A stretch of DNA of 64,000 nt from Deltaproteobacteria bacterium (lineage in GTDB: Bacteria > Desulfobacterota > Desulfarculia > Adiutricales > Adiutricaceae), in contig JAISRZ010000069.1 of the NCBI GenBank assembly GCA_031273455.1, positions 34,579 through 98,578 of the forward strand. Direction: 5' to 3'. The notes beneath the pieces are model-generated. The model had not been told where the DNA came from, ran no database searches, and saw nothing but the letters and a program-made list of their open reading frames with translations. Made by a program: the position numbers and the translations under genes. Positions 1 through 64,000 of this stretch are shown one piece after another (positions within the stretch are counted from its first letter, which is position 1; the number at the start of each line of letters is the position of its first letter).

Positions 1-16052: not shown

Positions 16053-18623
16053 ATGTATAAGTTTTCCAATGATAGAAAAAAATTGTTAACTAAAATTAAT
16101 ATTATTGCAATATTTTTTCTATTATCTATAGCTACAATACTATTGCTTACTATATATACGCGCAATCTACTAAATACCTACATGACTGCGGAGTCCCATT
16201 ACATAATAGAACGATTGAAAGCGGTTAGTTTAAGCGCCTCCACCTTTGTTAACGCTGATGAGCTGGAAAAATTTCAAACTATTGAAGATATGAAACTTGA
16301 GTCATATCAAGATATAAAGAAAAAATTATATTATTTTTCAAAACAAGTAGATGTATTTTATGTATATTATATGCGAATAATTGATGGAAAAATACAATAT
16401 ATAATAGACAATGATTACGATGAAAAAACCCGAGTTGGCCTGGACACCCCCTTAACCGACATCGCGATTGAAGAGGGCGCCGATGACGCTTATCTAACGG
16501 GTGAAGTGAATTGCGAGGACATCGGCTCGTACACCGAGGGTTGGGAAGGGTTAATGTCGGCTTACGCCCCAGTTTTCAACTCCCAAGGAAAAATCGTCGG
16601 GGTCGTGGGCGTGGACATCAAGGACGCGGAAATAATGGACTCCCGCCTAAAAATGTCCAGGCTTACGGGAATAGAAATATTTTCGGTCATTTTGGTTATG
16701 GTCAGTGGAACGATTTGCCTTATGGGCTTTAAGAACGCCGCTAAAAGAGCGGAGGCCTCCAACCAGAGCAAGTCCACTTTTTTAGCCATGATCAGCCATG
16801 AGATTAGAACGCCCATGAACGCGATTATTGGGCTAAGCGAACTGACGCAACGGGAATATGGCAAGCCCAAAGGGTTGGAGTATATCAGCGGCATAAAAAA
16901 CGCTGGCGCGGGTTTGCTGGCTATTATCAACGATATCCTAGATTTTTCCAAGTTTGAGTCGGGCAACCTGACGATAAACATAGCTCCTTATAATATATCT
17001 TCATTGTTAAATGACGTTTTAACAGTTATTAAAGTTAAAATGTCCGAAAAATCGCTGAAATTAATTTTAGATATATCGCCTAAGATTCCGAGCGTCCTTT
17101 TTGGCGACGCCGGACGCATAAAACAAATACTCCTCAATCTATTGGGCAACTCCGTCAAATACACGGAAAATGGTTTTATCAAATTTTCCGCGTCTTGTGA
17201 GCCTTTAAGCGTGGTTAGCTTGCGTCTGACTTTTGTGGTGGAGGACAGCGGAATCGGCATTAAACCAGAAGACATGCCAAAATTGTTTAGAGAATTTATT
17301 AGACTGGACGTTAAACGGAATATCAAAGTGGAAGGCACTGGCTTAGGGCTCCCGATAGCCAATTTTCTTTGCGAAGCCATGGATGGCGGCATAAAGGTGA
17401 CTAGCGAATACGGCGCGGGCTCCACCTTTACCGCGACAATTAATCAAACCTTGGAAGACTGGACCTCCATTGGCGAATTTTCTGAGGTCTTAGTTAAAAA
17501 CTTAGAGCCGCAATCCATCAGCTTCACCGCTCCCGAGGCTAACGCGCTATTGGTGGATGATCTGCCCAGTAATCTTTTGGTGGCCGAAGGTTTGCTCATT
17601 CCCTATGGCATGCGAGTCTTTACCTGCTTAAATGGGCTAGAGGCCTTGGAGCTTATTAAGTCGCGGCCTTTTGACATTGTCCTTATGGATCACATGATGC
17701 CGGAGATGGATGGCCTTGAGGCCACCAGGGAGATCAGGTCCTTAACCGGCAAAAGGTTTCAATCCATGCCCATTATCGCTTTAACCGCCAACGCGGTGGC
17801 TGGCATGAAGGAAATGTATTTAGAGAACGGCTTCAATGATTTTCTCTCCAAACCTATAGAAGTATCAAAATTAGACGCGATCTTAAAAAAATGGATCCCT
17901 GACAATAAACGTCAGTCTCAAGAGCATTTAAAGTTTAATAAAGATAATGACTCAATCTCTGAAACAGCTTTAATACCTGAAATTGATGGTTTAAACGCTA
18001 ATATTGGTATTGAAAGGATTGGTGGATCGAGTAAACGTTACTTTGAATTGCTTAAAATGTTTACCAGCGATGTCCAGGCTGGCTGGGGCCATTTGGCCAA
18101 AAAGCCTGACAAATATTCCATAATTCCATTCACTACATTTGTTCACTCTATGAAAAGCGCTTTAAATAATATTGGTTCAATAAATCTAGCGAAAGACGCT
18201 GAAAACTTAGAAATAGCTGGTCGCGATGTTGATTTTAAACTAATTCATAGTTTATTATGTCCTTTTCGAGATAAACTATCGATATTAACGGAGCGAATCA
18301 AAGACTTTTTAGAGAGCCATCAAGCCGCTGATGGGGGCGGCGCGGCTGGGGGGAGCGGCGGCTTAGGGCCAGAGCTACAAACCGCTCTCTCCCATCTTTT
18401 GGCGGCTTTAAAGCGAAAGGATGTCGATACAATCGATCATATCATTATCGAGCTCCGTTCCATGACCCTGCGGTTAAAAATCAGCGATCTGGTCGCGGAA
18501 ATTGACGAGCTAGTTTTAACGGCGGACTTTGAGCTAGCCTCGGAAAAACTGGCTCAGTTAATTAGCTGGGATAAAGCTGAGTCGAAAGACCATGAGGATG
18601 TGGACCGGGGCTTAAACGGTTAG
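16053..18623 (+). CDS. Hybrid sensor histidine kinase 2 (extracytoplasmic sensor, HisKA, HATPase, receiver, Hpt)
   Basis: Two membrane segments (about 14-35 and 203-225) flank a ~165-residue extracytoplasmic sensor that looks like a Cache domain (DVFYVYYMRIIDGKIQYI...APVFNSQGKIVGVVGVDI). The transmitter has His249 in [16 protein letters not shown], followed by NLLGNSVKY, DSGIGIK and GTGLGLPI boxes. The receiver has DD in NALLVDDLPSN and Asp546 in IVLMDHMMPEMDG. The C-terminal Hpt carries His698 in FVHSMKSALNNIG. The last ~65 residues are the post-Hpt helical module shared with kinases 3-5 and the separate Hpt protein. Parts of the gene are AT-rich (sensor, Hpt), others GC-rich (transmitter, receiver), as in kinase 1. 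The signal sensed is unknown. Confidence 0.92.
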   Translation: MYKFSNDRKKLLTKINIIAIFFLLSIATILLLTIYTRNLLNTYMTAESHYIIERLKAVSLSASTFVNADELEKFQTIEDMKLESYQDIKKKLYYFSKQVDVFYVYYMRIIDGKIQYIIDNDYDEKTRVGLDTPLTDIAIEEGADDAYLTGEVNCEDIGSYTEGWEGLMSAYAPVFNSQGKIVGVVGVDIKDAEIMDSRLKMSRLTGIEIFSVILVMVSGTICLMGFKNAAKRAEASNQSKSTFLAMISHEIRTPMNAIIGLSELTQREYGKPKGLEYISGIKNAGAGLLAIINDILDFSKFESGNLTINIAPYNISSLLNDVLTVIKVKMSEKSLKLILDISPKIPSVLFGDAGRIKQILLNLLGNSVKYTENGFIKFSASCEPLSVVSLRLTFVVEDSGIGIKPEDMPKLFREFIRLDVKRNIKVEGTGLGLPIANFLCEAMDGGIKVTSEYGAGSTFTATINQTLEDWTSIGEFSEVLVKNLEPQSISFTAPEANALLVDDLPSNLLVAEGLLIPYGMRVFTCLNGLEALELIKSRPFDIVLMDHMMPEMDGLEATREIRSLTGKRFQSMPIIALTANAVAGMKEMYLENGFNDFLSKPIEVSKLDAILKKWIPDNKRQSQEHLKFNKDNDSISETALIPEIDGLNANIGIERIGGSSKRYFELLKMFTSDVQAGWGHLAKKPDKYSIIPFTTFVHSMKSALNNIGSINLAKDAENLEIAGRDVDFKLIHSLLCPFRDKLSILTERIKDFLESHQAADGGGAAGGSGGLGPELQTALSHLLAALKRKDVDTIDHIIIELRSMTLRLKISDLVAEIDELVLTADFELASEKLAQLISWDKAESKDHEDVDRGLNG

Positions 18624-18752
18624 CCGGTTAAACCCGCGATTTATAGCGCCTTGGCCTTAAAGGAGGCTATAAAACGCGATTATCAAACATTAGCGTCGCT
18701 AGCCAGGGCGATCTAAAGGTCAGGCTTACCAGCTCTTATTTGACTAACCACT

Positions 18753-21700
18753 ATGGAAATTAATATGTTTAAGCTATTTATGGCTTTAATTTTCGCTTTA
18801 ACGCCTCTAATCTTGTTTCCAAAGTTGTCCATAGGCGCCGAAGAAACCTTCGCCTACCAATCTTATCGTGATATCCCTGGCGTCACCAAAGAGGAAATAG
18901 AGGCTATCGAGCGGATTATAAAACAAAAACCTCGTTTTATCTTGGGGGCTGAGCCCAGCGTGGAATTGTTTCGCCAGATTGACGGCTCGCTCGGCGGCTA
19001 TAACGTTCTTCTGTGTAATTGGCTAAGCTCGCTTTTTGGGGCTAAGTTTACACCAGTTATATATGATTGGGATCTATTGACCGCAGGCCTCGATCGTCAG
19101 GATATTGACTTCACTGGCGATCTGACGCCCACCCCCGAGCGAGTGGCCCGATATTTTATGACCTCGCCCATGTTGGAGCGACCGATTAAATATATGCGCC
19201 TTCCAGACAGCCTTAGTCTAGCGGAAATCGCCAAATCCCGGCCCCCCCGTTACGGGTTTTTAGCTAAGACCTCAACATTTGATCAAGTCAGCGCCTCTTT
19301 AGAGAAATCTTACGCGGTTATTATGGTCGATAATCATAAGGAGGCCTACCAAAAGCTTTTAAATGGCGATATTGACGCCTTTGTCGATGAGGCGCCTTAT
19401 GAGGCCGCTTTCGACTCCTTTGGCGATATCGTGACCGAAGATATGTTGCCCATGGTCTTCGGCCCAGTCTCTTTGGCCACCGCTAACCCCGAATTCGAGC
19501 CCATCATTAAGGTCGTCCAGAAAGCTTTGGATAACGGGGGCGTGGAATACTTAACCATATTGCTTAAAAGGGGCCAGGCGGAATATCGAAGCCATAAATT
19601 TTTTTCGTGGCTGACCCCGGAGGAACGTCAGTACGTTTTTGAGCACAGCGCCTCTGGACAGAATAAGCCTATCCCAGTGGGCCTGGAGTACGATAATTAC
19701 CCCATCGCTTTTTATAATGATCGGGAAAAGGCTTGGCAAGGTTGCGCTTGGGATGTTTTAGAGGAGATTAGAGCCATTAGCGGACTCAATTTCGCCAACG
19801 CGTTTCCCGAGCCAGTTATCTTTCCAGAAATGGTGCGGAAGCTGGAAAGCGGCGAAATAGCCGTCATTTCCGAGCTTATTAAGACCACGGAAAGGGAAGG
19901 CCGATTTATTTGGCCAGATAAACCCTTCACCACTGACAACTACGCTCTCGTGTCCCTCATTGATTTTCCTAACATTGAGCTGTCCGACGTGCGCCGATAC
20001 ACCATTGGCTTATCCGAGGGCACCGCCTATACGGAGCTATTTTGGACCTTATTTCCGCGTCATACGCGGACTAAAGAATATATTGACGTGCTTTTGCCGC
20101 TGTACGCTTTGGAGCGCGGCGAAGTGGATCTGGTCATGAGCACCCAAAACCAACTCCTTAGCATGACCAATTTTTTGGAAAAGCCATATTTTAAAATAAA
20201 TGTATTTTTAAATAGAACATACGAATCATATTTCGGCATTAATAAATCTGAAACAATTCTGCGCTCCATAATCAGTAAAGGCATGAAGCTGATTAACGTC
20301 AATAACATCGCTGAGCAATGGAAACGCCGCGTGTTTGACTATAACAGCGCCGTGGCCCGGGAACGGACGCCTTTTTTGGTCGCCGGGATCTTTCTTTTCC
20401 TTTGCGTCATTGTCCTTCTTTTGATCATGTACTTTAAAGGTAAATCCACGGAAAAATATCTGGAGTCTTTAGTTGAGACCCGGACGAGAGAGCTTAAACG
20501 ACAAACAGAGGTCGCTAATCTGGCCGCCAAGGCTAAAACTGAGTTTTTAGCCCGCACCAGCCATGAGATCCGGACCCCCATGAACGCCATCTTAGGCTTA
20601 AGCGAACTGGCCCAAAGGGAGTATGGCCAGCCGAAAGCTTTGGAGTATATTATTGGCATCAAAAACGCCGGTAAAATTCTTCTGTCCATCATCAACGATA
20701 TCTTGGATTTTTCCAAAATCGAGTCGGGCGGCCTTTTGATCCATCCCGAGTCCTATCAGACCGCCTCCCTTTTAAACGACGCTTTGGCGGTCATTCGCGT
20801 CAGGATGACGGAAACCGCCCTCAACCTTTTTCTGACCATCTCCCCGAACATCCCCGCTAACCTCATTGGCGACTCGGTCCGGATCAAACAGATACTATTG
20901 AACCTTTTGAGTAACGCCGTTAAATACACTAACCAAGGCTTCATTAAGTTCACCGCCAAAGGGGAACCCATTGACCCCAAGGCCATCCGGCTAACCTTTG
21001 TGGTTGAGGACTCTGGCGTTGGCGTTAAACCCGAGGATTTAGCCAAACTCTTTGTGGAGTTCACGCGGGTGGACGATAGTAACTCTTCGCGTATTGAGGG
21101 CACTGGCTTAGGGTTAGTCATAGCTCGGAGCCTATGCCGGGCCATGGGCGGCGATATCACGGTCGAAAGCCAATACGGTCGCGGCTCCACCTTTACGGCC
21201 ACCTTGATTCAAAACGTTGACGATTGGGCCCCCATGGGGGATTTATCGACCATAACCGAGACGCGCGCCGAGACCCAGATCGTCACCTTCACCGCCCCCG
21301 AAGCGGAGCTTTTGATTGTGGATGACTTTCCCAGTAACCTTTTGGTGGCCGAAGGTCTGCTCGTCCCTTACGGCGCCCGGGTTCTGACCTGCCTTAATGG
21401 CCGGGAGGCCGTGGAGCTAGTCCAACGGCGCCCCTTTGATCTGGTGTTAATGGATCACATGATGCCGGAAATGGACGGCGTGGCGGCGACTTTAGCCATT
21501 AGAGCCATGAGCGAGGAACGTTGCCAGACCATGCCCATTATCGCCTTAACGGCCAACGCCGTCTCCGGCATGAAGGAACTTTTCCTCGAAAACGGCTTTA
21601 ACGACTTTATTTCTAAACCCATTGACACGGTCAAACTGGATGAGGTCTTAAAAAGATGGATCCCCGCTTCTAAGCGGCGAAAAATCGCCCGACCAGAGCC

Positions 21701-22355
21701 CCAAGAACCCGCCCCCAAGGCCCCCAAGGCCCCCAACGGATCGGAGGAGCTCCCGCGAATCCCTGGGGTGAAGGCCGCGGCCGGGTTAGCTCGGCTCGGG
21801 GGAAACCGTCGCCTCTACCTAAAACTCTTGGGAATGTTCCGCCAGGATCTAACGACCGGTTTTATTTATCTGGAGAACCCGCCCACGGAAACCACCTTAG
21901 CCGACTTTACGACCAAGGTTCACGCTTTTAAAAGCGGTTTGGCTAACATCGGGGCCGAGGAGCTCTCTAAATCCGCCGCCCTTTTGGAAAGCGCGGGCCG
22001 GAAGGCCGATTGGCCGACCATTAACGAGCGACTCCCTGGGTTTCGCGAGGAAATAGCCTTACTTTCCGCGCGGATTGGGGCCTTTTTGGGTCGGACCGAG
22101 GAGGCCAAGGCTAAAACCCCAAAAGCCCAAATGGAGCCGGAAATTGGGCGGGCTTTGGAGCGGTTAAAGGAAACTTTAAAAGCCCAGGATTTAACGGCCA
22201 TTGAGGTCGCCTTAACCCAGCTACAAGCTTTACCGCTTAACGTTAAGACTAGAGAAGTTGTGTCCACGATCGAGGAGCGGATCTTAACGGCGGACTATCA
22301 AATAGCCTTAAATGACGTCATCTCCTTACAAAATAAAGGAAATTATTATGAATGA
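18753..22355 (+). CDS. Hybrid sensor histidine kinase 3 with two periplasmic solute-binding domains (BvgS/EvgS type)
   Basis: A signal peptide (to about residue 28, ...LFPKLSIGAEE) is followed by two periplasmic solute-binding (SBP_bac_3, venus-flytrap) domains, about 45-275 and 300-525, as in BvgS and EvgS. A membrane segment follows at about 540-562. The transmitter has His604 in [15 protein letters not shown], with NLLSNAVKY, DSGVGVK and GTGLGLVI boxes. The receiver has Asp901 in LVLMDHMMPEMDG, and the Hpt His1057 in KVHAFKSGLANIG. The shared post-Hpt module closes the chain. Unlike BvgS there is no PAS between membrane and transmitter. The ATG at 18765 (GGAAATTAAT before it) is a better start than 18753. 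The last codons overlap the start of kinase 4 by 8 bases. Small molecules such as amino acids are plausible ligands. Confidence 0.93.
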   Translation: MEINMFKLFMALIFALTPLILFPKLSIGAEETFAYQSYRDIPGVTKEEIEAIERIIKQKPRFILGAEPSVELFRQIDGSLGGYNVLLCNWLSSLFGAKFTPVIYDWDLLTAGLDRQDIDFTGDLTPTPERVARYFMTSPMLERPIKYMRLPDSLSLAEIAKSRPPRYGFLAKTSTFDQVSASLEKSYAVIMVDNHKEAYQKLLNGDIDAFVDEAPYEAAFDSFGDIVTEDMLPMVFGPVSLATANPEFEPIIKVVQKALDNGGVEYLTILLKRGQAEYRSHKFFSWLTPEERQYVFEHSASGQNKPIPVGLEYDNYPIAFYNDREKAWQGCAWDVLEEIRAISGLNFANAFPEPVIFPEMVRKLESGEIAVISELIKTTEREGRFIWPDKPFTTDNYALVSLIDFPNIELSDVRRYTIGLSEGTAYTELFWTLFPRHTRTKEYIDVLLPLYALERGEVDLVMSTQNQLLSMTNFLEKPYFKINVFLNRTYESYFGINKSETILRSIISKGMKLINVNNIAEQWKRRVFDYNSAVARERTPFLVAGIFLFLCVIVLLLIMYFKGKSTEKYLESLVETRTRELKRQTEVANLAAKAKTEFLARTSHEIRTPMNAILGLSELAQREYGQPKALEYIIGIKNAGKILLSIINDILDFSKIESGGLLIHPESYQTASLLNDALAVIRVRMTETALNLFLTISPNIPANLIGDSVRIKQILLNLLSNAVKYTNQGFIKFTAKGEPIDPKAIRLTFVVEDSGVGVKPEDLAKLFVEFTRVDDSNSSRIEGTGLGLVIARSLCRAMGGDITVESQYGRGSTFTATLIQNVDDWAPMGDLSTITETRAETQIVTFTAPEAELLIVDDFPSNLLVAEGLLVPYGARVLTCLNGREAVELVQRRPFDLVLMDHMMPEMDGVAATLAIRAMSEERCQTMPIIALTANAVSGMKELFLENGFNDFISKPIDTVKLDEVLKRWIPASKRRKIARPEPQEPAPKAPKAPNGSEELPRIPGVKAAAGLARLGGNRRLYLKLLGMFRQDLTTGFIYLENPPTETTLADFTTKVHAFKSGLANIGAEELSKSAALLESAGRKADWPTINERLPGFREEIALLSARIGAFLGRTEEAKAKTPKAQMEPEIGRALERLKETLKAQDLTAIEVALTQLQALPLNVKTREVVSTIEERILTADYQIALNDVISLQNKGNYYE

Positions 22356-25239
22356 CGTGGTTTCAGGCGATTTTTCTGATCAGCTTTCCCCCACTTCATC
22401 GGTCAAAACCAAGTTCAGGGTGTTTTCTTGCGTTTTACTCCTGGGCGTTTTTGTGTTCGGCTTGGGGGCGTTTTTTGTCTCCGTGCGGAAACTGGGCTAT
22501 GTGTCCTTACAGGATAATCTCTCGCTCGTCGCGGAAACCATGCGCCTTAAGTTAGCCACCGAGGTTAACAGTGAGCTGGCCTTGGTCAGCAAAATGGCTG
22601 ACTCGCCTTTAATCCTGAGGTATTTTCTGGATCCAGCCAATCCAGAGTTAAAACAAATCGCCGATGAGGAATTCGCGGTCTATAGGAGAATTTTTAAAAA
22701 TAAATCCGTATTTTGGATTAATGATATTGATAAATTGTTTTATTCTAATGAACAATCGCCATATCATGTTGACCCATCATTACCGGAAAATTATTGGTAC
22801 GAAATGACTCTTTACGAGACTGAGCTTTACAACTTCAATATCAACTATAATCCTGATCTTCACGAAACCAATCTTTGGGTCAACGCCCCAGTTTTTTTAT
22901 GGTCAGCCGATGGGACTAAAACGCCGGTGGGCATGCTGGGGACAGGTATTAACCTAACCACTTTTCTCGAATCCATCTTAACCATCGACTCCAACATCTC
23001 GTTGTATATGTTCAACCGTTTTGGGGAAATCACCGCCACTAAGGACACGTCTTTAGTGTTCGACAAAGTTTTACTCTCGAAGCGTCTGGGGATAGCTGGC
23101 GACAAAATCATCGCTGTGGCCAAAGAGCTTAATGACTCTAAAATGCGCATATTTATTTACGAAGACGTTATGTACGGAGTCTGCGACGTTCCCCAGATGG
23201 GCTGGTTTCTGGTTGACAGTATTCCCATCACTTTTTCCACTTTGTTCGATCCGTTTTTGACGGGGGTGTTTTTCTCCATCCTGGCCTTGATCACGCTCAT
23301 TGTCATCGCTTTTAACGTCTTTGTTTCCCATATGTCCAATACCCTGGAAAACCAGAACCGACGACTAATTCTTCTCCATCAGCAAGCTATGGCCGCCTCT
23401 AAAGCCAAAAGCGATTTTTTGGCTCGCACCAGCCATGAGATCCGCACCCCCATGAACGCTATAATTGGCCTTAGCGAAATCGCTTTGCGCGAACATGGGA
23501 CCGATAAAATCTTAGAGTATATCAATGGCATCAAGGTCGCTGGGGTTAATCTTCTGGCCATCATTAACGATATTCTTGATTTTTCCAAAATCGAGTCCGG
23601 TAATCTCCCTTTACACGTTAGCCCGTACGAAACAGCCTCTTTTTTAAATGATTTATTGTCTATCATTCGCGTTAGGCTGACAGAAACGCCTTTAGAGCTT
23701 ATTCTGGACATTTCCCCCCAGATCCCTTGCGCCCTAATTGGCGACTCCGGGCGGGTTCGACAAATTCTCCTCAATCTTCTAAGCAACGCCGTTAAATACA
23801 CCCATAAAGGGTTCATTAAGTTTAGGGCCACTGGCGAGCCTTTAACCAACGAGGCCATTCGCCTAACCTTCGCCGTGGAGGATAGCGGCGTGGGCATTAG
23901 ACAAGAGGATTTGCCCAAGCTCTTCGGGGAGTTTATCCGGATCGATGAGAAGCGGAATATCAACATTGAGGGCGCTGGTCTAGGTTTGGTCATCGCCCGC
24001 AACTTGTGCCGGTCCATGGAGGGCGATATCACGGTCCAAAGCCAATACGGTCAGGGCTCGCTCTTTACGGCCACCTTGACCCAAGGCGTCAGCGACTGGA
24101 CGCCCCTGGGGGATTTACCGGCCATCTCGGAGATGAATGAGGACATCCAGACCGTCACCTTCACCGCCCCCGAGGCGAACATCTTAATCGTCGATGACTT
24201 TCCCAGTAACCTTTTAGTGGCTGAGGGTTTGCTGTCTCCTTACTTAGCCCGGGTCCACACCCGCCTTAACGGTCGAGAGGCGGTGGAGTTGGTCAAAAGT
24301 CGCCCCTTTGATCTCGTCTTAATGGACCATATGATGCCGGAAATGGATGGCGTGGAGGCCACTTTAGCCATTAGAGCCTTAAGCGAGGAACGCTGTCGGA
24401 CCATGCCCATTATCGCCTTAACGGCCAACGCCGTCTCCGGCATGCGGGAACTATTCCTTACGAACGGCTTTAACGACTTTATTTCTAAACCCATTGAGAC
24501 GAGCAAGTTGGACGCGGTCTTAAAAACCTGGATTCCCGCGGGCCTACGGCGTGACCTGGGTGAGCCGGGCCAAGCGGAGCCCCAAGCCCTTATTCCCCCG
24601 GAAACGGATCCCCCAGAAACGATTCCCCCGGAAACGGTTACTAATGACGCCCCGCCGCCCCAAATCCCGGGCCTTAACGCCGCCGCCGGACTGGCCCGGC
24701 TCGGTGGGAACCTTCGTCTTTACCGAAAATTGCTCCAAGCCTTCCAAAAGGACCTGGAAACCGGTTTAGGGCCGCTAGAGAACGCTCCCCTTGAGGCGAC
24801 TTTAAGCGACTTCACCACTAAGGTTCACGCCTTTAAAAGCGGCCTCGCCAACATCGGGGCCGACGAGCTAGCGAAGACCGCCGCTCTTTTGGAAAACGCG
24901 GGCCGGAAAATAGACTTCCCCACCATTAACGACCTTCTCCCCCGCTTTCGGGAGGAGTTGGCCTTACTGTCAACGCGGATTGGCGAGGTTATGGGCGAAG
25001 TCAGCTTCAAAAGAGACCAAAAGGTGGAGCCAGATATCGGGCGAGCCGTGGAACGGTTACGGGCGACCTTGGAGGCCAGGAATCTAGAGGAGTTGGATTC
25101 CGCCATGGCCAACTTAAGCTCTCTCCCTCTAAACGCGAAAAGACGGGATTTGGTGGCGGAAGTGGCCGACGCTATTTTGCTGGCGGACTTTAAGAAAGCT
25201 TTGGCCACTCTGATGGCCTTTCCGAAAAACGATAATTAA
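22348..25239 (+). CDS. Hybrid sensor histidine kinase 4 (Cache-like sensor, HisKA, HATPase, receiver, Hpt)
   Basis: The track begins at 22312, but AAAGGA lies just ahead of the ATG at 22348, so I use that start (963 residues). The overlap with the kinase 3 stop makes translational coupling likely. Two membrane segments (about 25-45 and 300-325) enclose a Cache-like extracytoplasmic sensor with ENYWYEMTLY and PVGMLGTGINLTTFL. The transmitter has His363 ([15 protein letters not shown]), the receiver Asp660 (LVLMDHMMPEMDG), and the Hpt His827 (KVHAFKSGLANIG). A proline- and glutamate-rich linker (PPETDPPETIPPET) separates receiver and Hpt. The post-Hpt helical module ends the chain. Receiver DNA is nearly identical to that of kinase 3 over long stretches, showing recent duplication or gene conversion. 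The signal is unknown. Confidence 0.93.
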   Translation: MNDVVSGDFSDQLSPTSSVKTKFRVFSCVLLLGVFVFGLGAFFVSVRKLGYVSLQDNLSLVAETMRLKLATEVNSELALVSKMADSPLILRYFLDPANPELKQIADEEFAVYRRIFKNKSVFWINDIDKLFYSNEQSPYHVDPSLPENYWYEMTLYETELYNFNINYNPDLHETNLWVNAPVFLWSADGTKTPVGMLGTGINLTTFLESILTIDSNISLYMFNRFGEITATKDTSLVFDKVLLSKRLGIAGDKIIAVAKELNDSKMRIFIYEDVMYGVCDVPQMGWFLVDSIPITFSTLFDPFLTGVFFSILALITLIVIAFNVFVSHMSNTLENQNRRLILLHQQAMAASKAKSDFLARTSHEIRTPMNAIIGLSEIALREHGTDKILEYINGIKVAGVNLLAIINDILDFSKIESGNLPLHVSPYETASFLNDLLSIIRVRLTETPLELILDISPQIPCALIGDSGRVRQILLNLLSNAVKYTHKGFIKFRATGEPLTNEAIRLTFAVEDSGVGIRQEDLPKLFGEFIRIDEKRNINIEGAGLGLVIARNLCRSMEGDITVQSQYGQGSLFTATLTQGVSDWTPLGDLPAISEMNEDIQTVTFTAPEANILIVDDFPSNLLVAEGLLSPYLARVHTRLNGREAVELVKSRPFDLVLMDHMMPEMDGVEATLAIRALSEERCRTMPIIALTANAVSGMRELFLTNGFNDFISKPIETSKLDAVLKTWIPAGLRRDLGEPGQAEPQALIPPETDPPETIPPETVTNDAPPPQIPGLNAAAGLARLGGNLRLYRKLLQAFQKDLETGLGPLENAPLEATLSDFTTKVHAFKSGLANIGADELAKTAALLENAGRKIDFPTINDLLPRFREELALLSTRIGEVMGEVSFKRDQKVEPDIGRAVERLRATLEARNLEELDSAMANLSSLPLNAKRRDLVAEVADAILLADFKKALATLMAFPKNDN

Positions 25240-25683
25240 GAATTTTTTATCTAAAATATACCTATATTAACTAACGAATATCTAACCTAAACTCCAAAAA
25301 AAATAGCGAAGACAATGGATCTTTTTTTGGAAATATTTCTAGCGTAACCAAAGAAAGCCTTTACTATATATAGGATACAGGCTGGAAAAAATTTTTTTGA
25401 TCCCCTAATGGCGCCCATCCTTTTACGCGCTATTATTAGCGTATACAAGGCGTTGAGCGACATGGCGAACCAGTCAAGATTATTGGTAGACATTCCCTCT
25501 GACAAAGTGGTTCACAGCAAATCGGCTGGCGTGAAAGGTGAAAAGCGCGTCTATAAGCGCGCCAGATATTTTCGAAACACAAACGGAGACCCCAGAAATG
25601 AGGCCAAAGTTGGAGCGAAAATTGGGTTCCAGACCCTTAATAAGCGTTAACCGCGAGACTAAGCGCTAGAGGAGTGACCTGTT
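25240..25683. other. Gap between kinases 4 and 5 without a credible gene
   Basis: An 80-codon plus ORF and a 72-codon minus ORF in the track overlap each other and have no ribosome site or recognisable motif. The GAGGAG ribosome site of kinase 5 lies at the right end. Confidence 0.5.
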
Positions 25684-28407
25684 TTGTTAAAAAAGCTTCA
25701 TAATATTACGCTAGTTTTGCGGTTTATACTGTTATCTCTCGTTATTATAGTGGCTTTCACGGTAATTTCCTTCTTAGCGGTCGCCACGATCATTAAATGC
25801 CACCACGCCTGTTCCATTCTGTTGGACAGCACTATAAAAACCCACAACCTCACGGAAAGAGCGCGAGCTGATTTCTATCGCGCCGCGCATATCGCCGATA
25901 GCGTGATCCTAAATTCGCTCATAGGCGACCATGGCGAGGCGGAATCGCTTTTTAAAGAATTCAATGTTTCCACCGAGGCGCTGGGCCGGGATTTTGACGA
26001 AATTATCGCCCTAATTGAAAAAGACCCATTTGTCGACAAATCCATCGCCAAAGAATTGCTTGACAAGATGAGCGCCGCCAAAAAACAGATGATTAGCCAA
26101 TATTTTCCCGAAATCGCCCAGATTTATTTCGAGATAAAGGTCGACCGCGACGCTGACGTTTCCAGCGCGGCTAAAGTCGCTAGAACCCGGCTTTCGGAGA
26201 TCGCGGAAACCGTCCTGACCGTCGCCTCAGGCATAGAAACAGCCGGAGCCGAGGCTTACGCGAATTACGTTGACTATCTCTTGGCCCAGATCCGCCAACT
26301 TAGAAATTTTATTATCGCCTCAATTATAGCCTCCTTTATTTTACTTCTGCCGCTTCTCATTCTTATCAAAAAACCCATCAAAGACGCGCAACTTATCCTC
26401 CAAAAAGTCAAAGAAGGACAATTCATTGACCTCCGCTCACCCTATAAAAACGAGATCGCCATTTTGCTCAACGATGTCGCCGAGATCATAGATCGCTACA
26501 AAGAGGCTCTGGACGAAAAAGAAACCATGCGCCTGGAGGCGGTTAAAGCTAACGAGTCGAAATCCCGTTTTTTGGCGACTATGTCTCACGAGATTCGCAC
26601 CCCGATGAACGCCGTAATCGGTATAACCGAGATGGAGCTTATCCGCGAAAACGTCCCGAAGAGCCTGGCCGACTCATTGGGCAAGATACGGGCCAGCGGT
26701 CATGTTTTACTGGGCATAATCAACGATTTGCTCGATCTTTCCAAAATAGAGACCGGTAAGCTCGAGCTAATCCCGGGCGAGTACGATTTGCCCAGCCTCA
26801 TTAACGACACCGCCCAGCTTAACATTATCCGCATTGGCTCAAAGCCGCTTGAGTTCGCCCTGGAAGTGGATCCTTCCGTGCCCGCGTCGCTCATCGGCGA
26901 CTCCCTTCGCATAAAGCAGATTCTAAATAACATTCTTTCCAACGCTTTCAAGTACACTGAACGTGGCCAAGTGACCATGGCGGTCGCCTTTACCCCTAAC
27001 GAGTCGGGCGATAATGGCCTTCTAACTTTCCGGGTGACCGACACGGGCCAAGGCATGAGCCAAGAGGACGTGGCCCGCTTATTTGAGGAGTATTCGCGTT
27101 TTAACCAGGGCCTAAACCGCGACACCGAAGGAACCGGGCTGGGCATGGCCATAACTCAAAAACTGACTTCCATGATGAAAGGCTCCATCGCGGTCAAAAG
27201 CCAGCCCGGTCGCGGCAGCGAGTTTACCGTCTCGCTACCGCAGCTGACCGTTCGCGACTCAAATGTTATAGGTCAGGAACTGGCCGAGCGACTTAGTAAG
27301 TTTACATATTTAGACAATAATTTTGATAAAAACCTCCTCTTTAAAAGAAATTATATGCCATACGGCTCCGTGCTCGTGGTGGACGACCTGGAAAGCAACC
27401 TATTCGTGGCCCAAGGGCTGATGGCGCCCTATGGTTTAAAAATTGAGGCGGTCACTAACGGGCGCTCCGCCTTGGATAGGGTCCGGGCTGGCGAAGTGTA
27501 CGATGTCATATTTCTTGACCATATGATGCCCGAAATGGACGGCCTAGAAACCATTGGCCGGATTCGAGAGCTGGGGTACACCGCGCCGATTATCGCCCTG
27601 ACCGCTAACGCCATCTCGGGCAACGACAAAATGTTTCGCGAGCATGGCTTCGATGGCTTTATCTCCAAGCCCATTGATCTGCGCCTTTTAGACGCCACGC
27701 TAAACGCTTACGTGGCCCATCGGCGTCCTCATGAGGCTAAGCTCCCTGAAAGCCCCGGAACGACCGAGTTGGCTAGCGAGGCCCTCGCCCCGGATTCCAC
27801 CCCCTTACCCGAGATCGAGGGCCTGGACGTCGCCGTTGGCCTGGCCCGGATTGGTGGGTCCCGGAGCCGATACCTGGATTTGCTGGAAGTCTTCCTCCGC
27901 GACGCGAATGGCGACTTAGCCATTTTGGCGACCGTTCCAGACGATCCTTCGCTGACCTTTTTCACCACGCGGGTCCACGCGTTAAAAAGCGCCCTGGCCA
28001 ACATTGGCGCGGAGGCCCTTTCGGAAAGCTCGGCCTTATTGGAGAAAGCCGGTCGCGAAAGCGACTTTTTGACGCTCAAAGGAAAACTCCCGCCGTTCCA
28101 CGCGGAGCTGACGGCGCTTTTAGGCCGGATTTCTGAAAACGTGGCCCAGTTCCGGGCCGGGGGTTCCGAGCCTCCTTTCGAGCCAGGCGTCGCCGATTCT
28201 TTAACGCGTTTGCTGGAGGCCCTAAAGGAGAAGGACACGGAAGCGATAGACGATAACCTAGCCCAACTGCGAGCCTGGCCTCTGGCCCCCAAAGACAGCC
28301 AAGTCGTCTCGGAAATCGCGGACTCTATTTTGGTCGCCGATTTTCAGCGGGCCATGGACAGTCTTCTCGCCTGGCGTAGTTCTTTTAATGGGAAAAACGC
28401 TCAATAA
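25684..28407 (+). CDS. Hybrid sensor histidine kinase 5 (four-helix-bundle sensor, HisKA, HATPase, receiver, Hpt)
   Basis: It starts with TTG, supported by GAGGAG 9 bases upstream. A membrane segment (about 10-35) is followed by an all-helical extracytoplasmic sensor resembling the four-helix bundles of chemoreceptors. A second membrane segment (about 205-227, IIASIIASFILLLPLLILI) leads into a HAMP-like linker. The transmitter has His302 in [15 protein letters not shown], then NILSNAFKY, DTGQGMS and GTGLGMAI boxes. The receiver has DD in SVLVVDDLESN and Asp612 in IFLDHMMPEMDG. The Hpt has His765 in RVHALKSALANIG, and the shared post-Hpt module follows (IADSILVADFQRA). It is the most diverged of the five: its DNA is more GC-rich and its receiver is not near-identical to those of kinases 3 and 4. 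Signal unknown. Confidence 0.92.
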   Translation: MLKKLHNITLVLRFILLSLVIIVAFTVISFLAVATIIKCHHACSILLDSTIKTHNLTERARADFYRAAHIADSVILNSLIGDHGEAESLFKEFNVSTEALGRDFDEIIALIEKDPFVDKSIAKELLDKMSAAKKQMISQYFPEIAQIYFEIKVDRDADVSSAAKVARTRLSEIAETVLTVASGIETAGAEAYANYVDYLLAQIRQLRNFIIASIIASFILLLPLLILIKKPIKDAQLILQKVKEGQFIDLRSPYKNEIAILLNDVAEIIDRYKEALDEKETMRLEAVKANESKSRFLATMSHEIRTPMNAVIGITEMELIRENVPKSLADSLGKIRASGHVLLGIINDLLDLSKIETGKLELIPGEYDLPSLINDTAQLNIIRIGSKPLEFALEVDPSVPASLIGDSLRIKQILNNILSNAFKYTERGQVTMAVAFTPNESGDNGLLTFRVTDTGQGMSQEDVARLFEEYSRFNQGLNRDTEGTGLGMAITQKLTSMMKGSIAVKSQPGRGSEFTVSLPQLTVRDSNVIGQELAERLSKFTYLDNNFDKNLLFKRNYMPYGSVLVVDDLESNLFVAQGLMAPYGLKIEAVTNGRSALDRVRAGEVYDVIFLDHMMPEMDGLETIGRIRELGYTAPIIALTANAISGNDKMFREHGFDGFISKPIDLRLLDATLNAYVAHRRPHEAKLPESPGTTELASEALAPDSTPLPEIEGLDVAVGLARIGGSRSRYLDLLEVFLRDANGDLAILATVPDDPSLTFFTTRVHALKSALANIGAEALSESSALLEKAGRESDFLTLKGKLPPFHAELTALLGRISENVAQFRAGGSEPPFEPGVADSLTRLLEALKEKDTEAIDDNLAQLRAWPLAPKDSQVVSEIADSILVADFQRAMDSLLAWRSSFNGKNAQ

Positions 28408-29032
28408 TTAAACTATTATAACTATTCAGGTGGCTAGACCGGGAGATTCACTGGCCAAACTCCAGTTCAGACTGTCTTGACTAAAATGAATGGCGATAAC
28501 CCCGTCAATCACTTTCGGGGGCTTGGGATCTAACGCCATCTGAGGCTATCGGCCAAAGCCTTTGGTCTTAATGATTTTTTTGGGCGAGATATAGAGACCT
28601 TTCGCCCCAAAGACCTGGCCCGCTTGACACCGCCCCTTAGCCCGGACCAGCCCTGAGGCCTAAAATTTAGGCCCTTGAACCACCTTCCGTCAATAACGCT
28701 TCAAAAATCGCTATTAAAAGACAAAAACAAAAAAACAGCTTATAACAAAAAAATTAACGCTTTATTATTGAAAATAGTCTTAGGAAGGCGACTGGAAAGG
28801 AGTTTAAATAGACTAAGGTAGATAGGTAGCGCGGTGGCTAAGGCGAGCTTAAAGAAACCTTCAGAAGGGTTTAGGACCTTCAGGAGCTTAAAGAAGGGGC
28901 CAGAGGATAGGGCGGCGATAACCCGTAAAAACGGCTCTTTAGCCCGCGAAACCCTGGGTAAGGGATTTAACAGCCTCCCAGCCCGAGAAAAGGCCAGGGC
29001 CCCGGGTTTTCCCGCGTTTTTCCGGCTATTAA
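28408..29032. other. Gap after the kinase cluster without a credible gene
   Basis: An 80-codon basic ORF (28834-29076) overlaps the PilZ-like gene on the other strand and shows no recognisable domain, so I do not call it. No terminator with a clear T-run was found. Confidence 0.45.
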
Positions 29033-29581
29033 TCAGACATTTTCCCGGCGCCGCCGGATCTCTTCCCGCTGTTTAGTGAAGATCCACTGGACTATCTCGT
29101 TCTGGTCGCTCCAGAGGATGTCCGTGAACTCAAACCCATACATGTGGGGCTCGCCCGAGGTGTTCTCATCCTGGCCCAATATCCGGACGATCCGACCGAG
29201 GATGTCCATCATCCGGCCATCCGAGTAGGGTAGGCACAGCCCGATCTCCAGGTAAGTCCCAATGGGGTAGTCGATGTAATGGCCAAAGGCTAAGCCAAAC
29301 TCCGAGATGTCCTGGACCATGGCCTGGTTAAGATAGTTCTTGCGGGCGCTGGTCTCGGCCATGATGCTTAAGATCAAGGAGAGCTTCCGGTCTATCCTGG
29401 CCAGGAGGATCTGGGACTCGCTTTTGAGGTTAGGCACCGGCTCAGCGTCGACCGCCGCCAGCTTTTTGACGGTGGAGTCTTGGCCCCGGATATAATCCCC
29501 GGGCTTATCCAAGACATTAAAAAGCATCTGGGTCGGCATAACCGCCCGTAAGCCTTTCCTCTTCTCATCACTGGACGACAT
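29033..29581 (-). CDS. PilZ-like domain protein
   Basis: The C-terminal ~95 residues resemble a PilZ c-di-GMP receptor domain: VQDISEFGLAFGHY contains the D-x-S-x-x-G motif, followed by PIGTYLEIGLCLP, ILGRIVRIL, YGFEFTDI and the usual terminal helix with QREEIRRRRE. The RxxxR motif that normally precedes D-x-S-x-x-G by about 25-30 residues is not in place. Only a distant RKGLR near the N-terminus and a lone Arg in SARKNYL are seen, so nucleotide binding is uncertain. I take the ATG at 29581 (GAGGA 8 bases upstream) rather than the track start at 29596. It overlaps the end of the GGDEF gene by 14 bases, so the two are co-transcribed and the PilZ-like protein is a probable effector of that cyclase. 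Confidence 0.7.
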   Translation of the reverse strand: MSSSDEKRKGLRAVMPTQMLFNVLDKPGDYIRGQDSTVKKLAAVDAEPVPNLKSESQILLARIDRKLSLILSIMAETSARKNYLNQAMVQDISEFGLAFGHYIDYPIGTYLEIGLCLPYSDGRMMDILGRIVRILGQDENTSGEPHMYGFEFTDILWSDQNEIVQWIFTKQREEIRRRRENV

Positions 29582-30875
29582 AGCGCTGGTCCTCAACTTT
29601 GCTTGTTCCCGGCAGATCAGCTAATGACTTAATAGTGTCCCGCCCAGAGCGTTTAGCTAGATACATAGCCTGGTCGCTCCAGTATACCAAATCAGCCGGG
29701 CTTTTGATCAAAAAATGCCCAATATCGGCGATTCCCTGACTAATTGTTAGCCGAACCCCCGGCAAACCCTCGGGGATGAGGCTGGCGGCCAAGGCTTCCT
29801 TTAAGCGGTCGGCCAGGACCAAAGCCTGCTCCAGCTCGGTCCGGGGCAGAAGGATAGCGAACTCCTCCCCGCCGATCCGGGCGGACACGTCCCCAGCCCG
29901 GGTGACCGAGACAATGGTGTCGGCCAGCCACTTTAAAAACCCGTCCCCAGTCTGGTGGCCAAAGGTGTCATTGACCTTCTTGAAGTGGTCCAGATCCAGG
30001 ATGATTAAGGACAAAGGGCTGGAGTGGCGCTGGCTTAACCGGAACTCCCGGTCTAGCTGCTCCATAAAAATCCGGCGGTTAAAGAGCCCAGTTAAGGGGT
30101 CTCTGGAGGCCATCCGCACCGCTTGCTCGTAATTTAAGACTTGGCTCAAAAACATCGATCCCACCCATTGTAGCTCATGAAGAATTAGAGGATCGAGCTC
30201 CTCTAAGGCCTTCTGGCTGGAAAAACATAACCTTAAGGAGGCCAAAGACCGGCCCCGCCAGGGCATCTCCAAGGTCACCTCAAACCCGCCGGGCTTGGGG
30301 TCCGGCCCCGAGGTCTGTCGAACGGCTTGGGAAAAAGGATCCCCCGCCCAGATTTCCGAATGCGTGGCCCCGGTTAAAGCCCTAGCCGTTCGGGCCAAGG
30401 ACTCCAATAAGGGTCCGAGCCCTTGGTGACCAGCCAGGTTCCGGTATAGAACCAGACTCTTTTCCTCTGGGGTCCCCGTTAGCCCGGGGAAATACTTCGA
30501 GGAGTCGCCAGCCCCAATCAACCGGCCCACGGCTAGCCGTAAGCGGTCGGGGTTAACCGGCCGAGCCAAGACCGTGTAAACCCCTTGGGCCACCCAGTCC
30601 AAAGCCTCGTCCAAAGCCGGGCGATCGGCTAAGACAATGACCCGGGCCGCGAGGTTAGTGAGCTCCACGCTCTCCAAAAGTTTGACCGGGCTCTCTAAGC
30701 CCTTAAGGTCGTTGGCTAAGATGATTAAAAAAGGCCGAGCCTCAGCGATTAAGGCCAGTCCGTCCTCTAAACTCTCGGCCCACAGGATGCCAAAGCCAAA
30801 GGGCCGTAAAGCCCGAGCCACCCGAGGCAGGTTTTTGGGATCCTCATCCAGAACGACTACGTTAGTTTGTCTCAT
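29568..30875 (-). CDS. GGDEF diguanylate cyclase with degenerate receiver
   Basis: Residues about 1-125 have a receiver-like sequence (VVVLDEDPKNL...). The phospho-Asp position in FLIILANDLKG aligns with Ala, the conserved Thr is replaced (VIVLADRP), and KP is RP (VLARPV), so phosphorylation is unlikely. A middle region of about 130 residues has no clear family. The C-terminal GGDEF domain is complete: DPLTGLFNRRIF, LDLDHFKKVNDTFGH, and the active-site GGEEF. Five residues before GGEEF lies RAGD, an intact RxxD inhibitory site, so the enzyme should make c-di-GMP and be product-inhibited. I prefer the ATG at 30875; the track uses a GTG at 30884. Its stop overlaps the PilZ-like gene. Confidence 0.88.
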   Translation of the reverse strand: MRQTNVVVLDEDPKNLPRVARALRPFGFGILWAESLEDGLALIAEARPFLIILANDLKGLESPVKLLESVELTNLAARVIVLADRPALDEALDWVAQGVYTVLARPVNPDRLRLAVGRLIGAGDSSKYFPGLTGTPEEKSLVLYRNLAGHQGLGPLLESLARTARALTGATHSEIWAGDPFSQAVRQTSGPDPKPGGFEVTLEMPWRGRSLASLRLCFSSQKALEELDPLILHELQWVGSMFLSQVLNYEQAVRMASRDPLTGLFNRRIFMEQLDREFRLSQRHSSPLSLIILDLDHFKKVNDTFGHQTGDGFLKWLADTIVSVTRAGDVSARIGGEEFAILLPRTELEQALVLADRLKEALAASLIPEGLPGVRLTISQGIADIGHFLIKSPADLVYWSDQAMYLAKRSGRDTIKSLADLPGTSKVEDQRYVVQ

Positions 30876-31408
30876 TGGCCTCACCGCCCTTGTGAAATAG
30901 GTTTACTCAAAACCGCGAGCTTAGTTTAAGCACGTTCCATGCCAAATTTCTGAGGGTTTTATGAATACTCGTTTAGGTTTTGAAACTAACCGTTTTATAT
31001 ATATCTAAACAACAAAAACACCATACCCCGACCCCTTGGGGAGCGGGATTTGCCGAGCGGCTTAGGGTCTTAGGCGGCTTAATTTTCCGTAAAAACCCCA
31101 ACGGCCTAAAGCCCCAAAACTCACCTCGCCCTTAGGTCGCCCTTAAGGGATTCTCTAACCCTAACCTACGGATTTTATTAGATATCCCGCGGTCAGCTTA
31201 ACCAAATCCAAGGAGATCTATCAGCTCTATCCGTCCCTAACTTTAAGGTTTTTGGCGTTTGGGGCCGAAGCGGTTAAAATGGCCCCCTGCGCAAAGGCTC
31301 GCTCTAAAACTTTATCGGCTCAAAAGAGCTAACATCTTAATTTCACTAGGTATTTTTCTAGGATAAGCTAAAATTAGGCGATCATAACGCCCTTAAGGCG
31401 GGTAAATT
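30876..31408. other. Divergent intergenic region between the GGDEF gene and dtd
   Basis: No gene is seen. It must hold the promoters of the two divergent units, but I could not pick a convincing -35/-10 pair. Confidence 0.5.
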
Positions 31409-31873
31409 GTGAAAGTTCTTATACAGAGAGTGACTGAAGCCAAGGTGGTCGTGGACGAAAAAACCGTGGGGGCCATCAATTTAGGGCTCTTGGTTTTACT
31501 GGGCGTGGGTCAAGGGGATGGGCCGAAAGAGGCGGATTGGTTGGCGGAGAAGATCGTTAACTTAAGGATCTTTGGCGACGCTAAGGGGCGCATGAACCTT
31601 AGTTTACTCGACGTTAAAGGCGGCGTCCTTTTGGTCAGCCAGTTCACCTTGGAGGGCGACTGCCAAAAGGGGCGGCGGCCGAGCTATGGGAAAGCCGCCC
31701 CCCCGGAGATAGCCGAAAAACTGTATCAATACTTGGGCCAGAAGTTAAGCGAGTCCGTCCCGGTGGAGTACGGGGTCTTTGGGGCCCATATGATGGTTAC
31801 CTTAGTTAACGATGGCCCAGTGACCTTTATGGTGGAAAAGAACCCCACCTTAGGTCCATTCGCCGCTAACTAA
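31409..31873 (+). CDS. dtd: D-aminoacyl-tRNA deacylase
   Basis: The 154 residues match Dtd over its full usual length (about 145-150). The start [16 protein letters not shown], the catalytic-pocket motif SQFTL ([21 protein letters not shown]), and the C-terminal [10 protein letters not shown] (the Gly-cisPro region) are all present. The enzyme hydrolyses D-amino acids, and glycine mischarged on tRNAAla, from tRNA in the cytoplasm, protecting translation. It starts with GTG after an AAGGCGGG sequence. Its end overlaps the convergent fliE gene by 4 bases, so the two transcripts must run into each other. Confidence 0.96.
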
Positions 31874-32160
31874 AATTGCATTCTCATGATCTCTTGGTAG
31901 GCGTTTAAGACCTTGTTCCGGACCTGGGTTAGCATCTTAAAGGAGGTCTCGGCCTTACTCATGGACAATAGGGTCTCATGGATGTTGCCGTTCCGACCGG
32001 TGGCCAGCTCCTCCATGGCGGTCTTGGCCTTAAATTGCAGATTATTGGTGTTTAAAACCGTGGCCTTTAAGTGATCCTCAAAACCCGGCCGGGGGTCATT
32101 TTTTTTGACCCCGGTCATTTCCAAGGGGACGGAATTACTTGGTTTAATTGACTCAATCAT
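31870..32160 (-). CDS. fliE: Flagellar hook-basal body protein FliE
   Basis: This 96-residue protein has the FliE length and C-terminal signature [15 protein letters not shown], preceded by [22 protein letters not shown]. FliE forms the junction between the MS ring and the proximal rod of the flagellar basal body. It follows flgC by 43 bases in the order flgB-flgC-fliE, the standard arrangement, and is the last gene of this fragment. The rest of the usual operon (fliF onward) is absent: the next gene is the convergent dtd. So the rod genes are separated from the main flagellar cluster in this genome. Confidence 0.95.
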
Positions 32161-32203
32161 AAGCTAACCTATACGCCATTAGAGGGTAATGGGTCCATTA
32201 ACC

Positions 32204-32638
32204 CTAACGGAGAAGATCCAAGGACTTTAGGGCCATGTTCTGGGCGGCGGTGGCGGCGGTGATATTGGCCTCGTAACTCCGTTTGGCCGAGATCATGTCC
32301 ACCATTTCCTGGACCACGTTGATGTTGGGGTTTAAGACGTAGCCAAACTCATCGGCGTCCGGGTGACTGGGGTCGAAGACCAGTTTAAAATCCCGGCGGT
32401 CCTCCATGATCTCCCGCACTTGGCAATCCTGAAGCTGGCTATCCAAACGGGGCCTAGAGCCCCTAGCCCCGCTAAAGTAGGAGGCCGTCTCAAAAATCGG
32501 GACTTTCCGGCGGTAAGGGCCGCCATCCGGGGTCCTAGTGGTGTTCATGTGGCTTAGGTTCATGGCCACGAGATTCATTCTTTGGCGCTGGCTAGTCAAA
32601 CCGGACTGGCTAATGTCCATGGAGTTCAGAAAATCCAT
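32204..32638 (-). CDS. flgC: Flagellar basal-body rod protein FlgC
   Basis: The track starts this ORF at 32662; the ATG at 32638 with GAGGTAAG about 6 bases before it is the better start, giving 144 residues and placing it 4 bases after the flgB stop. The N-terminus (FLNSMDISQSGLTSQRQRMNLVAMNLSHMNTTRTPDGGPYRRK) and the C-terminus (YVLNPNINVVQEMVDMISAKRSYEANITAATAAQNMALKSLDLLR) are textbook FlgC. Together with FlgB and others it builds the proximal rod of the flagellum in the periplasm. It is the middle gene of flgB-flgC-fliE. Confidence 0.96.
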   Translation of the reverse strand: MDFLNSMDISQSGLTSQRQRMNLVAMNLSHMNTTRTPDGGPYRRKVPIFETASYFSGARGSRPRLDSQLQDCQVREIMEDRRDFKLVFDPSHPDADEFGYVLNPNINVVQEMVDMISAKRSYEANITAATAAQNMALKSLDLLR

Positions 32639-32642
32639 AATC

Positions 32643-33083
32643 TTACCTCGAGCCGCCTTCACCGATGGCGTACTTTAAAGTGTCAAATTCCTTGGCCAGC
32701 ATCTGGACCGTGGCGTTGTAGATGAGCTGGTTCTTGGTCAGTAAGGTCATTTCCTGATCAATGTCCAGTTTATCGTCGTTATACTCATCCCAACCGTAGG
32801 GGGACATCCGCACGGCTTGGGCGGCCTTTTTAAAGGCGCTCTCACTGTCGCGGGTGGGAATGTGGGCTTGATTGGTTTGGCGAACGTCGAGCTGGTTGGG
32901 CCCCGCGGCCAAGTTTTGGGCTAAGACCTTCTCAAAATCCAAGTGCCGGGCCCGAAAGCCGGGGGTGTCCATGTTGGCGAGGTTAGTGGAGCTAAAGTCA
33001 TGGCGGGCTAGCCTTAGGCCTAAAGAGCCGCCCATGACGCCAAACTGGCTGGAAAAAAGGTTATGGTCAAATCCTTTAATCAT
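32643..33083 (-). CDS. flgB: Flagellar basal-body rod protein FlgB
   Basis: This 146-residue rod protein has the conserved N-terminal MGGSLGLRLARHDFSSTNLANMDTPGFRARHLDFEKVLAQ, with ANMDTPGF matching the family ANxxTPGY pattern. Its C-terminal helix (IDQEMTLLTKNQLIYNATVQMLAKEFDTLKYAIGEG) is typical too. A strong GGAGG ribosome site precedes the ATG. FlgB forms the rod base in the periplasm. It is the first gene of the flgB-flgC-fliE unit, about 90 bases downstream of the ABC transporter operon on the same strand. A promoter just before it is possible but was not identified with confidence. Confidence 0.96.
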   Translation of the reverse strand: MIKGFDHNLFSSQFGVMGGSLGLRLARHDFSSTNLANMDTPGFRARHLDFEKVLAQNLAAGPNQLDVRQTNQAHIPTRDSESAFKKAAQAVRMSPYGWDEYNDDKLDIDQEMTLLTKNQLIYNATVQMLAKEFDTLKYAIGEGGSR

Positions 33084-33174
33084 AAGGTCCTCCAGTCATT
33101 CCCCTTCGGGGAATCGACCGCGAACCAAAGGAAGCAAGAAATAGGCCAAGTTTTTAGGGGATTTTAAATTGAGG

Positions 33175-33957
33175 CTATTGGTCGCTTAAGGCCGGGTCGT
33201 CCCCGGCCGCTAAAAAGCTTTCTAAAAGGGTTTTAACGGTCAAATCCTTTTTTTCTTGGCCGGAGAACACCTTTAAGATCCGGCCCTCTTTCAGCATGAC
33301 CAGCCTTTGGCCGTATTCCACGGCCTGGGCCATGTTGTGGGTGATCATTAAAGTGGTGAGCCGCTCTTTTTCCACTAAATCCTGGGTTAAGCGCATGGTT
33401 AAGCTAGCGGTCCGAGGGTCTTGGGCCGCGGTGTGCTCATCTAGTAGCAAGAGCGAGGGTTTAACCAAGGTGGCCATGATTAAGGTTAAGGCTTGCCTTT
33501 GGCCCCCGGACAATAACCCCACTGGATCGTTTAACCGCTCCTCCAAGCTTAAACCCAAAGGAGCTAAGGCGGCCCGAAAGAGCTCTTTTTCCCCTGGGGC
33601 TATACCCCGCCGTAACCCCCTAACCTTCCCCCGACGGTGGGCCAAAGCCAAGTTTTCGGCCACTGACATGCTGGCGCAAGAGCCTAAAAGGGGATCTTGA
33701 AAGACCCGGCTGATTAATTTAGCCCGTTTATACTCTGGCCAAGAAGTGATGTCCTTCCCGTCTAAAACAATACTCCCGGCGTCCGGGATATAAGCCCCAG
33801 CCAAGCAACCAATCAAAGTGGATTTGCCCGACCCATTGGCCCCAATGATGGAGACCATCTCCCCCGGGTTAACCGTGAGATCCACCCCGGCCAAGGCTTG
33901 AACCTCGTTGGCGGCCCCTAAGCTAAAGGCTTTTTTTAAGCCAGTTATTTTAAGCAT
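33175..33957 (-). CDS. ABC transporter ATP-binding protein (TrpXYZ-type importer)
   Basis: This is a complete ABC ATPase of 260 residues: Walker A GANGSGKST, Q-loop in RVFQDPLLGS, signature LLSGGQRQALTL, Walker B LLLLDEHTA, and H-loop MITHNMAQ. It energises import with the permease and the solute-binding protein encoded upstream. The three genes overlap head to tail (8 bases here, 4 bases between the other two), so they form one operon. Operons of this make-up are annotated as TrpXYZ-type transporters for tryptophan or related substrates in several bacteria. The substrate here is not established. The EH after the Walker B Asp keeps the catalytic Glu. Confidence 0.92.
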   Translation of the reverse strand: MLKITGLKKAFSLGAANEVQALAGVDLTVNPGEMVSIIGANGSGKSTLIGCLAGAYIPDAGSIVLDGKDITSWPEYKRAKLISRVFQDPLLGSCASMSVAENLALAHRRGKVRGLRRGIAPGEKELFRAALAPLGLSLEERLNDPVGLLSGGQRQALTLIMATLVKPSLLLLDEHTAAQDPRTASLTMRLTQDLVEKERLTTLMITHNMAQAVEYGQRLVMLKEGRILKVFSGQEKKDLTVKTLLESFLAAGDDPALSDQ

Positions 33958-34846
33958 GGGCCCGACGGGATTTTTTTAGTTTAGGGAACATTAAGGCCCC
34001 GACCACCAAGACCGCGGTGATAAGGTTTAGATCCGAAGGGGTGAAGGAAAAAGAGCCTAGCTTTAAGCTTAAAGCCAAGGCCGTGGCTAAAAAGTAAACC
34101 ACTGACCCCAAAACCACGCCCACGATCCGGATGCCCAATGACCTTCGAGCGCCGATTAAAGTTTCCCCCACCACCACCGCGGCCAAGCCCTTGACAATGG
34201 TCCCCACGCCTAAACTAACGTCGGCGAGCCCCTGGCTTTGGGCGGCTAAGGCCCCGGCTAAGGCCACTAAAGCGTTGGAGAGCCCCACCCCCAAGATGAC
34301 GGTTAACCGGGTGTCCACCCCTTGACTCGCGCTCATCTTGGGGTTATCGCCGGTTGCCACCAAGGCTTGGCCAAACTCGGTCCGTAAGAGCCAGACTAAA
34401 AAGAGCCCAACAATAACTATGGCCGCGAAAAAAACGATTAAGCTAGCCCCAGTGGCCGAAAAACCCATATTTTTGAAAAACGAAAAGACCGAGGGCTGAC
34501 CGATTAAGCTGACGTTGGGCCGATGGCCCATGACCCGTAAGTTAATGGAGTAAAGGGCGGTCATGGTGAGGATGGAGGCTAACAGATGGAGAACGCCTAG
34601 TTTCGCGGTTAAAAAACCGGTGAGCGTCCCAGCCAAAAAACCGGCTATTAAAGCCGGGATTAAGGACAAATAAGGGTCCAGCCCGTTAACCACGCCCATG
34701 GCCGAGACCGCGGCCCCCAAGGGCAAACTCCCATCCACGGTCAAATCCGGAAAATCCAATATCCGAAAAGTTAAAAAGACCCCCAAAGCCATGAGGCCAT
34801 AGACTAGACCCTGGCTAATGGCCCCGGTGAAAGCGTAATAGCTCAC
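33950..34846 (-). CDS. ABC transporter permease (TrpY-type, branched-chain transport family)
   Basis: This 298-residue hydrophobic protein has about eight to nine membrane segments and the features of the BPD_transp_2 permeases (GLVYGLMALGVFLTFRILDFPDLTVDGSLPLGAAV). It ends in the short basic tail FPKLKKSRRAHA. It is the membrane channel of the importer formed with the flanking ATPase and the solute-binding protein, and its ends overlap both genes. The FPDLTVDGSLPLGAAV segment is typical of the permeases that pair with ABC_sub_bind (COG2984) binding proteins. Transport direction is inward. Confidence 0.92.
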   Translation of the reverse strand: MSYYAFTGAISQGLVYGLMALGVFLTFRILDFPDLTVDGSLPLGAAVSAMGVVNGLDPYLSLIPALIAGFLAGTLTGFLTAKLGVLHLLASILTMTALYSINLRVMGHRPNVSLIGQPSVFSFFKNMGFSATGASLIVFFAAIVIVGLFLVWLLRTEFGQALVATGDNPKMSASQGVDTRLTVILGVGLSNALVALAGALAAQSQGLADVSLGVGTIVKGLAAVVVGETLIGARRSLGIRIVGVVLGSVVYFLATALALSLKLGSFSFTPSDLNLITAVLVVGALMFPKLKKSRRAHA

Positions 34847-35796
34847 TTAAAGACTATCTGGGCGCGTTCCATGACCGAAGGCGCGACCACTAAAGAAATG
34901 GCCGTGGCGAACCGCTCGTTGACCACTAAGGCCAACTTTTTTAAGGCCTCCACCGGCGTCTCGCTGGGGATGGCCTCGCCCTTTAAAAGCCGGGCAGCCA
35001 TCCGCCCAGTCAACCGACCGAGCTCATAGTAGTTAATAGACAAAGTGGCCACCCCGCCCTTTCGCACGGAGTTGTTCTCCGAGGGGTAAATCGGGATCCT
35101 CTGGTCCAGGGCGATGTTGACGATGGTGTCCATGCCCGCGATAACCGAGTTGTCCGTGGGCAAAAAGATGGCCTCCACCTGGCCCACTAAACTCTGGGCC
35201 GCTTGGAGAATGGCCGCTGGGTTGGGGGCCGGGGCCTCAATGATTTCAAAGCCGTGTTTTTTAGCCGCCTCCCGCAAGATCTCCACTTGGACCACCGAGT
35301 TAGTTTCCCCGGGGTTAAAGATGACCCCCAATTTACTGGCGTGGGGTTGGATCTCCCGAATGAGGGCCACCTGCTCCAAAATGGGGTTCATGTCGGTGGT
35401 CCCGGTGACGTTGGCCCCGGGTTTATCCATGGTTTTGACCAACCCGGCGCTCACCGGGTCGGTCACGGCGGTGAAGAGAATGGGGATATCGCTAATGTTT
35501 TGGGCCGTGGTCTGGGCGGAGGGCGTGGACACGGCCAGAATCAGATCCGGTCGCTCGTCTTTCATCTGATGAGCGATTTGCAAAACCGTGGACATGGAGC
35601 CTTGAGCGTTATGCTCCAAGTAGGTCACTTCTAGGCCCATCTCGGCCAGTTGCTCTTTAAACCCCAAGACGGCCTCGTCTAAAGAGGTGTGCTCCACAAA
35701 CTGGTTGATGGAGATAACGTAAGCCAAAGCCCCACCGGCTTGACCGATAATTAATAATAAGGCTATAGACAAAAGACCAGTTTTTATTCCGCGCAT
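34843..35796 (-). CDS. ABC transporter substrate-binding protein (ABC_sub_bind/TrpX-type)
   Basis: The 317 residues start with a signal peptide (about 1-25, LLSIALLLIIGQAGGALA). The mature part matches the ABC_sub_bind family (COG2984): ISINQFVEHTSLDEAVLGFKEQL, LILAVSTPSAQTTAQNISDIPILFTAVTDPVSAGLV, GANVTGTTDMNP, and YPSENNSVRKGGVATLSINYYELGRLTGRMAARLLKGE. Members bind aromatic amino acids or other small ligands in the periplasm and pass them to the permease. GAGGCG precedes the ATG at a good distance. It is the first gene of the operon, which is divergent from the chemoreceptor across a 900-base gap. No lipobox Cys is present, so it should be a free periplasmic protein. Confidence 0.93.
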   Translation of the reverse strand: MRGIKTGLLSIALLLIIGQAGGALAYVISINQFVEHTSLDEAVLGFKEQLAEMGLEVTYLEHNAQGSMSTVLQIAHQMKDERPDLILAVSTPSAQTTAQNISDIPILFTAVTDPVSAGLVKTMDKPGANVTGTTDMNPILEQVALIREIQPHASKLGVIFNPGETNSVVQVEILREAAKKHGFEIIEAPAPNPAAILQAAQSLVGQVEAIFLPTDNSVIAGMDTIVNIALDQRIPIYPSENNSVRKGGVATLSINYYELGRLTGRMAARLLKGEAIPSETPVEALKKLALVVNERFATAISLVVAPSVMERAQIVFK

Positions 35797-36338
35797 AATC
35801 GCCTCGACAAGGAGCCGTTAAAAGCCCTAGAGGATGGCTTAAAGGAAACTTGGGGTTAACCCTTTCAGGGCTAGCCAAGGTTTTAGCGGGAGCCCACAGC
35901 CGCGACCTTTAGGCCATTTTCGCCGTTTATGATGATTGGGGAGAAATTAAAGACGAAAACCATTCTAAAAGGGGTCAACTCCGATAGAATGGGACTTTCG
36001 CTTTTATCGAATAATTACAGCACATTCGCCCTAAAAAGGCAAATACTTTACAAAGCGGATTTCACTCCCCCTAACTTTCGCGGGTCTTAATGGCTAAAGG
36101 GCGCCTTTTTAAGCCCCCTCAAGTTTTAGCCTTTAAAGGCCAGTTCCCGATAGAGTCAAACCGTAAAATCGCTTTGATCCGTTTATAAACAAATAATAAG
36201 CGTTCGCGAATAGCTATAAATTTTATTTTTAAATAAGTTAATACCCACCTTCTTAATCATTCAAAAAAATTAATACTCTAAAGTTAAAACTTAAACTTTA
36301 TAGATCCGCTTTTTTCGGGTCGGATTGGGCCATATTTT

Positions 36339-36368
36339 TTGACGCTAACTAAGGTTTTTTGGTATACT
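36339..36368 (+). promoter_or_regulatory. Sigma-70-like promoter
   Basis: TTGACG and TATACT are separated by 18 bases. The only thing directly downstream is a terminator-like hairpin about 20-80 bases on, so this promoter appears to drive a short RNA. The chemoreceptor gene is about 340 bases away. Confidence 0.6.
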
Positions 36369-36374
36369 TATTAA

Positions 36375-36446
36375 CCTAGCCACCGGAAGCGTTTGTAATC
36401 CTAGCCTTCCATCAAGACTCCTGGCTACGCTTCAAGATTGTTTTTT
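36375..36446 (+). ncRNA. Candidate small RNA or attenuated leader (about 70 nt)
   Basis: A good promoter ends at 36368. The transcript expected from about 36375 would fold GAAGCG...TAGCC against GGCTACGCTTC, an 11-bp stem with a 10-base bulge on the 5' side. It then meets six T residues at 36441-36446. The loop contains GACTCCT, whose CUCCU could pair with ribosome-binding sites. The unit could be a free small RNA or a premature terminator in the leader of the chemoreceptor gene. No known RNA family was recognised. Confidence 0.45.
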
Positions 36447-36716
36447 AGGGAAGCTATATTAACGATCAATCTTTATTATTAACGCTTTATTATTAACGAT
36501 TGTTCTTCCCTGTTTGAGGCCTTAAAAGTCGGGAGCGCCTTAAAGGAGCGGTCCTTCTATTATTATCCCCTCCTACCTAAAAGACTATATTTTAGGTTAT
36601 TTTGACCTTTTAATATTTATTTGGCCAAATTTACCTGGCGACATTACGTTTTACTCTGTCTTGTCGTAAAATATCGTTATCCGTTTATAACTTTATAAAG
36701 GATATTGAGTTCAAAA

Positions 36717-38540
36717 ATGAGTCTATACACAAAACTGTTAATCTCATTTGTCGGCCCTATTCTCATAATATTCACCGTCATCACCACTGTCGACTACTTC
36801 ACCGAACGGGAAAAAGCCATCACCCTGGTCACGCGGCAGCTTAATCAACAAGCCGCCCACAAGGCCGCCGCGGTCAATGGCTTTTTTGAGGCCATGGAGC
36901 CAGCGGTCCGCATGATGGCCGCTTACTTGGACGTGGCTAAGCTAGAAACTGACCAGGAGTATTTTGACCTTTTAAAGCTCTCTTTATCGGTTCGGCCCGA
37001 GGCTTACGGGGCGGCGGTGGCTTATGGGGTGGGTAAATACTCGCCGGATAAACCCCTTTACGCCCCTTACGCCACCAAAAAAGGGGAAACGACTTTAATC
37101 GACCCTAATCACGGGGCTTATGACTACACAACCGACGCGGAAAATGGCTCCTGGTTTATCGTCCCCTACCAAACTGGCCAAAACCTGTGGACTGAGCCCT
37201 ACTTTGACCAGGGGGCCGGGGATATCTGGATGTGCTCCTACGCCGTGCCTTTCACCTACCATAACGAAAAGGCCGGGGTGGCCACGGTGGACGTTTCCAT
37301 TAGCGGTTTGGGGGCTATTTTTCAGGAGGGCCAAGCCGAGCTCGATCAGTTGGCCGAAGGCGGGTATTACTTTATCATTAGCCCCACCGGGCGTTTTATC
37401 TACCACCCTAACCAAGATTTAATCGCTAGTGAGGCTAATTTAATCAATTTAAACCTCAATTCCACTTTAAGCGAAGAAGATAAGCGGCTCTGGCGGGACT
37501 TCGCTAGTCAAGCCGCGGCTAAAGGGCCCTTTACGGCCCGGCTCAAAAACGCCTTAGACCAAGAAGGGACCACTTATAAGCTCATTAACCTGGCGAGCTT
37601 ACCGGCCACCGGCTGGCTATTGGGCGTGGTCTGCGATGAGGCCAAGGTCATGGACCCGGTCTTTAAGTCCTTAATGAAAGACATCGCCTTTTTCGTGGCC
37701 TGTTTATTAATCTTAACCTTCGCCGTCTGGATTCCGACCTCCCGCTTAACCAAGACCTTGAGCCGGATGGCCGAGGTCTTAAGGCGGCAGTTTGACGCGG
37801 TTTACGACATCTCCAACAACATCCACGCCGACACCACCAGCATGTCCGAATCAGCCCAAGCCGAGTCCCAACGGTTTGACGAGATCAGTCAGAATTTAGA
37901 GGATATCTCCAAAAACTCTTTGGATAACCAACAGACGGCCCAGAAAGGGGCCCAAATCGGGGAAAACGCCTCCCAGCAGGTCTCCTTTGGCCAAGACGCG
38001 GTCACCAACATGCTGGAGGCCATGCGGACCATTAGCGAGTCGTCCTCATCCATTGGGAACATCTTAAAGAACATTGAGAGCGTCTCCTTTCAGACCAACC
38101 TTTTGGCTTTAAACGCCTCCGTGGAGGCCGCTAGAGCCGGGGAGGCGGGGAGCGGCTTCGCCGTGGTGGCCGAGGAAGTGCGGAACCTCGCCCAAAGATC
38201 CTCGGACTCGGTGCGGAACACCAACGCTTTTATGGACAATAACCAACGGCAGATCGTTAATGGCGAGAACATCTCCCAAAAGTTGGCCGATAGTTTTAAG
38301 TCTTTAACCCAGACCTCCAAGGAGACCACCGAAACCTTACGGACTATCACCCGGGAAGTGGATAAAGAGGTGGAGAAGATCAATTCCTTAAACCAAGAGA
38401 TCGCCAAGATGCGCTCGGTGACCCAAGAGACCATTGGCAATTCGCAAAGGGTTTTAACCCAGTCGGAAAACCTGAAAAAGCAGAACACCGAGTTAAGGCT
38501 AATCATTGAGGAGCTGGAGACTTTATTGCGAAAAAAGTAG
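36717..38540 (+). CDS. Methyl-accepting chemotaxis protein (Cache sensor)
   Basis: A membrane segment (about 8-30) is followed by a large periplasmic double-Cache sensor (about 35-320, with [22 protein letters not shown] and [17 protein letters not shown]). A second membrane segment follows (about 325-343, [17 protein letters not shown]). The cytoplasmic part is a long coiled coil whose hairpin tip reads [38 protein letters not shown], the CheA/CheW contact region. The linker after the second membrane segment is short and not clearly a HAMP domain. I use the ATG at 36717; the track uses a TTG at 36705 with AAAGGA too close. Double-Cache receptors usually bind amino acids or small organic acids. 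A cheW lies at 57.3 kb; no other chemotaxis core gene is in the window. Confidence 0.93.
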
Positions 38541-38573
38541 CCTTTAACCCTTTTTAAGTCCCAAAAACCAATA

Positions 38574-38618
38574 GGCGCGGTTAGCTAAAGATCAAAGCTA
38601 ACCGCGCCTTTAAGTTTT
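38574..38618 (+). terminator. Strong rho-independent terminator after the chemoreceptor
   Basis: GGCGCGGTTAGCT and AGCTAACCGCGCC form a perfect 13-bp stem with a 9-base loop, followed by TTTAAGTTTTGT. It begins 34 bases after the chemoreceptor stop. Confidence 0.8.
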
Positions 38619-38640
38619 GTCTAGAACCCGTAAGGCCCTA

Positions 38641-38775
38641 TGAAGAGGGAAAAATCACTCGAATCTAGGCCTTCTTTTTATAGAATACTTAAAGCGTTGG
38701 ATGAGTAAATATCTTTTATTTATATCACCGGTATCGCCAAAAAACTCCAATTTAAGATTTTTCCGCCCTAAATCT
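38641..38775 (+). pseudogene. Decayed fragment of an AAA-ATPase/PD-(D/E)XK gene
   Basis: This stretch aligns with 39667-39800 inside the intact gene just downstream. Shared runs include CGAATCT, GATGAGTA, ATATCTTTTATTT and ATCACCGGTATC, in the same order and spacing; in the intact gene they encode SLDEYISFIFITGITRSLQFDLF. Indels and stops break the frame. It appears to be the remnant of a second, tandem copy. The DNA on either side of the fragment has not kept recognisable similarity. Confidence 0.65.
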
Positions 38776-39157
38776 TATTAAGAACCACTCGCCACTTATT
38801 TACTCGCTAAAAGCTTAAACTTTGACGAACCTTAATAGATGTGATAAATATAATTTACTTCGCCACCGGCCTTTGGCCTCTATTGCGCTCGGGCTGGCGT
38901 TCAAGCGTTCCTAAACCTTTTGACCGCCACGACTTTCTGAGGCCGCCATGGCCGTAAACTCCAAAAAGGCTGAAACATTCGCCGCCTTAAAGGATTGTTT
39001 CGGGAGAAGACCTAAGCGCGATGAAACTAATTTTTATTTTAGCGTTAAGGCTGGCCCCAGTCTTTGGCGCTGATTAACGATTTTTTAGCCTTCAAAAAAC
39101 GTTATTTAACCAATAAAATCAATATTATAGCGTTATTTAATTAAAAGGATTTTTAGT

Positions 39158-40909
39158 ATGGCAGAGTTGAATAAAGGCCCAGCCTCAAGCGCCCAAACGT
39201 TTGAAATAATCATTCGTAAAAAAGCCATTTACGTGGATAAGACCTCCTATCTGGCCAATTTATTATCGGACGATAACAAAGTCTGGTTTCTGGCCCGGCC
39301 CCATCGTTTCGGGAAATCTTTAACCGTGTCTACCTTAAAAGCCGTGTTTTCCGAAGAGAAACGGGAGCTTTTTAAAGGGCTGGACATTGAAAGTCGCCTC
39401 AGTGAGGCCAGGTTCGCCCCTCGCCCGGTCATTCATCTGGATATGAGTGGACCAACCGATGACGACACCTTGGAAGTTCTTAAGCGGACTTTGGGGGAAA
39501 TGATCATTGATATCGCTGAAAACCAAGACATCACGTTGGACCCAACCCTCCCGCCTAAGAGTCTTTTAGCTAAATTGATCAAGCGATCCGTCAAAAATTC
39601 CAAGCGTAAAGTGGCCATCCTGATAGACGAGTATGACTCCCCCTTAATCGCTTTTAAGAGGAGAAGCGAAGAGGAGTATGATAAATTAGTCGAATCTTTG
39701 CGCAATTTTTTTAAAATACTTAAGTCGTTAGATGAGTATATATCTTTTATTTTTATCACCGGTATCACTAGAAGCCTTCAATTTGACCTTTTTTCTGTCT
39801 TAAACACATTTAGTGATATATCCGCCAATCCTCAATTTGGAGCTATGTGTGGTTTCACCCAGGAGGAACTGGAGGATAAATTCGCTCATCATATTAAACG
39901 GACCGCCACGACCCTCAAGATGTCCGAGAAGGAACTAGTGACCAAGATGGCGGACTACTACAATGGCTTCTCTTTTGATGGGATAACCCGCCTATATAAC
40001 CCTTTTTCCACTTTGCGGTTTTTTCAAGACCAAATATTTTCAAACTACTGGTTTGACACTGGGACTTCAATATTACCGCTTAATTTACTGAAAAAACAAC
40101 CTCTGACGGTGGAAGCGTTTCGTGGACTCGAAGTTAGCGCGGATTTCCCGAGAATACCAGGCAAATTAACCCCAAATAATCCCGTAAGTTTTCTTTACCA
40201 GACTGGTTACCTGGCTTTGCGGCCTGGAGCGGAGGCTGGCGAATTCACCTTAGATTTTCCCAATCACGAGGTTCTGACGTCTATGTCAATACTGGTGGTT
40301 GAAGATATTCTCGGTGAATTAGCGATTTCCGCGGTATTCCAAGACACGAAAAAAGCCTTAATCAACGGGGACGCCGCCGCGCTCATTAAGGCGTTCAACC
40401 AATTCTTCGCCAAATTCCCTTATGATGATTATGGGGCCGCTAAAACCAAATCCGAAAAGAAGTCAAATGGGGAGAAGGAAGAAGAAGCCAATGAGAAGAA
40501 AGAAGATGTGTCAGACGCGGAAAAAATTACTAATAGGGAATCGTTATTCCGATCGCGTTTATTAAGTCTTCTCTATTGCGCGATTGACTTGGTTTTCGCC
40601 GAGATTCACAGTAGTCGTGGCCGATCGGACATTGTGGCGCAAAGCGGAAAGTGGACCTGGGTCATGGAATTAAAAGTTTGCCTCAAGAAATCTGAAGAAC
40701 AAACGACTCTTAATAAAGCTCGGACCCAGATGATTGAAAAACGTTACGCCGCGGGTTTTGAAAATCCTATTTGCCTGGGGATAGTCATCAATAACGAAAC
40801 GAGAGCTATCGCCCGTTGGGATAACTTTGGGGATTTAGCGAAAGAATATGAGGCCAAACAAAACCGTTCGCCCAAAAAGCGCTTAAAAAGCGAATCCCCC
40901 AAAGATTAA
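39158..40909 (+). CDS. AAA-ATPase-like protein with C-terminal PD-(D/E)XK nuclease-like domain
   Basis: The N-terminal ~200 residues match the AAA-ATPase_like family. IIRKKAIYVDKTSYLANLL is followed by a variant P-loop ARPHRFGKSLTVSTL, then LFKGLDIE, and a Walker-B-like VAILIDEYDSPL. The C-terminal ~150 residues match the PD-(D/E)XK domain that accompanies it: RSRLLSLLYCAIDLVFAEIHSSRGRSDIVAQSGKWTWVMELKV, with D and E-x-K in place. A charged linker (KSEKKSNGEKEEEANEKKEDVSD) splits the nuclease-like part. Such proteins occur in large multi-copy families in gut and host-associated bacteria, with unproven function. A decayed copy lies just upstream and the start of another is at the window end. 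The length (583) is usual. Confidence 0.88.
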   Translation: MAELNKGPASSAQTFEIIIRKKAIYVDKTSYLANLLSDDNKVWFLARPHRFGKSLTVSTLKAVFSEEKRELFKGLDIESRLSEARFAPRPVIHLDMSGPTDDDTLEVLKRTLGEMIIDIAENQDITLDPTLPPKSLLAKLIKRSVKNSKRKVAILIDEYDSPLIAFKRRSEEEYDKLVESLRNFFKILKSLDEYISFIFITGITRSLQFDLFSVLNTFSDISANPQFGAMCGFTQEELEDKFAHHIKRTATTLKMSEKELVTKMADYYNGFSFDGITRLYNPFSTLRFFQDQIFSNYWFDTGTSILPLNLLKKQPLTVEAFRGLEVSADFPRIPGKLTPNNPVSFLYQTGYLALRPGAEAGEFTLDFPNHEVLTSMSILVVEDILGELAISAVFQDTKKALINGDAAALIKAFNQFFAKFPYDDYGAAKTKSEKKSNGEKEEEANEKKEDVSDAEKITNRESLFRSRLLSLLYCAIDLVFAEIHSSRGRSDIVAQSGKWTWVMELKVCLKKSEEQTTLNKARTQMIEKRYAAGFENPICLGIVINNETRAIARWDNFGDLAKEYEAKQNRSPKKRLKSESPKD

Positions 40910-41225
40910 AGCCCTAACCGTCTTCATGGGCCTGGTTACGGCTTACTAGCGGGTGGCCCATCGGGCTTGGCTTCGATCGTCACCTTCTGGCCCTAGGTTC
41001 GTCACCAGACTTACGCTAAGCCGGGAATAAACTTCGGATTAGAGAACGCCTTTAAGGCGAACCAAGCCTCCAGCCAAACCGCTCGAAACCCCCCAAATCC
41101 AGTCCAATCCAATCCAATCCAATCCAGGCCAGTCCAGGCCAATCCAGGCGACAGGTTTACTTAACGACCCCTTTGGGGCTAGGAACCTTTTAGCGACCGC
41201 CAACGATAATTTATCAGATGGATGT
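40910..41225. other. Gap between the AAA-ATPase gene and lptG
   Basis: It contains a short pentanucleotide repeat tract (listed separately). The minus-strand ORF at 41039-41269 arises from this repeat and overlaps the end of lptG, so I reject it. Confidence 0.5.
41097..41150. repeat. Pentanucleotide tandem repeat (ATCCA/TCCAA)
   Basis: ATCCAGTCCAATCCAATCCAATCCAATCCAGG begins a run of 5-base units that then degrades into TCCAGGCCA variants. It lies about 75 bases past the lptG stop. Confidence 0.8.
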
Positions 41226-42329
41226 TTATTGCCGGACGTAGGTGAAAAGGTAGAGGCCAATGAGCCCAAAAAAACAATTGGGGGCCCAAGCCGCCAAAAA
41301 GGGGGGCAATAACCCGGTGTAACCCACCGAGCGGGAAAGCTCCAAGGAGATTAAGTAGACAAAGGAAATGGTTAGGCCAATGACTAACCCCAAAGCCACG
41401 GAGCCGCCCTTTTCCCGCCAGAAGCCAATGGGTAAACCCACTAAGACCATGATAAGGGGGATAAAGGGCCGGGAAAACTTAAACTGGAAGTCCACCAGCT
41501 GCCGGATGGGATAGAACCCCTCGGCGTACAGCCGGGCCACCACCTCGCGTAAGCCCATGACGCTTAACTCATCGCTATTGGCCACCCCGTGCCGACCCAA
41601 ACCTTTAGGGGGCATGGGCCAATCCGGTAAAGTTAAGGTGTCCGAGCGGACCAACTGGAAGGACCTTTGCCCGTCCTCGCCGTAGTGGTAGATCTTTTCT
41701 TGGGCCTCGATTAACGTCAAGCCCTCCGGGCTAAAGAGCCCCTTAGCCGCTTCCATCCGCCGAGAGAGGTTAAAGTTCTCGTCCAAGACCAATAAAGAGA
41801 TGGATAAAGCCTCGCCGCTACTTTCTTTATAGGAGCCCAAGTGGGTTAAAAGGCGTAATTCCTTAAACCAGACGTCCTCCACCGTTAAAGCCGAGGCCTC
41901 AGCCCGGCGGTTCCGAACCTGGCCTTCCCAGATCTCGTTAACCACCCTTTGGGTCATGGGGGTTAAAAGGTTGTTTAAAAGGAAAACAAATAAACTTAAA
42001 CCCACCCCAATAACCACAAATGGGGCTGAGAGCCGATAAAGGCTAACCCCGCTCCCTTTAAAGGCCACAATTTCCGAGTTGCGCGAAAGAAGGACCAAAG
42101 AGATGAGAATGGAGGCTAAGGTGGCCACCGGGATGAGTAAGACCAGGACATTGGGGATCTGGGCCAAGAAGTAGGTTAAAACCGACTTTAAGGGAATGTT
42201 GTGGCTAACGAACTCGGAGATTTTCTCCACAAAGTCCACGGTTAAAAAGAGGGCCAAAAAGCCAGCTAAACATAAGCCCAAGTGGCGAAAGAAGAGCCCA
42301 GCCATGTAGCGATCAATGACGCTAATCAT
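41226..42329 (-). CDS. lptG: LPS export ABC transporter permease LptG
   Basis: This 367-residue YjgP/YjgQ-family permease begins IDRYMAGLFFRHLGLCLAGFLALFLTVDFVEKISEFV. It has three N-terminal membrane segments, a periplasmic jellyroll-like middle (about 125-265) and three C-terminal segments. With LptF and the LptB ATPase it extracts lipopolysaccharide from the inner membrane and feeds it to the Lpt bridge. Its ATG overlaps the stop of lptF by 4 bases. I assign LptG to this gene because it comes second after the lptF-like gene, the usual order. The two paralogues are similar enough that the F/G naming is less certain than the function. Confidence 0.93.
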   Translation of the reverse strand: MISVIDRYMAGLFFRHLGLCLAGFLALFLTVDFVEKISEFVSHNIPLKSVLTYFLAQIPNVLVLLIPVATLASILISLVLLSRNSEIVAFKGSGVSLYRLSAPFVVIGVGLSLFVFLLNNLLTPMTQRVVNEIWEGQVRNRRAEASALTVEDVWFKELRLLTHLGSYKESSGEALSISLLVLDENFNLSRRMEAAKGLFSPEGLTLIEAQEKIYHYGEDGQRSFQLVRSDTLTLPDWPMPPKGLGRHGVANSDELSVMGLREVVARLYAEGFYPIRQLVDFQFKFSRPFIPLIMVLVGLPIGFWREKGGSVALGLVIGLTISFVYLISLELSRSVGYTGLLPPFLAAWAPNCFFGLIGLYLFTYVRQ

Positions 42330-43516
42330 CTTAGCCGCCTTCCGGCTCGCCGACGCTTAAGCCACCTGGCCCAGACCTCGGCCGGGTCAATGGGTTGGAC
42401 GCTATTGACGCCCTTTAACAACCAAACGACCATTAACAAGGACAAAAAGACCGGGGTCCAAATGGCCACGACTGGCGGGATAGCCCCAGTCTCCCCTAAG
42501 GTCCAGCCTAAGGAGAACAAAGAGTAGTACAGAATAAAGATGGACAGCCCAATGACCAAACCAAAGTTCCGGCCCTTGGCCCGAAAGCTGGCCCCTAAAG
42601 GCACCCCAGCTAAGGCCATTAAAAAGGCGGCCACCGGAAAAGAGAACCGCCGGTGCCACTCCAATAGATAGACCTGGTAACTGGAGCTACCGCTCGCCCG
42701 TTGCTTATTGGCCGTTGGCCTTAGCTCCCCCGTGGGCATCTCCGAGCGGCCCAAAGCCAAAAACTCGCTATTCCCCTCAAACTCCGGGCCCGGGGAGATT
42801 TTGAGCTCATAGGTGTCAAAGAAGATACTGTCCACGGACTGGCGATCCTGAAACATCCGGTCAATAACCCCATCGTGTAAGCGAAAAAGGAGCATCTGTT
42901 GCAAAAGATCGATGTCCAGTAAACCGGTCCTGGCCACCACCAAGGTGTTTTCCCCCGGGGACCTTCGGTCATTAATGACAATATTAGCCATGGTCTCGGA
43001 GTGGGCCGGTAGTTGCCCGACGTAAATGGTTAGCCCCGGAAACTCCCGCACAAAAACCTGCTCTTTAATGGCCAAATCCGCCCGGGCTTTGGCTAGGGCC
43101 ATAATTTCCGAACGGAAGCGGGTGTTGGCCGCCGGGGTGAGCCAGACGTTAAAAAGTCCGGTGATTAAAGCCGCGGCCAAGCCAAAGACAATGACCGGCG
43201 GGGTCAACTGGAGTAAGGAGACGCCCGAGGCCTTTAAGACGGTGATCTCCGAATCGGCCGACATCCGTAAGAAGGTGGTTAAAGAGGCTAGCATGGCGGC
43301 CATGGGGATGGACATGGACAGCATTTTGGGGAGGATCAAAAAAAAGACCCGAAAAATGACCCTAGCCTCCACCCCTTTGCCCACCACCAGATCCGTTAAG
43401 GACATGACCCTAGCCATGAGCAAAATAAAGGTGAAGACCAAAAGATTGACTAAAAAAGCCGGGATGGTCTCGCCAATGACGCAGACGTTTATAAGATGGG
43501 GGCGCGATAAGGCCAC
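42326..43516 (-). CDS. lptF: LPS export ABC transporter permease LptF
   Basis: At 396 residues, it is the first of the LptF/LptG pair. The N-terminal region (IGETIPAFLVNLLVFTFILLMARVMSLTDLVVGKG), the coupling segment SADSEITVLKASGVSLLQL, the large periplasmic domain and the C-terminal membrane helices fit the family. It works in the inner membrane with LptG and LptB to export lipopolysaccharide, which implies an LPS-bearing outer membrane. It starts with GTG, 14 bases after the mltG stop, in the operon ruvX-mltG-lptF-lptG. The LptB ATPase is not in the window. Confidence 0.93.
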   Translation of the reverse strand: MALSRPHLINVCVIGETIPAFLVNLLVFTFILLMARVMSLTDLVVGKGVEARVIFRVFFLILPKMLSMSIPMAAMLASLTTFLRMSADSEITVLKASGVSLLQLTPPVIVFGLAAALITGLFNVWLTPAANTRFRSEIMALAKARADLAIKEQVFVREFPGLTIYVGQLPAHSETMANIVINDRRSPGENTLVVARTGLLDIDLLQQMLLFRLHDGVIDRMFQDRQSVDSIFFDTYELKISPGPEFEGNSEFLALGRSEMPTGELRPTANKQRASGSSSYQVYLLEWHRRFSFPVAAFLMALAGVPLGASFRAKGRNFGLVIGLSIFILYYSLFSLGWTLGETGAIPPVVAIWTPVFLSLLMVVWLLKGVNSVQPIDPAEVWARWLKRRRAGRRLR

Positions 43517-43529
43517 TTTCTGACCCGTC

Positions 43530-44621
43530 TTAGGAGCCCCGGTTAGGGGACCTTTGGTAACGGTTCACCATCCGGTTATGCTCGGCTAGCGTCTCGGAAA
43601 AGTGGTGGGTGCCATCGTTGCGGGAAACAAAGTATAAAAAAGGACCCGGGGCCGGGTTTAAGACGGCCTTAATGGACTCCTCCCCCGGGCTAGCGATAGG
43701 CCCTGGGGGCAAACCGTCAATGACGTAGGTGTTGTAGGGGTGCGGGGTCTCTAAGTGCGACCTTTTTAAGTTCCCGTCAAAGTTATCCAAACCATAGATA
43801 ACCGTGGGGTCGGTCTGGAGGCGCATGCCCTTTTCCAAGCGGTTCAAGAAAACGCCGGCGATTAAGGGCCGCTCCTCGGGTTTGGCCGTCTCCTTTTCCA
43901 CAATGGAGGCTAAAGTGACCACCTCGGTTTGGCTCATGCCCTTCATGGCGGCGGTGGCCCCGTGCTTGTTCCAGACCTTTAAAAACTGCCCGGTCATGGC
44001 GGTGATAATGGCTTTTAACGAGGTCCCCCGGGGAAAGCTATAGGTCTCCGGGAAAAGGTAACCCTCCAAGGTGGCCCCTTTAAGCCCTAAGGAGGCGATA
44101 AATTCGGGGTCCCGGCACAGAGCCAGAAAATCGCTAGCCCGCCCTAAACCGGCGTCCTCCACGGCTTTAGCGATCTCGACCATGGTCCGGCCCTCGGGCA
44201 CGGTGAAGGGGTAAAGCTTAAAATTGCCCTTATGGAGAGCGGCGATGGTCCCCCAGACGTCCAAAGAAGGGTCCATAGCTTGCTCGCCAGCCTTTAAGCT
44301 AGTGGGTTTACCGAGTAAAGAGCGGATCTTTAAGGCCCAAGCGAAGGCCTCGGGCGAGCGGATAATCCCCTTTTGTTTTAGAAGCTGAGCGATCTGGGCT
44401 GAGCTCGCCCCTGGGGGGATGGAGACCACCACTTCCCGGCTATGGGTTTCGGGGGCTAAAAAGTTCTGGGAGTAAACCAAAAGCTTAATAAACCCGGCGA
44501 TGAGGATCCCCAGGACGATAACCCCGGTGAAACCAATGAACCGGCTAAAAAAGCTGGGCCCAGTCTTAATTTTCGGTCGGGGGTTCACCGGCGCGGAGCC
44601 TGGCAGTTTAAGGGCGCTCAT
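43530..44621 (-). CDS. mltG: Endolytic murein transglycosylase MltG
   Basis: This 363-residue YceG-family protein has one N-terminal membrane anchor (about 29-50, FTGVIVLGILIAGFIKLLV) and a LysM-like segment (FTVPEGRTMVEIAKAVE). The catalytic domain has the active-site Glu242 in LASIVEKETAKPEERPLIAGVFLNRL, then LQTDPTVIYGL, TPHPYNTYVIDGLPPGPIASPG and FYFVSRNDGTHHFSETLAEHN-like sequence. MltG cleaves nascent peptidoglycan strands in the periplasm. Its ATG overlaps the ruvX stop by 4 bases, so translation is coupled. Confidence 0.96.
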   Translation of the reverse strand: MSALKLPGSAPVNPRPKIKTGPSFFSRFIGFTGVIVLGILIAGFIKLLVYSQNFLAPETHSREVVVSIPPGASSAQIAQLLKQKGIIRSPEAFAWALKIRSLLGKPTSLKAGEQAMDPSLDVWGTIAALHKGNFKLYPFTVPEGRTMVEIAKAVEDAGLGRASDFLALCRDPEFIASLGLKGATLEGYLFPETYSFPRGTSLKAIITAMTGQFLKVWNKHGATAAMKGMSQTEVVTLASIVEKETAKPEERPLIAGVFLNRLEKGMRLQTDPTVIYGLDNFDGNLKRSHLETPHPYNTYVIDGLPPGPIASPGEESIKAVLNPAPGPFLYFVSRNDGTHHFSETLAEHNRMVNRYQRSPNRGS

Positions 44622-45055
44622 AGATCTTGGGCCTTTATCGTCGAGCCATGACGGGCCAGATAGCCATCTAAAATTAAAGTGGCCGCGGTTTTGTCGACCA
44701 CGGCCCGCCTTTGGCGAGCGTCTAGCCCGCCTTCTTTTAAAACCCGCTCCGCCTCAACCGTGGTCAGCCACTCTTCCCAGGTGGCCACGGTGGCCCCGAG
44801 CTTGGCTCGGAATTCATAAGCCAGGGCCATAACCCTTTGGGCCTCGGGGCCTAAACGGCCATCCGTCCGCCGGGGCAACCCTAAAACCAAAAAATTGGTT
44901 TGGTATTCTTTGAGTAAGCCCGCGACCTTATCTAAAAAGGCCTTATGCGGTCGCCGGTCTAAAACCGTTAAGGGCTGAGCCGTTAAACCCAAAGGGTCAG
45001 TGACCGCCACTCCGACTCGTTTTTCGCCCACGTCCAGGGCCAGAACTCTCGGCAA
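44618..45055 (-). CDS. ruvX: Putative pre-16S rRNA nuclease / Holliday junction resolvase RuvX (YqgF)
   Basis: The 145 residues match YqgF/RuvX in full. The RNase-H-like fold is shown by VLALDVGEKRVGVAVTDPLG with the first catalytic Asp, FLVLGLPRRTDGRLGPEAQRVMALA, and the later acidic strand VATWEEWLTTVEAERVL, ending with VDKTAATLILDGYL. The E. coli homologue processes the 5' end of 16S rRNA; a resolvase role was proposed earlier. It is the first gene of ruvX-mltG-lptF-lptG. Confidence 0.94.
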   Translation of the reverse strand: MPRVLALDVGEKRVGVAVTDPLGLTAQPLTVLDRRPHKAFLDKVAGLLKEYQTNFLVLGLPRRTDGRLGPEAQRVMALAYEFRAKLGATVATWEEWLTTVEAERVLKEGGLDARQRRAVVDKTAATLILDGYLARHGSTIKAQDL

Positions 45056-45749
45056 TTAAATATCCTTTCCCCTTCTTGGAGATTCACTTAGGGGATTTTA
45101 GCGCTTTGGTCTTCTTAAAACAAGGGTTGACCTTGGTGAAAGTTTTAAGTAGTTTCAGTTCAAAAGCCTATATTAATTGGAATAATTTAGTTAAAACAAT
45201 TTCTTTAGATTGTTATTTAAAGCTATTAGCAAGTTTATACAAATACGATACAATAAATAATGTATAAAAAATCTTAAATTTAGTTTATAAAATAATTAAA
45301 ATATTTTTAAGAATTAAACAGCAAAATTAACTATCTTTTAAAAGACTTAATTATGTTGTTAAGCGGTAAATAAATAGATAACTAACAATTATTAACTATA
45401 TTAATCTTAATTACGTTCCATAACTTATTTTTTGACAAAAAGAAGTTTTTTTAAGGTCTAAAATTCCCAAGGAACCCGACGAGGCTTAGTCTTTTCGCTC
45501 GGCCCGGCTTAAAAGATTTTCCCGGGTTTTAGGGGCGTTATTTTCCATTTTTTTAACTTTTTTATAACCCAAAGACTAATTTCACGCCCTAAAGCGTCTT
45601 TAAAGAGCGGCTACCCGCCTAAGGTCAGTTTTCGATTGATTTTTTCTGACGGTCTGTTTAGAATTAAGGGATAAGATAACCGGTCAACTTATAGGTCCGG
45701 CTATTATCTATTGATTTTAGGGATCCACCATTCCTTTAGGAGAATAACC
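45056..45749. other. AT-rich divergent intergenic region
   Basis: The stretch 45130-45430 is strongly AT-rich and without credible genes; the 63-codon ORF at 45076 has no ribosome site and I reject it. A promoter for the BI-1 family gene lies at the right end. Confidence 0.5.
45636..45664 (+). promoter_or_regulatory. Sigma-70-like promoter of the BI-1 family gene
   Basis: TTGATT and TAGAAT are spaced by 17 bases, about 85 bases ahead of the ATG at 45750. Confidence 0.5.
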
Positions 45750-46460
45750 ATGCCTTTTCCAGTGGACCTGACTAAACCCAACGCCTCCCAAGTGGCCGTC
45801 TCGGAACTGGCCTTTTTCCAAAAAGTGTACCTCTGGATGTGTGGGGGCCTAGTGGTCTCAGCCTTTATGACCTACGCCCTACTCCATTCCGAAAGTTGGC
45901 TGACCTTTTTGTTCGCCCAAAAGTCCACGGCCATAATCGTCATCTGCGCGGTCCAACTGGGGATAGTCTTGGGGTTTGGCGTTTTACGGAATCGGGTCTC
46001 AGCCACGGCCTTAAAAGGCCTCTTTTTGGCCTACTCGGCCTCCATGGGCATGACTTTCTCCATTGTCTGCCTAGTGTACCCCTCGACCGTCATTTTTAAG
46101 GCCTTTATCTGCGCCGCCGCCATTTACGGGGGCATGGCCGCTTATGGGCTTTTAACCAAAAAATCTCTCCAGGCTTGGGGCTCCTTTCTTTTCATGGCCC
46201 TCTTAGGCCTCTTTGTGGTTTCGCTGGTTAATATGTTCACCCGGAGCCCCATGGTGGACTACGTCATCTGCTTTGTGGGCGTCCTCCTCTTCGCGGGGCT
46301 CACGGCCTATGACCACCAAAAGTTACGGGTCATCCACGCCGGTGGTTTCGCCAACCAAGATATGGAGGAAAAGTGCGTTATCCAAGGGTCATTGGAACTG
46401 TACTTAGACTTTGTTAACCTCTTCTTGTTCTTGGTTAGAATCTTAGGCAACCGCCGCTAA
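45750..46460 (+). CDS. Bax inhibitor-1 (BI-1/YccA) family membrane protein
   Basis: The track starts at 45711; the ATG at 45750 with AGGAG 7 bases before it is the better start (236 residues). The protein has seven membrane segments. Recognisable family pieces are VYLWMCGGLVVSAFMTYALLH, LFLAYSASMGMTFSIVCLVY, FICAAAIYGGMAAYGLLTKKSL, GLTAYDHQKLR (the family AYDTQxLK segment with the conserved Asp) and GSLELYLDFVNLFLFLVRILGNRR. Bacterial members (YbhL, YccA) lie in the inner membrane; some conduct Ca2+ or interact with FtsH. It heads a two-gene unit with the small membrane protein that follows. Confidence 0.94.
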   Translation: MPFPVDLTKPNASQVAVSELAFFQKVYLWMCGGLVVSAFMTYALLHSESWLTFLFAQKSTAIIVICAVQLGIVLGFGVLRNRVSATALKGLFLAYSASMGMTFSIVCLVYPSTVIFKAFICAAAIYGGMAAYGLLTKKSLQAWGSFLFMALLGLFVVSLVNMFTRSPMVDYVICFVGVLLFAGLTAYDHQKLRVIHAGGFANQDMEEKCVIQGSLELYLDFVNLFLFLVRILGNRR

Positions 46461-46479
46461 ATAGTTTATCGCTAGCCCC

Positions 46480-46689
46480 ATGGCGGCCCTCGCTTTTGTC
46501 TGGTTTTTAGTTAGCTTAACCCTCATCTTGGTGGGGTTATTGTCCACTCTCATGGGCCTGGCCTACGCTGGCCAGGCCGGGGCTTTGGTGGCCTTAGGGA
46601 CCGGGTTTATCGTCACGATTTTCGGCGCGAAGTTATTTCTAGCTTTCTGGCGGCGGGTCACCCAAGGGCCCGCTCCCAAAAAGACCTAA
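46480..46689 (+). CDS. Small two-helix membrane protein
   Basis: This 69-residue protein is almost entirely two hydrophobic helices (about 4-28 and 33-57) separated by a short glycine-rich turn, ending in a basic tail (WRRVTQGPAPKKT). I do not recognise a family. It starts 19 bases after the BI-1 gene stop and is followed by a strong terminator, so it is co-transcribed with that gene. No clear ribosome site was seen before the ATG. Confidence 0.6.
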   Translation: MAALAFVWFLVSLTLILVGLLSTLMGLAYAGQAGALVALGTGFIVTIFGAKLFLAFWRRVTQGPAPKKT

Positions 46690-46713
46690 AACTAAAAGAC
46701 CTAAAACCAGTTC

Positions 46714-46755
46714 GGGCCATAATAAGGTTAAACCTTATTATGGCCCTTTTGGTTA
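46714..46755 (+). terminator. Rho-independent terminator
   Basis: GGGCCATAATAAGG and CCTTATTATGGCCC form a perfect 14-bp stem with a 5-base loop, followed by TTTTGGTTATTT. It ends the BI-1/small membrane protein unit. Confidence 0.85.
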
Positions 46756-46787
46756 TTTATTAAGCTTTTAAACTTTTAGCGCCTATC

Positions 46788-47357
46788 TTAGGCTAAAAGG
46801 CCTTTAACCTTTTCCTCCACCTCTTTAACTAGATCTAACCGCCCCAAGGTCACGTCCGCGGCCTCCAAGCCTGAAGCCAAAACCCCAGCCGTCTTAAAGC
46901 CCAGCCAACTAAAATAAGCCAAAAAACTCTCGTAAACCCCCTGGTAAACCGCTGGATCCGGGTTGCCTTGGGTCATGATAAAAAGACACTTTTTACCCGG
47001 GCTTAAGCGACCGGCGATGGCCGAAGTCTTAAAGTCCGGCTTCATCCAGGAAAAGGTCCGGTCAATGAAGATCTTGGCTTGGGCCGAGACTGAGCCAATG
47101 TAGACCGGGGCGGTGACTATCAAAAAGTCGGCCGCCGCCGCCGTCGATAAAACCAGGGAGAGATCATCGGTTAAAACGCAAAACTCGCTTTTAGTTTTGC
47201 AAGTGTAGCAAGACTGGCAACCGAGGGCCCTAAGCTCGTTCACCACGAACCGTTTAGACTCAGTTCCCGTGGGGTCGATAACGTCGATGGCGATCTCGGC
47301 TAATTTAGAGGAATTGGAGGTCATACTCGGGCTACCTAAAACGGCGACAACGGTCAT
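46788..47357 (-). CDS. NAD(P)H-dependent FMN oxidoreductase, flavodoxin-like fold
   Basis: The 189 residues have the flavodoxin-like reductase pattern: VVAVLGSPSMTSNSSKLA (FMN phosphate loop), a Cys pair ALGCQSCYTCKTKSEFCVLTDD, ADFLIVTAPVYIGSVSAQAKIFIDRTFSW, and GKKCLFIMTQGNP. The Cys-x-x-Cys-x-x-Cys spacing resembles iron-sulfur flavoproteins and related reductases in anaerobes, but a bound cluster is unproven. It should be a cytoplasmic electron-transfer or quinone/aromatic reductase. AGGGAG precedes the ATG. It follows the DegT aminotransferase gene by 37 bases on the same strand. Confidence 0.88.
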   Translation of the reverse strand: MTVVAVLGSPSMTSNSSKLAEIAIDVIDPTGTESKRFVVNELRALGCQSCYTCKTKSEFCVLTDDLSLVLSTAAAADFLIVTAPVYIGSVSAQAKIFIDRTFSWMKPDFKTSAIAGRLSPGKKCLFIMTQGNPDPAVYQGVYESFLAYFSWLGFKTAGVLASGLEAADVTLGRLDLVKEVEEKVKGLLA

Positions 47358-47394
47358 GATATATTCTCCCTAAAATAGACTAACTTAAGTTAAT

Positions 47395-48519
47395 CTATAG
47401 AGACTTTAATAAGCTATCCACCACATACTCTTGAGCCTCTAAGGTTAGACCCGGCCAAATGGGTAGACAGATCTGCCGACGGGCGATCCCCTCGGCCACT
47501 GGGGCCGAGCCCTTAGGGTTAACTAGGGTTTCCGGGTGAGATCGAAAGAAAGGTTGCTCAGTTAAAGCCGTGGCGTAAACCTCCCCAGCTAAACTGACCT
47601 TAAACTCCTCTTTGAGGCGCTCTTTTAGCTTAGCCCGGTCAACTTCGTTGGGTAGTAGAGCCAGGTACTTATAATAAGCCGGTTTTTCGTCTGGGCTAGC
47701 TAAAACCGGTCGTAGGGGGCTATTTTTTAGTAAACCATCGTAAATGGCCGCGGCGGCCCGCCTTTGGCTTAAAATCCAGTTAGCCTTCCGCATGACTCGT
47801 AAACCCAAAAGGGCGTGGATCTCTGAAGGCCGGTAGTTTAAGCCAAAAGATTGGTGGAGGTTGGAGCCGGGGTCCATTTGGCCGTGGGACCTTAAGGTTA
47901 GAAGAGCCTGATAAAGCGGCTCCGAGTTGGTGGTGACCATCCCCCCTTCGGCGGTGGTTAAAACTTTGGTGGGATAAAAGGAAAAGGCCCCGGCCAAACC
48001 TAAGTTCCCAGCCTTCAGCCCCGCGATCTCAGCCCCATGGGCGTGGGCCGCGTCCTCTAAAAAAAAGAGCCCCTTAGCTGCGGCTAAGGTTTTTATTTTC
48101 CGCCAGTTAGGGGCGATGAACCCGCCTAAGTGGACTAAGATAACGGCCCCAGTCTCCGGGGTAATCTTTCTAGCCAGATCCTCATAGTCCATTTGAAAGG
48201 AGACTGGGTCCACGTCCACTATAATAATCCGGGCCCCCGCGGCGATGGGGGCTAAAGCCGTGGCCATGAAGGTTAAGGCCGGAACCGCCACGGCCTTATT
48301 CTCTAACTTTAAGGCCCGAGCCAACATTTCCAAGGCGGCGGTCCCGCTCTGACAACCCACCGCGAACTTGGCCCCAATAAAGGCGGCGAAAACTTCCTCG
48401 AACCGCCGGGCGTTTTGGCCCATGGCCAAGCGCCCGGACAGAAGGGCTTGGCTCAGCTCTTCCCCAAGGGCTTTAGCGTCTTCCTCGTCAAAGGGCAGTT
48501 TTAAAATGGGCACTTCCAT
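47395..48519 (-). CDS. DegT/DnrJ/EryC1/StrS family aminotransferase
   Basis: This 374-residue protein has the sugar-aminotransferase pattern. The N-terminal VPILKLPFDEEDAKALGEELSQALLSGRLAMGQNARRFEEVFAAFIGAKFAVGCQSGTAALEM is followed by the PLP-binding FLEDAAHAHGAEI (Asp contacts the pyridine N) and the catalytic Lys185 in AGAFSFYPTKVLTTAEGGMV. The C-terminal part has GLNYRPSEIHALLGLRVM. Such enzymes transfer an amino group to a keto-sugar nucleotide for LPS, capsule or glycan building. No other sugar-nucleotide gene lies next to it, so its exact substrate cannot be told. Confidence 0.93.
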   Translation of the reverse strand: MEVPILKLPFDEEDAKALGEELSQALLSGRLAMGQNARRFEEVFAAFIGAKFAVGCQSGTAALEMLARALKLENKAVAVPALTFMATALAPIAAGARIIIVDVDPVSFQMDYEDLARKITPETGAVILVHLGGFIAPNWRKIKTLAAAKGLFFLEDAAHAHGAEIAGLKAGNLGLAGAFSFYPTKVLTTAEGGMVTTNSEPLYQALLTLRSHGQMDPGSNLHQSFGLNYRPSEIHALLGLRVMRKANWILSQRRAAAAIYDGLLKNSPLRPVLASPDEKPAYYKYLALLPNEVDRAKLKERLKEEFKVSLAGEVYATALTEQPFFRSHPETLVNPKGSAPVAEGIARRQICLPIWPGLTLEAQEYVVDSLLKSL

Positions 48520-48995
48520 AGGGGCGAAAAACCTTTCCCCCTAAAAGGCCAGAGACGCGGCTTTTAGGGTTATTTAGCGGTTTTAATCATATCTTTAATC
48601 GCGACTTTGGGCAAGATGGGCCTTTAGGCTGAGCCGCGAAAAACGACTATTACCATAACCGTATTTAAGGATATTTATCTTATCTTTAAATATTTTATAT
48701 TCATTTAAAATATGTTTTTCTATACATACAGTCATTATTTTTTAATTTTTTTCTTCTAGCCGAATTTTTAAACGCAATCGATTTTATTTTTTTTCCGGTT
48801 TGACATCTTCCAAGCGATAATATAATATGCCTTTTTTCGCGAGGGAAATCTATTTTGGCCAAAACTTTTCGGCTCCCCAATTAAGAGCGTCTTCCTTTAA
48901 GACATCCCTAATTTCCCGTTAATTCTAGCCCATTGACCTAAAATGGGTTTCTGGCCTTTAGTTAAGGTCAATTTTTTCTGGTTTTCGATTTGTCC
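48520..48995. other. AT-rich divergent intergenic region before rpe
   Basis: No gene is seen. It holds the rpe promoter (listed) and presumably that of the DegT aminotransferase gene on the other strand. Confidence 0.5.
48800..48828 (+). promoter_or_regulatory. Sigma-70-like promoter of the rpe operon
   Basis: TTGACA is followed after 17 bases by TAATAT (an overlapping TATAAT sits at 15 bases). It leaves a leader of about 160 bases before rpe. Confidence 0.65.
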
Positions 48996-49664
48996 ATGAC
49001 CATCATCGCCCCCTCCATTCTTTCCGCGGATCCAGCTCGTTTGGCCGCGGAAATTGAAGCCATTGAGGCCGCTGGGGCTGATTGGCTCCATATTGACATT
49101 ATGGACGGTCACTTCGTCCCCAACCTCACCTTTGGCCCGTGGGCGGTGGAGATGGCCAGAAAGCTAACCAAGATGACCTTAGACGTCCATCTGATGGTGG
49201 CCGACCCCTTAACCTATGGCCCAGTCTTCGCCCGCGCTGGAGCCGATTACGTCTCCGCCCACGTGGAAACCACCCCGCATCTCCATTTAACCCTGGACTC
49301 CATTAAAAAAGCCGGGGCCAAAGTAGGTCTAGCCTTTAACCCCTTAACCCCCTTAAATCACTTAGATGACGCTCTAGAGCTCCTGGATCTTATCGTCTTA
49401 ATGGGCGTTAACCCGGGTTGGCCGGGTCAAACCTTTATCCCCGGGACTTTAGAGCGGATTAAGAAAACTTCGCAGATAATCCAAGCGAACGGTCTATCCC
49501 CTAAAGTTTTGATTGAGGTGGATGGCGGCGTGGCCCCAAGTAACGCTTTTGCCTTACAAAAGGCCGGGGCCACGGTTTTAGTCAGCGGCTCTTATTTGTT
49601 TAAATCCCCTGATTATGGTAAAGCCATAGCCAGCTTACGCTTAAATAGCGACTCTAAGGCTTAA
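48996..49664 (+). CDS. rpe: Ribulose-phosphate 3-epimerase
   Basis: This TIM-barrel enzyme of 222 residues interconverts ribulose 5-phosphate and xylulose 5-phosphate in the pentose phosphate pathway. Sequence marks are IIAPSILSADPARLAAEI, WLHIDIMDGHFVPNLTFGP (metal His and Asp), DVHLMVADP, LIVLMGVNPGWPGQTFIP, LIEVDGGVAPSNA and LVSGSYLFKS. The track begins at a TTG two codons earlier; the ATG at 48996 is more likely. The usual MSVNPGFGGQ is MGVNPGWPGQ here, a mild change in the phosphate loop. It is the first gene of a run that continues with an aminotransferase, a YbhN-like protein, hisH and hisF. Confidence 0.95.
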   Translation: MTIIAPSILSADPARLAAEIEAIEAAGADWLHIDIMDGHFVPNLTFGPWAVEMARKLTKMTLDVHLMVADPLTYGPVFARAGADYVSAHVETTPHLHLTLDSIKKAGAKVGLAFNPLTPLNHLDDALELLDLIVLMGVNPGWPGQTFIPGTLERIKKTSQIIQANGLSPKVLIEVDGGVAPSNAFALQKAGATVLVSGSYLFKSPDYGKAIASLRLNSDSKA

Positions 49665-49683
49665 GGCCCAAAAGGAGACAACC

Positions 49684-50676
49684 ATGGCCGAATGGCCGGT
49701 GTATAAAAATCCCCAAGAATTAGCCCAAGCGGTCGATAGCTGGCGTAAGGCCTATCACAGTCAATTTTTGGTCATGTTTTCCAGTTACTGGGGCGGATTC
49801 GTCACGGATCCAGCTCTTTGGGGCGTGCCCCCGGACGATCATATGGTCCACCGGGGCGACGCGGTCTTTGAGGCTTTTAAGTGCGTTAACGGGCGGGTCT
49901 ATTGCTTAGAGCCCCACTTGGAGCGCTTAAAGAACTCGGCCTTAGGTTTAGAGCTGCCTTTGCCCGAAGTCTTTAACCAAACTTTAGAGATTATTAAAAA
50001 GGCTTACGAGCTGGGCGGGGTGGAGAACTTACTCATCCGGATCAACGTCTCCCGGGGCCCGGGGAGCTTTACGGTTAACCCCTACGACTCCCAAGGGAGC
50101 CAGTTCTACTTAACCACGGCTCATCTGAAGCTACCTAAAGAGGAAACTTATTTAAAGGGCGTTACCGCCCACACCGCCCCCTTTCCGGCCCAAACCTCCT
50201 TCGCCGCCATTAAAAGCTGTAATTACCTCCAGCAAGTCTTGGCCAAAAAAGCGGCCCTGGACGCGGGGGCCGATTATCCCATTAGCTTTGACGCGGACGG
50301 CTTACTGACCGAGGGGGCCACGGAAAACGCGGTGGCGGTCACCAAAAGCGGCGAGCTCATCGCCCCGTCCTATAAGCGCATCTTAAAGGGCGTGACCTTA
50401 GGCCGGGTCTTAGCCCACGCCCAAGACTTGGTTAAAGAGGGTCTTTTAAAGTCCGCTGGCTTACGGGACATCACGAAAGAGGACTTGGAAAAAGAGGCCC
50501 AAGAGCTCTTCTTCACGGCCACCACCTTTGACGTTTTACCCATCACCGCCTGGGATGGGCGGAAGGTGGGGACCGGCGAGCCGGGGCCAGTGGCGAAAGA
50601 GCTTAATAAGCGCCTTCATAAGGAAATTAATGGCGATAACCCTTTTACCATTGACTTAAAGGGCGGCCAGCGCTAA
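49684..50676 (+). CDS. Class IV (branched-chain type) aminotransferase
   Basis: This 330-residue fold-type-IV PLP enzyme shows HRGDAVFEAFKCVNGRVYCLEPHLERLKNSA, the Lys region AIKSCNYLQQVLAKKAALDAGADYPISFDADGLLTEGATENAVAVTKSG (family pattern E-G-x-x-x-N), and LKGVTLGRVL near the end. The family includes branched-chain aminotransferases, D-amino acid aminotransferases and aminodeoxychorismate lyase, which are hard to tell apart by eye. AGGAG precedes the ATG. It lies 19 bases after rpe and 4 bases before the YbhN-like gene. Confidence 0.9.
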   Translation: MAEWPVYKNPQELAQAVDSWRKAYHSQFLVMFSSYWGGFVTDPALWGVPPDDHMVHRGDAVFEAFKCVNGRVYCLEPHLERLKNSALGLELPLPEVFNQTLEIIKKAYELGGVENLLIRINVSRGPGSFTVNPYDSQGSQFYLTTAHLKLPKEETYLKGVTAHTAPFPAQTSFAAIKSCNYLQQVLAKKAALDAGADYPISFDADGLLTEGATENAVAVTKSGELIAPSYKRILKGVTLGRVLAHAQDLVKEGLLKSAGLRDITKEDLEKEAQELFFTATTFDVLPITAWDGRKVGTGEPGPVAKELNKRLHKEINGDNPFTIDLKGGQR

Positions 50677-50680
50677 AACC

Positions 50681-51634
50681 GTGGCCAACAAAAAACGCCA
50701 AGCCATCTTCAGTCTGGCCTTAACCTTGGCTTTAGCCATTTTGGCCGGTCTCTACGCCAAAAACCATTGGGCTGAGTTTAAAACTCTTTTAGCCACGCCC
50801 ATTTGGCTCGGTCAGTGGGTGGCCATCTTCGCCAGTATGCTTTTGACTTTAGTCATTAATAGCGAGCTCCTTCGAACTGGCGTTCGAGTCATGGGCGTCC
50901 CTTTAGGTTTCAAAGAAGGCTTAGCCTTAGCCATGTCGACCATGGGGGCCAATTATTTTATTCCCTTAAAGGGCGGAGCCGGGTTACGGGCTTATTACTT
51001 AAAAGCCCGCTGGAAGATGCCTTTCACCGACTTTATCGCCCAGTTATTCGCCATCAGCGTGGTGGCTTTAGCGGTGGGCTCGTTTTTGGCTTTTTGGGGT
51101 TTGTGGTTTATGGCGGGGACCGAGGCCACTAAACCTTTATTAGGTTACTTTGGGGGGACCTTTATCCTCGGCTTGGCCTCTATAATGTTCCTGGGCCGGA
51201 TTCCTTTAACCGATAAAGTTCCCCGTTTGGCCGCCTTAGCCCGCGGCTGGGACGTTTTTCGGGCCAACCCCAAAGTCTCTTTGTGGCTCGCCTTATTACA
51301 AGTGGCTTACTACTTGGTTTTGGCTTTAGTCAATCGTCTTTGTTTTGAGGCTTTTGGCGTCTCGCTCGGTTGGGGCCAAGCCCTTTTTTACTCGGCCGTC
51401 CAACTCCACTCCACCATTATTAACTTAACCCCCGCGGGTCTAGGGGTGGTGGAGGCTTTTGGGGTCTTAGCGGGCCAGGTGTTAAACTTCACCCCAGCCG
51501 TGGCCCTTTTAGCCCAAGGCTTGTACCGGCTCTCGCAGTTAACCCTTTTAATCTTAATCGGTCTGTGGGGTTGGCGGTTTTTGGCTCGGGGGAAAACCTT
51601 GAATAGCGTGACGATTGACGGGGAGAAAGCTTGA
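50681..51634 (+). CDS. YbhN/AglD-type lysylphosphatidylglycerol synthase-like membrane protein
   Basis: This 317-residue protein has about eight membrane segments and the pattern of the LPG_synthase_TM (UPF0104) family. Marks are LLNSELLRTGV-like VINSELLRTGVRVMGVPLGFKEGLALAMSTMGANYFIPLKGGAGLRAYYLK, and near the end TIINLTPAGLGVVEAFGVLAGQVLNF. Members without the C-terminal synthase domain are thought to act as lipid or glycolipid flippases. It starts with GTG, and its stop TGA overlaps the TTG start of hisH. The function is inferred from family only. Confidence 0.88.
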   Translation: MANKKRQAIFSLALTLALAILAGLYAKNHWAEFKTLLATPIWLGQWVAIFASMLLTLVINSELLRTGVRVMGVPLGFKEGLALAMSTMGANYFIPLKGGAGLRAYYLKARWKMPFTDFIAQLFAISVVALAVGSFLAFWGLWFMAGTEATKPLLGYFGGTFILGLASIMFLGRIPLTDKVPRLAALARGWDVFRANPKVSLWLALLQVAYYLVLALVNRLCFEAFGVSLGWGQALFYSAVQLHSTIINLTPAGLGVVEAFGVLAGQVLNFTPAVALLAQGLYRLSQLTLLILIGLWGWRFLARGKTLNSVTIDGEKA

Positions 51635-52269
51635 TCGCCATCATTGACTACGAGGCTGGCAACCAAACCAGCGTTCAAAGGGCTTTGGGCTCTTTAGGGG
51701 CTCAAAGCTTAGTTACGAGCGATCTAGCGGTTTTGCGGCGAGCTAAAGGTTTAATCTTCCCCGGGGTTGGGGCCGCTGGCCAAGCCATGGAGCGGTTAAC
51801 TCAGTCGGGCCTGGGCCAAGAGATCGTTAGTTTAGCTAAATCCGGGCGGCCTTTTTTAGGCATCTGCTTAGGTTGCCAGATCATGCTGGAAAGAAGCGAG
51901 GAAAATAACGCTAAAACTTTAGGCGTCTTACCGGGCCAAGTCGCGCGTTTTGATCCCACGGTTAAAGACGAGGCCGGGATCCCCATTCGCGTCCCCCACA
52001 TGGGTTGGAACGAGGTCCAGTTGGTTAAACCCTCCCTTCTATTTGAAGGCGTGGGGGAAAAAGACCAGTTCTACTTTGTCCATAGTTACTATCCGGCCCC
52101 CCCAGAAGATCTGGTTATTGGCCTGACCCAGCATGGGCGGAAGTTCGCCTCCTTTTTGGGCCGAGACGGCCTTTGGGCCCTCCAGTTTCACCCGGAAAAA
52201 AGTGGGCCCCCTGGGTTAAAGATTTTGGAGAACTTTGTCCACTACTGCCATCGAGCCGCCGCATGCTAA
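51631..52269 (+). CDS. hisH: Imidazole glycerol phosphate synthase, glutaminase subunit HisH
   Basis: This class I glutamine amidotransferase of 212 residues has the nucleophile Cys79 in [18 protein letters not shown] and the partner His187 and Glu189 in [19 protein letters not shown]. The P-G-V-G-A segment ([12 protein letters not shown]) is typical of HisH. It releases ammonia from glutamine and channels it to HisF for imidazole ring formation in histidine biosynthesis. It starts with TTG (GGGGAG upstream), overlapping the previous stop, and its own end overlaps hisF. No other his gene lies in the window. Confidence 0.94.
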
Positions 52270-53042
52270 GTAAAAGACTCATACCTTGCTTAGACGTTCG
52301 AGACGGGCTTTTGACCAAGGGCGTTAAGTTTCTGGACAACCAGAACTTAGGCGATCCCGTGGAGGCGGCCCGGCGGTATTACTTGGAGGGGGCCGATGAG
52401 ATCGTTTTCTACGACATCACGGCCTCCGCTGAGGGGCGGGGCATTTTCTTAAAGGTCGTGGAAAAGGTGGCCGCCGCTATATTTATCCCTTTTTCCGTGG
52501 GCGGGGGGCTTTCCACGGTCCCCCAGATGCGCGATGTCCTCTTGGCTGGGGCGGAAAAGATCTCCCTTAACTCGGCCGCGGTCAAGAACCCTAACTTAAT
52601 CGCCGAGGCCGCGGCGGCTTTTGGCTCCCAGGCCGTGGTCTTAGGCTTGGACGCCCGGAAATCCGCCCTCCCCTCTTGCCCCAGCGGCTATGAGGTGGTC
52701 ATTAACGGCGGCCGGGTCCCCACCGGTAAAGACGCCCTAGCCTGGGCCCAAGAGGCTGAGCGGTTAGGGGTGGGGGAAATCTGCCTTAACTCCATTGACG
52801 CGGACGGCACCAAGGACGGTTACGAACTGACGATAACCAGTTTGATCGCGCGAAACGTCATTGTCCCGGTCATCGCCTCGGGCGGGGCTGGGGAGCCGAA
52901 ACATTTATTGGCGGCTTTAACCAGCGGCGGGGCTTCGGCGGCTTTGGTGGCCTCCATTGTCCACTTTCGGGAATACTCGATTTTGGAGCTCAAAAACTAC
53001 CTAAAAGAGCGCGGCTGCCCGGTTAGGCCCATCAACTGGTAG
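52263..53042 (+). CDS. hisF: Imidazole glycerol phosphate synthase, cyclase subunit HisF
   Basis: The track starts at 52173, inside hisH; the ATG at 52263 ([15 protein letters not shown]) is the real start, overlapping the hisH end by 7 bases and giving 259 residues. The barrel has the catalytic Asp pair (IPCLDV and VVLGLDARK), the loop [20 protein letters not shown], the phosphate motifs FSVGGGL and [12 protein letters not shown], and [16 protein letters not shown]. It makes imidazole glycerol phosphate and AICAR using ammonia from HisH. Residues look canonical, favouring histidine biosynthesis over the LPS-associated HisF2 variants. Confidence 0.95.
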
Positions 53043-53284
53043 GTATTAAAGTAGTTTTTAGAGAATTATTGGCGTTAAAATAAGTCTTATATATCATACT
53101 TTAACCGAGACAATCTTTTTGGCGCCATTATTGCAGACTACTCGAGCCAACTTCCCTCCCCCTAGGGGAAGGGAGGTTTAAACCGTCTGGAGCCTTGGCT
53201 GGTTAGGTTCAGGAAGAACTTTTGTTAAGCCAAAAAACAAAAATTTTCCTTGATTTTCCCTTTTTTTTATGTGAAGATACATTT

Positions 53285-53322
53285 GTGAAAAGTATGTTTT
53301 AGAAATTTTCACTGTTTTTTTT
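53285..53322 (+). terminator. Rho-independent terminator downstream of hisF
   Basis: GTGAAAA and TTTTCAC form a 7-bp stem with a 14-base loop, followed by TG and eight T residues. Confidence 0.55.
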
Positions 53323-53627
53323 CGAGGCTTTTTAGCCTGGCCTTTAAACGGTTTTTAGATGGTTGACCCAGCTGGTCTGGGGTTTTTTCCAGCATTATTT
53401 GTTTGTGTCCGATCCCGCCTCCGACCCCGGGATTTTGAGACTGTTCCGGTTCCGGGTCCCCCTATTGTTAGGCTTAAATTTGTCTTTACTCAGATTGATT
53501 CTGACAAATTTTCACACATTTAAAACTAAAGCCGTCACGTTGGCAGTTTTAATGCCCAAGAATTCTCCAAACCGCCCCCTTATTGGCTCTGACCTCTGGG
53601 GATTGGGCGCTCAGGATTTACGGGTCA

Positions 53628-53656
53628 TTGGATAATTGTCTTTTTATATATACGAT
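53628..53656 (+). promoter_or_regulatory. Possible promoter of the RRM gene
   Basis: TTGGAT and TACGAT are spaced by 17 bases, about 80 bases upstream of the ATG at 53738. A GACCTTC/GGAGGTC hairpin follows in the leader. Confidence 0.4.
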
Positions 53657-53737
53657 TATGACCTTCCTGGAGGTCTCGCTAGGTTTTTTTAGGGCCGCGT
53701 GTAGCCGCGGCGACATAGCTTTACGGAGTAGTTGATA

Positions 53738-54022
53738 ATGAAAACGATTTATGTTGGGAATTTACCTTTCAGCTCGACCCAGGCCGAGATTAGCGACCTT
53801 TTTGGCCGCTACGGGACTGTTCACTCGGTCAATTTGATCAGCGACCGGGAGACTGGGCGTCCCCGGGGGTTCGGATTCGTGGAAATGGATCCCGAACAAG
53901 CCCTCTTGGCCATCGAGGCCCTGAACGGCATTGAGCTTGGCGGTCGCAGCCTACGGGTTAATGAAGCCCGGGGCCGGGAAGAAAGGGGCGGGAACCGCTC
54001 TAACTTTCGCCGAAACGAATGA
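53738..54022 (+). CDS. RRM-type RNA-binding protein
   Basis: A single RNA recognition motif of 94 residues: RNP2 is IYVGNL, RNP1 is RGFGFVEM, and DRETGRPRGFGFVEMD is typical of bacterial and cyanobacterial Rbp proteins. A short basic tail (RGREERGGNRSNFRRNE) follows. It is expected to bind single-stranded RNA in the cytoplasm, perhaps in cold or stress response. The track begins at a TTG two codons earlier; GGAG precedes the ATG by 10 bases. It is monocistronic, with a long 3' region before the next terminator. Confidence 0.95.
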   Translation: MKTIYVGNLPFSSTQAEISDLFGRYGTVHSVNLISDRETGRPRGFGFVEMDPEQALLAIEALNGIELGGRSLRVNEARGREERGGNRSNFRRNE

Positions 54023-54389
54023 TCACTAACGATCTTAGATTGGCCCAGCCTAAGGGTTTTAACCCCAGACTGGCCATAGCTGAAATAAAACCAGGCGTTG
54101 GCCTTTTTGGCTAGTTTAGCCGCTTTGGCCCTCGCGGACGCGTCACGCGTTATTCTGGAGGCTCACTGAAATACGTCGTTCTTCGGCGCGATTGACATAA
54201 GGGCGAAACGGTCCATTCCCACCAAGCTCGAAGTCCATAGACTGAGCGGGAACTCCACAACGCGGCTTGGCGGCTGGTTCCTCCAAGCGTCAATGGTCCC
54301 CTTATAGCGTTAGGGGGCAATCACTGTCCGGCCTCATATTTCTGGTATCTACTGGTTTTTTTCGGGCTTGTGTTATTTTTTCCTTTTTA

Positions 54390-54433
54390 GGGCTATTGGG
54401 TTTTTCGCGCCTACCCAATAGCCCTTTTTTTTT
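54390..54433 (+). terminator. Strong rho-independent terminator
   Basis: GGGCTATTGGGT and ACCCAATAGCCC form a perfect 12-bp stem with an 11-base loop, followed by nine T residues. Confidence 0.9.
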
Positions 54434-54468
54434 CTCTAGCCCCTTATGGGGCTAGTCCGCCAAAACTC

Positions 54469-54498
54469 TTGACAACTATCGAAAAATATGACTATATT
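54469..54498 (+). promoter_or_regulatory. Sigma-70-like promoter of the DUF3696-type ATPase gene
   Basis: TTGACA and TATATT are spaced by 18 bases, about 185 bases upstream of the ATG, directly after the strong terminator and an 8-bp perfect hairpin (CTAGCCCC/GGGGCTAG). Confidence 0.55.
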
Positions 54499-54683
54499 TA
54501 TAAAAAACTAGATAATAAAAATATGGAGCGAATCAGCCTGATGAATGATAATAGTTATTATAAAAACTTACCTATTGAGATAAAAAATTAATAATTTATT
54601 GCTAAATATTAATTTATATATTTAAGAATTTATTTAAATTGATTACATAATCAAGTAATATATCAATCATAAAGGACCCATAC

Positions 54684-56543
54684 ATGATTAATAAGTGGAC
54701 ATTAGCGAATTTTAAATCTGTTAAATCAGAGACAGAGCTAACTTTTGCGCCATTAACTATTTTAACAGGTCAGAATAATAGTGGAAAGAGTACTATATTG
54801 CAATCAATTTTGCTAATTAGCCAAACTCTTTCTAATAAAATAGGAAGTCCGCCCATTGTTTTAAACGGATCCTTGGCCAGGCTTGGACAGTTCTCCGATC
54901 TCCGCTCATTTGGCAGTGAGTCTGACCATATAACAATTGGCTGGGAACAAAGAGCTCAATCACTTACCGGTTTTCAAAAAAATGGCTTCTTTGATTCTAA
55001 TACTCATCAAAAACACTTTTTTACGAATAAAAATAACAATTTTACCATCAAATGTTCTCTTTCATTTGACGCCGATATCAATTGCCCAGAAAGTGATTTA
55101 TATCAGCTTCAACCACAACTTTTAGAATTTAATATGTCTCTTTATGATTCGAATACATACAATAAAAATACAATATTTAAACTTAATGTCATACGTAACA
55201 ATGACTCTACATCTAAAATCGCTAATATAGATAACAAATCGCGAATAAGTTCGAATTATGATATCAGTCTTGATCAAATTTTATTAGATGAAATTCTTGA
55301 AAATTTTATCTCCGCTGAACTTATTGGCTGCAAATTAAGACATTTTCAACCAGATAAATTTATTATTAAGATTAATTTGATAGATGAGATTGCCTATATA
55401 TTGAAAAAAGCATTAATTGGTGATTTAAGATTATCTTCTTATAATTATTTTTATGATTTTCCTATTTCAACATCTGTCATTCAGCAGTTAAAGGACACAT
55501 TACATCTAGAAAAATTTCTATGGGAGAATTTAACGAATAGACTCTTCCAAAATATAACTATTGGTAAATTAATAGACGAAATAAATAAATTATCTCATAT
55601 TAAAATACGTAATTTATACCGTTTTACATGTAAGATTGATGAATTAGATAAAATTATATTCGATATTGTCAAAAATGAATTTGAAACAAATGAATTATCA
55701 TGTCAAATAGAAGGATATTGTAGACCTCCCTTGCGTTTTAGAAAAGCTTATCATTATATTGAAGAATATTTTTCAACTTCAGTAAAATATCTTAGTCCTC
55801 TGCGGTGTGAAACAAAGCCTTTATATCCAATATTCACTCACACGGATCCAACTGACATTGGACTTAAAGGTGAAATGACAGCGGCTGTCCTTAATATTCA
55901 CCGCCAAAGAAATATACTTTATATTCCTTCAGCGTCTTTTAGTCAAACGCCCTTTGACCTAACTCCTAAATCTGGCGATCTTAATGAGGCGGTTAACGAT
56001 TGGCTGAATTATCTTGGAATCGCCAAGGCCGTTGTTAGCGTGGATAAAGGAAAATTGGGGTCTGAGCTGAAAATTTCCCTAATCAATGGCGGACCGAGTC
56101 ATGACTTAACCCAGGCGGGAGTTGGCGTTAGTCAAGCGTTGCCAATCCTGGTAATGTCTTTGCTCGCTGACAAAGAAACTACGCTCATTTTCGAGCGGCC
56201 AGAACTACATCTTCACCCAATGGTTCAAGCTAAATTGGCTGATTTCTTCCTGTCAATTGTATTTTCAGGCAAACAATGTCTTATTGAGACACATAGTGAG
56301 TATCTAATCAATAGGATTCGCTATCGAGCCGCGGCTGAAGATTCAAACAATCGTGTAATTAAAAATTTGAAACTCTACTTTGTTGAAAACACTAAAGGCT
56401 CGTCTTTTTTTCGCCAAGTTGTCGTTAACGAATACGGCGCCATTTTGGCTTGGCCTAAAGGATTCTTTGACCAAAGTCCAGACGAAGCCGAGTCAATAAT
56501 TAGCGCGGCTATCGCCAAAAGGAAGCGGCCAAGAGTTATTTAG
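54684..56543 (+). CDS. AAA family ATPase with DUF3696-like C-terminus
   Basis: The 619 residues form an ABC/SMC-type AAA ATPase. The N-terminal IDKWTLxNFKSV-like sequence leads to Walker A TGQNNSGKSTILQS, then LARLGQFSDLRSFGS. A long divergent insert (about 90-370) follows. The second half has VGVSQALPILVMSLLA, Walker B TTLIFERPELHLHP, and the His switch CLIETHSEYLINRIR. The end, FFRQVVVNEYGAILAWPKGFFDQSPDEAESII, matches the DUF3696 family. Such ATPases are common in accessory and defence regions, often near nucleases. The gene is markedly AT-rich and is flanked by gaps, suggesting acquisition. No obvious partner gene is present. AAAGGA precedes the ATG. Confidence 0.88.
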   Translation: MINKWTLANFKSVKSETELTFAPLTILTGQNNSGKSTILQSILLISQTLSNKIGSPPIVLNGSLARLGQFSDLRSFGSESDHITIGWEQRAQSLTGFQKNGFFDSNTHQKHFFTNKNNNFTIKCSLSFDADINCPESDLYQLQPQLLEFNMSLYDSNTYNKNTIFKLNVIRNNDSTSKIANIDNKSRISSNYDISLDQILLDEILENFISAELIGCKLRHFQPDKFIIKINLIDEIAYILKKALIGDLRLSSYNYFYDFPISTSVIQQLKDTLHLEKFLWENLTNRLFQNITIGKLIDEINKLSHIKIRNLYRFTCKIDELDKIIFDIVKNEFETNELSCQIEGYCRPPLRFRKAYHYIEEYFSTSVKYLSPLRCETKPLYPIFTHTDPTDIGLKGEMTAAVLNIHRQRNILYIPSASFSQTPFDLTPKSGDLNEAVNDWLNYLGIAKAVVSVDKGKLGSELKISLINGGPSHDLTQAGVGVSQALPILVMSLLADKETTLIFERPELHLHPMVQAKLADFFLSIVFSGKQCLIETHSEYLINRIRYRAAAEDSNNRVIKNLKLYFVENTKGSSFFRQVVVNEYGAILAWPKGFFDQSPDEAESIISAAIAKRKRPRVI

Positions 56544-56738
56544 ACCATGTTTGGCGTTACCATTGGCGCTGATGTTTTCAGACCGCCGGGACCATCAAGG
56601 TTCAGATCCAGGTTCAGAGAGCGATGTTATTCGATTCCTTGATTATCTGACTCTTTTATATAAATTTTTAACAATGACTCAAGTTCCCACCTTCAGGAGC
56701 GTCGGCTGACAAGTCGCGAGTATCCTGGAAAATGATCC

Positions 56739-56933
56739 CTACCAATGGTCTAAGCTGGTGGTCGTAGGCGGAGCGTTCCAGGACAAGGCCAAGTTCATAT
56801 CCCAGAGCTTATCAGGCTGGCCAGCTGGACAACGGGGCCCATTTGGGCCATCGGAAACCAGATATTTCAGGCGGTCTTCCTCCGTCATGAGCGGATCATC
56901 GAGTTCTTTGTCGTTTTTAGGATATGGTTTCAT
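56739..56933 (-). CDS. Possible small hypothetical protein or gene remnant
   Basis: This 64-codon minus-strand ORF reads in a protein-like way at its start (MKPYPKNDKELDDPLMTEEDRLKYLVSDGP), with charged and hydrophobic residues in a helical spacing, but has no clear ribosome site and no family I recognise. A plus-strand ORF covers the same bases. It could be the truncated start of a decayed gene lost around the adjacent ATPase. Confidence 0.25.
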   Translation of the reverse strand: MKPYPKNDKELDDPLMTEEDRLKYLVSDGPNGPRCPAGQPDKLWDMNLALSWNAPPTTTSLDHW

Positions 56934-57187
56934 ATGTTTAGAGCAATCTTTAATAATGTTCAGTACTAGTTAATGGTATCTAGGTTGATATGGTTAAACA
57001 TGGTCAATTGTCATGATTCTATCAAATTTAATAGTATTGAGCGAAATTTGCGCCATCCCCAAACGCCCCAAAAATCTTTACCACCAGGAAACCCTTAAAT
57101 ATTAAGCTCCTCCGCTAATCGCTAAAAAGTGTCAGCGAAATAAATTTCCTCCGGTAATCCTTATACCCAGGAGTCCGGCCTTCCTCC

Positions 57188-57216
57188 TTGCCCCTGGGCT
57201 TAAAATAACCTATAAT
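57188..57216 (+). promoter_or_regulatory. Sigma-70-like promoter of cheW
   Basis: TTGCCC and a perfect TATAAT are separated by 17 bases, about 85 bases before the cheW ATG. Confidence 0.6.
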
Positions 57217-57299
57217 CAATAGGAACTTTTGTTTTAATAGCGTCCCCTAGGGGCGAATGGTAAGCCTATTTATCGCGGGATCAATTCTGGAGACCAATA

Positions 57300-57797
57300 A
57301 TGAGCGAAGTTGAGCCGAAAATTGACTATCCCCAGGTCTCTTCGGAAAACGATGGCAAATACCTGACTTTTCAACTGATCGATGAGGGTTACGGCATTGG
57401 CATCCTGAAGGTCCGGGAGATCATTGGCATGCTGCCAGTCACCCCGGTGCCCCAAACGCCCTCCTTTTTAAAAGGGGTCATTAACTTACGGGGCCAAGTC
57501 ATCCCGGTGGTGGATTTACGGTTAAAGTTCGGTCTGCCCGAAGAGGAGTACACCGAAAGAACCAGCATCATCGTGGTGGAGGTTAAGGGCCTGACCAATA
57601 ACATCCCCATTGGCATCGTGGTGGACACGGTCTCCGAGGTCATTAACATCCAAGCCCACGAGATCGAGCCGGCCCCGTCCTTTGGCTCGACCATTGACAT
57701 GAACTTTATCCTCGGCATGGCCAAAACCAGCGATGGGGTCAAAATCCTTTTAAACATCGATTTAGTCTTGTCCGCCGAGGAGCTGGGGGCCATGTGA
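57300..57797 (+). CDS. cheW: Chemotaxis adaptor protein CheW
   Basis: The 165 residues have the CheW fold and marks: KYLTFQLIDEGYGIGILKVREIIGMLPVTPVPQTPSFLKGVINLRGQVIPVVDLRLKFGLP, then TSIIVVEV, IGIVVDTVSEVINI and FILGMAKTSDGVKILLNIDLVLS. CheW links chemoreceptors to the CheA kinase at the cell poles; NLRGQVIPVVDLR is the receptor/CheA contact strand. It stands alone here, with no cheA, cheY, cheR or cheB nearby, but the genome segment also carries one chemoreceptor and flagellar rod genes. Confidence 0.96.
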   Translation: MSEVEPKIDYPQVSSENDGKYLTFQLIDEGYGIGILKVREIIGMLPVTPVPQTPSFLKGVINLRGQVIPVVDLRLKFGLPEEEYTERTSIIVVEVKGLTNNIPIGIVVDTVSEVINIQAHEIEPAPSFGSTIDMNFILGMAKTSDGVKILLNIDLVLSAEELGAM

Positions 57798-57959
57798 CTC
57801 TGACCGCCCCTGGCTCTTTACACAAAATTCCTGGCTTAATGGGGTGAATTAGGGCCAGGACCGTTTATTATAGTTATCTATTTGATTCAATAAGCGTCCC
57901 CATATTCCACTTAAATTCAATTTTACTGATTTATTGTAAATTGAGATAGTTGGTGTTCT

Positions 57960-58682
57960 ATGCCTTTTTCCGCCACTAAAAAACTTTTTTTAACCCTCAC
58001 CGCTTGTCTATTTTTATTGGCTTGCGGTCAAAAGCACGAGTATAAACCCGTGCCCTTTCGGGCCCCGGAAGCTTACTCCAACCACATTGACACCGGCGAG
58101 GCCACCTACGCCGCCGAGTACTTTCCCGATGAGAAAGCCTTAACCGACCGCTTTGGCTATAATTTATACAAAGCCGGCGTTCTCCCCATTAACCTGGTCC
58201 TCCAAAACCACGGGGAAGACAATTTAGTCATCCTCCCTGGGCCCACGGTCACCGACTCCAAAGGCCAAATCTGGGAGCTCTTGCCCCAGGACGTGGTTTT
58301 GCAAAGGATTAACGATTACACTAGCGGCGTCACCCCAGGCGAAGGCGTCGCCCGGACGGCCAAAGGGGCGGTGGTTGGGGCCATCTTAGGGGCCGCGGTG
58401 GGCATCGCCACCGGCACCAACGTGGGCTCGGCCGCGGGCAAAGGGGCGGCCATTGGCGGGGCCATTGGGGTTAGCTCGGCCATTTTAGGCCAAGGTAAGG
58501 ACCAGTCCGGCGATATCGCCAAAGACTACACTAACCTTTCCTTGCAACAGAGCTCTTTAGGCCCCGATGAGATCGCCCACGGGCTTTTGTTCTTCCCAGC
58601 CGAGGTCGAGCGTCCGGTCCGCCTCACGCTTAGAGTGAAGATTGGTGAGGAAAAACCCAAAACCGTGGCGCTCCCACTCTAG
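57960..58682 (+). CDS. Lipoprotein with glycine-zipper segment
   Basis: The 240 residues begin with a lipoprotein signal (LTLTACLFLLACGQK, lipobox LLAC, Cys22). The mature part has a beta-rich region with VLPINLVLQNHGEDNLVILPG. A glycine/alanine-rich zipper follows (about 135-170, GAVVGAILGAAVGIATGTNVGSAAGKGAAIGGAIG), of the kind that inserts in or lies along membranes. The C-terminal strand-rich part has GLLFFPAEVERPVRLTLRVKI. It lies just before, and slightly overlaps, the MlaE-like gene, so it may belong to that lipid-transport operon. The specific role is unknown. Confidence 0.85.
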   Translation: MPFSATKKLFLTLTACLFLLACGQKHEYKPVPFRAPEAYSNHIDTGEATYAAEYFPDEKALTDRFGYNLYKAGVLPINLVLQNHGEDNLVILPGPTVTDSKGQIWELLPQDVVLQRINDYTSGVTPGEGVARTAKGAVVGAILGAAVGIATGTNVGSAAGKGAAIGGAIGVSSAILGQGKDQSGDIAKDYTNLSLQQSSLGPDEIAHGLLFFPAEVERPVRLTLRVKIGEEKPKTVALPL

Positions 58683-59514
58683 AGCCCGGGCGGTCGCTAG
58701 CTCGCCTTTGTCCTTAGCCGGCTTTGTTGGTCGGCGGGCCAAAATTGGTTTAAAGTTATTTTTTTATCGAACTTTTGACCAGCTAGCTTTCGCGGGGCGC
58801 TTATTATTAGCCGGCCTTTGGGGCGATGAGCGCCTTAAGGGCCGGTCTACCGCCCGTTGGAAGCTTTTTTTAACGGAAACCTGGCTCATCCTTTTAACCA
58901 CTGGGGGCCTCATAGTCCTCATGGGTCTTTTGACCGGTTTTTTATGGGACGTTATCTGGTTTGGGGTCTTAGCCAACATTGGCGGCGCGGAAAACCTGGT
59001 CGCCCTAACCTTTTCCATCCAACTCCAGGAAGTCTCCCCCATCTTAGCCACCGCGGTCATCACCATGGGCCATGGGGTGCCCATGACCGTGGATCTAGCT
59101 TTGCGGAAAGCCCATGGCGAGTTCACGACCCTCTCGTCTTTAGGGGTGGCCCCAGAGCTTTTCTTGGCCTGGCCTAGGCTAACCGCTGGGCTCATTAGCT
59201 TTCCCGTCCTTTTCTTCGCTTTAGCCGTGGCCAACCTGGTGGGGCTCTACATTGGCGTCCGGAGTTCCATCGCTTTGCCTTTGGTGGATTACATGGCTAG
59301 CGTCCACTCCAGTTTAGTGGGCTTCGCCTTTTTAAAAACCGGGGTCAAGTGTTTAATGGTCGGGTTTTGCCTCAACTTTTTCTGTTTGTACGGTAGCTTC
59401 CAGATCGCCGAGGGCGACATCCGGTCCATCCCGAGGCTAGCTCGCTGGGCCATGGTCGAGACCTTTATTTACTCGACCATTTGCGTGGTCCTCATCACGG
59501 CTTTGTATGACTAA
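58642..59514 (+). CDS. mlaE: MlaE-family lipid ABC transporter permease
   Basis: The MlaE family is recognised from ILLTTGGLIVLMGLLTGFLWDVIW, the conserved EVSPILATAVITMGHGVPMTVDLALRKAHGEFTTLSSLGVAPELFLAWPRLTAGLISFPVLFFALAVANLVGLYIG segment, and the C-terminal helices. It is the inner-membrane permease of a phospholipid transport system that works with an ATPase (MlaF) and an MCE protein (MlaD). The start is uncertain: the track uses a TTG at 58642 inside the lipoprotein gene, and a later TTG or GTG would fit as well. Its end overlaps the next gene by 8 bases. Confidence 0.9.
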   Translation: MVRKNPKPWRSHSRARAVASSPLSLAGFVGRRAKIGLKLFFYRTFDQLAFAGRLLLAGLWGDERLKGRSTARWKLFLTETWLILLTTGGLIVLMGLLTGFLWDVIWFGVLANIGGAENLVALTFSIQLQEVSPILATAVITMGHGVPMTVDLALRKAHGEFTTLSSLGVAPELFLAWPRLTAGLISFPVLFFALAVANLVGLYIGVRSSIALPLVDYMASVHSSLVGFAFLKTGVKCLMVGFCLNFFCLYGSFQIAEGDIRSIPRLARWAMVETFIYSTICVVLITALYD

Positions 59515-60220
59515 CCAAACCGTTTGGGCTTTACGGTTCGTTGAGGTGGGGGTAGGGCCTTTAAAGTCCGACCTTCGCCGGCTTAACTATAAACTGCCCT
59601 TAGGGGAATGGGCCTTATGGATCGAGCCGGACCCCTTTGACGCGGCCCTTTACCGGGATCTGGCCATTGGGGCCATCGCCCCGACTTGGGGCGAGGTTTT
59701 GTGGTTTGGCCGCGGGAAACCCAAGCCCTCGGATCTCCTCGCCACCTCGCTTTTTAACCGGCGCTTGGGCTTCACCCCGAAAAACGGGCGACTCTTTTCC
59801 GGCTGTAGCTTACTGGCCAACTTACTGATCCACTATGTCCACGTGGTCGGGTTAGATGAGGCTACGGCTGAGGAGGAGGCTCGAGCCTGGCTGGAGCGAT
59901 TAAAACTGACCCGGGAGGCTCGGACCTTAGGGGAAAAAATCGGGGATAAGGCTCACTTAGCCCTTTTAGCCTTAGCCTTGGTTAAAGAGCCGGATCTATT
60001 GGTCTTGGATCGGCCCCGGAGCTTATTTGAGCGCGATTTTCCCTTAGTGCTGGACGTTCTAAAAAACGAGCGCCAAAGACGGGAGTTCGCGGCCCTCATT
60101 ATTGACGATGACTATAGCCCTTGGCGTTCCCAAGAGGGCTTACCGCGGTTCAACCTTTGGGCCAGTCCCCCTGATAATATGGAGGCGGCGGAATGCGTTA
60201 CTCCTGGTCGGAAAAAATAG
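59507..60220 (+). CDS. MlaF-position ABC ATPase homologue with all catalytic motifs lost
   Basis: Position, length (237) and overall pattern match MlaF: a GE-x(5) strand, ALYRDLAIGAIAPTWGEVLWFG (compare STLLRLIAGLLxPxxGEVxxxG), a helical domain, LALLALALVKEPDLLVLDRP and an ALII strand. The Walker A loop is EPDPFDAA (residues 40-47) with no Gly-rich loop and Ala46 in place of Lys. The LSGG signature is replaced by IGDK, the Walker B Glu by Arg170 (LLVLDRP), and the H-loop His by Asp201. The protein should not hydrolyse ATP. The frame is intact and overlaps both neighbours (8 and 28 bases), so it is kept by selection rather than decaying. It may act as a structural subunit of the MlaE/MlaD complex or pair with an ATPase elsewhere. 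Confidence 0.8.
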   Translation: MTNQTVWALRFVEVGVGPLKSDLRRLNYKLPLGEWALWIEPDPFDAALYRDLAIGAIAPTWGEVLWFGRGKPKPSDLLATSLFNRRLGFTPKNGRLFSGCSLLANLLIHYVHVVGLDEATAEEEARAWLERLKLTREARTLGEKIGDKAHLALLALALVKEPDLLVLDRPRSLFERDFPLVLDVLKNERQRREFAALIIDDDYSPWRSQEGLPRFNLWASPPDNMEAAECVTPGRKK

Positions 60221-61095
60221 CGGGCTTTATCCTCTTACTCGGCTTCGCCTTCATCGCTTTAGCCATGGTTTTAGTCGGGGCCGGTCGGGACTGGCTCTCT
60301 AGCTACCAAAACTACTTCCTTCTCCTCCAAGATGGGCATGGGCTACTCCCGGGGGTTAAAGTTAAGTTCTTGCGCTTAGACATTGGCCGAGTCACCAACT
60401 TGGAATTGACCGACAACAACATGGTGAAGATCCATTTAACCATCCTCTCCGAGTACGCATCCAAACTAAAGGGCGATAGCTTAGCCAGCGTCTCTAGCCC
60501 GACCATCATTGGCAGCGAGTATATTGAGATTGTCCCGGGCGGCCCGGAAAGTCAGCCCATCCCCCCGGGTGGGCAAATCCCGGCCCGGGATCCCCAGACC
60601 ATTGACGACATCATCGCCTCCATCCAGATCGAGCGGAAGCTGGAGCAGTTGGACACTATCATGCGGAACGTCGTGGCCATCACCGACCGCTTAAAAGAGC
60701 CCAATGGGCCCCTTTTTGGGACCATGGAGAACTTAAAGCGGGTCACCGGCCAAGTGGCCGCTGGCGGCGGCACGGTGGGCTCTTTGGTCATGCGCGATGT
60801 GGCCCACGAGGAGTTGGTGGCCACTTTGCAGGAATTGAAAGAGGCCAGCGAAAGTATCGCCAAATCGGCCAAAGGGTTGCAAAAGGATCTACCGGTTATC
60901 ACCGCTAAGATTGAGGCCATCTTACGGCAAGTGGAGGCCGGGACTCGCTCCTTTCCCGAGGTGGCTCGAGGGGCCCGAGAAGGGGTTAGGGAAGTCGATC
61001 AAATCTTAGACTCGGTTAAACGGAATTTTCTGATCCGCGGGAACTTGTCGCCCGACACGCCCCCGGAAAGCTTAACCAGACCGGCTCGGGAATGA
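60193..61095 (+). CDS. mlaD: MlaD-like MCE-domain protein
   Basis: The 300 residues have an N-terminal membrane anchor (about 9-28, IAGFILLLGFAFIALAMVLVG) and an MCE domain (about 38-125: YFLLLQDGHGLLPGVKVKFLRLDIGRVTNLELTDNNMVKIHLTI...SPTIIGSEYIEIVPGG). A long helical C-terminal part follows (about 140-290) with IQIERKLEQLDTIMRNVVAITDRLKE. MCE proteins form hexameric rings that carry phospholipids between the membranes. GGAGG precedes the ATG at 60193, inside the end of the pseudo-ATPase gene. Its last base region overlaps the next gene by 4 bases. Confidence 0.92.
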   Translation: MRYSWSEKIAGFILLLGFAFIALAMVLVGAGRDWLSSYQNYFLLLQDGHGLLPGVKVKFLRLDIGRVTNLELTDNNMVKIHLTILSEYASKLKGDSLASVSSPTIIGSEYIEIVPGGPESQPIPPGGQIPARDPQTIDDIIASIQIERKLEQLDTIMRNVVAITDRLKEPNGPLFGTMENLKRVTGQVAAGGGTVGSLVMRDVAHEELVATLQELKEASESIAKSAKGLQKDLPVITAKIEAILRQVEAGTRSFPEVARGAREGVREVDQILDSVKRNFLIRGNLSPDTPPESLTRPARE

Positions 61096-62045
61096 TGACC
61101 GTGGCTAAAGGCTCTATTATCGCCCGCTTAATTTTATTGGCTCTTTTGATCGGGGCGCCTTTGGCCTGTGGGGGGCCTTTACCGCCCAATGACCCCTTTA
61201 ACCTGGGGCAAGCCAAGGACAGTTTAGCTAAAGGGAACCACTGGTACCTTCGGGGGTGCCACAAAGAAGCGGCCCGGTTCTTCACTGAGGGCTTAATCTT
61301 CGCCCGGTTAGCCGATAACGCCCCTTTAATGGTCATGGCCCATAACTCTTTAGGAACCGCCCTTTTAGCCCAAGGCCAGCTAAACGCAGCGGCCAACCAA
61401 CTGGCTAAAGCCTTGGATTTAACCGAGACCTTGCCCAATAAACCGGAGCTGGATAGCGTCTTAGGCAACTTGGGGACCTTAGCCTTTAAGGCCCAAAGGC
61501 CGCTAGACGCCGCCGAGTTCTGGGAGGCGGCCTTAGTCGCCGCCCCCCCCAGCCGGAAAGCCATTTACCTGGCTAACTTAGCTCGCCTCCAGCAAAACGA
61601 TCCATCGTCCCCGAAATTTATGGAGTACGTGGCCGCGGCTAACGCCGCCGCCACTGACCAAGACACCCCTTTACCGGCTAAGGCCGACGCCTGGTCTTTA
61701 GCCGCCCTTTTGGCCTTCACCCAAGGGGATATCCCCGAGGCCAGCGAGCGCTTGGCGGCGGCCTTGGCTTTGGATCGCCAAACGGAAAACGTCTCGGGTC
61801 TAGCCCAAAACTTAGAGCTGGCCGGAAAAATCCAAATCAAGCAAGAGGCTTACCCCCAAGCGGCCCAGAGCTTTGACCGGGCCTTTTACCTTTACGCGGC
61901 TTTAGGCGAGCGGACGGCTTTAGGCCGGATCGTGGAGTTATTGAAAACCACCCACCAAAAAGGGTTTCCTAAAGATCTAAGCCCGTACCAAAAGATTCTC
62001 CATAACCCAACCAACTTCCAACCTCTAACCGACTCTTGCCCCTAA
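61092..62045 (+). CDS. TPR-repeat lipoprotein
   Basis: The 317 residues start with a lipoprotein signal (LILLALLIGAPLACGG, lipobox PLAC). A chain of helical TPR-like repeats follows, for example HWYLRGCHKEAARFFTEGLIFARLA, AHNSLGTALLAQGQLNAAANQLAKALDL, VLGNLGTLAFKAQRPLDAAEFWEAALVAA, and AQNLELAGKIQIKQEAYPQAAQSFDRAFYLYAAL. It is expected at the outer or inner membrane facing the periplasm as a protein-protein adaptor. The ATGA overlap with the MCE gene places it in the same operon, where a periplasmic partner for the MCE ring would be expected; it does not look like MlaC. Confidence 0.85.
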   Translation: MMTVAKGSIIARLILLALLIGAPLACGGPLPPNDPFNLGQAKDSLAKGNHWYLRGCHKEAARFFTEGLIFARLADNAPLMVMAHNSLGTALLAQGQLNAAANQLAKALDLTETLPNKPELDSVLGNLGTLAFKAQRPLDAAEFWEAALVAAPPSRKAIYLANLARLQQNDPSSPKFMEYVAAANAAATDQDTPLPAKADAWSLAALLAFTQGDIPEASERLAAALALDRQTENVSGLAQNLELAGKIQIKQEAYPQAAQSFDRAFYLYAALGERTALGRIVELLKTTHQKGFPKDLSPYQKILHNPTNFQPLTDSCP

Positions 62046-62683
62046 CCTCTGGCTCAACCGCCTCTAGCCAAAAACCAGCCCGTAAAACGGCCAAAAACCG
62101 CCCGAGAGGGCTCTTAATCCCCTTAAGCCTACCATGGGGCTTGGGGGGCCTTGCCCTTAAATGGGCGTAAGCCCTGGAAATAGAAAACTTGTTAGACATC
62201 TTCTTAGCGTTCATGAAGGCTAACAATCACAATGAGGGGCTTGGTCAAAGATCTTATGGCCATAGAGACGCTAACCGCCCCCCAAAGCGCGTCCCCGGGT
62301 GGCTTTCGGCCTAATAAAAAAAGATAAAGGGACAATTAAACGGCCATAAGGGGGCCTAAGGTTGAGCCAGACGCTTAAAACCGGAATCCGTACACAAGGG
62401 GGTTAACAGGGCGGCCCTTTTTGTCTTGACGCCCACTTTTGGTAGGGCCTTACGGCCAATCGCTCTTCCCATTAAACCCCCCAAAGAATTTCCCTAAACG
62501 CCTATTGCGCCTTAACTATTCTGGCTAGGGATATCCCCACTCCCGGTAAGTTTTTTAGCTGAGCGATAGTTGAGGGCGATTAGCGAGAAGGTCTTTATAA
62601 TCTAATTTTCTAGCCCCTAAATGAAAAAAACTCTATAATTTTATAGGGTGACGTTAAAAACGACATTATTTTTTGTAGAGGGC

Positions 62684-62713
62684 TTGACTTTCTATTCCGC
62701 GCTGGGGTAAAAT
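62684..62713 (+). promoter_or_regulatory. Sigma-70-like promoter upstream of the GFVTNSSSTSF gene
   Basis: TTGACT and TAAAAT are separated by 18 bases. The leader to the next gene would be about 345 bases and includes several hairpins. Confidence 0.5.
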
Positions 62714-62901
62714 GCCTTCATAAGTTAAAGGGCATCGGTTTTCGGGACTAACCTCTCAGCCAAGGGTTGATTTTAGGAAATATTAATTTCTAATAATTTT
62801 ATGATAATTATACCATAAGATTGCAAAAATTGCTATCATTTCGGCGATAAATAACCTAAGACAACGACTTTTTGGGCCGCTTTAATCATTCCGGTCAACC
62901 G

Positions 62902-63041
62902 TAGACCGCAGGGTCTAGACTTATCGGTCCTAGGGCCTCATCGAGGCCCTGGCGACCCTGGCCCTATCATAAACGCCCGACTCAGAGAAATTTTAGTTTA
63001 TTTGGCTTTTTTCCTAACGGTTTATAGCGCTTTCGCGCTAT
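62902..63041 (+). promoter_or_regulatory. Hairpin-rich leader
   Basis: Three perfect hairpins occur in a row: TAGACC/GGTCTA (6 bp, 62902-62917), AGGGCCTC/GAGGCCCT (8 bp, 3-base loop, 62932-62950) and ATAGCGC/GCGCTAT (7 bp, TTTC loop, 63024-63041). None is followed by a T-run, so they look like leader structure or protein-binding sites rather than terminators. The last is 24 bases from the ATG of the next gene. Confidence 0.45.
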
Positions 63042-63065
63042 TCTAAACGCCAGGGAGGCGTTATC

Positions 63066-63482
63066 ATGAAAGTTCGTCAAGGCTTTGTGACCAACAGCTC
63101 ATCCACTAGTTTTGTCATCTCGCTGAAAGGCGATTTTACGCGGGATAATTTTTTTAAGGCCTTAGGCCTAAAAAAAGACTTCCCTTTAGCCAATGTCATA
63201 ACTAGTTTATTTAAAACTATTCAGTCCAGGGCTGAAGATTTTGAGGAAATTATTCCTAAAGGCAAATCATTTGAAGATTTAACGCCTGAATGGCTAGCCG
63301 AAACGGACCACTGCGGTCTCGAAGAAGAACTGGACACCATCAAAAAGCTTTTGGCTGAAAAGCGAAAAGTTTATTTTGGAGAATTTTGGGATGATAATGG
63401 CGACGCGGCTGAAGCTTTTTTACGCTTTAGCTATTGTAGCGTTTCCACCGATGATCTGTATTTTGAGACCCTAAATGATTGA
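63066..63482 (+). CDS. Uncharacterised protein with N-terminal RQGFVTNSSSTSF motif
   Basis: The 138-residue protein starts MKVRQGFVTNSSSTSFVISLKG. This R-x-GFV-(S/T)-NSSS-x-SF start is, as far as I recall, shared by many otherwise different hypothetical bacterial, archaeal and phage proteins, always at the very N-terminus, with no known function. The rest is acidic and mixed alpha/beta: FFKALGLKKDF, ETDHCGLEEELDTIKKLLAEKRKVYFGEFWDDNGDAAEAFLRF. There is no signal peptide or membrane segment. AGGGAGGCG precedes the ATG. It stands alone after a hairpin-rich leader. I cannot assign a function. Confidence 0.85.
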   Translation: MKVRQGFVTNSSSTSFVISLKGDFTRDNFFKALGLKKDFPLANVITSLFKTIQSRAEDFEEIIPKGKSFEDLTPEWLAETDHCGLEEELDTIKKLLAEKRKVYFGEFWDDNGDAAEAFLRFSYCSVSTDDLYFETLND

Positions 63483-63867
63483 CAACTCTTGATTATTCGG
63501 GTCGATCATTATTTCGCGCTTTTAATCATAAAAATGGCCCGGCTATTTTTGGTAATGAAATATCATAAATAAATGGTTAAATATCATAAATCACAAGATT
63601 TTATAGGTTAATCCAGGGCCAAACGCTCGTACCTTTAAGATCGTAGCCAATGTTCTTAAGCTAAAAGGGCGCGAAACTTGCCTGGCCCTTGACGTTTTTA
63701 CGCGGTATTTGTTATTAAAATACCAATATTATGGCCTAGTTAACCAAAAGAGATCGAACTAAGTTTTTTGGCTTTTTTCTTATACTAAAAGTTTTACCCA
63801 CGTTCCGCCCATTCGTAGGTCTTAAGGGGGATTTACCAAGGTTCTAAGTCCTAAGGGAGAAGTAAAG
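63483..63867. other. Intergenic region with a 13-bp direct repeat
   Basis: AATGATTGAC (63474) and GTCGATCATT (63501) can pair across the stop codon of the upstream gene. A 13-bp direct repeat is listed separately. No gene is seen. Confidence 0.5.
63558..63591. repeat. Two 13-bp direct repeats, AAATATCATAAAT, 21 bp apart
   Basis: Identical copies lie at 63558-63570 and 63579-63591. Their centre-to-centre distance of 21 bp is two helical turns, as expected for a regulator binding one DNA face. They lie upstream of the AAA-ATPase-like gene at the window end. Confidence 0.7.
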
Positions 63868-64000
63868 ATGACCCTAAAAAGATTACCATTAGGCGATAGG
63901 TCATTCCCGCAAATTATAGACGAGAACTTTTTATACGCGGACAAAACCAGATATATCTATGAGACCCTGAACGGCGACTCCAATCGTTATTTTTTGTCCC
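63868..64000 (+). CDS. AAA-ATPase-like protein (partial, continues past the window)
   Basis: Only the first 44 codons are visible: MTLKRLPLGDRSFPQIIDENFLYADKTRYIYETLNGDSNRYFLS. The order LPxGxxSFxxIIxxxxxYxDKTxYIxxLxxxxxxYFLS is the standard start of the AAA-ATPase_like family that carries a C-terminal PD-(D/E)XK domain, the same family as the gene at 39158. The expected P-loop (RPRRFGKS type) would lie just past the window end. AGGGAGAAG precedes the ATG at a good distance. Confidence 0.8.
   Translation, partial: MTLKRLPLGDRSFPQIIDENFLYADKTRYIYETLNGDSNRYFLS

Follow-up and report, generated by a model that had tools for sequence, protein, structure and literature searches.

A conserved N-terminal tag on unrelated phage, plasmid and bacterial proteins is linked to a SPASM/twitch-type radical SAM enzyme

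Introduction

Among the described systems closest to the locus reported here are the radical SAM RiPP systems, in which a SPASM/twitch maturase such as SkfB, equipped with auxiliary Fe-S cysteines, is encoded beside small genes with a conserved N-terminus. The leaders of RiPPs are conserved, and their cores vary. The anSME-type enzymes, which convert serine or cysteine to formylglycine, are likewise radical SAM proteins with auxiliary cysteines, and the sulfatase motif of their substrates is (C/S)xPxR. Phage T4 provides a case of a different kind, since its internal proteins carry an N-terminal capsid-targeting sequence. Finally, the Avs systems are defence systems based on antiviral STAND NTPases.

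The gene considered here lies in the 4.24-Mb draft genome of a deltaproteobacterium. The window, by which we mean the whole stretch of 64,000 nucleotides that was analysed, is the end of one contig (C27), and the sequence 3' of the gene is cut by the contig end. A first-pass annotation had noticed that the encoded protein starts with a motif that also heads many unrelated hypothetical proteins, and had proposed that it might be a modification, processing or targeting signal. Our analysis of the motif, of the proteins that carry it and of their gene neighborhoods supports a modification signal as the class of explanation, and a partner radical SAM enzyme has now been identified. The results suggest, from sequence comparison, a protein-modification system, so far undescribed, that may be common to phages, plasmids and bacteria.

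Results

The window gene and its leader

The gene and its surroundings have the following features.

62932 to 63062, + strand: leader region with three perfect hairpins (arms 62932-62950, 63024-63041 and 63046-63062)
63054 to 63058, + strand: ribosome-binding site GGAGG, 7 nt 5' of the ATG and partly within the 6-bp hairpin 63046-63062
63066 to 63482, + strand: coding sequence of the 138-aa tagged protein P0001, open reading frame MKVRQGFVTNSSSTSFVISLKG...
63066 to 63116, + strand: 17-residue N-terminal tag MKVRQGFVTNSSSTSFV
63117 to 63479, + strand: body domain (AlphaFold2 model)

Both the open reading frame and its N-terminal motif were confirmed as real. The body of the protein belongs to a cluster with 26 members among the loci read (cluster 4), phage proteins included, and has no match in Pfam or NCBIfam; in PHROG only the motif part of the protein finds a match, to phrog_7397, a family of unknown function. 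The AlphaFold2 model has a mean pLDDT of 85.5, with values below 50 for residues 1-10, which appear as a flexible tail, and its first strand comprises residues 14-20. A fold search with this model gave no match below E = 0.5 and identified no known fold. In the model the tag is mostly a flexible tail running into the first strand, an arrangement that would suit recognition by an enzyme.

The description of the gene as standing alone holds for this copy, which has about 1 kb on its 5' side without a convincing gene and the contig end on its 3' side, but not for the genome, where the other four copies adjoin a radical SAM gene. By eye, a gene start at 63868-64000, cut by the contig end, resembles AAA-ATPase/PD-(D/E)XK-type repeats, and similar open reading frames lie near tagged or enzyme genes in loci L349, L351, L353 and L011. 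Also by eye, an OLD/DUF3696-like AAA ATPase of 619 aa, possibly related to defence, is encoded at 54684-56543, about 6.5 kb upstream of the gene.

The first-pass annotation had further read the hairpins, together with a promoter far upstream, as signs of regulated expression. All three hairpins exist, and the leader RNA folds better than shuffled sequences (z = -3.05). The promoter-like site at 62684-62713, in contrast, is at chance level (3 such sites found versus 2.3 expected). No Rfam family matches the leader, and inspection by eye of the DNA 5' of the four paralogs on contig C138 revealed no matching hairpins. A hairpin leader or upstream promoter as part of the phenomenon is thus unsupported, and a riboswitch reading was rejected on the Rfam result and on the paralogs. 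We regard the hairpins as real and do not consider them part of the shared system.

The tag

Two DNA patterns of the motif were used. One was run against IMG/VR; the other, which omitted the start codon, picked up 103 stretches from viruses and another 10 from 257 Gb of prokaryotic genome sequence. Among the loci read, the consensus MK[I/V/T]RxGFVSNSSSSSF starts at residue 1 in 498 of 500 protein-level matches; of the two exceptions, the one in L137 arose by chance and the one in L133 has a broken start. The motif is therefore common and restricted to the first residues of open reading frames, as the first-pass annotation had stated, and the spread over bacteria, archaea and phages that it gave is supported as well. 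Chance N-terminal similarity was ruled out by these position statistics together with reversed-motif controls.

In all, the tag heads 414 distinct proteins; most of its carriers belong to large phages. Information is near maximal at R4, G6, F7, V8, N10, S11, S12, S15 and F16 and falls below 1 bit beyond residue 18; a hydrophobic pair at positions 17-18 is common to most bodies, and aspartate replaces glycine at position 6 in some cellular relatives (MKIRQDFVTNSSSTSF). At the invariant serines, AGY and TCN codons are about equally frequent, and where one locus encodes tags of identical protein sequence, the median difference between them is 9 of 33 bases. Because both serine codon blocks are used about equally and the bases differ, selection has acted on the amino acids and not on the DNA.

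The bodies behind the tag

With residues 1-18 removed, the 414 proteins fall into 143 BLAST clusters, and hhalign comparison of 20 body groups, each with at least three members, yielded 19 unrelated sets with no homology across sets. The first-pass annotation had named one ordinary domain family as the outcome that would count against it; neither BLAST clustering nor hhalign produced such a family, and the claim that unrelated proteins carry the motif was upheld. The motif is not a strand belonging to a single domain but a leader or tag.

The tagged proteins have a median length of 133 aa and domain-like bodies, among which no membrane-like segment was found. The bodies are acidic, with a median net charge of -9.6 per 100 residues and 97% of them negative, compared to 0.0 and 46% for the other open reading frames of the same loci (viral loci L013-L201; the comparison set includes unverified reading frames). 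Annotation of 96 body representatives pointed to no common function; it gave one DUF4325 and one phrog_132 protein and otherwise only weak single matches. The phrog_132 match is to a head-tail adaptor (E 3e-10). The largest body family (cluster 0; L017:729-1031 and 39 others) is rich in cysteine and histidine and zinc-ribbon-like, with the pattern CxxC...GWD...C..GH..C..H immediately after the tag. In large phages the tagged genes form arrays, with up to 9 full-length members per locus read.

The radical SAM partner

Clustering of the open reading frames that neighbor motif genes identified a radical SAM protein of about 350 aa as the commonest family, present at 68 loci, the runner-up family being present at 14. 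In all loci except L104 the enzyme gene shares its strand with the nearest motif gene, from which it is typically separated by no more than about 1 kb. When the enzyme was searched alone, motif genes were found within 10 kb in 72 of 80 viral loci (reversed-motif control, 0). This converse test is not fully independent, since genes adjacent to tags were the source of the first enzyme alignment. Of the other eight enzyme records, three carry real motif genes elsewhere. All 291 motif genes near the enzyme are on its strand, as against 88.6% of the other open reading frames of these loci. The enzyme is encoded by 37 of 50 large tag-bearing virus records, compared with 172 among 50,697 named phage records overall; the family is missing from the other 13, which may be fragments, and 8 of these have no radical SAM domain at all. 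Neighbors of motif genes include no recurrent transporter, exporter or protease.

Named phages that bear the enzyme include members of Slopekvirus and Pseudotevenvirus (KP15, KP27, Miro, RB43 and Lw1) and Vibrio phage D479. Exactly two motif genes are present in each of KP15 and Lw1, and in both phages about 20 kb separate the enzyme gene from them. In Lw1 the tagged genes are gp111 and gp116, and the enzyme gene is Lw1_gp161. The KP15 counterpart of gp116 is the tagged protein KP15_102, homologues of which were found in 175 records from the same genera.

The partner is a SPASM/twitch-type radical SAM enzyme and corresponds to phrog_7293, whose function is unknown. Its alignment shows CxxxCxxC in nearly all rows and four invariant cysteines (C258, C280, C298 and C342), and several members score above the cut-off for PF13186 SPASM. 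The AlphaFold model of the enzyme has a pLDDT of 92, and of the solved structures it most resembles that of SkfB, a maturase of RiPPs, followed by viperins. The enzyme also matches prokaryotic viperin models weakly; this reflects shared radical SAM sequence, and we claim no viperin activity. Taken together, we regard the reality of the tag and its linkage to the enzyme as practically certain.

Own paralogs, related genomes and plasmids

In the window's genome, the motif pattern gave matches in five genes only (reversed-pattern controls, 0). Four of these are tandem paralogs on contig C138, with 39-46% identity and the N-terminus M/V-KIRQGFVTNSSSTSF. The genome has exactly one copy of the enzyme (C138:299-1294), located about 1.1 kb upstream of this array; the window copy, being on another contig, is itself unlinked to it. 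Across 60 related genomes, the window's own included, the enzyme occurs in 12 of the 13 with the substrate family and in none of the 47 without it (Fisher p = 9e-12). In the exception, G029, substrates are present and no enzyme was detected in a draft that may be incomplete. On its contig C31 (L357:6856-7830) two tagged paralogs have no detected radical SAM gene, and could be orphan substrates or reflect a gap in the draft. Among 72,556 plasmids, enzyme and substrate occur on the same 7, where they are adjacent.

An operon with a STAND NTPase

Some bacteria and plasmids carry the pair within a larger operon, located as follows.

L343:1983-6438; L344:1987-6438; L359:3592-8044; L360:3596-8032; L345:5571-10026; L346:5050-9504: SMEK/Avs2-like STAND NTPase, 121-aa protein, tagged protein and radical SAM enzyme

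In the plasmids read, which are alphaproteobacterial, the genes follow the order SMEK-domain STAND NTPase, 121-aa protein, tagged protein and radical SAM enzyme, and they overlap or abut. These plasmids are from Rhodobacter CZR27, Rhizobium sophoriradicis, Agrobacterium Ach5 and Sta004, the last of which has no gene listed for the 121-aa protein. The same four genes occur in one genome of the window's class (G063) and one of its phylum (G283). The NTPase part matches Avs2 models (E 1e-20). A related NTPase in genome G148 differs in its N-terminal part. At locus L347 an operon variant has another N-terminal domain. The plasmid and chromosomal tag operons are small and without phage genes. In the available sequence of the window's genome, there is no STAND NTPase beside the C138 array or the window gene. 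The resemblance of the STAND operon to an immune operon hints at a putative function in phage defence.

Discussion

We propose a two-part system. One part would be a dedicated radical SAM enzyme, equipped with additional Fe-S cysteines, and the other a set of small, acidic, soluble, tagged substrates, of which the window protein would be one. The enzyme would recognise the flexible tail and modify a residue within it. Since the tag is the sole stretch common to the substrates, we postulate that it is what the enzyme binds and modifies, and we consider it likely that the enzyme acts on the tag. The likeliest targets would be the invariant N10-S11-S12-x-x-S15-F16 run or the F7-V8 pair, and the chemistry could be radical attack at an unactivated C-H bond, resulting in a cross-link, an oxidation or an epimerisation. 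Conceivably, bodies with no other relationship acquire a shared property from the modified tag, for instance a site for docking or an N-terminus that is locked. The single C138 enzyme of the window's genome would serve all five tagged proteins, acting on the window copy in trans. The chemistry and the biological role suggested here are conjectural, and the proposal as a whole is the reading that we favor and judge to be probable.

The enzyme could instead read the tag as a RiPP-type leader and perform its chemistry on the body, in a manner that differs by family. The division between a conserved leader and a variable core, the structural similarity of the enzyme to SkfB, and the position of the tail outside the fold in the AlphaFold model are all consistent with this idea. 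However, the bodies have no residue pattern in common and look less like core peptides than like folded domains of about 115-160 aa, and the conservation of N10, S11, S12, S15 and F16 is stricter than leader recognition usually requires. We therefore consider chemistry on the body unlikely, but worth keeping in mind.

The tag might also be a capsid-targeting or ejection signal like that of the T4 internal proteins, placed on unrelated small phage proteins that are packaged and injected and perhaps cleaved by a head protease, with the radical SAM gene merely a frequent neighbor. The arrays in large phages, whose bodies are unrelated, acidic and soluble, would fit such a function, as would the occurrence of the tag in T4-like phages and an anatomy that recalls the T4 internal proteins. 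Yet the tag is also found in bacterial genomes and plasmids, in the small operons that lack phage genes, and there too it is accompanied by the radical SAM partner, an enzyme that packaging does not need. A packaging signal is, in our estimation, improbable.

If all the tagged proteins belonged to one very divergent superfamily of domains, with the motif as its first strand, the bodies would merely appear unrelated; the strand at residues 14-20 of the window protein model and the hydrophobic pair behind the tag in most bodies could be taken in this sense. Against it, residues 1-10 are disordered in the model, the all-versus-all comparison of body profiles found no relation among the 19 sets, and the bodies are of several types, Cys-rich zinc-ribbon-like and DUF4325-like ones among them. 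A strand inside a domain would, moreover, neither far exceed all other positions in conservation nor predict a radical SAM neighbor, and we give the single-domain reading very little credence. A DNA- or mRNA-level element, such as a recombination seed or translation enhancer that codes by coincidence, would account for the constant position at the start codon, but it is largely refuted by the use of both unlinked serine codon blocks and by the base differences between identical tags, and its probability is close to nil.

On the favored reading, in which the enzyme modifies the tag, the presence of the pair within an Avs2-like STAND operon in some bacteria and plasmids would point to action in phage-host conflict. 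With the phage arrays and the bacterial STAND operon as pointers, we see the chances for and against such a role as about even. A more speculative extension, which we advance tentatively and think somewhat less probable than not, is that one enzyme-installed N-terminal mark on hypervariable, unrelated phage proteins could be a universal tag of accessory effectors, and that bacteria and plasmids captured the pair as a sensor or bait in a STAND-NTPase immune operon.

Hundreds of "hypothetical proteins" of large phages begin with this tag, and the link to an enzyme gives them a testable pathway. If the enzyme does modify the tag, a single radical SAM enzyme would modify many unrelated folded proteins, which would represent a new phage strategy and provide a candidate new component of STAND-type immunity. 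The tag may also serve as a short genetic handle for radical chemistry on any protein. The cultured carriers KP15, RB43 and Lw1 (the last on E. coli BL21) make experimental testing practical.

Comparison with described systems

The enzyme has the CxxxCxxC motif and auxiliary cysteines of radical SAM RiPP maturases and, like them, is genetically linked to its putative substrate genes. RiPP systems act on short peptides with a core that is excised or matured; here the substrates are apparently folded proteins, mostly of about 80-300 aa, with unrelated, domain-like bodies. The conserved part is the extreme N-terminus, no transporter or protease recurs, and many of the genes are on lytic phage genomes. 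Like the anSME-type enzymes, the partner has auxiliary cysteines, and serines in a short motif carried by folded proteins are among its candidate targets. Unlike in those systems, the NSSxxSF run does not follow the sulfatase pattern, the substrates are not sulfatases, and only four auxiliary cysteines are invariant. The T4 internal proteins resemble the tagged proteins in that a short N-terminal tag is shared by unrelated, variable phage proteins. The tag sequence itself differs, however, and rather than being confined to phages it occurs in cellular operons, plasmid and chromosomal, tied to a radical SAM enzyme.

The operon resembles the Avs systems in that its upstream gene matches Avs2 in the NTPase part and has an exchangeable N-terminal domain, either SMEK or another. 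It differs by the addition of the 121-aa protein, the tagged protein and the radical SAM enzyme, and its role in defence is putative; to our knowledge, no described Avs system has this combination. In the literature searched, which left most subscription journals and all preprints outside, the motif was not printed in any paper, and no paper was found that joins phage radical SAM proteins to such substrates; a search for proteomes of KP15-like phages likewise turned up none. PHROG holds both halves of the pair, the tagged proteins in phrog_7397 and the enzyme in phrog_7293, and lists them unconnected and without a function; the pairing of enzyme and tag is what the present analysis adds.
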